Shown here: piece by piece, positions 1 to 64,000 of the stretch
Layout: each line of letters starts with the position of its first letter
Numbering within the stretch: position 1 is the stretch's first letter
NCBI GenBank assembly: GCA_025361565.1
Contig: JANYKN010000126.1
Coordinates: 1 to 64,000, forward strand
Reading direction: 5' to 3'
DNA length: 64,000 bases
Source of the DNA: Bacteroidota bacterium
GTDB taxonomy: Bacteria > Bacteroidota > Bacteroidia > Bacteroidales > NBLH01
Notes under the pieces: generated by a model
What the model was told of the DNA's origin: nothing
Database searches by the model: none
Seen by the model: only the letters and a program-made list of their open reading frames with translations
Position numbers and translations under genes: made by a program

Positions 1-90
1 CTTAATATCAGCCAGATACTCTAAACAGGCCTTATCTGTGGAAAATCTTTGAGTAAACTTTATAAGCTCTTCTCCTTCAAATTTGTTCAT
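1..90 (-). mobile_element. IS1595-family-like transposase, N-terminal fragment (truncated by window edge)
   Basis: Reverse complement from ATG at 90 reads MNKFEGEELIKFTQRFSTDKACLEYLADIK, resembling the N-terminus of IS1595-family transposases (MN.F.G..L..F...F.T...C..YL...KW). Continues off the window. Confidence 0.7.
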
Positions 91-159
91 AAATTATTAT
101 TTTTGAATCAAATATAATAGAATTTATGTAAACACCTCAAATTATTTTTATAATCTAAA

Positions 160-1878
160 TTATTCTGTTTTAGATTTGACAAAAACTTTTTCTAATTTGC
201 CTTTGTTGTATAGTGCATCATAAAGTATATTGCCACTGATATCAAAGGTTTTAATCCTGCCATGTTTTTTGTCGTCTTTATAATTTATTTCTGTTTCGGG
301 TTTTGAATTGGTGTACCACGAGAGCCATCGACCATCTTTTTTGCCCGCTTTGTAATTTTCTTCTCTTACTTTTACACCACTTTGCTCAAAAAAAGTCCAA
401 AGTCCATTTTTTTCTCCATTCAAATAATAGCCGTTTATATTTTCTTTTCCATCCGGAAAGAATGTAGTATATTGTCCATTGTATAAACCGTCCTTGTAAC
501 TTTCTAATAATTGGTTAATGCCATTTTCATTGAAATATCTGGCAACTCCATCTTTGATATTTTCTTTATAGTAAATTTCGTATTCTTTAACACCATTGTC
601 GTACCACGATTCCCATTTCCCATTCATTTTGCGGTCTAAAAATGTGCCAGACATATATTTTTTTCCATTTTCGTACCATGAAGTCCATGGACCTTCTTCT
701 TGTCCGTTAACAAATTCGCCCTGGTAGAAAACTTGGCCATTTTCGTAATTTACTACCCATAGCCCGTTTTTAAGGTCGTCAACATAATTTCCTGTTTTCC
801 AAACTGAGCCGTTTCCATACCAATAGGTCCACAATCCATTCATTTTACCTTTCGAAAAATTTCCTTCATTTCCTTTTTGACCATCGGTGCGCCAATAGGT
901 CCATTTTCCATCTTGGATTCCGTTTTCAAAATTCCCTTCAATATCTAATTTCCCATCTTCGAGCCACCAGGTTGCTTTTCCATGTTTTTGATCTTGCTTG
1001 AATTCAATTTCGCTGCTTTTTTTGCCATTCGCATACCAAGTAGTATGCAAACCTTCTTTTAATCCATTTTTAAAGCTTCCGGTAAACTTTTTTTCACCGG
1101 TTTCATACCAAAAATTCCAAATGCCATCTTTCTTGCCATCAAGCATTTGTCCTTCCATTTCAAGTTTTCCGTTTTCGAACCAGGTTTTGCTTGAGCCCGA
1201 ACCATAATTCATTTCGGTCCAGCGGTTTCCTTCTCTAAACCAAGATTGCCATAAGCCTATTTTTTCACCGTTTTTATAAAGTCCTTTTTTTAATACTTTT
1301 CCATTTGAATAATAGGTAATCCATAACGAATCATGTTTGCCATTTTTGTAAAAGCCGCTTTCTTCAACTTTGCCATCAGGCAACCAACTTGTATAAATTC
1401 CATTTCCATTCTTTACCAAAGTATCGCCTTGTGGAGAATAAAGGTTCATGAATTTAACATCATCATTGGTTAAATACAATTCTTCTTTTACTTTTTTACC
1501 TTTATTGTTAAAAGTTGTCCAAATGCTGTCGCGATCATCATTTTTGTAGAAACCGCTAATTAAAAGATTTCCATCCTTGTCCCATTCGAGGTAATGCCCA
1601 TTTTTTAAACCTTGTTTGACTTCTCCCTCATTTTCTTTTTTACCGTTAGGAAAGAAATAAGTTACCCTTCCGTTTGGAACACCAAAATTATATTCAACTT
1701 CCTGAACCAGAATGCCTTCTTCATTCCAGTATTTCCAAAGGCCAATTTCTTTACCACTATCGGATGTTTTACCTTCAGATCGTTTTTGTTTGTTTTTCCA
1801 GTAATCAGTATATGTTTTTTGCTGGGCAAATAAGGTGCTGAATAACAATAATGTAGCAGCTAAGAATATGTATTTCAT
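160..1878 (-). CDS. Secreted MORN/YwqK-like repeat protein
   Basis: 572 aa ORF with signal peptide and many ~23-aa G.W..WY.NGK....G.F.NG...G repeats. Confidence 0.85.
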   Translation of the reverse strand: MKYIFLAATLLLFSTLFAQQKTYTDYWKNKQKRSEGKTSDSGKEIGLWKYWNEEGILVQEVEYNFGVPNGRVTYFFPNGKKENEGEVKQGLKNGHYLEWDKDGNLLISGFYKNDDRDSIWTTFNNKGKKVKEELYLTNDDVKFMNLYSPQGDTLVKNGNGIYTSWLPDGKVEESGFYKNGKHDSLWITYYSNGKVLKKGLYKNGEKIGLWQSWFREGNRWTEMNYGSGSSKTWFENGKLEMEGQMLDGKKDGIWNFWYETGEKKFTGSFKNGLKEGLHTTWYANGKKSSEIEFKQDQKHGKATWWLEDGKLDIEGNFENGIQDGKWTYWRTDGQKGNEGNFSKGKMNGLWTYWYGNGSVWKTGNYVDDLKNGLWVVNYENGQVFYQGEFVNGQEEGPWTSWYENGKKYMSGTFLDRKMNGKWESWYDNGVKEYEIYYKENIKDGVARYFNENGINQLLESYKDGLYNGQYTTFFPDGKENINGYYLNGEKNGLWTFFEQSGVKVREENYKAGKKDGRWLSWYTNSKPETEINYKDDKKHGRIKTFDISGNILYDALYNKGKLEKVFVKSKTE

Positions 1879-2116
1879 ATTTGTAAATATTATAGATTTT
1901 CAATGATTGTTGATTACGTTTATCAATCGGATTAACGTAAATTTTAATCCGTTTTCATGATGAAATAAAAATTATTATTCAATTGATTTCAGGTTTAATA
2001 ACCTAAAAGTATTAAAATTATTGTTATTAATAATGAATACTTATCTGCAAGTTGAATGAATTGGAATTTGGATTTCTACAAATTGCATTTTTTAAAAGGA
2101 ATCCATGAAGTAGAAA

Positions 2117-3334
2117 CTAGGTAAGTAAAGAATGTTTTCTGGTAATATATCTTACCGGGTACCAAGATGCTATAAATCCAATCATTACAACCGTTGAAAA
2201 AACATAAATAAAATCCATAATCTGCATTTCAACAGGATAGTTTGTAACGATAAAACTTTCTGGAAAGCGGATAATGCCAAATTTCAGTTGTATCATTGCA
2301 ATGATTGCTCCGAGAATTAATCCTGCAAAAGCACCAATAATTGAAATTAACCAACCTTCGATTAAGAATATATTACGGATTAGCTTGTTGGTAGCTCCCA
2401 TATTCTGGAGGGTAATAATATCTTTCTTTTTGTCGATGATGAGCATGGTAAGTGAACCTGTTAAATTAAACGAGGCGATGATCAGAATAAATGAAAGAAT
2501 TAAAAAAATGGCCCATTTCTCAGTCTGCATTACTTTATATAAAAATTCGTGCTGCTGGAACCGGTTCTTAACTACAAAAGTTTTTTTAAGCTTGTCTTCG
2601 AGTTTTTTCTGGAACATTAAAGCATCAACTCCTGTTTTTAATTTGATTTCAATGGAACTGACCTCGTCGGTATATTCAAGTAAATTTCGTGCAAAATCAA
2701 TGGGGACAATAATCGTTTCGGTATTGTAATCATCCTGTAAGACAGAAAAAATTCCAATTGGGAAAATAGATTTTGTGTTAAACACATCAAGATTTGTAAG
2801 GCTTGGCTGTGAATTTCGCTTTGGGGCTACAATTTTAATTGGTTTAATCAGGTTTAAGTTCAACGAAAGCCTGTTGGCTAACAAATGGCCTAAAACAGCG
2901 TATTCTCCGTGTTCATCTTTTAAAGTGAACACACCATTAATTATCATGCTGTCAATACCGCTGGTTTCGGTGTAATTGTCCGAAACCCCTTTTAATCTTG
3001 CAATATCTTGTTTGTTATCGTATTCGAGCATTGCATTTTCTTCAAGTACTTCGGTAAATGAAAAAATCCCATCAAACGTTTTAATTTGTTTGATGATGGA
3101 ATCATTTGACGGAAAAACTTTTCCTTCGGCCAACGTTATTTTTAAATCGGGATCAAAAGCATTAAAAAAAGATTTAATTAAACTGTCAAAGCCATTAAAT
3201 ACAGATAGAATAACAATTAGCGCCATTGTCATTACAGTAACTCCCAAAACTGAAAGCGCTGAAATTATGTTGATCAGGTTTGTTGATTTCTTTGCAAATA
3301 AGTATCGTTTGGATATAAATAATGACAAGTTCAT
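2117..3334 (-). CDS. ABC transporter permease, FtsX/LolC-LolE-like
   Basis: 405 aa; N-terminal 'FISKRYLFAKKSTNLINIISALSVLGVTVMTMALIVILSVFNGF' typical of LolC/E; C-terminal TM helices. Confidence 0.88.
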   Translation of the reverse strand: MNLSLFISKRYLFAKKSTNLINIISALSVLGVTVMTMALIVILSVFNGFDSLIKSFFNAFDPDLKITLAEGKVFPSNDSIIKQIKTFDGIFSFTEVLEENAMLEYDNKQDIARLKGVSDNYTETSGIDSMIINGVFTLKDEHGEYAVLGHLLANRLSLNLNLIKPIKIVAPKRNSQPSLTNLDVFNTKSIFPIGIFSVLQDDYNTETIIVPIDFARNLLEYTDEVSSIEIKLKTGVDALMFQKKLEDKLKKTFVVKNRFQQHEFLYKVMQTEKWAIFLILSFILIIASFNLTGSLTMLIIDKKKDIITLQNMGATNKLIRNIFLIEGWLISIIGAFAGLILGAIIAMIQLKFGIIRFPESFIVTNYPVEMQIMDFIYVFSTVVMIGFIASWYPVRYITRKHSLLT

Positions 3335-3411
3335 TAATGGATGATTAGATGCTTGAATGTGAAAATGAGTAAATCAATCTAACTAATTTTAAATAAAATT
3401 TAGGGACTTAT

Positions 3412-3744
3412 TTACCTTAATAAGTCATCAATTTTTTGAGCATGGTCAAGTGAGTCATCAATAAAGAACTTAAAATCGGCCAATTTACGCACCTGGTTTT
3501 TAATGTTTTTGCCAATCTCAAATTTAATTTTCCTCGCATCAGCCGAAATCATTTCTAAAACTTTGTCAATTTCGTTTGTTGGAAATATACTTAGATAAAC
3601 CCTTGCAATGGATAAATCGGAACTGAGCCTAACCGCAGTAACTGTAATTAATTTACCTTGATAGGTTAAAGAATGTTGCTGAAAATAAGTACTTAGCTCT
3701 TTCTGCATCAATCTTTCTACTTTTTTTAAACGGGTCGATTCCAT
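3412..3744 (-). CDS. rbfA: 30S ribosome-binding factor RbfA
   Basis: 110 aa; 'TRLKKVERLMQKELS...ITVTAVRLSSDLSIARVYLSIF' RbfA pattern. Confidence 0.88.
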   Translation of the reverse strand: MESTRLKKVERLMQKELSTYFQQHSLTYQGKLITVTAVRLSSDLSIARVYLSIFPTNEIDKVLEMISADARKIKFEIGKNIKNQVRKLADFKFFIDDSLDHAQKIDDLLR

Positions 3745-3946
3745 TTTATTAATTTTCTTAATTTTGATTTTAATTCAAGCATTTAATTATTTAAATAAAT
3801 TTATTGTTTGATAAATAAATTTAATCTTTTTTCTAAATTTATACAATTATTGAAACCATTACAGTCAATACAATTTTTTAAGTTTTAAAAAACAAGAATG
3901 AATACATTGATGGTTCGCTACAAAAGTAAATAAAAAAACAAGACTT

Positions 3947-6562
3947 GTGTTTTTAGAAAATCGGAAGTTCAAATTATTGGGTTTTTCATTTTTATTGATA
4001 TTCATTTCAATATCAAATTCCTATGCCCAATATAACAAAAATGAATTCCCATCTCCAGGGACTAATTTTGTTATGGCTAAATCGAAAATATTTCCTCAAC
4101 GAAAAATAACTATCCGAGATTTGGGAAACAATGTTTGGGATTTCTCCATGTTTAATCCTTCAGAGTTTGATACCATCCGGTTAATTGAGCCGAACAAAAC
4201 AAGATATGGAAAACGTTTTCCGGAATCAAATGTTGCAATGGTGATAAATCCGTTGAAAATAGAATATCTTTCAATCGATTCAGGAAATGTATATTTAACT
4301 GGGCTTATTGATGATTTTATGGAGAAAAATTTGCCTGTACTACTCAGCTTTACAGATAAATTATTGTATAAAAATCCTCACCTGGCTATAGATCAGGAAT
4401 ATTCCGATACTTCTACTACTCATTTTGCTGCGCCATATTATCATCTTCCGGGAACAGATTCTATTAAGGCTGATATTTTTTATGTTCGTACAGGAAGAGT
4501 TGATGCTTCGGGAGAATTAATTACTCCACTTGGTAAATATAAGGTTGATCGGGAAGTAATTTTTGTCGAAAAAAGAGTTAGGGGATTCAAATACTCTGTT
4601 TTTGGATGGACTCCAGCACCCGAATATTCATTAGACAAGCATTATACTTTTTACCGATGGTATAACAAAGACAACAAATTACCAATAGCCGAGGCTTATT
4701 TAAACGATCAGGATTTAATTGAATATGTTAGCTATCAATACGATTCGCCGTTAAGGCTTAATTTTACTGGAGATGATGTTTCTTGCAAAGGCGGTTCTAA
4801 TGGGGAGGTGGATTTAACAGTAATCGGAGGAATTCCCGATTATACTTATCAATGGACAAATGGTGCTACCAGTCAGGATTTGAAAGGTGTAAAAGCCGGA
4901 ACATATCGTGTGGTTGTAACTGATAATCGTGGAAGAACAATTTCTTCGTATTACACAGTTTCTGAGCCTATTATAGAATTACAAGCCAGAGTAGATGTTC
5001 AAAATATTAGTTGCCATGGCAATAAAGATGGCAAAGTTCAACTCAATATTCTAGGAGGAAAAGCACCTTATGATTTTGCCTGGTCAAACGATTCGATAAA
5101 CGAAACAATGATAAACCTATCACCCGGGAAAATAAAATACATGGTAATAGATGCAGGTGGTTGCAGGATAGTAGACAGTATTGAAATTACCCAGCCTGAT
5201 AAAAAATTATCTTGTGATTTTGTTGAAAAACATGTTTCGTGTCATGATGGGAATGACGGTTCCGCCGAAGTTTTGCCCGATGGTGGTACTCCTCCATATC
5301 GTTTTTTATGGAGTGATGGCGATACCAGCCGGATTAAAATCAATATGCATGCAGGGCTGCACCAGGTTACTGTTTATGATTTAAACAATTGCAGTTTAAG
5401 TAAAACGGTAACCATCAAACAACCAGAAACTCCTGTTAAAATAGTCAAAGATATCAGACCTGTGAGTTGTTTCGGAGGTAATGATGGAAGCGTTGAACTT
5501 GATGTTTCGGGAGGTAAGGCACCTTATCAGTATTTTTGGTCAGACAGCTCTAACAATAAATATTTAAAGGGATATCCATCAGGAACATACTTAGTGGAAG
5601 TGCTCGATAAAAACGGTTGCATGGTTAAAGAAAGTATCATTATTTCTCAGCCAACTTCAGCACTGCAAATGAAATATGCTAAAAAAGACGTGAATTGTTT
5701 TGGTGGTTTTGATGGAGAAATAACGTTAAATGTAAGCGGAGGAAGCCCACCATATATTTATAATTGGTCAAATAGCTCAGATAAACCTGATTTAAAGAAA
5801 ATTGGAAGAGGAGTTTATACTATTAAATTGAGCGATAAAAATCAATGTAACGTTTCTGAAACTGTTGAAATTTTATCTCCCGAAAAAGCTCTGTTTGCAG
5901 ATTTTGAAAAGAAAGATGTAAAATGCCGCAATGGAAACGAAGGTTCAATTAATTTGACTGTTGAAGGTGGAACTCCCGATTATAAATATGTTTGGTCCAA
6001 TAAATCGACCAACGAGGATTTGGAAGGCATTAAAGCAGGAAATTATGAGGTTACAGTTATCGATAAAAACCTATGCGAAATTAAAAAGACGATTGCGATT
6101 GGGGAGCCTGAAACCCAAATAGAAATTACCTTTGAGAAAATTGATGTGAATTGCCATGGTGAAAAATCCGGATCTATTTATTTGAGCGTAAAAGGAGGAA
6201 AGCCCGGCTATGATTATGAATGGTCAACCGGTGAAAATTCGCCCAGTTTAATTGGGGTGGGGGCAGGAAAATATACTGCAAGTGTTACTGATAATCTACT
6301 TTGTAGGCAATCTAAAATCATTGAGGTTTTTGAACCAGAAAAGCTAAGGATTAAATCAGCGCTTACAAATCCTGATAACGACCAGCAAAATGGTTCAATA
6401 AAAATTGAGGTTTTAGGAGGAACAAAGCCATATTCAATACTTTGGGACAATGGGCTATCAACTAGCGAAGTCAAAAATCTGGGCACCGGAATCCACGAAG
6501 TGCAGATTAAAGACTCAAAAGATTGTATTTTGAATGAAGAGATTGAGTTGAAAGGGAAATAA
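3947..6562 (+). CDS. Secreted SprB-repeat protein
   Basis: 871 aa with signal peptide; 8 tandem repeats of the type DV.C.GG.DG...L.V.GG.PPY.Y.WS.....L. followed by G.Y.V.V.D..GC. Start appears to be GTG. Confidence 0.85.
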   Translation: MFLENRKFKLLGFSFLLIFISISNSYAQYNKNEFPSPGTNFVMAKSKIFPQRKITIRDLGNNVWDFSMFNPSEFDTIRLIEPNKTRYGKRFPESNVAMVINPLKIEYLSIDSGNVYLTGLIDDFMEKNLPVLLSFTDKLLYKNPHLAIDQEYSDTSTTHFAAPYYHLPGTDSIKADIFYVRTGRVDASGELITPLGKYKVDREVIFVEKRVRGFKYSVFGWTPAPEYSLDKHYTFYRWYNKDNKLPIAEAYLNDQDLIEYVSYQYDSPLRLNFTGDDVSCKGGSNGEVDLTVIGGIPDYTYQWTNGATSQDLKGVKAGTYRVVVTDNRGRTISSYYTVSEPIIELQARVDVQNISCHGNKDGKVQLNILGGKAPYDFAWSNDSINETMINLSPGKIKYMVIDAGGCRIVDSIEITQPDKKLSCDFVEKHVSCHDGNDGSAEVLPDGGTPPYRFLWSDGDTSRIKINMHAGLHQVTVYDLNNCSLSKTVTIKQPETPVKIVKDIRPVSCFGGNDGSVELDVSGGKAPYQYFWSDSSNNKYLKGYPSGTYLVEVLDKNGCMVKESIIISQPTSALQMKYAKKDVNCFGGFDGEITLNVSGGSPPYIYNWSNSSDKPDLKKIGRGVYTIKLSDKNQCNVSETVEILSPEKALFADFEKKDVKCRNGNEGSINLTVEGGTPDYKYVWSNKSTNEDLEGIKAGNYEVTVIDKNLCEIKKTIAIGEPETQIEITFEKIDVNCHGEKSGSIYLSVKGGKPGYDYEWSTGENSPSLIGVGAGKYTASVTDNLLCRQSKIIEVFEPEKLRIKSALTNPDNDQQNGSIKIEVLGGTKPYSILWDNGLSTSEVKNLGTGIHEVQIKDSKDCILNEEIELKGK

Positions 6563-6680
6563 TTGAAATATTCCAAAGAAGAAATTATACTTCAGGAAAT
6601 GAAGAATTCGAAAGTGAAGAGATTTGGCATTATCCAAATCACTTTTCAGCATATAATTTAAAAATGTAGCAATTTGCACA

Positions 6681-7274
6681 ATGTCAACATCTTGTAAAAT
6701 CTGTGAAAAATTCGATAAAAAAATCAAAGTTGATTATCTTGAAGGAGAGAAATTTCCTATTGAATTCCAGGATTTCATAGCCGTTACTGGAACCGACAAC
6801 GAGGTTTCCAGATGCCCGCTTTGTGGGCAAGCTTACGTATATACTCATAATTGGGACAATGATGTTTACAATTTAATGGATTACGGAACTCTGCATCAGA
6901 TTGCTGAAAATCGTGTTTTGGAGATTATTGCATATTACATTAAACAGGAAAAAGATAGAATAAAGGATGTAAAAAAGTTTTGGTACAAAGCCCGAAAGAA
7001 ATTCGGCATTCAGCTAGAGCAACTTTCAAACGATGAAAAAAAGGTGATAGAATACTTAAAGGAAAAAACATTCAACGGTGAATATCTTGAAAATATAGCA
7101 AGAGACTTGTTGCTTAGCAAAGATGAAATGATAGAAATAGCAAAGAATCTGGATAAGTCCGGAATTGTTTTTAAAAATATATATTGGCCTTTAGGGCCGG
7201 GTGAACATAATTTTCAGGAAGAATTTAAGGGTGGAGATCCTTATGTTTATACCAAAATACGCATTCTGGTATAA
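6681..7274 (+). CDS. Hypothetical protein with N-terminal CxxC...CPLC zinc-ribbon-like motif
   Basis: 197 aa ORF with intact start and stop; CKIC ... CPLC pairs. Confidence 0.7.
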   Translation: MSTSCKICEKFDKKIKVDYLEGEKFPIEFQDFIAVTGTDNEVSRCPLCGQAYVYTHNWDNDVYNLMDYGTLHQIAENRVLEIIAYYIKQEKDRIKDVKKFWYKARKKFGIQLEQLSNDEKKVIEYLKEKTFNGEYLENIARDLLLSKDEMIEIAKNLDKSGIVFKNIYWPLGPGEHNFQEEFKGGDPYVYTKIRILV

Positions 7275-7275
7275 G

Positions 7276-7524
7276 ATGAATTACATTAAACACATCAATC
7301 AAATTAATTATATCTCAAGCCAGAGGATAGAAATTGATGTTCGCATTTACAATGAAAAAATAAAATGGCACTATTCAGGAAGAATGCAATTTTATGATGG
7401 TGAAGAAGATACTTGCGAACAATCATACATTGAATATATAAACAATGGCCCACCAGAATTTGCAAACGGTCTGGAACCTGGAAAAATATCAGAAATTGAT
7501 ATGATCGTTGGTAATATAAAATAA
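7276..7524 (+). CDS. Small hypothetical protein (start inferred as internal ATG of ORF 7201..7524)
   Basis: Internal ATG at 7276 follows the stop of the previous gene by one base; MNYIKHINQINYISSQRIEIDVRIYNEKIKWHYSGRMQF... Confidence 0.6.
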   Translation: MNYIKHINQINYISSQRIEIDVRIYNEKIKWHYSGRMQFYDGEEDTCEQSYIEYINNGPPEFANGLEPGKISEIDMIVGNIK

Positions 7525-7607
7525 GCATGAAATAAAAGGTAAAACTCAATAATTGAACATTGTAAATTTGAAGATTCAATAGGTTTTCCACTTAATAAAT
7601 TCAAACT

Positions 7608-7934
7608 ATGAAACAAAAGAAACCGCTCGGAATTCAAATGGGAATTGCTTGTTTGTTATTTGGAATGGTATTCGGAATTGCCGATTTAATTATTTATGAA
7701 AGGGGAAAAGTTTATCCGGCAATACTTGTCCTTACACCAATACTCATTCTTTCAGGAATCATATTCCTGTTAATGCCAGGCAACGAACCTCCACCTGAAA
7801 TTCCTAAAAATATACGGGTAAAAACTTGGTGGAAAATATCTCCAACAATCAATAAAGTTATTTGGGCAAGCGCCATGCTAATTGGTTTGGCGATAGGAAT
7901 TTGGTTAATGATTTCCTTTGCCGATTTTAATTAG
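7608..7934 (+). CDS. Small hypothetical membrane protein
   Basis: 108 aa with three hydrophobic segments. Confidence 0.65.
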   Translation: MKQKKPLGIQMGIACLLFGMVFGIADLIIYERGKVYPAILVLTPILILSGIIFLLMPGNEPPPEIPKNIRVKTWWKISPTINKVIWASAMLIGLAIGIWLMISFADFN

Positions 7935-8075
7935 GAAAATTAATTGGAATTTTTAAGGCTTTCCCCATTTTTATAATAAGTGGGCCGACTCAAATATTTT
8001 ATTGATAAAAAGCTTCATTCATTTTATTGAATATACACTGCCAAAATCAATAACAAATGCAGATATTTTAAACTT

Positions 8076-8924
8076 ATGATAAAGCAGATTTATAGATTTC
8101 TGAATCCAAAATTTCAGAATTTATTTTTAGACTATAAAGTTGATTTAGTACCAAGATACGGATTTGGAAAGCCTGCTCATCCTGATTTGTTGAAAATTAT
8201 TGAATCAAATCGTGATATATACAAGAATCTACTTGAGAAATCACTTCACCATAAAGAAAAAATTTGGTTAATCAAAGATTCAAAAATAGAGACCAGTCCA
8301 ATAAATCCAACATGGAACAATGGATTTTTACCAGGTTTGGATATGATTGGAATTTATACACTTTTCGCTGAATTTAAACCAAATAAATATATTGAAATTG
8401 GTTCCGGAAATTCTACCAAAGTAGCATATAAAGCTAGAAAAGAACAGAATTTATCAACAAAAATTATATCCATTGATCCGAAACCTCGTGCGGAAATTGA
8501 TTATCTGGCAGACAGAATAATTCGAGAGCCGTTTGAGAATATTGATTTTGATTTAATTGAAGAATTGAATGAAAATGATATTCTTTTTGTGGACAACTCA
8601 CATCGAATTTTACCTAATTCCGATGCGATGGTTTTTTTCCTTGAAATTTTGCCGAAACTAAAAAAAGGTGTAATTGTGCATATTCATGATGTTTACCTAC
8701 CCTTTGATTATCCTCAATTTATGTGCGATAGATTTTATTCCGAACAATATGGCCTGGCAATTTATTTGTTGGCAAACCCCATTAAATATGAGACGATATT
8801 GCCAAACTATTTTATTTATCAGGACAAGGAATTATCTGAATTGATATCTCCGGTGTGGAACCATGAGAATATGCAGAAAGTGGAGAGGCACGGCGGATCT
8901 TATTGGATTCGGATAAACGAATAA
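8076..8924 (+). CDS. Class I SAM-dependent methyltransferase-like protein
   Basis: 282 aa; 'YIEIGSGNSTKVAYKA' motif I-like, 'IISIDPKPRAEID', 'ILFVDNSHR'. Confidence 0.75.
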   Translation: MIKQIYRFLNPKFQNLFLDYKVDLVPRYGFGKPAHPDLLKIIESNRDIYKNLLEKSLHHKEKIWLIKDSKIETSPINPTWNNGFLPGLDMIGIYTLFAEFKPNKYIEIGSGNSTKVAYKARKEQNLSTKIISIDPKPRAEIDYLADRIIREPFENIDFDLIEELNENDILFVDNSHRILPNSDAMVFFLEILPKLKKGVIVHIHDVYLPFDYPQFMCDRFYSEQYGLAIYLLANPIKYETILPNYFIYQDKELSELISPVWNHENMQKVERHGGSYWIRINE

Positions 8925-8965
8925 AATTTGTTTATATACAGTATTTCCAAATTTTATTTTCAAAA

Positions 8966-9006
8966 AAAAAGCGACTGAATTTTCTATTTTCAAGCCGCTT
9001 TTGAGT
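8966..9006. terminator. Putative bidirectional terminator hairpin between convergent genes
   Basis: aaaagcgact...aagccgctttt inverted repeat flanked by A-run and T-rich tract between convergent CDSs. Confidence 0.55.
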
Positions 9007-9032
9007 TTTTGGTAATCTAATATTTTGAGGTT

Positions 9033-9701
9033 TTATTCTTCCAAAATATTAAAATCGGTTACAAGTTTAGCAATTTTTCCGTCTTTATCATAGCCTATAT
9101 AAGAGCCATAAAAACCTTCGCCATAACCGGCCTGGAAAATAATTACATTGTTTGGGTTATTATCGTAAGGTTTTACTTCGCAATAATATTCATCAACAGC
9201 GCCTGGCCCAAAAAATAAATTATCAATATAGTTGTCATAATAACTGGTAAACTTATCTCCAAGCTTATCCGATAATTCATTTTCATGATTAAGCATTGCT
9301 TTTTGGCCTTCAATATCCATAAAGCAGCCTAAACTTGAATCAACAGCGTAACCAAAAATTTCGTTCTCTTCAAGTTCTTTCAAATCCTGATCATCGACCA
9401 AAGCCATTTCCCATCTTTGAACTGCTGCTTCCGAAAATCTTAATTCAGCAAAAGCTATACAATCTTCTTCGTGTGAATAATACAAGTAAACAGGAAATTT
9501 ACCTTTTGGAAAATCCTTTACAATAGGTTCTATTTCAGGCTCTACCAATGGATCGCAAACCACAATTTTTCCGGTAGGAACATTCAGTTCACCTACTTTT
9601 TTAATTTGCTTTATATCCGGATGTTTTTCGACTTTGGAAAAAACATTGTCAATTAGTGCAATAATTCTCTTCATCAGATTTAATTTTGAATTTTTTGGCA
9701 A
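9033..9701 (-). CDS. DUF4241-like domain protein
   Basis: 222 aa; 'G.LNVPTGKIVVCDPLV...FPKGKFPVYLYYSHEEDCIAFAELRFSE' pattern; 'SLGCFMD'. Confidence 0.7.
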   Translation of the reverse strand: MPKNSKLNLMKRIIALIDNVFSKVEKHPDIKQIKKVGELNVPTGKIVVCDPLVEPEIEPIVKDFPKGKFPVYLYYSHEEDCIAFAELRFSEAAVQRWEMALVDDQDLKELEENEIFGYAVDSSLGCFMDIEGQKAMLNHENELSDKLGDKFTSYYDNYIDNLFFGPGAVDEYYCEVKPYDNNPNNVIIFQAGYGEGFYGSYIGYDKDGKIAKLVTDFNILEE

Positions 9702-9927
9702 AAATAGTAAAAATATTTTTTTGTAAGTTACAAAAACAAAAGCAACTACGCCGTTAAAAATGGAACACGGATTACACGAATTTAACGAATTTAAATGGAT
9801 AAATTAGAAAAGTAAACTTATTAATTATACAAATGATGATTTTTAATATAATACGAAGCATATTCTTAAATTCAAATAGCTTGTTATCTGAACAATATAA
9901 TAAATTATTCGACCATTTACTCAAAGG

Positions 9928-10509
9928 TCATCTCTTAACAATCCCATATAAAATTGTATGTATTACACCTTCAATTTTTTTGGCAATATTTTCATCTTTG
10001 TCGTTTTTTAGAAATGTATTTTCCATTCCACGCATGGCTGTTACAAAAGCGATTGCCGCCAAATCAATATCGTAAATCTTAAAATAGCCAGATTCAACTC
10101 CAGCAATTAATATATTTTTGAAAAGGCGTATCTCTTCCTTGTCATAAAGTGTTTTAAGCCTGATTACAAATTCTAAGTGCATCAAACGCTTGTCTAATAG
10201 GGCTTTGTTGAAATTTCCCAATTTGTCAATAATGTTCATCCGGGTTACAACATAAGCCTTTAGTTTTTCAGTTGGATCCTTCTCCTTGTCAATGGCATCA
10301 ATGATAGTACGGCGAAAAACTTTCGCTTCTTGCAATACTACCGATTGAAATATTTCTTCCTTACTTTTGAAATAATAATAGATGGAACTTTTCCTTTTTT
10401 TTATGCCAATGGCAATATCGTCCATGGTGGTTTTTCGAAAACCCAATGAATCGAATATACGACCAGCCGTGTTGATGATATTTAGTTTAAAATGGCTTCT
10501 TTTTGTCAT
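9928..10509 (-). CDS. TetR/AcrR-family transcriptional regulator
   Basis: 193 aa; N-terminal HTH 'IFDSLGFRKTTMDDIAIGIKKRKSSIYYYFKSKEEIF'. Confidence 0.88.
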   Translation of the reverse strand: MTKRSHFKLNIINTAGRIFDSLGFRKTTMDDIAIGIKKRKSSIYYYFKSKEEIFQSVVLQEAKVFRRTIIDAIDKEKDPTEKLKAYVVTRMNIIDKLGNFNKALLDKRLMHLEFVIRLKTLYDKEEIRLFKNILIAGVESGYFKIYDIDLAAIAFVTAMRGMENTFLKNDKDENIAKKIEGVIHTILYGIVKR

Positions 10510-12392
10510 TCAGGTTTTTTCGATTTTTTTATTGAGATATTTAAATTTTTCAAGGTTTTTTCCAAGGGAATACCATTATCATCATAACCTTTTATACGAT
10601 AATATCTTACAAGCATTTTTTCTAATGGTACAACCCTCTTTTTTTTATCCGACAAGCAAGGTTCTGTAAGAAGGCGTGCAGGCAATGTGTCATCTTTGCT
10701 CGAAATTCCTTCCAATGTATTCATGTACCGTTCCAAAACATGGATTCTTCTTCCAGTTTTAAACATTTGCTTTTGCGACAGCGGAATGCCGGTTATTGCG
10801 CTATAAATTTTATTGTAAAGCGACACATCCAACAATGACAGTGCCACTTTAGCAGCGTATTGCATAGTAAATCCCAGGAGAAATTTCGGTGTGGTTTTAG
10901 CTATAAATGGTTCCAGCATATAAGCATACGAAGTAAACTGACAAGTGTGCATCGAGTTAATTGCCGAAAACATATCTTCGAGATAATCTGTATAAATTGC
11001 TTTGTACCGGGTATTGTTTGGATTCAGCAAACCTAATGAAACTTCCATGGCAAAAACGGTTGCTGAAAGGTGGCAACCACCTCTGTTTGCAACTGCGTAA
11101 CTAAGTCCCTGTCCCCATGAACCCCTTGGATCATAAGCTGATAGCTCCATTCCTTTTACATGCATGGCAAACTCCTTTCCACCATATTTTTCGCTTAACC
11201 ACTTGGTTCCATTGGCAATTTCGTCGCCAATTCCTTTGCGGGATGCAATATTTTCAAGCATTTCGTTAACTCCTGTTGGATTATCAAACCTAAGGTTGGT
11301 AGGCATCAACCCTTTTTCGCTGGCTTCCATTACATACGATAATGTTGTGCCGGTTGAAATGGTATCGAGACCCAAAAGTCCGCATTTGTCGTTCCAATCA
11401 GCAAGTGCTTCTCTGTCGTAGTTGCCTAAATTTGAGCCTAATAGGCCTGTTGTTTCATATTCGGGGAACTGTTTGGTTTTTCCATTGGCAAAATTGCCTT
11501 TATGTCCACAAAGTATTGGACAGGCTTTGCAGGAGCTGAATTTGCTGTCGTGATTTTCTTTATAGCTTTCACCGGATATATTGTATGCCTTATCCGACAT
11601 TCCATCCTGGAAATTATTCACTGGCAAAATACATGCATCATTACTTTTCATAGTGTGTGATGCTGTACCGAATTGTCTATAAAGAATACCGGTATTGTGA
11701 TTGTCATTTATGAATTTAACTGCTTTTTTTGTCAGTTTCTTGAAAGCTTCGGGGTTGGTTGGTGCAATTTTATAAGCCCCTCCATAAGCTACTATTGCCT
11801 TTACGTTTTTTGAACCCATTACCGCACCTATTCCGCCTCGGCCTAAAAACCGGTGACCGGATCTTACATTTGCATATTTTACCAGGTTTTCGCCAGCAGG
11901 GCCAATAACCATTGCTCCATCCTTGGAACTTAATTTAAAATATTCCTGGCTTTCTTCTGTATCTTTTCCCCAAAGAGCAATTGCATCTTCAATGGAAGAT
12001 CCATTTTTGTCAATTTTTATATAAACGGGTTTTTCTGCTTTTCCTTTTATGATCAATCCGTCGTAACCAGCTGTTTTAAATGCCATTCCAAAAGGTCCGC
12101 CACATGAAGAACTAAGCATAATATTGGTAAGCGGCGATTTTGTGACTGCATCAAAACGTGCGCTGCACGGGGCCCCTGTCCCCAAATAAACCCCCATCAT
12201 AAAAATTAGGATGTTTTGTTCTGAAAGTGGATCAATCCCGGCTTCAAGTCTGTCATAATAGAGTTTCAATCCCAATCCTTTTCCGCCAAGATACAATTCA
12301 CGATCTTGCTGGTTTATTGTACTTGTCGATATTTCTCCCGTGGTAAGATTTACTTCAAGTAGCTTATTGCTTGCGCCAGTAATGATTTCCAT
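10506..12392 (-). CDS. Aldehyde ferredoxin oxidoreductase family (AOR) protein
   Basis: 628 aa; 'YLGGKGLGLKLYYDRL', 'GRGGIGAVMGSKNVKAI', Fe-S ligands 'CKACPILC' plus 'CGLLGLDTIS'. Confidence 0.9.
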   Translation of the reverse strand: MEIITGASNKLLEVNLTTGEISTSTINQQDRELYLGGKGLGLKLYYDRLEAGIDPLSEQNILIFMMGVYLGTGAPCSARFDAVTKSPLTNIMLSSSCGGPFGMAFKTAGYDGLIIKGKAEKPVYIKIDKNGSSIEDAIALWGKDTEESQEYFKLSSKDGAMVIGPAGENLVKYANVRSGHRFLGRGGIGAVMGSKNVKAIVAYGGAYKIAPTNPEAFKKLTKKAVKFINDNHNTGILYRQFGTASHTMKSNDACILPVNNFQDGMSDKAYNISGESYKENHDSKFSSCKACPILCGHKGNFANGKTKQFPEYETTGLLGSNLGNYDREALADWNDKCGLLGLDTISTGTTLSYVMEASEKGLMPTNLRFDNPTGVNEMLENIASRKGIGDEIANGTKWLSEKYGGKEFAMHVKGMELSAYDPRGSWGQGLSYAVANRGGCHLSATVFAMEVSLGLLNPNNTRYKAIYTDYLEDMFSAINSMHTCQFTSYAYMLEPFIAKTTPKFLLGFTMQYAAKVALSLLDVSLYNKIYSAITGIPLSQKQMFKTGRRIHVLERYMNTLEGISSKDDTLPARLLTEPCLSDKKKRVVPLEKMLVRYYRIKGYDDNGIPLEKTLKNLNISIKKSKKPE

Positions 12393-12589
12393 TGAAAGTG
12401 TATTTGTTTTTTCGACTTCATTATCGCTTTGTTCAAAAATACAACTTTTCTATAGAATAACAAGATTAGTACTGATTTATGTATTAAAAGTTATTTGAGA
12501 ATAAAGTTTAAGTAGTTTATTTATAGTCGATTTTATTTTGTTTCGAATAAAGTGGTGATCTTTTTTCTCATGTCAAATAATAGTTTAAC

Positions 12590-12597
12590 TATATTTG
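12590..12597 (+). promoter_or_regulatory. Candidate Bacteroidota -7 element (TATATTTG)
   Basis: Match to TAnnTTTG 82 nt upstream of the S9 peptidase start. Confidence 0.35.
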
Positions 12598-12678
12598 TTA
12601 AATTTGAATCATCAGTTTTTTCCTAACCAATTTATTGATCTTTAACAGACAAGTAATCAAAACAAAAACCCTGAAAAA

Positions 12679-15090
12679 ATGAAAACTTTAATCACAATTT
12701 TTTTAATGTTGGCATCCATTGCCATTTTTGCCCAAACGGAATACCAACTGCCGCCAAAAGAAATTTTGGAACTGGCCGATGTTAAAACTCCTCCACAAAA
12801 TTTAATTAGTAGAAACAATACTTATCTCCTAACCATGGAGCGTCCTTTGTATAAAAGCCTTGAGGAACTCGCTGAACCGGAATTGAAACTTGCCGGATTA
12901 CGAATTAATCCAGAGAATTTTAACCGATCAAGAAGCACTTTTTATACCTCTATAAGTATTCAAAAATTGGCTGATCTGAAAGCTGTTCCTTTAATTAACA
13001 TGCCCAAGGATTTAAAAGCCCAATATGTGCAAATTTCCCCAAACGAGAATTATTGTTCGTTTGTGCAGGCAGAATCGACAAAATTGAGCTTATGGATAAT
13101 TGATTTAAAGACAGGCCAAGCCAGTATGATTCTCGAAGAAGGCCTAAATGCAACACTCGGAAGTCCATATCAATGGAGCAACGATGAAACATTTTTATAT
13201 ATCAAATGGAAAGGTAATAAAACAAAATTAGTAACGAAAGGCGAGCTTCCAAAAGGCCCGTCGACACAAGATGCAACGGGCGAAAAAGCACCTTCGCGCA
13301 CTTATCAGGATTTGCTGCGGAACAAGCAGGATGAGGCAAAATTTGATCATTATGCAATGGCATCGTATCTAAAACTGTCAGTTGATGGAAAACTGAAAAC
13401 CCAATTGTTACCTGAAGGAATTTATACTTATTTGTCGGTTTCGCCCGATGGTAAGTATATATTGACTGAAGAATTAAAGCAACCTTATAGCTATGCTCTT
13501 ACCTATGATTACTTTGCCAGCCAGTTTAGTATATATGATCAAAATGGAAAGCTTATTAAATTGTTCTATAATAGACCACTGCAAGACAAAATACCAATAA
13601 GTAATGATGCAGTTGAAGCCGGTATAAGAAACATAATGTGGCGAAACGACAAACCTTCCTCACTTTTATGGTGCGAAGCTCCTGACGGCGGAGATCCAGC
13701 AAAGCAAAGTGAATTTCGTGATCAACTTTTCCAAAGCGATTTTCCTTTCGAACAAAATAGATCAATATGTTACTTGAAAAACCGATTTAGCGATATTATT
13801 TTTGGAAATGATAATTTGGCGGTTGTAATTGATTATTGGTGGAAAGACCGGAATACCAAGACTTACATCATCAATCCATCGCTTCAAACCCAAGTGACTA
13901 AAGTCATTTTTGACCTTTCGAGCGAAGATTTGTACTCGGAACCCGGTTATTTTGTAACTATGTATAATGCTTTTAACCGTGATGTACTTCAATTTAGTAA
14001 AGACAAGAAAGGTTTATATCTAATCGGAGAAGGATATTCTCCCGAAGGAAACAAACCATTTATTGATGAGTTTAATCTGGCCAATAATAAAACCAAGCGA
14101 TTGTGGAGGGCCGATGGAATATCAACCTACGAAAGAATTGTACGAATTATTGATATAGACAAGAAAATTGCCATAACCAGCATCGAAAGTCCCAAAGTAT
14201 ATCCAAATCTGTACACTAGAAATTATGGCAATAAATCTTTGCCCAAACAAATTACATTTAAGGAGAATCCATATGTTTCGTTATTAAATGTGAGTAAACA
14301 AAAAATCAATTATAAACGGAAGGATGGAGTTAATCTTTCAGCAACTTTATATCTTCCTGCAGGTTATGACAAGGCAAAAGATGGTCCTTTGCCTATGTTG
14401 ATGGAAGCTTATCCAACAGAATACAAAGACGATAAAGCCGCTGGGCAAATAAAGGATTCACCACATACTTTCATCAGTATTTATTGGGGTTCACCAATAT
14501 TTTGGGTTACTCGTGGTTATGCAATTGTCGAGGATGCTCAATTTCCAATTATTGGAAAGGGAACTGAGGAACCAAACGACACTTATATCGATCAATTGGT
14601 TGCTGATGCTGATGCATTAATTAATGCAGTTGATTCAATGGGAGTTGTGGATAAAAACCGTTGTGCTGTTATGGGACATTCCTACGGCGCATTTATGACC
14701 GCAAATTTATTGGCACATTCCAATTTATTTGCAGCAGGAATTGCCAGGAGTGGTGCGTACAACCGAACTTTAACCCCGTTTGGTTTCCAATCCGAAGAAA
14801 GATCGTTCTGGGAGGCTCAGGATGTATACAACAAAATGTCACCATTCAATTATGCAGATAAAATTAAACTGCCACTTTTGTTAATACATGGCGATGCAGA
14901 TAATAATCCTGGTACATTTACCTTGCAAAGCGAAAGATTATTTCAAGCCATAAAAGGAAATGGGGGCAAAGCCAGACTGGTTTTACTGCCATTCGAAAGC
15001 CATGGTTATGCAGCCAAAGAAAATATTCTTCATATGCTTTGGGAAATGGATACCTGGCTGGATAAATATGTTAAAGGGAAGAAAAACTAA
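12679..15090 (+). CDS. S9-family prolyl-oligopeptidase-like serine peptidase (secreted)
   Basis: 803 aa; signal peptide; catalytic 'GHSYGAFMTANLL', C-terminal 'LLIHGDADNNPG' and 'ESHGY'. Confidence 0.88.
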   Translation: MKTLITIFLMLASIAIFAQTEYQLPPKEILELADVKTPPQNLISRNNTYLLTMERPLYKSLEELAEPELKLAGLRINPENFNRSRSTFYTSISIQKLADLKAVPLINMPKDLKAQYVQISPNENYCSFVQAESTKLSLWIIDLKTGQASMILEEGLNATLGSPYQWSNDETFLYIKWKGNKTKLVTKGELPKGPSTQDATGEKAPSRTYQDLLRNKQDEAKFDHYAMASYLKLSVDGKLKTQLLPEGIYTYLSVSPDGKYILTEELKQPYSYALTYDYFASQFSIYDQNGKLIKLFYNRPLQDKIPISNDAVEAGIRNIMWRNDKPSSLLWCEAPDGGDPAKQSEFRDQLFQSDFPFEQNRSICYLKNRFSDIIFGNDNLAVVIDYWWKDRNTKTYIINPSLQTQVTKVIFDLSSEDLYSEPGYFVTMYNAFNRDVLQFSKDKKGLYLIGEGYSPEGNKPFIDEFNLANNKTKRLWRADGISTYERIVRIIDIDKKIAITSIESPKVYPNLYTRNYGNKSLPKQITFKENPYVSLLNVSKQKINYKRKDGVNLSATLYLPAGYDKAKDGPLPMLMEAYPTEYKDDKAAGQIKDSPHTFISIYWGSPIFWVTRGYAIVEDAQFPIIGKGTEEPNDTYIDQLVADADALINAVDSMGVVDKNRCAVMGHSYGAFMTANLLAHSNLFAAGIARSGAYNRTLTPFGFQSEERSFWEAQDVYNKMSPFNYADKIKLPLLLIHGDADNNPGTFTLQSERLFQAIKGNGGKARLVLLPFESHGYAAKENILHMLWEMDTWLDKYVKGKKN

Positions 15091-15119
15091 ATAGTGATAA
15101 TTTCTAATTTTACTGTACT

Positions 15120-15142
15120 GGCGCGAGTTTTAAACTCGTGCC
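15120..15142. repeat. Palindromic REP-like element GGCGCGAGTTTTAAACTCGTGCC
   Basis: Near-perfect inverted repeat (GGC[G/A]CGAGTTT / TAAACTCG[T]GCC) just downstream of the peptidase gene. Confidence 0.6.
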
Positions 15143-15242
15143 ATGTCATTTAAAAAAAACTGAAATAATAATTCTCAATAAGAATAAAATCTCTAAATAA
15201 TTCATTTTATATTTGATAAAAAATTAAATACCATGCCGCCTA

Positions 15243-17699
15243 ATGGATTATAAACTTTCTGAAATTGCAAAAGCCACTAATGGCCAGTCCTTCCTGTACA
15301 GAGATTCAAGCATTTCACATGTATTTATCGACAGCCGGAATATGGTTCCAGTTGAAAAAAGTATTTTTTTTGCAATTAACGGCAAGCGGAATGATGGCCA
15401 TCAATATATTAATGAGCTGATTGATAAAGGAGTTCGTAGTTTTGTGGTTGAAGAAATCCGCGATTCATTTACTAAAAACAAAAAGTGTAATTTTATACTG
15501 GTCAAAAATTCATTAAAAGCTTTTCAGGATTTTGCCGTCTGGCACCGCAAAAAATTCAATATTCCTGTAGTTGGAATTACAGGTAGCAACGGAAAAACAA
15601 TCGTAAAAGAATGGATGTTCTTTCTGCTTGATGGAGAAAAAAATATTGTTCGAAGTCCCAAAAGCTACAATTCGCAAGTTGGAGTGCCACTATCGGTTTT
15701 TTTAATGGAAAAGCACCATCAGATTGGAATATTCGAAGCCGGAATTTCACAGACTGGAGAAATGGGCAAACTCGAAAAAATAGTTAGTCCTAATATTGGC
15801 CTCATTACCAATATAGGTGATGCTCATCAGGAAAATTTTAAGAATCAGGAACAAAAAGTAATTGAAAAATTAAAACTTTTTAAAAATACCAATCTTATTA
15901 TTTATTGTTCAGATTATGAAATAATAGATAAGGAAATTTCGAAATTAAAATCCAGCAAAAAATTGTTTTTTACATGGTCGGAAAAGAAAAAGGCGGATCT
16001 TGAAATTATAAAAATTCAAATATCAAAAAATTCAACACAAATAAAAGCAGTTTTTGAAAATAAGGAAATAAATATTCAAATTCCCTTTATCGATAAGGCC
16101 TCTATTGAAAATTCCATTCATTGTTGGTCGTTCTTATTGGCCAATAATTTGTTTACAGAAAAAATAACTGAAAAATTTAAAATCCTACCATCCATTGGTA
16201 TGCGCCTGGAAATGATGCATGGCGAAAACAATTGCACCATTATAAACGATACTTACAATTCAGATCTGAACTCGATAAAAATAGCACTTGATGTGCTCAA
16301 ACGTCAACAGCAGCATCATAATAAATGTTTGATACTTTCGGATGTTTTGCAAAGCGGCGAAAAAGACGATGCTTTATATCAAAATCTCGAAAGCCTGGTA
16401 AAATCAAGTAATATCCAAAAATTTATAGGAATTGGCCCAAAAATTTCGAATTATTTTTCAAAATCCTTATCAAATACAAGTTTTTATCCTGATACAGAAT
16501 CATTTATAAGCAGTAACCTTTTTAAGCAATTTAGCAATGAAGCCATCCTAATTAAAGGCGCCCGTCATTTCGAATTTGACAAAATCAGCGAGTTGCTTCA
16601 GCAAAAAACGCATCGTACGGTTTTGGAAATCAATCTGGAAGCCCTTGAAAGTAACTTGAATTATTTTAGATCGTTGCTATCGGCAAAGACCAAAATTTTG
16701 GTAATGGTTAAAGCATTCGCTTATGGTAGCGGAAGTTACGAAATTGCGAATTTCCTAGAACATCAAAGAATTGATTATTTGGGTGTTGCTTATACCGACG
16801 AAGGAGTTGCGCTAAGAAAAGCAGGAGTTCATCTTCCAATAATTGTAATGAATCCTGAAGAAGGCAGTTATCGGAATATTATCAATTATAATCTTGAGCC
16901 TGAGATTTTTAGCTTTAATTCTTTGCTTGCTTTTGGTAAAGAACTTGAGCAATATTATAGAAATTCGTATCCAGTTCATATTAAAATAGATACAGGAATG
17001 AAACGCCTTGGTTTTCATCCCGACGAAATGGATAAATTAATAGAAATATTAAAAGTAAATAAATATATAAAGCCAAAATCAGTATTCTCACATCTTGTGG
17101 CAAGTGACGAATCGGTACATGATCAGTTTTCATTGGCGCAAATTGAAATATTTAAGGCTGCGGTTGCAAAACTTCAGAAAAAAGTAAGCTATCCAATTAT
17201 TCGACATATTCTTAATTCATCAGGTATTGAACGTTTTCCGGATTCTCACTTTGAAATGGTTCGCTTAGGCCTGGGTTTGCATGGAGTTAGTTCAAATAAG
17301 AGTTCTAATCTAAAGAATATCAGCACCTTAAAAAGTCATATTATTCAGATTAAATGGGTTAAACAGCACGAAACCATCGGTTATGGCCGAAAAGGAATTA
17401 TTGACAGGGACAGTAGGATTGCCATTGTCCCGATTGGTTATGCCGATGGGCTCAATCGCAAACTGAGTAACCGAGTTGGACGGATGTTCATCAACGGTAC
17501 TTATGCATTGATAGTTGGGAATATTAGCATGGACATGTGTATGATTGATGTGACAGATATTGAGGCGAATGAAGGAGATCAAGTGATTATTTTTGGTCCG
17601 GAACTACCTATTAATGAGCTTGCTGATAAATTGGGTACCATACCTTATGAGATACTGACCAGCATTTCGCAACGGGTTAAAAGGGTTTATATACATTAA
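15243..17699 (+). CDS. Bifunctional MurF / alanine racemase fusion
   Basis: 818 aa; Mur ligase P-loop 'GITGSNGKTIVKEW' in N-half; C-half alanine racemase 'MVKAFAYGSGSYEIA' and 'HIKIDTGMKRLGF'. Confidence 0.93.
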   Translation: MDYKLSEIAKATNGQSFLYRDSSISHVFIDSRNMVPVEKSIFFAINGKRNDGHQYINELIDKGVRSFVVEEIRDSFTKNKKCNFILVKNSLKAFQDFAVWHRKKFNIPVVGITGSNGKTIVKEWMFFLLDGEKNIVRSPKSYNSQVGVPLSVFLMEKHHQIGIFEAGISQTGEMGKLEKIVSPNIGLITNIGDAHQENFKNQEQKVIEKLKLFKNTNLIIYCSDYEIIDKEISKLKSSKKLFFTWSEKKKADLEIIKIQISKNSTQIKAVFENKEINIQIPFIDKASIENSIHCWSFLLANNLFTEKITEKFKILPSIGMRLEMMHGENNCTIINDTYNSDLNSIKIALDVLKRQQQHHNKCLILSDVLQSGEKDDALYQNLESLVKSSNIQKFIGIGPKISNYFSKSLSNTSFYPDTESFISSNLFKQFSNEAILIKGARHFEFDKISELLQQKTHRTVLEINLEALESNLNYFRSLLSAKTKILVMVKAFAYGSGSYEIANFLEHQRIDYLGVAYTDEGVALRKAGVHLPIIVMNPEEGSYRNIINYNLEPEIFSFNSLLAFGKELEQYYRNSYPVHIKIDTGMKRLGFHPDEMDKLIEILKVNKYIKPKSVFSHLVASDESVHDQFSLAQIEIFKAAVAKLQKKVSYPIIRHILNSSGIERFPDSHFEMVRLGLGLHGVSSNKSSNLKNISTLKSHIIQIKWVKQHETIGYGRKGIIDRDSRIAIVPIGYADGLNRKLSNRVGRMFINGTYALIVGNISMDMCMIDVTDIEANEGDQVIIFGPELPINELADKLGTIPYEILTSISQRVKRVYIH

Positions 17700-17750
17700 C
17701 TGTGATGTCAAAGTGTAAAAATTACTAGTTTTTTATGATCCAAACCGCTA

Positions 17751-17859
17751 GTCATTGCGAGCGGAGCGAAACAATCTCTAAAAGCTCACTACGCAGCAGA
17801 TTCATTGAATTGGACTTCTTTCTTAATAATGGGAGACTGCTTCGTACCTCGCAGTGACG
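17751..17859. repeat. MITE/REP-like dispersed repeat with imperfect terminal inverted repeats
   Basis: Left arm gtcattgcgagcggagcgaaacaatctc (17751-17778) and right arm gagactgcttcgtacctcgcagtgac (17833-17858) are near reverse complements. Confidence 0.75.
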
Positions 17860-17974
17860 TTCGTTGATTGCCCGTCATTGCAATATGAGCAAAGAAACTT
17901 TTCACTTGACTGAAGAGAAAAATCCCAACCATGAGTTCTGTATCAGATTCGAAAAAATAGTCTGCCAATCATAT

Positions 17975-18931
17975 CTATAATTCCTCTGAGTTTTTAATCT
18001 TAATAATTTCAGCAGCAATACTTACCGCAATTTCCATCGGTGTTTTGCTATGAATTGAAAGTCCAATAGGTGCATGTAATTTCGATACTTTTTCACTGTT
18101 AGCCGAAATACCAGTTTGTTTGAAGATGCTTGCAATTTTAGTTTTACTTCCCATTAATCCCAAATACTTGAAATTTTTATCTATTAGTTTTACAAGCACA
18201 TCTTGATCTGATTGATGACCAAAAGTCATAATAACTACATAAACACCATCGCCTTGCGGAATAAATTTATCAATGTCCGCATAATCTACCTTGTGTTTTT
18301 TATCTGCAAAAGTATTGTTTTCAAAAGTTGACAATATGTCTCTGTCATCAAATATTTCAACAATAAAACCTAAATCTTTCATGATTTTAGAAAGCGCCAG
18401 TCCAACGTGTCCTGCGCCTACAATGCACAAATGGTGTCTAAAACTTGTCAGTTCCTTATATTCCCAATTAGCCTCGTTATGTATTTCTGCAATGATTTGT
18501 TTGCGCTGTATGCCTGAAGGTAAAAATTCAAAACCTTTTGGCGAAAGTTTTAATATTCCTGATTTTGCAGCGTTTAATGACTCAATGATTTGGTCAACAG
18601 CTTGTTTGTGGCTTTTATCGAGTGCAATTAGCACAATGGTTTGATCGCCGGAGCAGATCATTCCCGATTGATTTTCGCCCGAATGGGTATTGTGAATTTG
18701 TTTTTTCATCACAGGTCCGGGTTTTCCCAGTTGAAGCATAGCGCTTCCAAGTTCTACAATATCATATTCCATAATACCGCCACCCACCGAACCCGCAAGT
18801 TCTTTATCTTCCGAAATGGCCATTTTAAAACCTTGCCTTCCTGGGCTGCTTCCATTGCTTTCGATAACAACTAATAGCATTATCCGTTTTTCCTGCTCCA
18901 GGTTTTTCTTTATAAATTTCCAAATTTCCAT
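17975..18931 (-). CDS. XdhC/CoxI-family protein
   Basis: 318 aa; 'VIESNGSSPGRQGFKMAIS...AGSVGGGIME', Rossmann-like 'LCIVGAGHVGLALSKI', 'MGSKTKI'. Confidence 0.88.
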   Translation of the reverse strand: MEIWKFIKKNLEQEKRIMLLVVIESNGSSPGRQGFKMAISEDKELAGSVGGGIMEYDIVELGSAMLQLGKPGPVMKKQIHNTHSGENQSGMICSGDQTIVLIALDKSHKQAVDQIIESLNAAKSGILKLSPKGFEFLPSGIQRKQIIAEIHNEANWEYKELTSFRHHLCIVGAGHVGLALSKIMKDLGFIVEIFDDRDILSTFENNTFADKKHKVDYADIDKFIPQGDGVYVVIMTFGHQSDQDVLVKLIDKNFKYLGLMGSKTKIASIFKQTGISANSEKVSKLHAPIGLSIHSKTPMEIAVSIAAEIIKIKNSEEL

Positions 18932-19037
18932 AATAAGTCTTTAATTCTTCAAAATATGATTTATTCTAATCTACACCAACCTCAAAATTCCTGACGTCGA
19001 TTTATTTTAGAACCTTTTGAATTTCCAATTTCTAAAT

Positions 19038-20201
19038 CTAATTGATATTTAAAATATCCTTGCAAAGTTTAATGGAATTTTCTTCCCCAGTATGTTTTCC
19101 TTGATTATCAGATAATTTAATAGTTGGTACCCAATCCTGACCTTCAGGTTTAGCCTCAATAATCTTAATAACGATATTGAGCGGATTTACGCCAACATCA
19201 TTTGTGAAATTAGTGCCAATTCCGAACGAAATCTTGATTTTGTTACGACAGAATTTGGCTATTTCTTCAACTGAATTAGCGTTTAACCCATCAGAGAAAA
19301 TAATGGTTTTTGAAACAGGATCAATTCTTAAACTTTTGTAATGTTTAATGGTTTTGGCAGCAAACTCAATCGGATCCCCAGAATCCTGCCTAACACCATC
19401 GAAAAGTTTTGCAAATTTGGTGTCAAATGTTTTAAAGAAAACGTCGGATGTGTATGTATCAGAAAGTGCAATGCCCAAATCACCACGATAAACATTTATC
19501 CAATTATCCAGTGAAAGCTTATTGGCCATTTTATATCCATATGCTGCACCATGAAACATAAACCACTCGTGTGCATGCGTTCCGACCGGAATGATGTCGT
19601 ATTTCATGGCAAAGTACACATTGCTTGTTCCTACAAATGAAGGTCTTCCATAAGTTTTAAAGGTATTTACAATCCTGTCATGGTTTTCGAAGGAATATCT
19701 ACGTCTCGTGCCAAAATCGGCAACACTGACACCCAATAAATTAAATCGGTTAGCTTTTTCCTTTGCCAGATCTATTATTTTAGATTCTTCATAAATTGGT
19801 TGTTGTGTCATTTTAAAGTAAAGCTCTGATATCATTGCCATTATAGTTACTTCCCATAAAATAGTTCGATACCAATAGCCTTCGATTAAAATTTGCAAAT
19901 CTTCACCTTTTTGAATTACGCCCACTTCACTTGGATCAAATTTATATCCCATTAAAAAATCGAGATAAGTTGGATCAAGATAATAGCATTTCTTGTTTAA
20001 ATATTCTTTTTCCTCTTTACTAAGCGAAAGATTGCCCAATTTTGCAATTTCCTTTCTTAAAATTTCTGCAAAACCATCAGGAAATGGAGTTCTGCCCCTG
20101 TTGATAAACTGATACCGCACTTTTGCGCGAGGAAAAAGTTTAATCACCGCATTTTGCATAGTAAATTTATACAAATCATTATCGAGAAGTGATTGAATCA
20201 T
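19038..20201 (-). CDS. pncB: Nicotinate phosphoribosyltransferase
   Basis: 387 aa; 'SLLDNDLYKFTMQNAV', 'DFGTRRRYS', 'GTHAHEWFM', 'VRQDSGDP', 'FSDGLN'. Confidence 0.95.
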   Translation of the reverse strand: MIQSLLDNDLYKFTMQNAVIKLFPRAKVRYQFINRGRTPFPDGFAEILRKEIAKLGNLSLSKEEKEYLNKKCYYLDPTYLDFLMGYKFDPSEVGVIQKGEDLQILIEGYWYRTILWEVTIMAMISELYFKMTQQPIYEESKIIDLAKEKANRFNLLGVSVADFGTRRRYSFENHDRIVNTFKTYGRPSFVGTSNVYFAMKYDIIPVGTHAHEWFMFHGAAYGYKMANKLSLDNWINVYRGDLGIALSDTYTSDVFFKTFDTKFAKLFDGVRQDSGDPIEFAAKTIKHYKSLRIDPVSKTIIFSDGLNANSVEEIAKFCRNKIKISFGIGTNFTNDVGVNPLNIVIKIIEAKPEGQDWVPTIKLSDNQGKHTGEENSIKLCKDILNIN

Positions 20202-20329
20202 CTTAACAAGTTTTAAATATCAGCTAAATTAAGAAAAAATATTAGGTTTAGGCAATTTTACTTTATCATAGCACCTGGCTGAAAAACGATTTCTTATCAA
20301 ATAGCTTTTTATATACTGTATTAAATTAA

Positions 20330-20337
20330 TATCTTTG
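20330..20337 (+). promoter_or_regulatory. Candidate -7 element (TATCTTTG) of dxs
   Basis: Match to TAnnTTTG ~50 nt upstream of the dxs ATG. Confidence 0.4.
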
Positions 20338-20386
20338 TTTGAACAATACTAAGGTGTTGTTATTAATTTATTAAATATTTTGGAAG

Positions 20387-22324
20387 ATGGATAAGGCACA
20401 GGAAGAGTTATTAAATTCGATTAATTACCCTTCGGATTTAAAGAAATTGGCCCTGGAAGATTTGCCTCAATTAAGCAACGAACTAAGGCAGTTCATCATT
20501 GATATAGTTTCAGAGAATCCTGGTCATTTTGGCGCTAGTCTTGGAGTTGTAGAGCTTACAGTGGCGCTTCATTATGTGTTTAATACACCTTATGATCGAA
20601 TTGTGTGGGATGTTGGGCATCAAGCTTATGGGCATAAAATTTTAACAGGAAGGAAAAATAATTTTCACACCAATAGAAAATATAAAGGAATTAGTGGATT
20701 TCCAAATCGATTTGAAAGCATTTACGATTCCTTTGGAGTAGGCCATTCATCTACTTCTATATCAGCTGCTTTAGGTATGGCAATTGCTGCTAAAACTAAA
20801 GGTGAAAACGATCGTAATGTCGTGGCTGTTATTGGTGATGGTTCTATGACTGCTGGTCTTGCTTTTGAAGGATTAAACAATGCTGGTATTGAACACTCGA
20901 ACCTGTTGGTTATATTAAATGACAATCATATGTCTATTGATCCCAATGTGGGGGCATTAAATGAATATTTGCTGGATATTACCACTTCAAAATCATATAA
21001 TAAAGTAAGAGATGAGGTTTGGAATATATTAGGAAAATTAAAAAAATTCGGTCCAAATACGCAAGCTTTTATTCAGAAAGTTGAAAATGGTATCAAGTCA
21101 ATCATATTAAAACAGAGCAATTTATTTGAGGCCATGAATTTTAGGTATTTTGGCCCTGTTGACGGACATGATGTAAAACACCTTGTAAGTGTATTAAATG
21201 ATCTGAAAAAAATCCCAGGCCCCAAATTGCTCCATTGTCTTACAGTTAAAGGAAAAGGTTTTCCATTGGCTGAGCTTGATCAAACCAAATGGCACGCCCC
21301 TGGCTTGTTCGATAAAAAAACAGGCGAATTGATTAAAGTAAAGTCCGATAAAAAGCAAGCTCTTAATTTCCAGGAAGTATTTGGTCATACAATTGTTGAG
21401 CTGGCCGAAATGAATGATAAAATTGTAGGAATTACGCCTGCAATGCCATCAGGATGTTCATTGAATATTATGATGGAAAAAATGCCCGATCGTGCATTTG
21501 ATGTTGGAATAGCTGAACAACATGCTGTTACTTTTTCAGCCGGGCTTGCTGCCGATGGAATGTTGCCATTTTGTAATATTTATTCATCATTTATGCAAAG
21601 AGCTTATGATCAGGTAATTCATGACGTGGCTTTGCAAAAATTGAATGTAGTTTTTTGTTTGGACAGAGGAGGACTTGTAGGAGCGGACGGGGCAACTCAT
21701 CACGGTGCTTTTGATTTGGCATACATGCGATGCATTCCCAATCTCATTGTTTCATCGCCAAAAGACGAGGAAGAGCTTCGTAACCTGATGTATACTGCTC
21801 AATTACCTGAAAAGGGACCTTTCGTGATTCGTTATCCGCGTGGAAGCGGAATTATGCCTGAATGGAAAACGCCTTTCAAAGAAATTCCCATAGGAAAAGC
21901 CAGAATTCTAAAAGAGGGGAGCGATATTGCCATTTTAAGCATTGGTGCAATAGGTAATTTGGTTTGTAATCTCTATAATAAGCTTGATAGTGAAGACGTT
22001 AGTCTTGCACATTACGATATGCGTTTTGTAAAACCTATTGATGAAGAACTGCTTCACCAAATCTGTAAAAGATTTGATTTGCTTATTACCATCGAAGACG
22101 GCACTATTGTTGGTGGCTTTGGAAGTGCAGTATTGGAGTTTATGAATGAGCACAATTACACATCAAAATTGAAGAGGCTTGGAGTTCCCGATAAATTTAT
22201 TGAACATGGAACCCAGCAAGAGCTTTATAAAGAATGTGGCTACGACGAAGATAGCATTTATCATAATATCAAGAGTTTGTTGGGTGTTAAAAGTACAAGT
22301 AAAGCAAAATCCAAAGTAGCATAA
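20387..22324 (+). CDS. dxs: 1-deoxy-D-xylulose-5-phosphate synthase
   Basis: 645 aa; '[15 protein letters not shown]', '[20 protein letters not shown]', '[17 protein letters not shown]', '[17 protein letters not shown]'. Confidence 0.96.
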
Positions 22325-22339
22325 ATGTTAAATATTTAT

Positions 22340-22391
22340 AATCCGGTTACATAAAAACTTTTTTGAAAGAAATTGTCCGGATTTTTTTTAA
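22340..22391 (+). terminator. Possible dxs terminator (aatccgg ... ccggatttttttt)
   Basis: 7-bp inverted repeat with a ~30-nt loop ending in an 8-T run. Confidence 0.4.
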
Positions 22392-22609
22392 AATCATCTC
22401 CTACTGTTTGTAGTCTTCAAAAATTGATATAGAAAATATTCAAATTTCATTCTTTAATAAGGATAAAGAACGTAACCCTTTAATCGCAAATCCAATTCCT
22501 AACCCTCACTTTTCTTCAAACTGAAAAGTTGAAAAATAATCAATATTAACATCTATCAAAAGAATATTCTTGTTCCTCAAATAAAAAAACATCTTTTAGA
22601 TAAAGGAAA

Positions 22610-22617
22610 TATTTTTG
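22610..22617 (+). promoter_or_regulatory. Candidate -7 element (TATTTTTG)
   Basis: Match to TAnnTTTG ~28 nt upstream of the following CDS. Confidence 0.35.
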
Positions 22618-22644
22618 TTAATTGAATCTAATTGATTATTAAAT

Positions 22645-24357
22645 ATGTTAAACACTCGCTTTAAAAAATGGGCTGTGGTTTTTGTCTTCTTTATTTCAAT
22701 GAGCAATGCTTATTCAAATAATCTTCAGATTTCAAATATTACCATTAACAATAAAAATATAATTGATCACACGGTGTTTGTTCAATTTGATATAAGTTGG
22801 GAAAATTCGTGGCGTTTAAGTACTGGGCCTTCTAATTGGGATGCGGCTTGGGTATTTATTAAATATCGTGTAAATGGTGGAGTATGGAAACATGCCACAT
22901 TAAGTGCTACAGATCTGGATCATATATCAACAGTCGGATCAACCGTTGATGCATCAGCCGATGGTAAAGGTGCATTTATTTTCAGATCAGCTGTTGGCTC
23001 CGGGAATAATGCATGGACTGCTCAACTAAAATGGCTTTATGGTGCCGATGGAATGGCAGATGATGCGATTAATCTCGAAGTAAAGGTTTTTGGAATTGAA
23101 ATGGTTTATGTTAACCAAGGTGATTTCTATGTTGGCGATGGTGTTTCGGTTGGTCGATTATGGAATGCATCTGATGTTAATACTAATCCTGCCTTAATAA
23201 GTACATCTCCTGTTTTTTTAAAATGTGAGAGTACTTCATATGACGATGCCCAGCTAAAAGGATCTGGAATCCTGGTTGATGGAGATAACGGTATCGACAC
23301 GAATGGCATTGCGGCAATTAATAATACAGGCTTTCCAACAGGTTACCGTGCATTCTATTGCATGAAGCAAGAAATTAGCAATGATCAATTTGCACAATTT
23401 TTAAATACACTTTCCAGAACTCAACAAAATGCACGCACTTACAGGGATATTTCGGGTATTGCTGTTAGTTCACCTTTTCCGATTAATAGAAATGGAACTA
23501 TTGATCACAGAAATTGTGTAAGGTATACTAATCCAACTGGCACTACAACTGAACCTCTTCATTTTTTCTGCGATTTAAACAATAATGGTATTGAAAATGA
23601 TATTGATGATGGACAAAATGTAGCAATTTGTAATATTGGTTGGCCTGATGGAACAGCATATGCAGATTGGGCAGGTCTGCGACCAATGACTGAATTAGAA
23701 TATGAGAAAGCCTGTAGAGGCCCGGAAGTTCCTGTAGCCAATGAATATGCCTGGCATACAGCAAATATTTACGGTAATTCTACTACTCAGTATGATTTTA
23801 ATAATTTAGGACAACCAAATGAGTATCCGCAAATTGTTGGCACCGGAATATATGCCAATGCATCTTATGAATATACCACAGGGCACGTTGATGCCACTCA
23901 TCCAACAAGGTTTGACAGCCCGATAAGATGTGGGATTTTTGCAACAGCAACTTCCAACAGGATTAATGCGGGAGCTTCCTATTATGGAATTTTAGATTTA
24001 GCTGGTGGAATGGCTGAAAGATGTGTGACCCTTGGTGAAATTGAAGGAAGAATATTTCATGGAACTAATGGCGATGGAACATTAACTGTGGCTCCGAACA
24101 ATCAGGGAAATGCAACAAATGATGACTGGCCGGGAATTTCAAGTTCTCAGCCCGGTGATGGGGTAATCATTCAGGCAGGTTCTGGCTTCAAAGGTGGAGA
24201 TTGGAATGATGGGTTAGAGAATTTAAAAGTTTCCAATCGGGTTTTTGCAGCTCAAGATATTTATGTTCCGGCAAATGTTGGCCCCGGAACAGCACATGTT
24301 AGTTCAGGAAGTGGAAATATTGGTTCAGGTTTTCGTTGCGTTAGAACTGCCGACTAA
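22645..24357 (+). CDS. Secreted formylglycine-generating-enzyme-like (SUMF1/FGE-sulfatase domain) protein
   Basis: 570 aa; signal peptide; 'FYCMKQEISNDQFAQFLNTL', 'WPDGTAYADWAGLRPMTELEYEKACRG', 'FKGGDWND...SNR...GSGFRCVR'. Confidence 0.82.
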   Translation: MLNTRFKKWAVVFVFFISMSNAYSNNLQISNITINNKNIIDHTVFVQFDISWENSWRLSTGPSNWDAAWVFIKYRVNGGVWKHATLSATDLDHISTVGSTVDASADGKGAFIFRSAVGSGNNAWTAQLKWLYGADGMADDAINLEVKVFGIEMVYVNQGDFYVGDGVSVGRLWNASDVNTNPALISTSPVFLKCESTSYDDAQLKGSGILVDGDNGIDTNGIAAINNTGFPTGYRAFYCMKQEISNDQFAQFLNTLSRTQQNARTYRDISGIAVSSPFPINRNGTIDHRNCVRYTNPTGTTTEPLHFFCDLNNNGIENDIDDGQNVAICNIGWPDGTAYADWAGLRPMTELEYEKACRGPEVPVANEYAWHTANIYGNSTTQYDFNNLGQPNEYPQIVGTGIYANASYEYTTGHVDATHPTRFDSPIRCGIFATATSNRINAGASYYGILDLAGGMAERCVTLGEIEGRIFHGTNGDGTLTVAPNNQGNATNDDWPGISSSQPGDGVIIQAGSGFKGGDWNDGLENLKVSNRVFAAQDIYVPANVGPGTAHVSSGSGNIGSGFRCVRTAD

Positions 24358-24386
24358 AAATAGAAATAATTTTAAATGATTAATCG

Positions 24387-26669
24387 ATGATTCGAATTCT
24401 TTTTATCTCAATATTTTTTAGCCTTTTTGAATTCATTGCATTATCTCAAAATGAAGCATTTCATGGTGGAATTGCTGATGGGTTTGGATATCAATCAAGC
24501 ACGGCAATTAATATGTCGCAGGTAGGTTTTATTGGTAATAATTTAACCGTCACTGTCAATCAGGCATCTGGGCAATCAGATCCTGCAAGCCAGGAGCCAG
24601 TCCTTTTTACAGTAGTTTTTAGCGAAAATGTGACTGATTTTGATATATCGGATATCGTAATTACGGGTTCAGCTAATCCTCAAAATATTGCAATAATTGG
24701 CAGCGGTGCTAATTATACCATTCAATTGAGTGGAATTGTTTCAAATGGTGATATAGGGGTCAATATTCCACAAGGAGGTATACATAATTCAGTTGGTAAT
24801 CCCAATCAAAGTGCCACGAGCTTAGATAATGTATTAATATACAATGGTATACCAATGTCAGTAAAAATTAAACTTGCGGATGGACAACCATTGATAAGTA
24901 ATTTGCACACGGTACATTATGCAGTTAATTTTTCTGAAAGTGTTAATGATTTTATTGCCAGCGATGTTTCCTTTTCAGGAACTGCAGTTCCTTCAGCTGT
25001 TAATATCACTGGTTCCGGAAAAACCTATGATGTTGCGGTTTCTGGAATGGCAAATGATGGAACTGTTGTAATAACAATTCCGGCAGACAAGGCACATAAT
25101 AATTTAGGCTCACCAAATACTGCATCTGTAAATACTCAGAACACAATTACATGTGATTATACCAATCCAACGGTTCAAATTACTTACTCAAATGGTCAGC
25201 AAAGCCCCAGCCTTTCCGGAATATTAAAATTTGACGCATCGTTCTCAGAAAGTATTCAATCTTTGCAAGCTGCGGATATACAACTATCTGGTACAGCAGG
25301 TGCAACATCAATTGCAATTTCGGAACACTTAAATATCTTTACCATATCAGTAAGTGGAATGACACAGCAGGGAACCGTAATCGTTTCCATTGATGCAAAT
25401 AAAGTTTTTGATATAGCAGGCAATGGGAATATGGCTTCTGTTAACATACAGAATGAAATAATCTATCAAAATATTGAATTTGCTGTTGAAATTACCTTGC
25501 CAATTGATCAGAAAAAATATACAAATGGAAATACTGCTCGTTTTAATATTCATTTTAATCGTACTGCCAGCGATTTTGATGTATCAGATATTAGTATAAG
25601 TGGAAGTGGTCATGCAAATATCTCAAGTTTAACAGGTAGTGGATCAGACTATTTATTAACCCTTTCCGGTATTAATTCAGATGGCAATTTTATAATCAAT
25701 TTATATGCAAATAAGGTACATGATGAATACAATAATACAAATACTGCATCAGTAAATACAGATAATGAGATAGTTGTTGACACAAAAGCCCCTTTTGCCC
25801 AGATTGATCTCGAACATTTGCAAAGCAATCCTACAAATAAGCCGCAGGTAACTTTTGTAGTTACGTTTAGTGAAGAAATTGAAGATTTTACGTCAGAAGA
25901 TGTTCAGCTAGCTGGCACTGCCGGTTCTGGAAATATGGTAATCCAGGGATCAGGAACGGTATATAAAGTTATAGTTTCCGGAATGAATCAGGATGGAGAT
26001 ATTAGCATCACAATTCCAATCAACAGTTTTAAAGATTTGGCTGGCAATTTCAACACTTCCACAGTAATTATAAATAATGTAATTTATTATGATAAAACCA
26101 ATCCATATGTTGAAATAACAAAGGCGCTTAATCAAGCAGATCCGGCTATGATATTACCTTTAAATTTCCACGTTGAGTTTAGTGAGGATGTGTTGGAATT
26201 TGGAGCAGACAGAATCAGCTTTGGAGGTTCTACGGGGGTTTATCTTGTTACTAGCGGCTCGGGTAAAAGTTACAATGTTGCTGTTTTTGGAGTACAAACC
26301 AATGAAACAATCTTAATTTATATACCCGCCGCTGCTGTGCATGATTTAGCAGGGAATCCGAATAATTCGTCTGTAAATACTTCAAATTCAATTACATATA
26401 TTGGATTGACATCAGTTGATAATATAGATGCATCAAAGAAATGCTCAATTTATTTTGCAAATGGAAATATAAATGTAGAATTTACAACAATCCCTGGCCA
26501 AAACAGCAAAGTCAATATTTATGATATTCAAGGGAAATTGATTTTTAGTAAAGCTGGCCTTAATCAATTAAATCAATTCCCTGTGGGCAATTTGAACTCT
26601 ATTTATCTTATAAAAGTTTTGGATGGAAAAACCCAAAATAATAAAATGATTGTTCCTTTTAATTACTAA
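24387..26669 (+). CDS. Secreted Ig-like repeat protein with T9SS type A-like C-terminal domain
   Basis: 760 aa; six ~100-aa repeats (V.FSE.V.DF...D....G.A......I.GSG..Y.V.VSGM..DG...I.IPA...HD..GN.N.ASVNT.N.I.Y); C-terminus 'VNIYDIQGKLIFSKAG...FPVGNLNSIYLIKVLDGKTQNNKMIV'. Confidence 0.83.
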   Translation: MIRILFISIFFSLFEFIALSQNEAFHGGIADGFGYQSSTAINMSQVGFIGNNLTVTVNQASGQSDPASQEPVLFTVVFSENVTDFDISDIVITGSANPQNIAIIGSGANYTIQLSGIVSNGDIGVNIPQGGIHNSVGNPNQSATSLDNVLIYNGIPMSVKIKLADGQPLISNLHTVHYAVNFSESVNDFIASDVSFSGTAVPSAVNITGSGKTYDVAVSGMANDGTVVITIPADKAHNNLGSPNTASVNTQNTITCDYTNPTVQITYSNGQQSPSLSGILKFDASFSESIQSLQAADIQLSGTAGATSIAISEHLNIFTISVSGMTQQGTVIVSIDANKVFDIAGNGNMASVNIQNEIIYQNIEFAVEITLPIDQKKYTNGNTARFNIHFNRTASDFDVSDISISGSGHANISSLTGSGSDYLLTLSGINSDGNFIINLYANKVHDEYNNTNTASVNTDNEIVVDTKAPFAQIDLEHLQSNPTNKPQVTFVVTFSEEIEDFTSEDVQLAGTAGSGNMVIQGSGTVYKVIVSGMNQDGDISITIPINSFKDLAGNFNTSTVIINNVIYYDKTNPYVEITKALNQADPAMILPLNFHVEFSEDVLEFGADRISFGGSTGVYLVTSGSGKSYNVAVFGVQTNETILIYIPAAAVHDLAGNPNNSSVNTSNSITYIGLTSVDNIDASKKCSIYFANGNINVEFTTIPGQNSKVNIYDIQGKLIFSKAGLNQLNQFPVGNLNSIYLIKVLDGKTQNNKMIVPFNY

Positions 26670-27251
26670 TTATTCTTTCAGAAAGGTTTTTGTATCAATT
26701 ACTTTTGCATAAGATTTTAAAGTTGACAATGTTGAATAATGAACATCTTCAGCCTTGATTTCTTTATCTCCAAATTTTAGGTTTTTTGTTGCACAAGCAT
26801 CTTGTATAACTATGCAGTCAAAATCCAAATCACTGGCTGCACGAGTTGCTGCTTCTACACACATATGTGTTTGCATTCCGCAAATGACGAGATATTTGAT
26901 TTTATTTTTATTTAAAAATTCCAACAAATCAGTATTTTTAAAACTGTTAACTTCATCTTTCGAAATTACTTTTTCATTTGGCAATGGTTCCACATCTTCA
27001 TGAATTTCTCCACCTGGCTCAGAATTATGCCTGATGTGAACAACCAGCATTTTGTTTTTCCTGAAATATTCAAGTACTTTTTTAGCATTTTTCCCTGCCT
27101 GTTCAGGATTTACCAATTCTGTTTTACCTCCGGGATAATAAAAATATTGGATATCAATCAGTAATAAAGCGGTATCGCTTGTGTTTTCCTGTCCTTTGGT
27201 CGTCATAGAGATTAGGATTGTGAAAATTATAAATAAGATTCTCATTTTCAT
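26670..27251 (-). CDS. Isochorismatase-family cysteine hydrolase with signal peptide
   Basis: 193 aa; 'TALLLIDIQ', 'VICGMQTHMCVEAATRAASDLDFDCIVIQDACAT'; hydrophobic N-terminus ending before QEN. Confidence 0.85.
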   Translation of the reverse strand: MKMRILFIIFTILISMTTKGQENTSDTALLLIDIQYFYYPGGKTELVNPEQAGKNAKKVLEYFRKNKMLVVHIRHNSEPGGEIHEDVEPLPNEKVISKDEVNSFKNTDLLEFLNKNKIKYLVICGMQTHMCVEAATRAASDLDFDCIVIQDACATKNLKFGDKEIKAEDVHYSTLSTLKSYAKVIDTKTFLKE

Positions 27252-27281
27252 TTACTTTAATGTTGAAGAGCAAATTTATGA

Positions 27282-29588
27282 TTAATTTATCTGCTTCTTG
27301 AATTTATTCAATTTGTATTGTTTTAATATACTAGAATATTCTTTTAAAGTTCGAAACAGGTTTTCAACATCCTTTTCCTTCGCATCAGGATAAAGCTCTT
27401 CGATTTGCTCAATTGCCCTATTTACAGCTTGCTCTGCTTTTAAATAATTATCTTGCGAAAAACCATCGGACATTACTTTCAACGATTGGTTCATAATGGC
27501 AATGGCATAAAGTTTTTTCTCCTCATTTTCCATTACAAGTTCCAATTTTCCTGTGGATTCTTCCCATTTTAAAAATGCTTTTTCTTCTGAAGTTACTATC
27601 TTGTTCAATCGATAATCGAAATAACTCATTTTAATTACTACCGGCATATTTTCTATGGTTTTATCTGGTTTGTTCAAGTCAAATTTTACCAAAGCAAGTT
27701 TGTTAAGTCCTGGATAAATATTATCAAGTTTCATCTTAACTGAATTATTTTTAGGCGGATCAAATGGAAATCCATACAATTCTTTGAATACTATTTTGTT
27801 GTTGTAGGTTATTTCAACATTAACATCACGGGCAACCGGATAAAGCATTCCTGCTAATTCTCGTTTGAATGTTTCCTGGAGATCGACTGAATTTCCAACA
27901 TGCTGGAAAAGACCGCCGCCACTTGTAGCCAATAGCTTCAGTAAAGCCTGATTATAGTCGATTCCAACGCCAATTGCCGAAAGTTCAATTCCTTTTGCAT
28001 TGTATTCTTTTGATTTATCGACAACTACCTTTGGCTCGTTTTCATCATAACCATCTGTAAGTAAGATGAGTCTATTTGTACCTTTTGCAATTTTATTCTT
28101 CAAAATTTCTTCGTAACCCATTATCATTGCCTTGTACATATTGGTATATCCATCGGCTTGAACCTGATTGATTTGGTCAATGAACTCTTGTGTTCGGCCT
28201 TGCATTTTACCTGCACCAATCAGCATTTCAGCTTCCGAATCATAAATGATGAGCGATGCAATATCGTTTGGCCGCAATGATCCAACAAAACCAATCAGTG
28301 ATTTTTTCAACTCATCAATCCTGTCGTAGCCAGCCATAGAGCCGCTTTTATCCATCACAAACGAAATATTGATAGGTGGTCCATATGAGTTTGATTCGTC
28401 ATTATCAGCTGCAAAACCAATTTCCATTACCGCTTCTTTCGATTTTCCATTGATGAGGTTATTTCCCCATTTGATAACCATTTTAAGTGCTTTGCCTTTT
28501 TCAGGACGAGGATATTGCTTTACAAGAAAATTATTGAATTCGTTAATCAACAATTCCTCAACCGTTGGAATAAATTGTTCAGGATTTTGAAGTTTGGGAT
28601 TTGGATGATAGGTAATATGCATTTCGCCGGCACCAATTCCTCCAGAAAGTCCCTGTGTTAAATCAATTACATTGATATCCTTTTCATAATCAAGGTCTAC
28701 TAGGTATTTGTTCTTTTTTGGCAAAAGGAATTTAGCTTCGCCCTGATCATTGGTTTTGGTATAATAGACTTTTTTCGAATTGAGCATTCTGACATACACA
28801 GGCTCGTTTGGCAATAATTCACCACCTCGGTTTTGAACAAAAATGGTATATAAATATCGTGCAGAAGTTCCGCCAACATCATCAGGTAAAATCTGATTAA
28901 TGGTGTCATTTACATTGGTTTCTTGGATATTGGTAGGTTCGTAAGTGAAAGTATAATGTTCGGTGCCTGCAGGTTTGGAAATGGACATGTCTTTGAAGCT
29001 TTCAATTCCATCAATGTCAATTTCATAATCTTCGCCAATGGGTAAAAGAAATCGTGCAATTCCCTGTTCGTCTGTTTTTCCTTGATAAATGGTTTTGTTT
29101 TTCAGACTGGTCATGTCAACCCGGTAATTTGTTAACGACGATTTATCAGCCCTTTTGATAATAAGTTGTACTATTGATTCAGTGGCTGTTGGTTTTGTTG
29201 AATTGTAAATATTTTGTTTAACAGTAACAAATTCTATCTTGGAACGATCGGGCATGATGCGGTTTTCTTTTTCCCAACGGACCAAATCGTAAGTCATAAA
29301 TTCGCGGCTTTGTCGTTTGCCAGATTCAGGAACTTCAAGAATTTTGTAGTTGAATATTTTACCAACACTTAAAACCCAGCTTTTACCTGTTGTTAATTCA
29401 ATTTTTACTATTCCGCTTCCATCCGTAGAAAGATTTATTTTTTCCTTCGTCAAAGTTTCCTTGAGCACAACAGGCAAACCACGCATTGGATTTTGCTGGT
29501 TATCAACTACAGTCAGCTGGTAGCTTAACTGAGCATAAATTTGAAGATGAAGTAAAGACAGAACAGTAAAAATCAATAGTTTTTTCAT
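27282..29588 (-). CDS. Secreted von Willebrand factor type A domain protein
   Basis: 768 aa; MIDAS-like 'SFVMDKSGSMAGYDRIDELKKSL', 'LILLTDGYDEN'; N-terminal carboxypeptidase-regulatory/CNA-B-like repeats. Confidence 0.82.
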   Translation of the reverse strand: MKKLLIFTVLSLLHLQIYAQLSYQLTVVDNQQNPMRGLPVVLKETLTKEKINLSTDGSGIVKIELTTGKSWVLSVGKIFNYKILEVPESGKRQSREFMTYDLVRWEKENRIMPDRSKIEFVTVKQNIYNSTKPTATESIVQLIIKRADKSSLTNYRVDMTSLKNKTIYQGKTDEQGIARFLLPIGEDYEIDIDGIESFKDMSISKPAGTEHYTFTYEPTNIQETNVNDTINQILPDDVGGTSARYLYTIFVQNRGGELLPNEPVYVRMLNSKKVYYTKTNDQGEAKFLLPKKNKYLVDLDYEKDINVIDLTQGLSGGIGAGEMHITYHPNPKLQNPEQFIPTVEELLINEFNNFLVKQYPRPEKGKALKMVIKWGNNLINGKSKEAVMEIGFAADNDESNSYGPPINISFVMDKSGSMAGYDRIDELKKSLIGFVGSLRPNDIASLIIYDSEAEMLIGAGKMQGRTQEFIDQINQVQADGYTNMYKAMIMGYEEILKNKIAKGTNRLILLTDGYDENEPKVVVDKSKEYNAKGIELSAIGVGIDYNQALLKLLATSGGGLFQHVGNSVDLQETFKRELAGMLYPVARDVNVEITYNNKIVFKELYGFPFDPPKNNSVKMKLDNIYPGLNKLALVKFDLNKPDKTIENMPVVIKMSYFDYRLNKIVTSEEKAFLKWEESTGKLELVMENEEKKLYAIAIMNQSLKVMSDGFSQDNYLKAEQAVNRAIEQIEELYPDAKEKDVENLFRTLKEYSSILKQYKLNKFKKQIN

Positions 29589-29682
29589 TTCTTTCAGTTT
29601 TTGGGTTGGGACTAGAAAGATAACGAATCTTTTTGATTATTGATTGTTTGTAGTATGGAATTTTGAATTTGAATCTGCTTGG

Positions 29683-29715
29683 TAGACTTTCCAAGTTTTA
29701 AAAACTTGGAAAGTC
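29683..29715. repeat. Palindromic repeat GACTTTCCAAGTTTTAAAAACTTGGAAAGTC (copy 1)
   Basis: Perfect 11-bp arms gactttccaag/cttggaaagtc; the same arms recur at 50699-50728. Confidence 0.75.
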
Positions 29716-29723
29716 TTGGACAT

Positions 29724-30822
29724 CTAAACCTTCTCCATCCCACCAAACTCCATCAAATAGCTTTTAATAAAACCATTTATTTCGCCATCCATAACAGCCT
29801 GAACATTTGAGGTTTCAAAACCAGTTCGCAAGTCTTTTACCATTTTATAAGGATGCATTACATAGGAGCGGATTTGTGATCCCCACTCGATTTTCTTTTT
29901 ATTGCCTTCAATTTTAGCTTGTTCTTCCTGCCTTTTACGTAGTTCAAGTTCGTATAAATGCGATTTCAGAATCCTCATGGCATTTTCTTTGTTTTGAAGT
30001 TGCGAGCGGGTTTCAGTGTTTTCAACCACAAGTCCCGAAGGTTCATGCCTTACCCGAACACCAGTTTCTACTTTGTTCACATTTTGACCGCCTGCACCAC
30101 CGGAGCGGAAAGTATCCCATTTCAGGTCGGATGCGTTTATATTTATCTCAATGGTATCATCGATCATCGGCGAAACATAGACCGAGGAAAATGTGGTATG
30201 TCTTTTATTTGCTGAATCGAAAGGTGAAAGTCTTACCAAGCGGTGAACGCCATTTTCACTTTTCAACATCCCGTAAGCATAATCGCCTTCAAATTCAAGT
30301 GTAACGGTACTTACACCGGCTATTTCACCATCAAGGCGATACGCTTCTTTTACCTTATAATTGTTTTTTTCGCCCCAGCGGATATACATACGCATGAGCA
30401 TGGCTGTCCAATCCAAGCTTTCAGTTCCACCGGCACCAGAGTTGATTTTTACGATTGCCCCAAGCATATCTTCCTGGTTTCGGAGCATGTTTCGTGATTC
30501 TAAATCTTCAATAAGTTCAAGTGTGGCTTTGTATTGATTGTCAAGCTCATCTTCAGTGGCATCACCTTCTTTGAAAAAATCAAAAATAATGATAAGATCT
30601 TCTGTTGCCTGTTCAATTTTTTGATAATCAGCAGTCCATTTTTTTATGGAATTTACCTTTCTCATTTGTTCCTCTGCAGCTTTGGGACTATCCCAAAAGC
30701 CCGGAGCCTGGGTTTTTTCTTCTTCGTTCGCAAGTTCTATTAATTTGCCGTCAATGTCAAAGATGCCTCCTTAAAGCTTTTTGGCGATCGCTTATATCCT
30801 GAATTTGTTCTTTAAAAACCAT
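29724..30822 (-). CDS. prfB: Peptide chain release factor 2, programmed +1 frameshift at the TGA at 30759-30757
   Basis: Main ORF 29724..30665 contains 'SGAGGQNVNKVETGVRVRH'. Upstream zero-frame ATG at 30822 reads MVFKEQIQDISDRQKALRRHL then TGA; site AGGAGG CAT CTT TGA C; after +1 shift: DIDGKLIELANEEEKTQAPGFWDSPKAAEEQMRK. Confidence 0.95.
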
Positions 30823-30964
30823 TATTTTATCTTTATTTTACGCAAAAATAGCAAATATTATTTAATATTGTCGGGATTATCAATGTTGGAAGCATTTTGG
30901 ATTAATGGATTATTTATAAAATTCAAAATCATCCGCATTTGAAAAACTAAATTTATTTCCTATC

Positions 30965-31519
30965 ATGAAAAGAATTTATCAAATCATTTCATTAATACTT
31001 ATAAGTATGCCATTTATAGTTAATGCCCAAAACAATAATCCTGATTCTAGTGCCTTCGAAGCCGACGTATTGGCAACCACATTAATGCATCCGGGAGCAA
31101 TTGTTCCTAATTTTTCATTGACCTCGCTTGATGGCAAAAAGTTTCAATTGTCAGAATTAAAAGGGAAAACAGTTTTTCTGAATTTCTTTGCTTTGTCATG
31201 CCCCATCTGCCTAAAAGAATTGCCTGAACTTGAAAAACAAATCTGGCAAAAATATAAGGACAATAAAAATATTGTGATTTTGTGCATTGGTCGTGAAGAA
31301 AGTGATGAAAAACTAATTGCTTTCAGGGACAAAAATCAATATACATTTCCAATTGCCGCAGATACCAATCGTGCTATCTACGCTTTATTTGGCGCAAAAT
31401 ACATTCCACGCAATATCATAATTGATAAAGAAGGAAAACTGGTTTTTACCGAAGTGGGATTTAATGAGGAGAAATTTGCAGAACTAATCCTGGCAATCGA
31501 AAATACGATGATGGAATGA
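30965..31519 (+). CDS. TlpA-like redoxin/thioredoxin-fold protein
   Basis: 184 aa; signal peptide; 'KTVFLNFFALSCPICLKELPEL' with CPIC motif. Confidence 0.87.
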   Translation: MKRIYQIISLILISMPFIVNAQNNNPDSSAFEADVLATTLMHPGAIVPNFSLTSLDGKKFQLSELKGKTVFLNFFALSCPICLKELPELEKQIWQKYKDNKNIVILCIGREESDEKLIAFRDKNQYTFPIAADTNRAIYALFGAKYIPRNIIIDKEGKLVFTEVGFNEEKFAELILAIENTMME

Positions 31520-31533
31520 TCATTCATTGTATC

Positions 31534-31598
31534 ACAGCATTTATGCTGTTTATAAGTTGATAATAAGCAATAATGTAAATCAATCGGGATAAATCCCA
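31534..31598. repeat. Two small hairpins in a convergent intergenic region
   Basis: acagcat-tt-atgctgt (31534-31549) and attg/tcgggat-aa-atcccaat around 31584-31599. Confidence 0.4.
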
Positions 31599-31623
31599 AT
31601 ATACTTTAATATCATTTATTCTA

Positions 31624-32565
31624 TCATTTCATTTCTTCCATTTGCCCTGTTTCAATTTTTTCAGTAATTGCAATAGAAGCAATCACCGGGAAAACCAATA
31701 ATCCCAAAATAGTTAATAATGACCAACCTACAGGTATTTTATAAATTCCTGAAATACACATTTTTGCACCTACAAAAATTAAAATTGCTGCAATTCCATA
31801 TTTTAGAAATCTGAAATATTTTACAATTCCTGCAAGCGCAAAATACAGAGATCTTAGTCCAAGAATGGCAAAAACATTGGAAGTATAAACAATAAAAGTA
31901 TCATCAGAAATGGCTAATACCGCAGGAATAGAATCAACAGCGAAAATTAAATCTGAAAACTCAATAATGATTAGTGTAATAAATAGTGGTGTAGCAAACG
32001 TTTTTGCATTTAAACTTACAAAAAGTCTATCTCCATGGTCTTGATTAGAAACAGGCATCAGCTTTTTAAATAGCCTGACCAATGGATTTTTCTCCGGTTC
32101 AAATTCTTTATCTTTTTCAAAAGGTATTTTTGCTCCTGTATAGATTAGAAATGCACCAAAAACATAAATAATCCAATGGAAATTATGAATTAATGAAATT
32201 CCTGCCATAATAAAGATAGCGCGCAAAACTAGAGCTCCAAGTATACCCCAAAATAAAATCTTGTGTTGATATTGAGGCTTTACCTGAAAATAGCCAAAAA
32301 TCATAATAAAGACGAATAGATTATCGATACTTAATGATTTTTCAATCACGTATGCGGTAAGAAATTCCAGCGCTTTTACTTTGCCAAACCAAAGATAAAT
32401 GCCATAATTGAATAGTAGAGCAAGGCTTATCCAAATAGCACTCCAGATAAGCGCTTCTTTAATTTTTATCTCGTGCGATTTTTTATGGAAAACAAATAGA
32501 TCCAGAACCAACATAATGGCAACAAATAATCCAAATGCAATCCAGATAATACTTTTTTCGAGCAT
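31624..32565 (-). CDS. TerC-family membrane protein
   Basis: 313 aa polytopic; 'IEKSLSIDNLFVFIMIFGYF' and 'IIEFSDLIFAVDSIPAVLAI' TerC signatures. Confidence 0.92.
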   Translation of the reverse strand: MLEKSIIWIAFGLFVAIMLVLDLFVFHKKSHEIKIKEALIWSAIWISLALLFNYGIYLWFGKVKALEFLTAYVIEKSLSIDNLFVFIMIFGYFQVKPQYQHKILFWGILGALVLRAIFIMAGISLIHNFHWIIYVFGAFLIYTGAKIPFEKDKEFEPEKNPLVRLFKKLMPVSNQDHGDRLFVSLNAKTFATPLFITLIIIEFSDLIFAVDSIPAVLAISDDTFIVYTSNVFAILGLRSLYFALAGIVKYFRFLKYGIAAILIFVGAKMCISGIYKIPVGWSLLTILGLLVFPVIASIAITEKIETGQMEEMK

Positions 32566-32590
32566 ATAGTTTTTTTTTGAAAAATTTACT

Positions 32591-33151
32591 TTATAAATTC
32601 AGATGTTGAATCAAAATTTTTACACCAATTCCAATAAGCACTATTCCTCCTGCAAACTCAATCTTCCTGCCAAAAAAGATACCGATTTTTTTGCCTGCAA
32701 ACATTCCTATCATCGATACAAGAAAAGTTAAAGTACCAATAATTATAGTAGCAATGGTGATGTTAATATTAATAAAAGCAAAACTTACACCAACAATTAA
32801 TGCATCTATACTTGTAGCAATAGCCATTCCAATCATTACACTATATTTAAGTGGATTAAAGTTTTTTTTAGTTTCTTCATTTTTAAAGCTTTCATAAATC
32901 ATTTTTGTTCCTATTAAAAACAGTAAGATAAATGCAATCCAATGATCGTAATCTACGATAATATCTTTTACCTGAAATCCTAAAAACCACCCAATTAAAG
33001 GCATTGCTCCTTGGAAAACCGCCAAAACAATTGCAATACGTACAGCCTGTAGAAAACGGATGTGGCTAACCACAATGCCTGTACTTATTGATACTGCAAA
33101 GGAATCGACAGTTAATCCAAAAGCGATGAGTATAATTGTAAACAATTCCAT
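32591..33151 (-). CDS. mntP: Manganese efflux pump MntP-like
   Basis: 186 aa; 'AFGLTVDSFAVSISTG', 'ATSIDALIVGVSFAF' MntP/DUF204 signatures. Confidence 0.9.
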   Translation of the reverse strand: MELFTIILIAFGLTVDSFAVSISTGIVVSHIRFLQAVRIAIVLAVFQGAMPLIGWFLGFQVKDIIVDYDHWIAFILLFLIGTKMIYESFKNEETKKNFNPLKYSVMIGMAIATSIDALIVGVSFAFININITIATIIIGTLTFLVSMIGMFAGKKIGIFFGRKIEFAGGIVLIGIGVKILIQHLNL

Positions 33152-33205
33152 TGAAAATAAACAATTTAGATTGAATTAGAAGTAAAAATAATGAACAATA
33201 TGAAT

Positions 33206-33240
33206 AAAAAAAATCCCTAATCGTTTGATTAGGGATTTTA
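33206..33240 (-). terminator. Rho-independent terminator following tRNA-Leu
   Basis: aaatccctaat-cgtttg-attagggattt perfect hairpin with a U-run on the minus strand. Confidence 0.8.
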
Positions 33241-33241
33241 G

Positions 33242-33325
33242 TACCCAGAGCCGGGGTCGAACCGGCACTCCGGTGAAGGAACTGGTGTTTGAGACCAGCG
33301 CGTCTACCAATTCCGCCATCTGGGC
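33242..33325 (-). tRNA. tRNA-Leu (anticodon CAA)
   Basis: Reverse complement GCCCAGATGGCGGAATTGGTAGACGCGCTGGTCTCAAACACCAGTTCCTTCACCGGAGTGCCGGTTCGACCCCGGCTCTGGGTA; A/B boxes, variable arm, loop CT-CAA-AC. Confidence 0.93.
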
Positions 33326-33330
33326 TTGCT

Positions 33331-33350
33331 TAAATTGGACTGCGAAAATA
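33331..33350 (-). promoter_or_regulatory. Candidate tRNA-Leu promoter core (TATTTTCGCAGTCCAATTTA)
   Basis: -7-like TATTTTCG immediately followed by GCAGTCCAA, just upstream of the tRNA 5' end; the same motif is upstream of rplM. Confidence 0.5.
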
Positions 33351-33477
33351 AGTAAATGTTTTGTCAGGTCAAAATATATTTCTAAAAAATATTCTTTATG
33401 CCAGAATATCAATCAGATATAATATAAAAAGTTATAATATTTAAGTGATTATTGGAATTTAGTCGATTTCACTTTTA

Positions 33478-33630
33478 TCTTTTTTACCTCGACTTTGCTC
33501 AGCATAAACCTAATATCTATTGTCTTGATTTAATGTTTTATTTTTTCGTTTTTGTCTTTTAATTTTTGTTGTTCGTCTTTTGATTCTTGTTTTTTGTCTT
33601 TTTTACTTCGACTTTACTCAGCATAAACCT
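33478..33630. repeat. Direct repeat pair tcttttttac[c/t]tcgacttt[g/a]ctcagcataaacct, offset 119 bp
   Basis: 33478-33511 and 33597-33630, 34 nt with two mismatches. Confidence 0.75.
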
Positions 33631-33648
33631 TTAGTCTTTTATCTTATT

Positions 33649-35223
33649 TTACTTGTCTTCCAGTACATACCCCTTTGCCATCTTTGTATATTCTTCTAAT
33701 TGGTTGTTAATCCAAGATTGATCAAAACCCAGTTCATCAGCCATCAATCTTGCAACCTCGGGTGCCATTTGAACACTTGCCCTTGCATCTAAAAATAAAG
33801 CACGCACCCTTCTGGCAAGCACATCATCAAGCGTCCTGGCCATTTCGTTTCGCACAGCCCAAATTACTTCAACAGCTGTAAATGGCAAATCAGGATGAAG
33901 TTGATTGCCAAGGGCAGGGTTTTGAATTTGAAGTTTCTTTAAGTCGATTTTATCGGAGCCATAAATATACAAATGATCATTAAAATCGACCTGTGCCACA
34001 TAACCATGGATTGGCATATTTGTAGTAACACATTTTCTTTCCTCAAGACCAGCAATCATAGCTGCTTTATCAATAGTATCTTCGGCCATTTTGCGATAAG
34101 TAGTCCATTTTCCACCAATTATCGTAACCAATCCAGTTAATGAAACAATTATTTTATGCCCTCGCGAAATTTCTTTGGTTTCGGAAGCATCATCTTCAGG
34201 CGCTGCAAGTGGTCTTAACCCTGCAAAGATGCTTAATACGTCTTTTCGGGTTGGATCCTTTTTTAAATATTTGGCAGCTGTTGATAAAATAAAATCAATT
34301 TCTTCTTCAAGTGCCCTTGGCTCTAAAGAAGTGCTTTGTACAGGAGTGTCTGTAGTACCCACAACTACTTTCCCGTGCCATGGAACTGCAAATAAAACAC
34401 GGCCGTCGGAGGTTTTGGGAATCATAATGGCTGAATCGCCCTGTAAAAAAGATTTGTCAAGGATTACATGGACACCCTGGCTTGGTTTAACAATTTTTTT
34501 TGCTCCAGGTTCATTCATTTGTAAAATTTCATCAACAAAAACCCCGGTTGCATTAATCACAGCCTTGGCTTTGATAATATATTTATTCCCAGTCTCTTTA
34601 TCAATAGCTTCTACTCCGGAAATAATACCTTCGTCGGTTTTTAAAAGCCGTATTACTTCAAAATAATTTAATGCAACTCCATTATTTTCTACCATTGTCT
34701 GGGCAAGGTTTATAGCTAGCCGTGCATCATCGAATTGCCCGTCGTAATAAATAACTCCACCAGTTAACCCTTCTTCTGAAAGATTGGGAATCGATTTCAA
34801 TGTATCTTCCTTAGATATATGTTCCGATGGGCCAAGTCCCAGTTTTCCTGCCATCATGTCATACACCTTCATGCCAATTGTATAGAATGGCCCGTCCCAC
34901 CAAATATAATTCGGGATAATAAATGCCTGGTTTTTAACAAGATGAGGTGCATTCTGTCTTAAAAGTCCACGTTCGTGCAAAGCTTCCAGAACAAGTGATA
35001 TATCGCCCTGCGCTAAATACCTGACACCTCCATGAACCAGCTTGGTACTCCTGCTCGATGTGCCTTTAGCAAAATCAGATTGTTCAAGTAAAATAGTTTG
35101 GTAACCTCTTGTGGCAGCATCCAGGCCTGCACCCAGGCCACTTGCTCCACCACCAATAACCAGAACATCCCAAACTTTATTGGGGCTGATTTTTAGGTTA
35201 TTCAACATTTGATCTCTATTCAT
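33649..35223 (-). CDS. glpD: Glycerol-3-phosphate dehydrogenase (FAD-dependent)
   Basis: 524 aa; 'DVLVIGGGASGLGAGLDAATRGYQTILLEQSDFAKGTSSRSTKLVHGGVRYL'. Confidence 0.94.
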   Translation of the reverse strand: MNRDQMLNNLKISPNKVWDVLVIGGGASGLGAGLDAATRGYQTILLEQSDFAKGTSSRSTKLVHGGVRYLAQGDISLVLEALHERGLLRQNAPHLVKNQAFIIPNYIWWDGPFYTIGMKVYDMMAGKLGLGPSEHISKEDTLKSIPNLSEEGLTGGVIYYDGQFDDARLAINLAQTMVENNGVALNYFEVIRLLKTDEGIISGVEAIDKETGNKYIIKAKAVINATGVFVDEILQMNEPGAKKIVKPSQGVHVILDKSFLQGDSAIMIPKTSDGRVLFAVPWHGKVVVGTTDTPVQSTSLEPRALEEEIDFILSTAAKYLKKDPTRKDVLSIFAGLRPLAAPEDDASETKEISRGHKIIVSLTGLVTIIGGKWTTYRKMAEDTIDKAAMIAGLEERKCVTTNMPIHGYVAQVDFNDHLYIYGSDKIDLKKLQIQNPALGNQLHPDLPFTAVEVIWAVRNEMARTLDDVLARRVRALFLDARASVQMAPEVARLMADELGFDQSWINNQLEEYTKMAKGYVLEDK

Positions 35224-35347
35224 AAAATCGGATTAATTTTGAGTTAGGATAAAGGTAGTAAATATGATTGGTAATTTGATTGAAATTTCAAACTTTAGCC
35301 ACTCCGAACTCTAGGTACTCAGTAATTAAACCTTTAGCACTTTTTTT

Positions 35348-36721
35348 CTAATAGGTTATGGTAAGCATCGCCTTTCCCATCCTTATTGCATCACCATTTT
35401 TAATTATTGATTTGGTGATTTTAATTTCATTCACAAAAGTACCATTTGTACTTTCTTTGTCCTGAAGGTAGAAACTTCCGCCTTCTTTTGTGAGAGTGGC
35501 ATGGTGACTGGATATTGTTAAGTCGTCAATCACAATATCATTTTCTTTCTGTCTTCCTATAGTGGATAATAGTTTCTTTAGTTCAAAATTGCTTGTAATG
35601 CCTCCAATTTCTATACTGATGGAAGGAATTACACTCGCACTGCTATATTGGGTTTTTACAGCGTCTGAGTTTTTAAGCTTGATATTTTCCTCCGTTTTCT
35701 TTTCAAATGGTTTGCTTTTTTGTAGTTCTTTAATGGATTTAGCCATTTGGCGTTTGGTGTACATCAGGTTTGCTATAAAAAACAAGATTAAAAGGGAGGA
35801 AAATGCGATTATGCCAATGATGATTAAATTATCTTTAAAAAAACTGATATAACTCGATCTTTCGAATGTACTTCTTATTTTAACTGCATGATAATCAATT
35901 TCGAACTGGTTTAATTTTTCTTTTTGCGCAGTATAAAAACTTAAGATATACGATTTATTGTTCAAATTATTCAACGGATGATATCCTGAATTAAGGGAAT
36001 CGATTTGATTGTTAATAACATCCTGTATGTTAGTATTATATGTACGATAAAATTCTTCTTTTGAAGTAAACGAAAACCACTGATAACTGATTCCATAATC
36101 ATTAGCTTTTTTTTGTATGCTTTGCCAGTCTTGTCCTCCGGCGTAGGGTATTTTTGAAAGAATAAAAAGGAGACGATTTACAGGGATATTTTTTTTATTG
36201 TGAATAAATTCAAGTGTCTGCTCAATGGAACAATCCATTATTTTGGGTGATCTTGTAAAATTAGCACTGGTGAAATAGATATCTAAAAAATCAATAAAAT
36301 TTTCAGGATTATTGCTAAATTCAAAACTGAGCGGATATATACATTTACCATTTGTTTTTTTTTCGGCACTAAGTATAACATTCACAAAATCACCGCTTCC
36401 CATCTTTTTGGTAATGTCTTTAATAGCATTCACAATATCATTTCTGGTAGATTCAATGGCTAAATCTTCATCAATGAGGAAGCATATTGCTTTTTCCTGT
36501 TTTGATTTAAGCACAGAATCAACTGAAAAGGCTGTGGTGTCATGATTTTCAAGAATATATAATGAGCCAAAATCGATACTTTTTAGATCATTGGGTTCTA
36601 TCGTAACTTTTATTAACGGGTATTCACTTTCATCAACGCTTTTTATTTGAATTTCTTGTGAAATGGATAGTACAGAAGTAATTAAGCAAATAAACAGAAT
36701 AATGAGCCGTAGGTTTTTCAT
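35348..36721 (-). CDS. Membrane protein with extracytoplasmic VWA-like region, one TM helix and C-terminal FHA domain
   Basis: 457 aa; signal peptide; TM 'NLIIIGIIAFSSLLILFFIANLMY'; FHA 'STIGRQKENDIVIDDLTISSHHATLTKEGGSFYLQDKESTNGTFVN'. Confidence 0.82.
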   Translation of the reverse strand: MKNLRLIILFICLITSVLSISQEIQIKSVDESEYPLIKVTIEPNDLKSIDFGSLYILENHDTTAFSVDSVLKSKQEKAICFLIDEDLAIESTRNDIVNAIKDITKKMGSGDFVNVILSAEKKTNGKCIYPLSFEFSNNPENFIDFLDIYFTSANFTRSPKIMDCSIEQTLEFIHNKKNIPVNRLLFILSKIPYAGGQDWQSIQKKANDYGISYQWFSFTSKEEFYRTYNTNIQDVINNQIDSLNSGYHPLNNLNNKSYILSFYTAQKEKLNQFEIDYHAVKIRSTFERSSYISFFKDNLIIIGIIAFSSLLILFFIANLMYTKRQMAKSIKELQKSKPFEKKTEENIKLKNSDAVKTQYSSASVIPSISIEIGGITSNFELKKLLSTIGRQKENDIVIDDLTISSHHATLTKEGGSFYLQDKESTNGTFVNEIKITKSIIKNGDAIRMGKAMLTITY

Positions 36722-36788
36722 GATTTTTGAAAATGAATAATGAAATTTGTAAAAATCATTGTTTTATACAAAAGTAAATGATTTCTAT

Positions 36789-36828
36789 GCAAAATGAGCG
36801 ATTTCCATTTGAAAATCGCTCATTTTGC
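36789..36828. repeat. Perfect 16-bp-arm inverted repeat gcaaaatgagcgattt...aaatcgctcattttgc
   Basis: Read directly; 8-nt loop; no strong flanking U-run. Confidence 0.75.
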
Positions 36829-36954
36829 TTGACTATAATTATAAAGGTCTAACGTAAAAATAGACTAAGCAAGAAATGAAAGTCCAATATCCCAATTAAG
36901 ATTTCAGATTGATTTATCCAGACTCTAAATTTTTATTTTTTGTTTTTGACCACT

Positions 36955-37203
36955 TTATTCAACTTTTACCAAATCCATTTTACACTCAGGACATGTGCCA
37001 GCTTCGGCATAGGTTTTGTCGCCTTCGCATTTCATTGGGCACTGATAGGTTGCGGTAAGTTTTTTAGAATCTTTAGCTGTACTATCTGCTTTTACTTGGT
37101 CGCTTTGCTTTTTTTCATCTTTTGTTTCCCTGCTATTACAAGCATAAAATGCAAAAGAAAGAGCAAGGATAATACTTGCACGAATAAAAATTTTTTGTAT
37201 CAT
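36955..37203 (-). CDS. Small lipoprotein with heavy-metal-binding-domain motif
   Basis: 82 aa; lipobox-like 'FYACNS'; 'YQCPMKCEGDKTYAEAGTCPECKMDL'. Confidence 0.8.
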   Translation of the reverse strand: MIQKIFIRASIILALSFAFYACNSRETKDEKKQSDQVKADSTAKDSKKLTATYQCPMKCEGDKTYAEAGTCPECKMDLVKVE

Positions 37204-37516
37204 TTTCTTTTTTTTGAAGGTTTGTACACAAAAATAATTTTTTTTAAAGCATTATTCGTTTTTATTTTAGAAAACTGAACAAAAATTATCTTGTATTATG
37301 GCTTATCGTAATTAGAATATTTATAAAATTAATTCTTAAAATTCAATATGCGACAGCTGGATTAGTTTGTTTGGTGCAACAATTGGTATAATATTTTTGT
37401 CTCATATGGAACGGAGATAATCAATCCGCTAGTAACAGCTAAAATCATTGATTAATTTTGTAATTTTGCATTATTTTAATAGTCGGCAACTTGTTTTTAA
37501 TCAATGAAATTGAACA

Positions 37517-37543
37517 TTTTGTCAAATTGTAAATTTGACAAAA
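37517..37543. repeat. Perfect 12-bp-arm inverted repeat ttttgtcaaatt-gta-aatttgacaaaa
   Basis: Read directly in the ~750-bp intergenic region upstream of the giant gene. Confidence 0.75.
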
Positions 37544-37955
37544 AATGATTCTAAACCCTTTTGCCTCAATCAGGCAGCGATTAGACGAGCAATTTTTATA
37601 AAAATGGACAAGATTTAGTGAAACATTTTTTAAATTTTACCGTATACATGAAAATATAAAGGCCTATCTATCATTGAGTAGATAACATTTTTTAACATAT
37701 TGACATTCTATGCATATTATAGAAATAATTATTAGAGACAATAAAAAGGCTTAAAATTTGTTTGCAAAATTAATCAAATAGCAATATAGAATAGAACCGA
37801 AATATATGATTACCAAAACTTCATTGCCATTAAGATTTAAAAATGAAAATACAAAAACCTGTCAGAGTCTGCAAGATTACTGAACTTTGTTGAAGAAAGA
37901 CCTGACAGTGTTTAAAAAAGCATTTAATAATTGAAAAAAGATTAACCCAAAATAT

Positions 37956-40900
37956 ATGAAACAATTTAACATCACAAAATCAATGGAACTTTTTAATCCA
38001 AAACATAAAATAATGAACAATAATTCAATGAATTTTAAAAAATATTTAATGCACTTTGCTTTGGTTTTTGCACTGGCTATGGTGTGGGGGCAGAGTTGGG
38101 GGCAAAAAACTTGGGATGGTGGAGGCGATGGAGTCAATTGGAGTAGTGCCAATAATTGGAATCCTAATGGTGTGCCGGCTTTAGGAGATGCAGTTACAAT
38201 TTCTAATAGCGGTACTCTTTCAGTTACTGTTGATGGGAACTATTCCTGCAATAGCCTTGCATTAACTTATTCAGGAAATAATAATGGAACAATAACATTA
38301 TCAATACCTGCAACAAGAAGTTTGTCCGTTACAAATGGAATTGGTTATATAAACAATAATAATGGAGGTGAAAATGTGAATCTTGATGTAGCTGGTGGTA
38401 CCCTATCATGTGCAGCTATGACATTTAATGATACTGGTGTAGGTACTGATGATAGTTACCTTTCAATATCAAATGCCTCAAGTGTTGTAAATGTTAGTGG
38501 AAATATCACAATGAGTGGCATTGATGCAAGAAGAACTTACATTTTATTCACAGCTAATGGAACATTAAATATTGCAGGTGGATTTGTTACGAATGGTTTT
38601 ATCACTAGTACTTCAGGAGGGGGCAATCCTGCTCCAGCTCCAACATCTGGTATTGTTAATTACAATAATGCTGGTGTTCAAACAGTATGGCCAACTACCT
38701 ATTACAATTTACAAGTTTCAGGCAGTGGTACCAAAACATTGGGAGGAAATACAATTGTAAATAGTCAATTAACTTTAACCGCAGGCACCCTCGCTGTTGA
38801 TGTAAATACGCTTTCTTTAAACGGACCAACAATAGCAGGGACACCAAGTAATTTAGCCACTACTGCATTTTCAAGCCTTTCATTTGGGGGATCTTCAACT
38901 GGTATAAATATTCCTTCAAGTGTTGCAGATTTGAATAACCTGACGCTAAATAATAACGCTGCCAATGCGCAAATTACAATGAACAGCAATATTACACTTG
39001 CAGCAGGTGGTACATTAACTTTAACAAGAGGAGATCTGGTCACTGGTTCAAACTATATTGCAGTAACCAATACTGCTGTTGGTGCAATAGCTGGTAATTC
39101 TGCTAATTCATACATTTATGGTACATTAAGACGAACGTTGCCTATCCTAACGTCATCTGGCATCTATAATTTTCCAATAGGGGAAGCCACAACTTATAAT
39201 GCCTATCTATTAGAAAGCATTACTACTACAGCAGTTACTGTTATCGAAACAACTGTAACAAGTTCACCAGCTGCAACAACCGGTGATGGAACAACCATTG
39301 GTGGCTTATTGCCAAGAAATTGGCATGCAAGCGTTATCAGTGGGGCTTTTACCGATGCCAATATCAGATTAACAGATGCCACTGTGCTTGGAAATGTGGT
39401 AGGTGTTTGTGCCACTCAAACCGGAGCTTATACTTCTATTGGTGGTACAGTAGCTGTTGGTAGCACTGTGGTTTCTATTGCTAAATCTTCTTTGCCCAAC
39501 TATTTTGCCATTGGTTCAACATTGATTAAAACATTTTATTCCTATCAAAATGGTAATTGGACAGATAAAACTACCTGGACAATAGATCCATCAGGTACAA
39601 CAAATGTAAATAATTACATTGCAGGCTCTGATTATCCAAAGACTGGCGATATAGCATATATCCTTAATGGGCGAACAGTTACTGTTGACGCAAATACTCA
39701 AGCAACAACCCAATTAAATATTGAATATGGAGGTGTTCTTAATTTAGCTGCTACTACCGGGCATAATTTTGGTATAGTAAGCGGACAAGGTTTGATTAGA
39801 ATTAATTCCGTAACATTTCCAGGTGGAACATTTACTAACTTTGTTTCATCAACAGGTGGAACAGTTGAATATTATGATGTTACAGGTAATTTACCTGCTC
39901 AAACAAACTATAATAATTTACTTTTAACAAACAGTACTACAAATAACTATAATTTAGTTTTAACAAATCCTTCAAATCCTGTTGCATATAATATTAATGG
40001 TTATTTTAAAATACAGCAAACAGGTGCTGGAACACTTACTAATACTTTAGGCAGTGTTGCTACAAATGTAATAAATCTGACTGTTTATGGTGATTATACA
40101 GTTGGAGCTGGATGTAGTGTTCTACTTGGTGCGGCTTTTAATGGCTTGCATACTATAAATTTATATGGAAATTTTTCCAATAACGGGACTTTTGATATTA
40201 ATGACAATACAGATTATCTTAATAATACAAACGGTGCTGCAATTCTCACATTTTTTGGTTCAACTGATAATACCGTTTTGGTAAATACTACAACTGCTTT
40301 CTATGCTTTTAGAGTTAACAAAGGTGTCGATCAAACATATATCGTTTCAATTACTGGCAATGCTTCGGGATGTGATCCATTTAAAGGCTACGATGCATAT
40401 GATAATATTGGCAATCTAAATGGAAGATTAACAATTTCAATCATAAATGGTACGTGTCGCTTAGGAAGCAATCTTAATATTGCTAATTTAACGGGAGATC
40501 AAGCCTCTGGGTTTTTTATAGGTTGCAAAGTAAATGGAACGACTATTGATGGTACAGGCTGTCTATGGATAGATGGTGCAACTGTCAATGAAAATTCAGG
40601 TTACATAGCCGTATATGGAAAGCTTCGATTGAGTGCTGGAACTCTGGATGCTACTGGAGATCAGATGATTTTTCGTCAGGAATGCCAGGTGTTAGTTGAA
40701 GGAACAGGTGTTTTAACTCTTGATCAAATTAGACCTTCAACTTCTGATCTTAGTCCAAAAGGTAGTTATATTCAAACTGGAGGAATAGTAAATGCTCAAG
40801 GAAATAATGGAACCACTGATTATCCTTCTTTTTGTGTGCCTTATCCAACTCAATCTTTCAAGATGACTGGTGGTGTTTTAAATGTTAATAGGGCTCAAAC

Positions 40901-43900
40901 TGGCGGGACAGCTACTAATGGCGGGATTCTTATTAATTGCAATAATTATGAAGTTACTGGGGGTACTGTTAATGTGACATCTGCAAATAGTAATTTTACA
41001 ATTAATTCAATTGCTCCATTTTATAATTTGAATTTGTACAGATCTGCTAATAATGTGCAATTGGCTAATCAGAATTGGCGTGATAACTATGGTACTTATA
41101 CTGTAAATGCTCAACCTCTGATTATTTTAAATAAGTTATACATTGATGGTGCCAGTAGCACAGTGTTTAATGCCAATGGAAATAACGTTACTGTTGGCGG
41201 TGATTTTATTATTCCTGCTAATGCAACGTATACTCCAGGCGCAAACACTACTAAGTTAAATGGAGTTTCCGGTCAGGAATTTCAAATTAATGGAACTATT
41301 ACCAGTGGCTTACAAAATTTAACTTTGTCAAATACTTCAGCCACTGTTTTAACAGCTACAACTGTTCCAAAAACGTTAACCATAAATGGAGTTTGGACTA
41401 TTAGCTCTCTTTGTAGTATAGATGATAATAGTAACACCATAGTTGCGAAGGGAAATGTTTTCAATTCAGGAACGCATAGCAGTAGTGGAAGTGGTAAAGC
41501 TATGTTAAATGGTACTGCCACTCAGCAAATATCTGGTGATGGAAATGGAATTTTTGGAAACTTAGAATTGAATAATTCGGTTGCGGCAGGGACTGATGCC
41601 GCAAAGTTTTATGCAAATCAAATAGTTACAAAAACATTAACATTATCATCAGGTATTTTAAATATAGATATTTATAAACTGAGTTTATACGATAATCCAT
41701 CCTCTTCAATAGTTGTTGCTTCACCGGGTGCAAATAAAATGATAAAAACTGCGGGTAATCAATCCGATGGCGGCATTATGAAAGTCTATTCTTCCACAGG
41801 GAATAGTTTTACTTTTCCAATTGGAACATCTTCTGGTTATTCGCCTGCCGTTATTGCTGTTACTGCTTCTACTTATGGAAATATATTAGTGAAGCCTGTA
41901 AATGGCGCCCAACCTTATGCAAAAGATTCTCCAGCTGGACATCCTTTATTGAAATATTGGAAAGTTAGTAGTGAATATTTTGCTGGAGTTAGCGCAGTTA
42001 CACAATCTTATTATTACAATATACCAGGGGAGCTATCAACTGGAAGCACTGAGTCAAATTATGAAAGTCAAGTTTGCAGGAATTTTCAATGGTACACCCC
42101 AGATCCTCTGGTTGCAGTAGATTTGGTAAATCATAAAGCTGATTTTACAACTGCTAAATTTGGTGCAATTATAGATGGAGATTATACCGCTGGCCAGCCC
42201 GATGCTTTTTTGGCCATTGTGAAATTTTACAGTAAAAAAAGTGGTAATTGGGTTGATGGCAACTCAGCAACCAATCCATGGTCAAATATAAGTAATTTAG
42301 GTACGGATAATCTTACAACCTCACCAGGACCTGATAATCCTGTTATTATTGGCGATGGAATTCTTAATCATACAATAACAATTACAACCAGTGGCCGATC
42401 TTCAGGCAGTCTAATTTTAAATTCAGGTTCTGTTTTGGATTTAGGAACAACAACAGGGCATAATTTTGGCGCATTGCCCAATCAGGTTGTTGGTGGTGCA
42501 GGAAAACTACGAATTTCTAGAGGTACAAGCGATGGAACAGCAGAATTTCCTGCAGGTGATTTTGGAGCATTTATAGGAAATGCTGGTGGAACAGTTGAAT
42601 ATTATACAAGTGGATTTAATTTAATAGTTCCTCCGGTTTCAGTAAATACTCCTACAGCCCTTAATTTAACTACCTATAACAACTTAAATTTGATGGCAAC
42701 TAGTGGTAATTCTATAACCATGCCAGATATTAATATGACTGTTTTCAAGAATTTGACAGTAGGTAGTTCATCTTTTACAAATAGTGTACTGTTAAATTCT
42801 ACAAGTGCAAAGAGTTTGACAATAAATAACAATTTAAATATTAATGGAGGGAGCCTTCAATTTAACAATATTAACGCGCAAACAGTAACCGTAGGGAATA
42901 ATGTAACTATAGCAAGCGGAGCTACTTTTGAAGCCTTAAATAATGCAAATGCAGTTTGTGCAAATACATTAACAGTATCTGGGAATCTTACAAATAATGG
43001 AACATTAACATTTCTTGCAGGAACCCGCTATTGTGATTTAATTTTTAAAGGAAATACCGATAACAGTTTTACTGGTACAACAGGAGTTGGAACAACACTT
43101 AATATGTTGACCATTAACAAAGGAACAACACAAAATTCCGTTTTAACGATGGATCTTTCTGGTACATTAAATACACTCACAAACAGCTGGCTTACCATAT
43201 CCAATGGAACATTTAGATTTGCAGTGCCTTCAAAATCAATTACTTTAACAAATGTTGCTGCAAATACATATACTATACCTTCTACTGCATGTTTATCTAT
43301 AAATGCTACAGGAGCCATTATAAATATTGGTAATAATGCCAATGATTTATCCGATTTGCTTTTGTCAGGAAAACTTGAGGTGAAAAATGGTACAATCAAT
43401 ATTGGCCGACCTGTAATGACTGATGTTTTCAACAACGATATCGAATATGCATCTGCAGGTTCACCCGAAATAAGTATTACTGGTGGATTTCTTAATGTTA
43501 ACGGACAAATTCGCGATAATTATAGCAATAATGCCGGAGCAATTATTTACAACCAATCTGGTGGCGATGTTACTATTTGGGGACACCATTCTTTGGTTGC
43601 ATCCACACCAACTGTTCCAAACTCCATCGATAAAGCCAAACTGATGATTTATAATCAGGGCAGCATTTTTAATATGTCTGGTGGTAATATAATCATTAAA
43701 ACCGGAGGTGGTGCAATATTTAATGATTTATATCTAAGACCAAGTGCAACCTCTGTCACAGGAGGAACAATAAAATTTGATGCTGCTTTAACTGGTGCAG
43801 ATCAAACTACAATGACGATGGATGCAGATGTTCCATTATTTAATTTAATTATTACAGGTACAACTTATTTTTCTAAACTAACTTTGAAAGTAGATCCTCT

Positions 43901-46900
43901 AATCTTATTGGGTAGTTTAACAATCGATGCAAGTAATTCTTTTATAACCTCAAATTTAAATGTAAATATTGGCTCTAATTTTACCAACTCAGGAACTTAT
44001 ACACCTGGAACAAATACTACAACGTTTAATGGAAATGGTTTGCAGGATATTACTTGTAACAATGCAACAACTTTTAAGAATTTAACAATCAATAAAAATT
44101 CTGGAACAGCTGATTTATTAGGAACTATTGATCCTATTGTAAGTAGTACTTTTAGTTTATCAAATGGAATTTTTGATACAAAAGATCGTAATTTTTATGT
44201 CTATGGAGATGTTGTTAATAGTGGAACTCATGTAAGTACAGGTATTGGGACTTTCTTTTTGCAAGGTTCTTCAAAACAATATATATCGGGAAACGGATTC
44301 GGTAGTTTTGCGAAAGTGACAATAAACAATTCAAATGGAATCGAATTAAGCAATGATATATCAATTACCAGGCTGCTGACTTTCCAGAGTGGAATGTTGT
44401 ATATTGATAAGAATCTTTTAACATTTACCGAAACGGCTCCCATCCCTTCCGGTTATGATGCAAGTAAATTTATAACAACCAGTGGGGTAGCCAGTGATGC
44501 TGGTATTCGTAAAATATTTACAGTTGGAACAGGTCCATTTTCATTTATTTATCCAATAGGAACACTGGCATCCGGAAGTAATAAATTCACTCCGGTTTCA
44601 TACACACTTACTGGTATATCTGGTACAACTCCTTATATACAGGTTCGGCCTATAAATTCAAAACACCTTGCGACAACTGCGGCAGCTATTACTGAATTGA
44701 AGTATTATTGGAATGTAACAACTTCTGCGGGTTTTGCTGCTACTGCTTTTTCACATATTTATACTTATTTACAAAGTGATGTACAGGGCACCGAAAGTTC
44801 GTATTTTGGTGGTAGATTGCCAATTAGTACTGCAGTTTGGCAACACGATGGAACTGTTGATTATTCGAACCATAACGTTACATTTACTAATTTTACATAT
44901 ATTTCAGGTGATTATACTGCAGGAGAATTACCTGAATTTGGGACTATTGATACTTATTACAGCAGAAATGCTACATCTGGGGGCAATTGGACAGATCCAA
45001 ATTCATGGTCAATAACCGGTCATGGTGGGGCATCAAATGGAACTTACCCACAAGGTAATCCGGTTATTATTGCATCAGGTCATACCATCACTTCTACTGC
45101 AAATGGCTGTTCTTCAATAAACCTGCAACTATTAGGAAGACTTGATTTACTTGCCACCAACAGTCATAATTTTATTTCTATGAATGGGAGTGGATGGTTG
45201 CGGTTTGACCCAAATATTTCTGGAGCTTTTGTTTTTCCTGGAGGTGATTTTACTCCATTTATGAATACCTCTGGTTCAACCGTTGAATATAGTTCAACAG
45301 GAGGAGTTACCATATCTCCTGTAATTAGTATTTATCAAAATCTTTATCTTTCTGGAGGAGGAATTAAATCATTGGCAAACGTAGATTTACTGATTCAGGG
45401 CAATTTAACCCTGGCTTCTACTTGCGGTCAATTTACCAATGCAGGTTACAATAAGAATATAATCATATATAAAGATTGGTTAAATAATACTACCACTCCT
45501 TACATCCCTGGTTCAGGAACAGTTACTTTTTCTGGATCAACGTCTCAAACTATTGCAGGTACTGGTACAATCAGTGCTCCAGGGGAATCTTTCAACAATG
45601 TTATTGTTAACAATTCAGCGGGGCTAAGCCTAAGTAGAAACATCAATATTGCCAAAGATTTGACAATAAATTCAGGTGGTTCATTTTCTGCCATTGGATC
45701 TAGTACCGTTTCAATTCAAGGAAACTGGGTTAATAATTCCACTACAACCTTTTCTTCAGGCTCAACAGTTAATTTTAATGGAACTTTAGCTCAAAGTGTT
45801 TCAGCGGTTTCAGGTGAAACATTTAATAATTTAACAATCGGAAATCCGACTGGTTTAACGTTAAATTGTAACACTACAGTTTCAGGAAATATTGATTTTA
45901 CTTCAACTGCCGATTCCCGTAAATTGATGATTGGAGCGAATCTACTTAATTTATCATCGACATTAGGAACGATTTCAAATGCAGGATCAAATAAGTTTAT
46001 ACAAACCAATGGACTGGCTGGTGATGCGGGAATTATTAAAAGTTTAACAAGTCCTTATAATTTCACTTTTCCAATTGGTGTAAGTACTAAATATACACCT
46101 GCACAATTTAGCGAAACTTCGGCAGGACAAAGTGGCACAATTAAAGTTATTCCTGTAAATTCAAAACATCCTTATGCAAATAATAATCTTACCGATGAAT
46201 TGAAATTTTATTGGATTGTTAGCACAATGGGCCTTGTACCTGTCAATGTTACACATACATATACTTTTGTAGCAAGTGATGCCTTGCCAAGTACCGCATC
46301 TTATGTTTCAGGCCGATTTTTAAGTAACCAATGGACTCCTGTTTTGGGTGGTGAAACTGGAACATCAATTGCTGGTTCTAACCTTATATTTACAAGTAAA
46401 AATTATATAGACGGTGAGTTTACTTGTGGTGTTTCAACTAATTTTGGTATTTTAAATACTTATTACTCCAGAGATCATGCGCCTCTTATTACTACTGGTG
46501 CTGACTGGAGGACTTTATCAACTTGGTCAACGTTAGGGCATTCTGATGATCTTCATATTCCTAATACATTGCCAAATGCTAATTCAGTAATTATAAAAAC
46601 TGGGCACAAAGTTGTTTCATATGATCCTGGAATAAACATATCAAATCTTACTCTCAATGGAGATTTACAGCTTAATGCAACTGCAAGTCACGATTTTGGA
46701 AGTGTTACCGGCACAGGAAAGCTTTCGTTAAAAAACAATGTGACAGGTCAATTTGTTCTGCCAACTGCAAATTTAACAAGCTTTACTTCCGCAACAGGTG
46801 GAACTATTGAATATGACGGAGCAGGTGATTTACCGGCTGTCAGTACATATAACAATCTGCTGCTTTCTGGTATTGGTACAAAGAATATTCCCAATCAGAA

Positions 46901-49900
46901 CCTGATCCTTAACGGAAATTTACAAATTGCAGCAGGTCAGTTAAATAATGGATTTGGTATCGATATTACAATTAAAAAGAATTGGATTGACAATGTTTCT
47001 TCTGGTGGTTTTACTTCTCTTGCAGGTAAAGTTTCTTTTAATGGAACAATAGCACAATCTATAACAAGTACTGTAAATACAAAATTCTATAACTTGGAAA
47101 TAAACAATTCAAATGGACTAACATTGATCAACCCAGTTGAAATTACTAATAATCTAATTTTAACGCTTGGTAAGATTAATACCACTTTAGCCAACTCATT
47201 AACTTTATCTAATTCAAATTCGAATATTGTTTCAGGAGCAGGTTTAGGAACAACATCTTTTGTTAATGGTCCATTGAAGAAAAATATTGGTGCAACAGGA
47301 GGTTTTACGTTCCCAATAGGGGTTGGTAATACTTATGGTCCGGCTACCTTGAGCAATGCAGATGCAGATGTTTGGCAGGCACAATATTATTTAGGTGGAT
47401 ATAATTCATCTTCAGCATATTTTGCTGATCCAATTATTGAAGTCAGCAACACCGAAAACTGGATAATTAAAACTACATCTATAGATGGAAATGCAATTGC
47501 TACATTGCCTTATGGTTCAAGTGGTATTATTTCTAAGTGGGTGGTTTTGGATTATAATAATCCATTTTGGACAAACACCCCTGGCTCAACAATAAATACT
47601 GCTAATGGAACTGTTTCTAGCAATGCGCAGACAACTTTTACAACTGCAACTGATAAGTATTTTACCGTAGGTTCTACCAATTTGACAAAATGGATTGGTG
47701 GCATTTCAGTTAATTGGTTTGATCCCAATAATTGGAGTACTGTTTCTGTTCCAACTTCAACTGATAATGTCAAAATTTCATATGTTGATGCTTCTCATCC
47801 GCTTCATTTTCCTGATATTTCAACAACAGGGCCAGCAATTTGTAATAATATTACAGTTGAAAATAATGCAATTTTAGTGGTATCTGGTACTGGCAATTTA
47901 GATGTTTATGGTAATTGGGTAAATAATACAGCGCCTGCAATTAATGCTGTTTCAATGAGTAATACGTCAACTGTATCTTTTAAAGGAACAACTGCAATTT
48001 CAGGTACAGCAGAAAATACTTTCGGAAATATTTATATTAATGGATCGCTTACAGGTCCTTCAGGAAACATGAATATCACTGGTAATTGGACAAATGCAGG
48101 AGCCAGTAATTCATTTTCTGCTAACAGTACTTCAACAGTTGTATTTAGGGGTGCAACAAATCAGACCATTCAAACCGCAAATGTTGAGACTTTTAACAAT
48201 GTAACAATAAATTCGGGAGCAAATGTTAGTATTTCATCTGCGTCATATGTAACTTTAAATACACTTGTTAATAACGGTACTTTAACGTTGAAGTCAGACG
48301 CAGCCCGAACAGCATCCATGATACAAACTATTGGTTCTGTGCAGGCAACGGTTGAAAGATTTGTCGCTGGAAACAAGTGGCACTTTATGTTTGCGCCACT
48401 TTCAGCTATTCCAACAACAATTTATAAAACCGAAGGTACTTCTACAAATTATAATCTTTATTCATATCTGGAGCCGAATGCTGATTATTGGAATGCAACT
48501 TCGGTTTATGGCACAACTGGTTGGGCAGCCGAATATTCAAACACCAATCTTCCAAATTTAAAAGGGTATATTTTTAACAGATATGGATTACCTGATAAAA
48601 CCTATGTTCAGACTGGGGGAAATTTATGGGTAGGACCTAAAGTTTTTACTATTTCCAAAACAAATCATGCTCCTGCAACAATTGGGAATGGCTGTATAAA
48701 TGATTGGAATTATTATGATGGTTGGAATTTAGTTGGTAATCCATATGCTTCGGCAATTAATTGGGATTTGGTTGATAAAACAAACATTGAGGATGTTGTT
48801 TATTGTTATGATGGTACTCAGGGTAAATACGCTTATTATGGAATTGATCCTTATTCCGGGATAGGAATCTCGGTTAATAATGGATCTAAATATATTCCTT
48901 CAGGCCAAGGTTTTATGGTTAAATCAAAAGGTACAGGAACAACATTTACATTAAAAGATGCTGACCGGGTACATAATGCCCAACCATTCTGGAAAAGTAG
49001 TAAATCGATTTCTTCCAATGATACAAAATCATCATTAACAGATAATCAATCAATTGCTCCAAATTTTTTAAGATTGCAGATAAATTCAGGAACTTACACC
49101 GATGAGTCGGTAGTGCGTTCACTTCCTGCAGAGTCTGGCGTTACTGATAATCACGACGGTAATTTTGATGCACGGAAAATGTTTGCATGGGACAAAACAG
49201 TTCCACAAATTTTTACTGCTAATGCTGATTTTTCAAATGTTTTTGCAATTAATTCAATGACAGAAGTGGTTGCAAGCAAACAAGTTCCTGTTGGATTGTA
49301 TGTTGGCACTGCAGGTAATTATTCAATTGATTTCAGCCAAAATACTTTTGATGGTATTCATGTTTATCTCGAAGACAAAGTAACAAATACTTGGACAAAT
49401 ATCAGAACAACGCCTTCTTATGCATTTAATTCAGCGGTAGGTACTTTTACTGCACGTTTTGTGTTGCATTTTAATCAAAATCATGCACCTGTTGCAAATA
49501 ATATCCTTGAAAAACAAGTTGTTGACGAAGAGGTTCCTTTTATTTTTATATCCAATGTTAATTTTACTGATGAAGACCAGGGGGATATAGTAACATGCAC
49601 CGCTTCTTATGAAAATGGAAATCCATTGCCTGCATGGTTGAAGTTTGACGCAACATCACATTCCTTCAGCGGAACTCCTTCAAACAATGACGTGGGTACT
49701 TACACAATTAAATTAACAGGTACTGATTTATTGAATGCTCAAACTTCAACAAATTTCATTCTTGAAGTTAGGAATGTAAATGATTCGCCTGTATTGTCGA
49801 ATGCTATTGTAAATCAAACAACAAATGAAGATGCTGCATATAGTTTTAATATTCCTGCTAATACTTTTACTGATATCGATGCTGGTGATATTCTTACTTA

Positions 49901-50621
49901 TACAGCAAAAATTCCTTCATGGATGCAATTTGATCCGGCTACCGGAAATTTCAGTGGTACTCCATCGAACAGTGATGTAGGTTCATGCAATATTACCATT
50001 ATGGCAACTGATAATTTCGGTGCAAATGTTTCAGATGTATTTTCGTTAGAGGTTGTCAATGTGAACGATGCACCCATATTAAATGGACAGGTTCCTGATC
50101 AGGCAATTGAAGTAAATACAAGCTTTGATTACACTCTGGACCAAAATCTATTTGTTGATATTGATTTTGGTGATGAAATTACATATACTGCAAAATTGGC
50201 TGATGGAAGTGTATTACCAAGCTGGCTGAATTTTGATGGACTTAGTCGCAGGTTTACAGGGACAGCTATAGATCTTGGAGATTTATCTATAGTTTTATTA
50301 GCTACCGATAAATTTGGAGCAAGTGCATCCGATGAGTTTATGTTGTCTGTAAAGAATGCAACTGGAATAGGAACATTGAATACTATAGAAGTATCGATAT
50401 ATCCAAATCCAACAAAAGGTCGGTTCTTTGTTGAAACATCGAGCTTTACTGGTGAAATGAGGTTGATTGTTCGTAACAACGATGGAAAAACTGTTTTCGA
50501 GCAAAAAGGAGTGCGCGATACAAACGAAATCAACTTAACTGGTTTCGCTGATGGTGTTTACTTTATAGAATTGACAGATGGAATAGAAAGCAAAGTACAC
50601 AAAATTGTACTGAATAAATAA
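37956..50621 (+). CDS. Giant T9SS-sorted modular surface/adhesin-like protein (4221 aa)
   Basis: Single uninterrupted ORF. Signal peptide near MNFKKYLMHFALVFALAMVWGQSWGQ (start may be internal); recurring [FY]YS..GNW.D...W, FPIGT and HNFG modules; three cadherin/putative-Ig-like domains (NHAPVANNIL..., NVNDSPVLSN..., NVNDAPILNG...); C-terminal 'VSIYPNPTKGRFFVE...GVYFIELTDGIESKVHKIVLNK' T9SS type A sorting domain. Confidence 0.9.
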   Translation: MKQFNITKSMELFNPKHKIMNNNSMNFKKYLMHFALVFALAMVWGQSWGQKTWDGGGDGVNWSSANNWNPNGVPALGDAVTISNSGTLSVTVDGNYSCNSLALTYSGNNNGTITLSIPATRSLSVTNGIGYINNNNGGENVNLDVAGGTLSCAAMTFNDTGVGTDDSYLSISNASSVVNVSGNITMSGIDARRTYILFTANGTLNIAGGFVTNGFITSTSGGGNPAPAPTSGIVNYNNAGVQTVWPTTYYNLQVSGSGTKTLGGNTIVNSQLTLTAGTLAVDVNTLSLNGPTIAGTPSNLATTAFSSLSFGGSSTGINIPSSVADLNNLTLNNNAANAQITMNSNITLAAGGTLTLTRGDLVTGSNYIAVTNTAVGAIAGNSANSYIYGTLRRTLPILTSSGIYNFPIGEATTYNAYLLESITTTAVTVIETTVTSSPAATTGDGTTIGGLLPRNWHASVISGAFTDANIRLTDATVLGNVVGVCATQTGAYTSIGGTVAVGSTVVSIAKSSLPNYFAIGSTLIKTFYSYQNGNWTDKTTWTIDPSGTTNVNNYIAGSDYPKTGDIAYILNGRTVTVDANTQATTQLNIEYGGVLNLAATTGHNFGIVSGQGLIRINSVTFPGGTFTNFVSSTGGTVEYYDVTGNLPAQTNYNNLLLTNSTTNNYNLVLTNPSNPVAYNINGYFKIQQTGAGTLTNTLGSVATNVINLTVYGDYTVGAGCSVLLGAAFNGLHTINLYGNFSNNGTFDINDNTDYLNNTNGAAILTFFGSTDNTVLVNTTTAFYAFRVNKGVDQTYIVSITGNASGCDPFKGYDAYDNIGNLNGRLTISIINGTCRLGSNLNIANLTGDQASGFFIGCKVNGTTIDGTGCLWIDGATVNENSGYIAVYGKLRLSAGTLDATGDQMIFRQECQVLVEGTGVLTLDQIRPSTSDLSPKGSYIQTGGIVNAQGNNGTTDYPSFCVPYPTQSFKMTGGVLNVNRAQTGGTATNGGILINCNNYEVTGGTVNVTSANSNFTINSIAPFYNLNLYRSANNVQLANQNWRDNYGTYTVNAQPLIILNKLYIDGASSTVFNANGNNVTVGGDFIIPANATYTPGANTTKLNGVSGQEFQINGTITSGLQNLTLSNTSATVLTATTVPKTLTINGVWTISSLCSIDDNSNTIVAKGNVFNSGTHSSSGSGKAMLNGTATQQISGDGNGIFGNLELNNSVAAGTDAAKFYANQIVTKTLTLSSGILNIDIYKLSLYDNPSSSIVVASPGANKMIKTAGNQSDGGIMKVYSSTGNSFTFPIGTSSGYSPAVIAVTASTYGNILVKPVNGAQPYAKDSPAGHPLLKYWKVSSEYFAGVSAVTQSYYYNIPGELSTGSTESNYESQVCRNFQWYTPDPLVAVDLVNHKADFTTAKFGAIIDGDYTAGQPDAFLAIVKFYSKKSGNWVDGNSATNPWSNISNLGTDNLTTSPGPDNPVIIGDGILNHTITITTSGRSSGSLILNSGSVLDLGTTTGHNFGALPNQVVGGAGKLRISRGTSDGTAEFPAGDFGAFIGNAGGTVEYYTSGFNLIVPPVSVNTPTALNLTTYNNLNLMATSGNSITMPDINMTVFKNLTVGSSSFTNSVLLNSTSAKSLTINNNLNINGGSLQFNNINAQTVTVGNNVTIASGATFEALNNANAVCANTLTVSGNLTNNGTLTFLAGTRYCDLIFKGNTDNSFTGTTGVGTTLNMLTINKGTTQNSVLTMDLSGTLNTLTNSWLTISNGTFRFAVPSKSITLTNVAANTYTIPSTACLSINATGAIINIGNNANDLSDLLLSGKLEVKNGTINIGRPVMTDVFNNDIEYASAGSPEISITGGFLNVNGQIRDNYSNNAGAIIYNQSGGDVTIWGHHSLVASTPTVPNSIDKAKLMIYNQGSIFNMSGGNIIIKTGGGAIFNDLYLRPSATSVTGGTIKFDAALTGADQTTMTMDADVPLFNLIITGTTYFSKLTLKVDPLILLGSLTIDASNSFITSNLNVNIGSNFTNSGTYTPGTNTTTFNGNGLQDITCNNATTFKNLTINKNSGTADLLGTIDPIVSSTFSLSNGIFDTKDRNFYVYGDVVNSGTHVSTGIGTFFLQGSSKQYISGNGFGSFAKVTINNSNGIELSNDISITRLLTFQSGMLYIDKNLLTFTETAPIPSGYDASKFITTSGVASDAGIRKIFTVGTGPFSFIYPIGTLASGSNKFTPVSYTLTGISGTTPYIQVRPINSKHLATTAAAITELKYYWNVTTSAGFAATAFSHIYTYLQSDVQGTESSYFGGRLPISTAVWQHDGTVDYSNHNVTFTNFTYISGDYTAGELPEFGTIDTYYSRNATSGGNWTDPNSWSITGHGGASNGTYPQGNPVIIASGHTITSTANGCSSINLQLLGRLDLLATNSHNFISMNGSGWLRFDPNISGAFVFPGGDFTPFMNTSGSTVEYSSTGGVTISPVISIYQNLYLSGGGIKSLANVDLLIQGNLTLASTCGQFTNAGYNKNIIIYKDWLNNTTTPYIPGSGTVTFSGSTSQTIAGTGTISAPGESFNNVIVNNSAGLSLSRNINIAKDLTINSGGSFSAIGSSTVSIQGNWVNNSTTTFSSGSTVNFNGTLAQSVSAVSGETFNNLTIGNPTGLTLNCNTTVSGNIDFTSTADSRKLMIGANLLNLSSTLGTISNAGSNKFIQTNGLAGDAGIIKSLTSPYNFTFPIGVSTKYTPAQFSETSAGQSGTIKVIPVNSKHPYANNNLTDELKFYWIVSTMGLVPVNVTHTYTFVASDALPSTASYVSGRFLSNQWTPVLGGETGTSIAGSNLIFTSKNYIDGEFTCGVSTNFGILNTYYSRDHAPLITTGADWRTLSTWSTLGHSDDLHIPNTLPNANSVIIKTGHKVVSYDPGINISNLTLNGDLQLNATASHDFGSVTGTGKLSLKNNVTGQFVLPTANLTSFTSATGGTIEYDGAGDLPAVSTYNNLLLSGIGTKNIPNQNLILNGNLQIAAGQLNNGFGIDITIKKNWIDNVSSGGFTSLAGKVSFNGTIAQSITSTVNTKFYNLEINNSNGLTLINPVEITNNLILTLGKINTTLANSLTLSNSNSNIVSGAGLGTTSFVNGPLKKNIGATGGFTFPIGVGNTYGPATLSNADADVWQAQYYLGGYNSSSAYFADPIIEVSNTENWIIKTTSIDGNAIATLPYGSSGIISKWVVLDYNNPFWTNTPGSTINTANGTVSSNAQTTFTTATDKYFTVGSTNLTKWIGGISVNWFDPNNWSTVSVPTSTDNVKISYVDASHPLHFPDISTTGPAICNNITVENNAILVVSGTGNLDVYGNWVNNTAPAINAVSMSNTSTVSFKGTTAISGTAENTFGNIYINGSLTGPSGNMNITGNWTNAGASNSFSANSTSTVVFRGATNQTIQTANVETFNNVTINSGANVSISSASYVTLNTLVNNGTLTLKSDAARTASMIQTIGSVQATVERFVAGNKWHFMFAPLSAIPTTIYKTEGTSTNYNLYSYLEPNADYWNATSVYGTTGWAAEYSNTNLPNLKGYIFNRYGLPDKTYVQTGGNLWVGPKVFTISKTNHAPATIGNGCINDWNYYDGWNLVGNPYASAINWDLVDKTNIEDVVYCYDGTQGKYAYYGIDPYSGIGISVNNGSKYIPSGQGFMVKSKGTGTTFTLKDADRVHNAQPFWKSSKSISSNDTKSSLTDNQSIAPNFLRLQINSGTYTDESVVRSLPAESGVTDNHDGNFDARKMFAWDKTVPQIFTANADFSNVFAINSMTEVVASKQVPVGLYVGTAGNYSIDFSQNTFDGIHVYLEDKVTNTWTNIRTTPSYAFNSAVGTFTARFVLHFNQNHAPVANNILEKQVVDEEVPFIFISNVNFTDEDQGDIVTCTASYENGNPLPAWLKFDATSHSFSGTPSNNDVGTYTIKLTGTDLLNAQTSTNFILEVRNVNDSPVLSNAIVNQTTNEDAAYSFNIPANTFTDIDAGDILTYTAKIPSWMQFDPATGNFSGTPSNSDVGSCNITIMATDNFGANVSDVFSLEVVNVNDAPILNGQVPDQAIEVNTSFDYTLDQNLFVDIDFGDEITYTAKLADGSVLPSWLNFDGLSRRFTGTAIDLGDLSIVLLATDKFGASASDEFMLSVKNATGIGTLNTIEVSIYPNPTKGRFFVETSSFTGEMRLIVRNNDGKTVFEQKGVRDTNEINLTGFADGVYFIELTDGIESKVHKIVLNK

Positions 50622-50648
50622 ACAAAATTATATTAGTTTTAAATAGGA

Positions 50649-50679
50649 GAGGAGGGGTTTTAATTCCCTCCTTTTTTTA
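50649..50679 (+). terminator. Rho-independent terminator of the giant gene
   Basis: ggaggg-gttttaatt-ccctcc followed by ttttttt. Confidence 0.8.
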
Positions 50680-50698
50680 TTTACATGATTTATTCCTT

Positions 50699-50728
50699 GA
50701 CTTTCCAAGCTTTAAAACTTGGAAAGTC
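50699..50728. repeat. Palindromic repeat GACTTTCCAAGCTTTAAAACTTGGAAAGTC (copy 2)
   Basis: Same 11-bp arms as 29683-29715, loop differs. Confidence 0.75.
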
Positions 50729-50739
50729 TAAATAGTAGA

Positions 50740-51972
50740 CTAATGAAAAAACAAATATCCTAATAAAATGGCAGCCGTAATACCTGCAAAATCTGCAATT
50801 AAGCCACAAACAACAGCATAACGTGTGTTTTTAATTCCTACAGAGCCAAAGTAAAGTGCCAATATATAAAATGTAGTATCTGCCGATCCTTGTACTATTG
50901 AAGCCAATTTGCCTGAAAATGAATCGGCTCCATATGTTTTCATGGTGTCTATCATGAGTCCACGGGCACCGCTTCCACTTAATGGTTTCATAAGTGCCAC
51001 AGGAAGAGCTGTTACAAAATCAGTATTCAGACCTATTGAATTAAAGATAAAAGCAATTCCGTCTACCAAATAAGTTAAAGCACCAGAACTGCGAAAAACA
51101 CCAATAGCCACCAAAATGGCAATCAAAAATGGAATTATCTTAACAGCGGTATTAAAACCTTCTTTAGCACCTTCAATAAATGATTCATATACGTTTACCT
51201 TTTTCCTTATGGCCAATAACATAAAACCAATAATGATGGTAAAGATGATAATGTTGCTTGCCTGGCTAGATACCTGAGTGATTTCTTCCTTTGTAAGTCT
51301 GGATAAAAAATAAATAATTGAAAAAATAATTGCAGCAATACCCCCAAAATAGGCTAAAACAACTTTGTTAAACAAATTAATTTTCTGATAGATTGAAACA
51401 CTTATTATTCCGGCCAAAGTTGAAAAAGTTGTAGCAAGAAGAATAGGTATAAATACATCCGAAGGATCAGCGGCACCAAGTTGTGCCCTGTACACCATTA
51501 TACTAATTGGAATTAGGGTAAAACCTGCCGTGTTGATTACCAAAAACATAATTTGGGCATTGCTTGCTGTATCTTTATTTTCATTGGATTGATGCATTTG
51601 TTCCATGGCTTTTAATCCCATTGGTGTAGCAGCATTGTCGAGACCTAGCATATTTGCCGAAAAATTCAGCATAATGGAACCAATAGCAGGATGATCTTTT
51701 GAAAGTTCAGGAAATAATTTCTGAAAGAATGGGCCAATAATTTTTGAAAATATTTTTACTATGCCTCCTTTCTCTCCAATTTTCATAATACCCATCCAGA
51801 AACTTAAGACACCAGTGAGGCCAAGTGAAATTTCAAAACCGGTTTTGGCCATGTCAAATATACTTGATGCCATGCCGGGGAATACCGTCATATCCCCAAA
51901 TACAATGAATTTAACAAGTCCGACGACAAACGCTATTATAAAAAAACCAATCCATATGTAGTTTAAAGCCAT
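50740..51972 (-). CDS. Fused SpmA/SpmB-like nucleoside-recognition (Gate) domain membrane protein
   Basis: 410 aa; 'LNFSANMLGLDNAATPMGLKAMEQM', 'KPLSGSGARGLMIDTMKTYGADSFSGKLASIVQGSADTTFYILALYFGSVGIKNTRYA'. Confidence 0.88.
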   Translation of the reverse strand: MALNYIWIGFFIIAFVVGLVKFIVFGDMTVFPGMASSIFDMAKTGFEISLGLTGVLSFWMGIMKIGEKGGIVKIFSKIIGPFFQKLFPELSKDHPAIGSIMLNFSANMLGLDNAATPMGLKAMEQMHQSNENKDTASNAQIMFLVINTAGFTLIPISIMVYRAQLGAADPSDVFIPILLATTFSTLAGIISVSIYQKINLFNKVVLAYFGGIAAIIFSIIYFLSRLTKEEITQVSSQASNIIIFTIIIGFMLLAIRKKVNVYESFIEGAKEGFNTAVKIIPFLIAILVAIGVFRSSGALTYLVDGIAFIFNSIGLNTDFVTALPVALMKPLSGSGARGLMIDTMKTYGADSFSGKLASIVQGSADTTFYILALYFGSVGIKNTRYAVVCGLIADFAGITAAILLGYLFFH

Positions 51973-52219
51973 GTTATGAATATTTAGTTTACGAATATAG
52001 GAAAATTTCCTTGCTAAATCCGTAGGATTAAAATTATATAGTTGAAGTCAAAATAATATTATCAAAGCGAATCGATTCAAATATGCTATAATACTATTGG
52101 TTACAGATCATTGAGCCTCTTACATAATATTTTTCCTATCGACCTAATTTTTGTTCAAATGAGTATATATATTATGTGAAACACAATCAGAGCAAGCTCT
52201 CTACGGAGTGGATCAATAA

Positions 52220-52250
52220 AAAAGCCATCTCGAAAGGAGATGGCTTTAAA
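52220..52250 (-). terminator. groEL terminator
   Basis: aagccatctc-gaaa(g)-gagatggctt perfect stem with a U-run on the minus strand. Confidence 0.8.
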
Positions 52251-52287
52251 AGCACAGTAAACTATGCGGATTTTATTTGATATTTGA

Positions 52288-53940
<1,653 letters not shown>

Positions 53941-53963
53941 TTAATTGATTGATAATTGATTGA

Positions 53964-54242
53964 TTATACTATTGCAAGAATGTCGTCTTGTTTCATAATC
54001 AGGTAATCTTTGTTTTCGTAGCTGATTTCTGTACCGGAATATTTTCCATACAATACAACATCACCAACTTTAACTTCCATTGGTTCATCTTTTGAACCTG
54101 GACCAACTGCTATAACTTTGCCACTTTGTGGTTTTTCTTTTGCTGAATCAGGAATGATAATTCCTCCTTGTGTGCGTTCTTCTGCCTTTAAAGGCTCAAT
54201 TAAAACTCTTGTTCCTAATGGTTTCATAGTAATAACTCCCAT
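53964..54242 (-). CDS. groES: 10 kDa co-chaperonin GroES
   Basis: 92 aa; '[43 protein letters not shown]'. Confidence 0.97.
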
Positions 54243-54325
54243 ATGATTTTGTTTAACAATTATTATATTTTACGAATCTTGCTATTCACAATTTATGCCA
54301 AAGCATATTTAGCCAGTTTGTGACA

Positions 54326-54333
54326 CAAAAATA
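54326..54333 (-). promoter_or_regulatory. Candidate groESL -7 element (TATTTTTG on minus strand)
   Basis: Match to TAnnTTTG 84 nt upstream of groES. Confidence 0.35.
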
Positions 54334-54455
54334 CGACAAAATTTCAGTGATAATAATTTATAAATATGTAATATGCAGAAAATAAATCAATTAACTTAAT
54401 GCTGGTTGATTAACTTAAATTACTAGATTGACAGCCAATGTGACAAAATGGCCAA

Positions 54456-54488
54456 AAAAAAAGCCATCTCAATATGAAATGGCTTTTT
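54456..54488 (-). terminator. secG terminator
   Basis: aagccatctc-aatat-gaaatggctt stem with a 9-A run on the plus strand (U-run on minus). Confidence 0.75.
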
Positions 54489-54505
54489 GAAATCTTATGT
54501 AATTA

Positions 54506-54853
54506 TTATTTAGATTTTTTTTCAGTCCCTTTTGTAGTTGTAGATGTTGGGGGAACAGTAGGAATAACTGGTACATCACTGGCATGGTTTACCTGCTCTT
54601 CAATAGCAGAACCTTGTTCTTTACCAGTATCTCTTGGAATGGTTATACTTCCTGCTAAACTCAATACTAGTACAGCAACGGCTAATGACCATGTGGCTTT
54701 TTCAAGGAAATCGGCAGTTTTTCGAACACCCATTATTTGATTTGAGGATGAAAAATTTGAAACCAATCCTCCTCCTTTTGAATTTTGAACCAATACGATC
54801 AAAATCAATAGTACACTTGCAATAATTAGTAAAATTGTTATTAAGGTATTCAT
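54506..54853 (-). CDS. secG: Preprotein translocase subunit SecG
   Basis: 115 aa; 'LILIVLVQNSKGGGLVSNF...GVRKTADFLEKATW'. Confidence 0.92.
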   Translation of the reverse strand: MNTLITILLIIASVLLILIVLVQNSKGGGLVSNFSSSNQIMGVRKTADFLEKATWSLAVAVLVLSLAGSITIPRDTGKEQGSAIEEQVNHASDVPVIPTVPPTSTTTKGTEKKSK

Positions 54854-54857
54854 ATTT

Positions 54858-56999
54858 TTAAGATTTAATCAAACTTTCAATTTTTTTTATTTGGATTGCA
54901 AAGTAAGTCTTTTTTTCTGGAAACTTCAAAATTAATTTATTATATATTTCAATTGCTTTTGGGTAATTTTTTTGTTGGATTTGTATATCTGCCATTGTTT
55001 CAGTCATAAACTCTTCCTTTTCATCTGTGCTCGAAATGGATACATCGCCTGATAAGGAACTTTCTTTACTTCCGATTTTTTCAAAAGTTTCAATTTTTTC
55101 AATAAAGTTATCAATCAGTTTTGTTGATTTTTTAACTTTGAATTCTTGTACATCTGCATTTTCAATTGTTAAATTTTCACTGATATTAGTTTCTTTATCT
55201 TGAATTGGTTCGTCAAATGTTTTTGTTTCATTTATTTGTTCAGGAATAATCTCAGTATTTTTATCAAGTTTCTCACTTCCATTTTCAATAATCGGATTTT
55301 GTATCAAATCAATCATTCGTTGGTTTTCAAGATGTTTTTCCCGATCTTCTTTTTCTTTCTCTTCTTTCATGCGCAGCTTTTTATCTTCAATTTTTTTAAT
55401 CAACAATTCGGCTGCACTCAATGATTTATTTGATGACGTTGTTTGATCATCCTTTTTTTCTATTGTGATTTCTTTATTTGTTTCAATGAAAGTTGAAGGA
55501 GTAATTTCTTTTTCAATTTCTAATTTGTTTGTTTTTTCTTCGTCTAAATTGGCAACAACTTTTGATATCGGTGAGATAACAGCATTTTTTAATGATTCTG
55601 ATTCACTTCCAATATTTTCTGTTTCGGTCGTGGTTGTTTGCTCTTTATTTTTAACATGCTGTTTGAAAAGGTCTTTGGCGGTTATTCCACTTTCTTTAAT
55701 TACCTCTTTTTCAATATCATCATTATTTTCAGGATCTGAGATTTTTTCTTTTTTTATTTCGTCTTCATGGAAACCAATAAATGTTTCCTTGATTACTCTA
55801 CTTGATCCTTTTTTTTCATCGGTTTGTTTTGTTTTAGCAAGCCTCGATACTTCATTTCCTGTTTGAATGTCAATAGTTTCAGGTGTATTCTCTGAAGTAA
55901 TATTCATTTCTTTTTTAATTTGCCGTATTTTTGAAAAAATACTACTCATCACTTCTGAACTGCCTGTTTCCGTTTTAACATGTTCTTTATTTTCAACAGT
56001 TTTGTTAGATTGAAGCTCTTTTTTGGTTTCGGTTAATTGTGTGCTTTCTTTTTCAACTTTTTCATTGACTAAATTCTTATCTTCAGTAATATCAATTTTT
56101 TTGTGTTCGAATGGTTTTGCATTTTCATCTTTTACTTTTTCTTGAATTACTATCTTTTTTTCTTCTGGTTTTATTACTTCTTCGAGCTTTAATTCTGACT
56201 TATCTTCTGTTTTTTTAATTTCACCAATTTCTTTGTTAATTTCTGGCTTTTCTTGTTCTTTGGTTTTTATAATTTCATCTTTTTTAACTTCAATTAATGG
56301 AACTATCTTTTTTTTCTCTTCAAATTCCTTTTCAGATTCAATTACGTCTTTATTAATTTTCGGACTATTAGTTGCCTGAAAAAAATCTTTAATAATTTCT
56401 TTATGTCTGATTTTTGATTTTTCGGTTGTTAGTTTTATTAACTCATCTTCTGATAAATCAACTTTCTTTATATTTTCAAGATTTTCAGCTATTTCAATAT
56501 CTGATGTTTTTTTCTCATCAGTAGCTATTTTCTCAACTTCGATAATTTTTTCGGGTTCTTTTTTTTCTATTTCAATTTTCTGCTTGATCTCTATTTTTTC
56601 AAAAGGCTTTTCTTTTTCAATTTTTTCTACAGGAATCTCCTTTTCTATTTTTTCAATAGTGGTTTTTATAGGAATTTTTTCATCCGATACTTTAGTTTGT
56701 GTTTTTTTCTCAGTTGTAGCATCTGCAATTAATGGAGCAGAAACATTAAGTGAATTGATGTATTGGAATAATTTCTTTTTATCAGAAATAAAACTCCCCG
56801 AAATATTTAATTGGTTGCTATAATTCTCAGAATGAGTTTGGTTCATAGCTTTTAACAAAAGTATGTGCCCGGTTTGAAAATAGGGATACTTTTCAAGCAA
56901 AAGCATAATTTGCGAAAGTGCCTTTTGGTCAAAAGCTTCTTTGCTTTCTAAAAATGAGACTATTTGTTCTGTATTCATAACCCTATTTATTTTTACCAA
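54858..56999 (-). CDS. Highly charged E/K-rich low-complexity protein with C-terminal TPR-like segment
   Basis: 713 aa; ordered N-terminus (MNTEQIVSFLESKEAFDQKALSQIMLLLEKYPYFQTGHILLLKAM), long K/E/I repeats, C-terminal 'ETMADIQIQQKNYPKAIEIYNKLILKFPEK'. Confidence 0.8.
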   Translation of the reverse strand: MVKINRVMNTEQIVSFLESKEAFDQKALSQIMLLLEKYPYFQTGHILLLKAMNQTHSENYSNQLNISGSFISDKKKLFQYINSLNVSAPLIADATTEKKTQTKVSDEKIPIKTTIEKIEKEIPVEKIEKEKPFEKIEIKQKIEIEKKEPEKIIEVEKIATDEKKTSDIEIAENLENIKKVDLSEDELIKLTTEKSKIRHKEIIKDFFQATNSPKINKDVIESEKEFEEKKKIVPLIEVKKDEIIKTKEQEKPEINKEIGEIKKTEDKSELKLEEVIKPEEKKIVIQEKVKDENAKPFEHKKIDITEDKNLVNEKVEKESTQLTETKKELQSNKTVENKEHVKTETGSSEVMSSIFSKIRQIKKEMNITSENTPETIDIQTGNEVSRLAKTKQTDEKKGSSRVIKETFIGFHEDEIKKEKISDPENNDDIEKEVIKESGITAKDLFKQHVKNKEQTTTTETENIGSESESLKNAVISPISKVVANLDEEKTNKLEIEKEITPSTFIETNKEITIEKKDDQTTSSNKSLSAAELLIKKIEDKKLRMKEEKEKEDREKHLENQRMIDLIQNPIIENGSEKLDKNTEIIPEQINETKTFDEPIQDKETNISENLTIENADVQEFKVKKSTKLIDNFIEKIETFEKIGSKESSLSGDVSISSTDEKEEFMTETMADIQIQQKNYPKAIEIYNKLILKFPEKKTYFAIQIKKIESLIKS

Positions 57000-57499
57000 T
57001 TTACAACTGCTTTTTGAAAAATATCATCAGTCAACTGTTCCAAAATTGCTGGAACTACAGTTGGTTCAACTGAAGATAGCATTTCTTTGCTATCATAATC
57101 TGTATATCGGCTAAATGTTTCATCGAAATTCTTAGTTTCATCTAATTCGTTAATAAAAGTAACTTTGACTTTTATTGTCAATCTGTTTTGGGCTGCTGTT
57201 TCATTGGCAGTTAATGCAATCGGAGCTACTGAATAATCAACAATCTGACCTTTAAACTGTAAATCTCCTTTTCCCTCAGTCAAATTCAAAGAGGTTTGTG
57301 AAACCAATTTTTTTTGTAAAAGTTCAGTAATATCCTGACTTAATGTAGCATTAAATATAGATGCAGTATTTTTAAAATATTCCACAGATACTGTTTTTGC
57401 GCCAACTGGAATAGAAGCACCTGTAAATGAATAAATTCCACAGGAAGAAATCAATGGAACAATGAATATAAACAAGGCAATAATTTTAATTTTTTTCAT
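56993..57499 (-). CDS. lptE: LptE-family LPS-assembly lipoprotein
   Basis: 168 aa; lipobox 'LISSCGIYSFTGASIPVGAKTVSVEYFKNTA'. Confidence 0.82.
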   Translation of the reverse strand: MKKIKIIALFIFIVPLISSCGIYSFTGASIPVGAKTVSVEYFKNTASIFNATLSQDITELLQKKLVSQTSLNLTEGKGDLQFKGQIVDYSVAPIALTANETAAQNRLTIKVKVTFINELDETKNFDETFSRYTDYDSKEMLSSVEPTVVPAILEQLTDDIFQKAVVNW

Positions 57500-57548
57500 T
57501 ATATTAATTTGAACTATCTTTTAATATGTGATTTTAAAGTGATTTATA

Positions 57549-58775
57549 TTACTCAAGATCGTACTCTTTGATTTTCCTATACAAAGTTCGTTCCGAAATG
57601 CCTAAATCTACTGCTGCTGCTTTTCGTTTACCTTTATGTTTATCAAGTGCCTTTTTTATCAGTTCAATTTCCTTATCCATAATCGACAAGGATTCTTCTA
57701 CAAATTCCTCAGTATCTTGGATTTGAAAATTATTTTCAGTATCATATTCAAATTCTTTCTCTGCTTGTTTTGATTCAATAAATCCATTTTTTTCGTAAAA
57801 AGAATTTATTATATCAGGGTTTTCTACATAGGTTTTATGGATTTCGTCTTTATTTACAATGCCGTTAACTACTCTTTTTAGATCGTTCATGTCTTTTTTC
57901 ATATCGAAAAGTATTTTGTACAAAATTTCTCTTTCCGAGGAAAATGTCTGGCTGTCAACACTATCTTTATATAATGCTGGAAGTTTTTGTCCTTCATAAA
58001 TAGGAAGGTATTGTTTTAATTCGACTCCAGTAATAAGTCTGCTTTGTTCAATTATTGATAATTGCTCAGTCACATTTTTTAATTGGCGAATATTTCCGGG
58101 CCATCTGTAATTGTATATGAGTTCATTGGCTGAATCATCTAGTTTTATAGGAGGCATTCTGTATTTTTCACTAAAATCCTGAGCAAATTTCTTAAATAAA
58201 AGAATAATGTCTTCTTTTCTCTCTCTAAGAGGCGGAATATGAATTGGCACAGTATTTAGCCGATAATATAAATCTTCTCTGAATTTACCATCATGAACTG
58301 CTTTTAAAACATCGATATTAGTCGCAGCAACAATCCTTACATCTGTTTTTTGTGTTTTCGACGAGCCAACTTTAAGAAATTCACCAGATTCTAAAACTCT
58401 AAGTAACCTAACTTGAGTGGATAGTGGTAATTCTGCAACTTCATCCAAAAAGATAGTACCTTTATCCGCAACTTCAAAATACCCTTTTCTTTGATCATGA
58501 GCCCCCGTAAATGAGCCTTTTTCATGCCCAAACAATTCAGAATCAATCGTTCCTTCTGGAATTGCTCCACAGTTAACTGCAATATAGTTGTTATGTTTTC
58601 GAGGACTTAATTGGTGTATAATTTGAGGAAATGTTTCTTTTCCAGTACCGCTTTCACCCATTATTAAAACAGAAAGATCTGTCGAGGCAACTTGGGTTGC
58701 AATATCAATGGCTCGATTCAATTTACTTGAAACACCAATGATTCCGAATCTCTGTTTTATAGTTTGAATATCCAT
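57549..58775 (-). CDS. Sigma-54-interacting transcriptional activator (AAA+ plus Fis HTH, no receiver domain)
   Basis: 408 aa; 'GESGTGKE', 'ELFGHEKGSFTGAHDQRKGYFE', 'RWPGNIRQLKN'; C-terminal 'AAVDLGISERTLYRKIKEY'. Confidence 0.92.
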   Translation of the reverse strand: MDIQTIKQRFGIIGVSSKLNRAIDIATQVASTDLSVLIMGESGTGKETFPQIIHQLSPRKHNNYIAVNCGAIPEGTIDSELFGHEKGSFTGAHDQRKGYFEVADKGTIFLDEVAELPLSTQVRLLRVLESGEFLKVGSSKTQKTDVRIVAATNIDVLKAVHDGKFREDLYYRLNTVPIHIPPLRERKEDIILLFKKFAQDFSEKYRMPPIKLDDSANELIYNYRWPGNIRQLKNVTEQLSIIEQSRLITGVELKQYLPIYEGQKLPALYKDSVDSQTFSSEREILYKILFDMKKDMNDLKRVVNGIVNKDEIHKTYVENPDIINSFYEKNGFIESKQAEKEFEYDTENNFQIQDTEEFVEESLSIMDKEIELIKKALDKHKGKRKAAAVDLGISERTLYRKIKEYDLE

Positions 58776-59050
58776 TATTTAATTTCTATTGTAATTTGTC
58801 TTGATTTGGATTTGAAGTACAATATTCATGTTGTTGTGCTTTTTTGCAAATTCGATTTTATTTCACATTTTTGTTTCTGTGATTCGAATTAGATGTTCTT
58901 AATTATTATACTTCAATATTGTAAACATGACAAAATTACAATTAAATCCGAAAACATACTAATAAACTTTTTCAGAATAGAGAACACATTACAAATGTAA
59001 ATAAAAATACATATAAAGACAAGTAAAATGTATAATATATTTCAATTATC

Positions 59051-59806
59051 TTGAAAATGAAAGTAATAGGATTAATACCGGCACGTTGGGCATCAACAAG
59101 ATTTCCTGGAAAACCTTTGGTTAAAATAGGCGATAAATCTATGATACAGAGAGTTTATGAGCAATCTTGCAAAGCCATTGAGCATGTTGTTGTTGCTACT
59201 GATGATGATCGGATTGTGAATGAAGTTAAACGATTTGGTGGACAAGTTGTCATGACTAGAAGTAATCATAAGAGTGGTACTGATAGATGTGCCGAAGCTT
59301 TAGATGTTTATGAATCTGAGACAGGGTCTACTTTTGATTTAGCAATAAATATTCAAGGAGATGAGCCATTTATTCAAGTTCAGCAAATTGTTGATGTAAT
59401 TAAATGTTTTGAGGACTCTTCTGCCCAAATAGCCACCATAATAAAAAAAATTACAAGCCACGAAGCGTTGTTTAATCCAAACAATCCCAAAGTTGTAATA
59501 ACTAAAAATTTGGAGGCCATATATTTTAGCAGATCAACTATTCCTTATGTGGTTAATACATTAGAGGCCGATTGGTTGAAAAAAATCACATTTTATGAAC
59601 ATTTGGGATTGTATGCATATAAAACTGAAGTTTTGAGGGCAATAACACGTATTGCACCTTCTACTTTGGAATTAGCCGAATCTCTTGAACAAAACCGATG
59701 GATTGAAAATGGTTTTAGAATTAAAGTTGCGGAAACAGAATTCGAAAATATTTCAATTGATACCGAAGAGGATTTGCAAAATATTTTAAAACAAGGCGGT
59801 TTTTAA
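59051..59806 (+). CDS. kdsB: 3-deoxy-manno-octulosonate cytidylyltransferase
   Basis: 251 aa; 'GLIPARWASTRFPGKPL', 'VVVATDDDRIV', 'NIQGDEPFI'. Confidence 0.95.
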   Translation: MKMKVIGLIPARWASTRFPGKPLVKIGDKSMIQRVYEQSCKAIEHVVVATDDDRIVNEVKRFGGQVVMTRSNHKSGTDRCAEALDVYESETGSTFDLAINIQGDEPFIQVQQIVDVIKCFEDSSAQIATIIKKITSHEALFNPNNPKVVITKNLEAIYFSRSTIPYVVNTLEADWLKKITFYEHLGLYAYKTEVLRAITRIAPSTLELAESLEQNRWIENGFRIKVAETEFENISIDTEEDLQNILKQGGF

Positions 59807-60116
59807 ATTTTGGATAAAATTTCAGGCGGTTTGAAAATGAACAATCTAATGGTAAATACCAGTAAGTTGTTTAAATTGCAGTTACTGGCAGCTTTTTTGT
59901 TTGGTGTATCAATTTGATGAAGTTATTATTACAATTAGTTTAGGTATCAAAAATAAAATTTGTAATCCGGTGAAATATCTTACTTTTGTTTATAGATAAT
60001 AAGTCTAAACGAAATTTTGAATTAATAATTGTCATCAGAAATATTTTTTTTTATTTTTTTTACTTTTTTTGAAACATTTTTGAAAACTTTACGTATACAA
60101 TAATAAAGAAGCCAGA

Positions 60117-60455
60117 ATGAAAGAGTCAAGAGTTATCATATTCTTATTAGTTCTAAATTTGGTCGCTTTTAATGCTTATAGTCAGGATATAAGTTATAAT
60201 GAAAAAGAGATTAAGGATGCTTTAATTTATCCTAATCCGCTGATCGGAGAAAAGTTTATGATAAAATCTGAATCAGCAATATCCAAAATTGAAGTAGTAA
60301 ATGTTATAGGAAAGGTTATTAACCGAACAGAAAATACAAATTTTGAATTAAAAGAAGTACAAGTTTTTGTTGGAAAATGTGAAAAGGGAATTTATTTTAT
60401 TAAAATTACCTTTGACGATAAGAAATCGATAGTAAAGAAGTTACTGGTAAAATAG
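60117..60455 (+). CDS. Small secreted protein consisting largely of a T9SS type A-like sorting domain
   Basis: 112 aa; signal peptide '...LVAFNAYSQ' then 'ALIYPNPLIGEKFMIKS...IEVVNVIGKVI...CEKGIYFIKITFDDKKSIVKKLLVK'. Confidence 0.78.
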   Translation: MKESRVIIFLLVLNLVAFNAYSQDISYNEKEIKDALIYPNPLIGEKFMIKSESAISKIEVVNVIGKVINRTENTNFELKEVQVFVGKCEKGIYFIKITFDDKKSIVKKLLVK

Positions 60456-60495
60456 GTTTAGTGTTTGTTTTTAGTTTTATGGTTTAATTTGGATT

Positions 60496-60527
60496 GGCGG
60501 GAAAACTTCTTTTTCCCGCCTTTTTTT
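60496..60527. terminator. Terminator hairpin between the CTD-only gene and pyrH
   Basis: ggcgggaaaa-cttct-ttttcccgcc followed by ttttttt. Confidence 0.8.
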
Positions 60528-61236
60528 ATAGATATACCAAAGTTCCTGTTTTTTCGCCAAGAATTATGTTTTTTAAATTTCCTGGAGTATTCATATTGAA
60601 AACGAGAATTGGCAATTTGTTTTCCTTACACATGGTGAACGCAGTTAAGTCCATTATTTTCAGGTTCTTTTCATAGACATCTTCAAAGGATATTTGATCA
60701 AATTTAGTGGCATTTTTATCTTTCTCCGGATCTGCAGTGTAAATGCCATCAACTCGTGTACCTTTTAGTAATATTTCAGCTTCAATTTCAACTGCTCTTA
60801 GAGCTGAAGCAGTATCAGTAGTAAAAAATGGATTACCCGTTCCGCCAGAAAATATGGCAATTTCTTTGTTCTTAAACGCATTAAGCACAATTTGTTTATT
60901 GAATCTTTCACCAATAGATTCAATAACAAATGAAGTAAATACCCTTGACTTTTGATCTATCCGTTCAAATGCAGCTTGTAATGCAATGCTATTAATTACA
61001 GTTGCCAGCATACCCATACTATCACCTTTTACCCTGTCGAATCCTTTTCCTGTTCCACTCAGTCCCCTGAATATGTTTCCTCCCCCAATTACAATTCCAA
61101 CTTCAACTCCCAGGTCAGCAATCTCTTTTATTTGGCTAACATAGCTATGAATAATGTCTACATTAAGCCCGTATTGATCTTCGCCCATTAATGATTCGCC
61201 GCTAAGTTTCAGCAGTATTCTTTTATATTTTATCAT
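60526..61236 (-). CDS. pyrH: Uridylate kinase
   Basis: 236 aa; 'YKRILLKLSGESLMG', 'GIVIGGGNIFRG', 'FSGGTGNPFFTTDTASALRA'. Confidence 0.97.
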   Translation of the reverse strand: MIKYKRILLKLSGESLMGEDQYGLNVDIIHSYVSQIKEIADLGVEVGIVIGGGNIFRGLSGTGKGFDRVKGDSMGMLATVINSIALQAAFERIDQKSRVFTSFVIESIGERFNKQIVLNAFKNKEIAIFSGGTGNPFFTTDTASALRAVEIEAEILLKGTRVDGIYTADPEKDKNATKFDQISFEDVYEKNLKIMDLTAFTMCKENKLPILVFNMNTPGNLKNIILGEKTGTLVYL

Positions 61237-61265
61237 ATGTAAATAGTTTTAATAGGGGGTAAAAA

Positions 61266-61302
61266 TAAAAAAAGAGTCGCGAAAATCACGACTCTTTTAA
61301 AA
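61266..61302 (-). terminator. Terminator-like hairpin between tsf and pyrH
   Basis: aaagagtcg-cgaaaatca-cgactcttt with A/T runs on both sides. Confidence 0.7.
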
Positions 61303-61321
61303 AAAATTCAAAATTATAATC

Positions 61322-62152
61322 TTAAATAGTAAGCGTAAATCTTTTAAATGCGGTTACTGTAAGACCTTTTGCTGAGCTGCTTAAATATTCACCAATTGTT
61401 AATTTGTTATCTTTAACAAATTGTTGATTTAAAAGCGTACTTTCTTTATAGAATTTATTCAATCGCCCAAGAGCAATTTTTTCAGCCATATCTTCAGGTT
61501 TACCTTCCTGAATAGCCAAATCTTTTCCAATCTCAATTTCTTTGTCTATAACTGATTGAGGAACATCTCCTTTGTCAATTGCAATTGGGTTCATTGCTGC
61601 AATTTGCATAACCACATCCTTCGCAACTTGAGCATCTATACTTGCTTGATTAAAACCCGCAATAGCTGCTAATTTGTTTCCAGGGTGAATATAGGAAACA
61701 ACATATTCAGCACTCACTTTTTCAAAATACGACAAATCAAGTTTCTCTCCAATAACACCAATTTGATTGGTGATTTCATCAGAGATTTTAGTTCCATTTA
61801 AATCTAAAGACAATAGTTCTTCTAAATTTGCAGGATTTTTTGCCAAAGCAACATTTAAAATTGAATGAGCAAATTTTACAAAATCTTCATTTTTTGCAAC
61901 GAAGTCAGTTTCACAGTTTAAAACTATAAGAGAGCCGTTCTTTTTATCATTAGTTGTGCCTGAAATAACAGCTCCCTCAGTTGCAGAGCGATCTGCTCTT
62001 TTATTTGCAACTTTCTGACCTTTCTTTCTTAGGACGTCAACAGCTAATTCAAAATCACCGTTTGCTTCAGTTAGGGCTTGTTTACAGTCCATCATTCCTG
62101 CTCCGGTCATGTTTCTTAATTTAGCTACATCCGCTGCTTTAATTTCTGCCAT
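61322..62152 (-). CDS. tsf: Elongation factor Ts
   Basis: 276 aa; 'VAKLRNMTGAGMMDCKQALTEANGD', 'NCETDFVAKNEDF'. Confidence 0.97.
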   Translation of the reverse strand: MAEIKAADVAKLRNMTGAGMMDCKQALTEANGDFELAVDVLRKKGQKVANKRADRSATEGAVISGTTNDKKNGSLIVLNCETDFVAKNEDFVKFAHSILNVALAKNPANLEELLSLDLNGTKISDEITNQIGVIGEKLDLSYFEKVSAEYVVSYIHPGNKLAAIAGFNQASIDAQVAKDVVMQIAAMNPIAIDKGDVPQSVIDKEIEIGKDLAIQEGKPEDMAEKIALGRLNKFYKESTLLNQQFVKDNKLTIGEYLSSSAKGLTVTAFKRFTLTI

Positions 62153-62183
62153 GAGTATTAATTTTAAGCAATATAAATTTTAA

Positions 62184-62993
62184 TTATTCTTCATTTGATC
62201 CTTCAACCTCAACTTCTTCTTTGTGAGTTTTTGATTTACGAGCTCTTAAGCCAGTTTTTTCTTCACCTTCAGATTTTTCGTTGTTTTTAACTTCCTGAGT
62301 CTTTACTGCTTTTCTTTCATCAAGTCCTTCTTGAATTGCTGAAGTAATCACATCAATAATTACTTTAATTGATTTAGAAGCATCATCGTTTCCAGGAATA
62401 GGAAAATCAATATTTGGGTCTGAATTGGTATCAACAATACCAAAAATTGGAATATGTAATCTTTTAGCTTCTTTAACTGCAATTTTTTCTTTGTAAACAT
62501 CAATTACAAATAATGCAGCAGGAAGTTTTGTCATGTCTGATATTGAACCAAGAACTTTATCTAATTTTGTTCTTTGACGTGCAATTTGAAGTCTTTCTCT
62601 TTTTGAAATATTTTCAAAAGTACCATCTGTAGTCATTTTATCAATGCTTGTCATTTTTTTAACAGCCTTACGGATAGTTGGGAAATTGGTTAACATTCCA
62701 CCAGACCATCTTTCAGTAATGTATGGCATATTGATTGATTTTGCACTTTCGGAAATTATTTCTTTTGCTTGTTTTTTAGTTGCAACAAACAAAACTTTTT
62801 TACCGGATTTTGAAATTTGCTTAATGGCTTTAGCCGCTTCATCTAACTTAACAAGAGTTTTGTTTAAATCGATGATATGAATGCCATTTTTTTCCATGAA
62901 GATATATGGAGCCATAGCAGGATTCCATTTTCTTTTTAGATGTCCAAAATGGACACCAGCTTCTAATAATGTGTTAAAATCAGTTTGAATCAT
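62184..62993 (-). CDS. rpsB: 30S ribosomal protein S2
   Basis: 269 aa; 'LLEAGVHFGHLKRKWNPAMAPYIF', 'ERWSGGMLTNFPTIRKAV'. Confidence 0.98.
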   Translation of the reverse strand: MIQTDFNTLLEAGVHFGHLKRKWNPAMAPYIFMEKNGIHIIDLNKTLVKLDEAAKAIKQISKSGKKVLFVATKKQAKEIISESAKSINMPYITERWSGGMLTNFPTIRKAVKKMTSIDKMTTDGTFENISKRERLQIARQRTKLDKVLGSISDMTKLPAALFVIDVYKEKIAVKEAKRLHIPIFGIVDTNSDPNIDFPIPGNDDASKSIKVIIDVITSAIQEGLDERKAVKTQEVKNNEKSEGEEKTGLRARKSKTHKEEVEVEGSNEE

Positions 62994-63027
62994 TTTTAAT
63001 TGTTTAAAGTTTACATTCTGAATACGT

Positions 63028-63062
63028 CAATCATTGAGTAGCCCTCAAAAATGAGGAGTCTC
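63028..63062 (-). promoter_or_regulatory. Candidate structured leader upstream of rpsB
   Basis: Minus strand GAGACTCCTCATTTTTGAGGGCTACTC: inner stem CCTCA/TGAGG and outer GAG/CTC in the rpsI-rpsB intergenic region. Confidence 0.4.
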
Positions 63063-63086
63063 AACAATTTAGATACTAAACTTGTA

Positions 63087-63473
63087 TTATCGTTTACTGA
63101 ATTGGAATCTTTTTCTTGCTTTTGGTCTTCCTGGTTTTTTCCTTTCAACAATCCTTGGATCGCGAGTAAGAAATCCCTGAGCCTTTAAAACTGGCTTGTG
63201 AGCTTCATCTAATTTAACAAGAGCTCTTGTAATTGCAAGTCTAAGCGCTTCTGCCTGACCAGAATAACCTCCGCCACAAAGATTAACTTTGATATCGTAA
63301 TTGTCGGCTATCCCAATAAGGTTAAGTGGTTGTTTTACAACATATACCAATTGGTCTGTTTTAAAGTATTCGGCAACATCCCTATTATTAACAGTAATCG
63401 TTCCTTTTCCTTCTGTTAAATAAATACGGGCAATAGCTGATTTACGTCTACCTACTGTATTAATTACTTCCAT
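63087..63473 (-). CDS. rpsI: 30S ribosomal protein S9
   Basis: 128 aa; 'GRRKSAIARIYL', C-terminal 'KKPGRPKARKRFQFSKR'. Confidence 0.98.
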   Translation of the reverse strand: MEVINTVGRRKSAIARIYLTEGKGTITVNNRDVAEYFKTDQLVYVVKQPLNLIGIADNYDIKVNLCGGGYSGQAEALRLAITRALVKLDEAHKPVLKAQGFLTRDPRIVERKKPGRPKARKRFQFSKR

Positions 63474-63478
63474 TTGAT

Positions 63479-63934
63479 CTATTTAAGTAAATTAAGATTG
63501 ATTGTTTTTGGTTTTTGAGCTTCATGTGTATGTTCAGCAGTAACAAATACGTGAAGATTCCCTAAAATTTTACTTCCAAGCCTGTTTTTTGGTAGCATAC
63601 CTTTAATTGATCTTTGAATTAATCGTTCGGGGTGCTTTGCTAATATTGCAGCAGGCGTAGTTACACGCTTTCCACCAGGATAGCCTGAATGGCTGAAATA
63701 TTCTCTTTGTTCAAGTTTGTTTCCTGTTAACCTCACTTTATCTGCATTGATAACAATAACGTTGTCGCCACAGTCAACATGAGGAGTAAACCCCGGTTTG
63801 TATTTTCCCCTTAAAAGTTTTGCTACTTTAGAGGCCAGCCTACCAAGTACTTCTCCTTCTGCATCAACTAAAAGCCATTCTTTGTTAACAGTAGCTTTAT
63901 TTGCCGATATTGTTTTGTAACTTAATGTATCCAC
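63479..63934 (-). CDS. rplM: 50S ribosomal protein L13
   Basis: 151 aa; 'EWLLVDAEGEVLGRLASKVAKLLRGKYKPGFTPHVDCGDNVIVINADKVRLTG'. Confidence 0.98.
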   Translation of the reverse strand: MDTLSYKTISANKATVNKEWLLVDAEGEVLGRLASKVAKLLRGKYKPGFTPHVDCGDNVIVINADKVRLTGNKLEQREYFSHSGYPGGKRVTTPAAILAKHPERLIQRSIKGMLPKNRLGSKILGNLHVFVTAEHTHEAQKPKTINLNLLK

Positions 63935-63985
63935 GACTTCTATAAGTTTTTAATTAATAACTTAATATAATATTCCACAATAATT

Positions 63986-64000
63986 TTGGACTGCAAAAGT
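63986..64000 (-). promoter_or_regulatory. Candidate rplM promoter core (ACTTTTGCAGTCCAA), cut by window edge
   Basis: Minus strand ACTTTTGCAGTCCAA; shares GCAGTCCAA with the tRNA-Leu promoter region. Confidence 0.45.

Follow-up and report, generated by a model that had tools for sequence, protein, structure and literature searches.

A giant protein with type IX secretion signals from a Bacteroidales genome, built of diverged and positionally conserved modules

Substrates of the type IX secretion system (T9SS) that carry a type A C-terminal sorting domain (CTD) are PorV-dependent and become covalently attached to the surface or are released, and those with a type B CTD use the PorP/SprF shuttle (PMC10202324, PMC9143113, PMC12618676). 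SprB, a giant T9SS-dependent surface protein of the Bacteroidota, has a type B CTD and uses SprF (PMC12635249, PMC10202324). The protein described here would be a giant of the same kind, but it has a type A CTD, no sprF adjacent to its gene and no match to the SprB repeat in Pfam. RemA and RemZ of Flavobacterium johnsoniae resemble it in being large modular proteins with a signal peptide, a type A CTD and expected surface exposure; by Pfam, however, only the CTD is in common, and the body of the giant consists of predicted beta-helix/FPIG units. A predicted long beta-helix is also the point of likeness to type V passengers (Hbp, Ag43, EspP) and phage tailspikes, which lead a weak list of Foldseek matches. 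Against this, no structural or sequence match to them is significant, the giant has repeated rods with beta-sandwich caps, and Pfam finds in it no C-terminal beta-barrel translocator of the type V kind, its C-terminus being a T9SS CTD. Finally, dystroglycan-type cadherin (He_PIG) domains occur in three copies ahead of the CTD, yet they account for only about 280 of the 4221 residues.

One frame of nested super-repeats

The giant is encoded on the forward strand of the window (the whole 64,000-nucleotide stretch of DNA that was analysed), as are all its parts listed below, by a single frame running without internal stops from the ATG at 37956 to the stop at 50621 (4221 aa, about 445 kDa, pI 5.0). 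M25 (nt 38028), directly 5′ of the putative signal peptide MNFKKYLMHFALVFALAMVWGQSWGQ (38028 to 38105) read by eye from the sequence, is the likelier true start. The gene stands alone, between an FHA protein upstream and a nucleoside-recognition protein downstream, which are unrelated and both on the opposite strand.

The body begins with unit 0 (aa 51-526; 38106 to 39533), composed of a W-header (WDGGGDGVNW...NNW), a solenoid and the first FPIG domain, and missing in shorter relatives. It is followed by the super-repeat units A (aa 527-1423; 39534 to 42224) and B (aa 1424-2333; 42225 to 44954), of a long type, and C (aa 2334-2835; 44955 to 46460) and D (aa 2836-3244; 46461 to 47687), of a short type; unit C is extra in relation to the giants compared, and unit D has a variant FPIG domain. 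Within unit B, conservation is highest in a core (aa 1776-2036; 43281 to 44063), which is the family marker used below (A9). Then come a second W-header (WIGGISVNWFDPNNW) with a short solenoid (47688 to 48275) and the FAPLSA / GWNLVGNPYASAINWD module (48333 to 49355), whose GNPY motif recurs in only two other loci, L051 and L056. The C-terminal end is formed by three He_PIG (PF05345) cadherin/Ig-like domains with approximate boundaries (49539 to 50375; Pfam 1.7e-43) and the T9SS type A CTD (PF18962/TIGR04183; 50397 to 50609; Pfam 1.4e-9, NCBIfam 3.9e-9), whose scores exceed the cut-offs of both libraries.

FPIG or YPIG is found at aa 406, 1287 (in unit A), 2199, 2705 and 3119 (nt 39171, 41814, 44550, 46068 and 47310), and the FYS..GNW header at aa 527, 1424 and 2334 (nt 39534, 42225 and 44955); YYSRDHAPLITTGADW at aa 2836 (nt 46461) is a fourth, less clear header. 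The super-repeats measure 897, 910, 502 and about 409 aa. When tiles of the protein were compared with the protein itself, off-diagonal matches reached 2e-27 at shifts of about 897-934 and about 500-508 residues; the best self-match in five shuffles with local composition kept was 1.6e-4. Every unit has the same order of elements (header, HN/DFG solenoid, GTVEY, LTLSSG, FPIG, YTAG) at an identity between units of 25-35%, and an insert of about 430 aa common to units A and B is absent from C and D. The first-pass annotation had thus been right about the single 12.7-kb frame, the super-repeats of about 2.7 and 1.5 kb, divergent in sequence and constant in order, and the different C-terminal assembly (FAPLSA module, three cadherin/Ig-like domains, CTD), and its FPIG and [FY]YS..GNW positions were correct within about a dozen bases.

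An artefact in which the assembly had collapsed several genes into one frame is unlikely, because the copies differ at more than 60% of residues, because the frame is uniform in GC and GC3 and because equally spaced giants occur in dozens of independent assemblies.

The three He_PIG domains and the CTD are all that Pfam and NCBIfam cover. No family of either library matched the roughly 3,800 N-terminal residues above cut-off, and the super-repeat lies outside Pfam coverage, so that it is not made up of existing Pfam repeats. The G8 domain (PF10162) gave one weak partial match (aa 557-600, E 0.11), below cut-off, and reached E<0.01 in only 1 of 43 homologous unit-D segments from relatives; among these 43 segments no Pfam family was found in more than one member, the matches being single and weak. 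A sequence search of solved structures returned relatives of the CTD and of dystroglycan, a weak gamma-carbonic anhydrase match and nothing else, and no ligand-binding domain was identified by homology. PHROGs gave no match to the giant, and a phage origin was rejected on this ground.

A family of giants with modules fixed by position

Close homologues of the giant are common across Bacteroidota genomes. The alignment of the window's own repeats (A3) was too diverged to seed a scan, and alignment A4 was used instead. Homologues were retrieved at 52 loci, which belong to Bacteroidales, to other Bacteroidota (Hymenobacter, Chitinophaga, Carboxylicivirga, Perlabentimonas, Flammeovirgaceae and Cyclobacteriaceae) and, in one case, to Chloroherpetonaceae (Chlorobiota). 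Of 393 genomes from the window's order, 78 (about 20%) had the unit-B core marker, as did 23 of 396 from the phylum and 5 of 7 from the genus. Within the order, the repeat occurs in giant frames of relatives, many of about 2900-5400 aa, and most giants space their modules by about 900, 930 and 425 residues, the last spacing being longer in some. Family giants often stand in tandem, two or three about 10 kb apart (L123-L136).

The identity of the modules follows their place in the chain. An IQ-TREE phylogeny was built with 74 modules taken from 20 giants; three label changes, the minimum, suffice for the four positional classes, compared with a mean of 38 for shuffled labels and 69 for species labels. 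In a FastTree phylogeny with 172 modules from 48 giants, the position label changes 8 times, and shuffled labels change 94 times on average. Support for the position clades is 79-96%, with only one of the four starred. This grouping indicates that the modules diverged before these lineages did and have since escaped homogenisation. The modules of the window protein fall with or nearest to the relatives' classes m3, m2, m1, m1 and final, in this order. Two of them are nearest to the last full class and are 39% identical, which makes unit C an old extra copy; none of the other 47 giants tabulated has this extra full module.

As each unit keeps its identity and its place along the chain, the giant looks more like an assembled machine than like copies loosely strung together. 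The usual view of surface giants is that of chains of repeats that can replace one another; in this family, the repeats are older than the sampled lineages and positionally fixed across Bacteroidota and Chlorobiota. The suggestion of an undescribed repeat family, made in the first-pass annotation, accordingly holds in so far as no model exists in Pfam, NCBIfam or PHROGs, and falls short in that the units are more than a repeat family, being positionally fixed and diverged modules of a widespread family of giant proteins. "Undescribed" here means without a family model in these three libraries; in that sense the family is undescribed, and its kind, the T9SS surface giant, is already known. No prior description of the family was found in the literature consulted, mainly open-access papers without preprints. 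Most of the giant's length has no entry in the three libraries, and with models of the header, the unit-B core and the FPIG domain, annotation would extend to thousands of residues in each genome.

In the tree of the unit-B core, two old groups are seen, and the window copy and that of L056, a Bacteroidales MAG contig (JAFGWC01) of the same genus, fall in different ones. The FPIG unit also exists alone, in stand-alone secreted proteins of about 365 aa that combine a single solenoid and a single FPIG domain with a CTD-like end (L143, G000:C35:33000-50000, at 5058-6146 and 10637-11710; also L018 and L020); in three genomes, repeat proteins resembling YadA heads and S74 chaperones are encoded beside them.

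Predicted fold, export and candidate role

Two tiles of the giant were modelled with AlphaFold from 42-43 aligned homologues. The unit-B tile (aa 1416-2475; pLDDT 89, pTM 0.76) is predicted to form a long beta-helix and an FPIG beta-sandwich, and this model and that of the unit-D tile (aa 2682-3299; pLDDT 84, pTM 0.78) both have regular short solenoid strands, then the FPIG beta-sandwich and then the following solenoid, with lower confidence at the rod-to-cap hinges. Foldseek found nothing at E <= 0.001 for the models in PDB and BFVD, so it is the predicted strand pattern that places the fold in the beta-helix class; among the weak PDB matches that lead the list for unit B, most are beta-helices (tailspikes, Hbp, Ag43, EspC and EspP). 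From these models we infer that the units are beta-helix rods joined by FPIG caps into an articulated chain. Of the very long beta-helical fibre proposed earlier, the beta-helical solenoids are retained in the prediction; one continuous helix is not, because every unit ends in an FPIG beta-sandwich. About 110 coils of 0.48 nm together with the caps would give the rods a reach of perhaps 70-100 nm.

The T9SS export proposed at first reading agrees with the putative signal peptide and the type A CTD, and also with the genome, where SprA_N was found (E 1.1e-178) in a frame of 2496 aa. At least 67 type A CTDs are present in this genome, and neither type B model (PF13585/TIGR04131) matched the giant in Pfam or NCBIfam. 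The chain would pass the inner membrane via Sec and the outer membrane through the type IX translocon (SprA), directed by the type A CTD. By analogy with other type A substrates, the CTD would then be removed, and the protein would either become attached to surface lipopolysaccharide or be released. Once outside, the chain would fold into rigid beta-helix rods that start with the FYS..GNW header, end with the FPIG beta-sandwich and are joined end to end, the three He_PIG domains linking them to the anchor. The rods probably bear distinct binding surfaces, for adhesion or ligand display, rather than forming an interchangeable stalk, since each unit keeps its identity and rank across the phylum. 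On balance, we consider it fairly likely that the giant is a T9SS-exported surface adhesin or ligand-binding beta-helix rod anchored by its type A CTD.

A passive stalk could have the same architecture: its beta-helix units would only provide length, and binding would be left to the terminal He_PIG, FAPLSA or N-terminal domains. He_PIG domains are a typical feature of adhesins, and the window protein gained unit C by duplication without any other visible change. This reading is nevertheless unlikely, given that the units are only 25-44% identical while their rank is kept across the phylum, and that parts of the unit-B core are better conserved than the header and FPIG parts, whereas variation among relatives is greatest in the N- and C-terminal parts.

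The conservation of the unit-B core could alternatively reflect a cell-surface enzyme, with long beta-helices like those of polysaccharide lyases or hydrolases, in which unit B would hold the catalytic groove. The beta-helix is the fold of many catalytic tailspikes and lyases, tailspikes head the weak Foldseek list, and the core has conserved polar residues (E1830, Y1831, Q1851, R1853, Y1865, Q1867 and N1900). Yet Q-I-R and Y-x-Q are present in unit A too and may therefore be structural ladders, and no lyase or hydrolase of Pfam matched the window protein or the 43 segments of its relatives. Moreover, at two positions where 96% of aligned members have R and E, the window copy has R1854 replaced by D (43515 to 43517) and E1897 by M (43644 to 43646); having lost two conserved polar residues, its unit B may have changed in function. 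An enzyme is for these reasons improbable. A mobile gliding adhesin of the SprB kind, which the giant size, the T9SS signals and the nine or ten PorP/SprF homologues of the genome (all on other contigs) might suggest, is more improbable still, since the CTD is of type A and not type B, the flanking genes are unrelated and read from the opposite strand, and SprB given a type A CTD in F. johnsoniae is secreted but immobile or released (PMC12618676).

Two endings on one body

The window protein has a type A CTD, as do 21 relatives with a complete C-terminus; Hymenobacter (L023/L024) is an example of this ending. Another 16 giants with a complete C-terminus end instead in P-x-TGPxYHxxN or a near variant, to which NCBIfam has no match; Perlabentimonas gracilis (L033) represents this class, in which tandem giants are common. 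Downstream of the giant at four loci (L028, L034, L069 and L071) come small secreted proteins, one or more in number and at least one of them bearing the giant's tail, and after these a type B CTD protein and PorP/SprF; in L034, L069 and L071, the tail-bearing small proteins belong to no Pfam or NCBIfam family. In a further region (G591), a small tail protein, a type B protein and PorP/SprF lie about 12 kb downstream. CTD-less giants and small secreted proteins with a common tail were also seen in the G591, G677, G706, G630 and G492 regions, in L123-L130 and in L133-L134.

On the tree of the body, there are seven switches between the two endings, at least six of them forced by starred branches. 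These repeated switches suggest that what is conserved and does the work is the body, and that one ending can be exchanged for another. As a tentative possibility, the giant may be the largest part of an undescribed surface assembly, in which the tail would act as a new signal for docking or sorting, linked to T9SS, and the CTD-less giants would be exported or assembled on a PorP/SprF platform, the window protein being a stand-alone version that uses its type A CTD. The presence of two endings on one conserved body turns the export and assembly of the CTD-less giants into a testable question. The idea that the PxTGPxYH system is present in the window genome too was set aside, as the DNA of this genome has no exact match to TGPxYH, a search that diverged tails could escape.

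Other giant frames with type A CTDs are present in the same genome (G000:C71:140958, 4495 aa, and 152033, 3529 aa); by the unit-B marker they are not members of the family. Within the window, two more frames have a type A CTD match, one of 760 aa (24387 to 26669) and a short one of 123 aa (60225 to 60449), and the only Rfam match is a tRNA gene on the minus strand (33242 to 33325).
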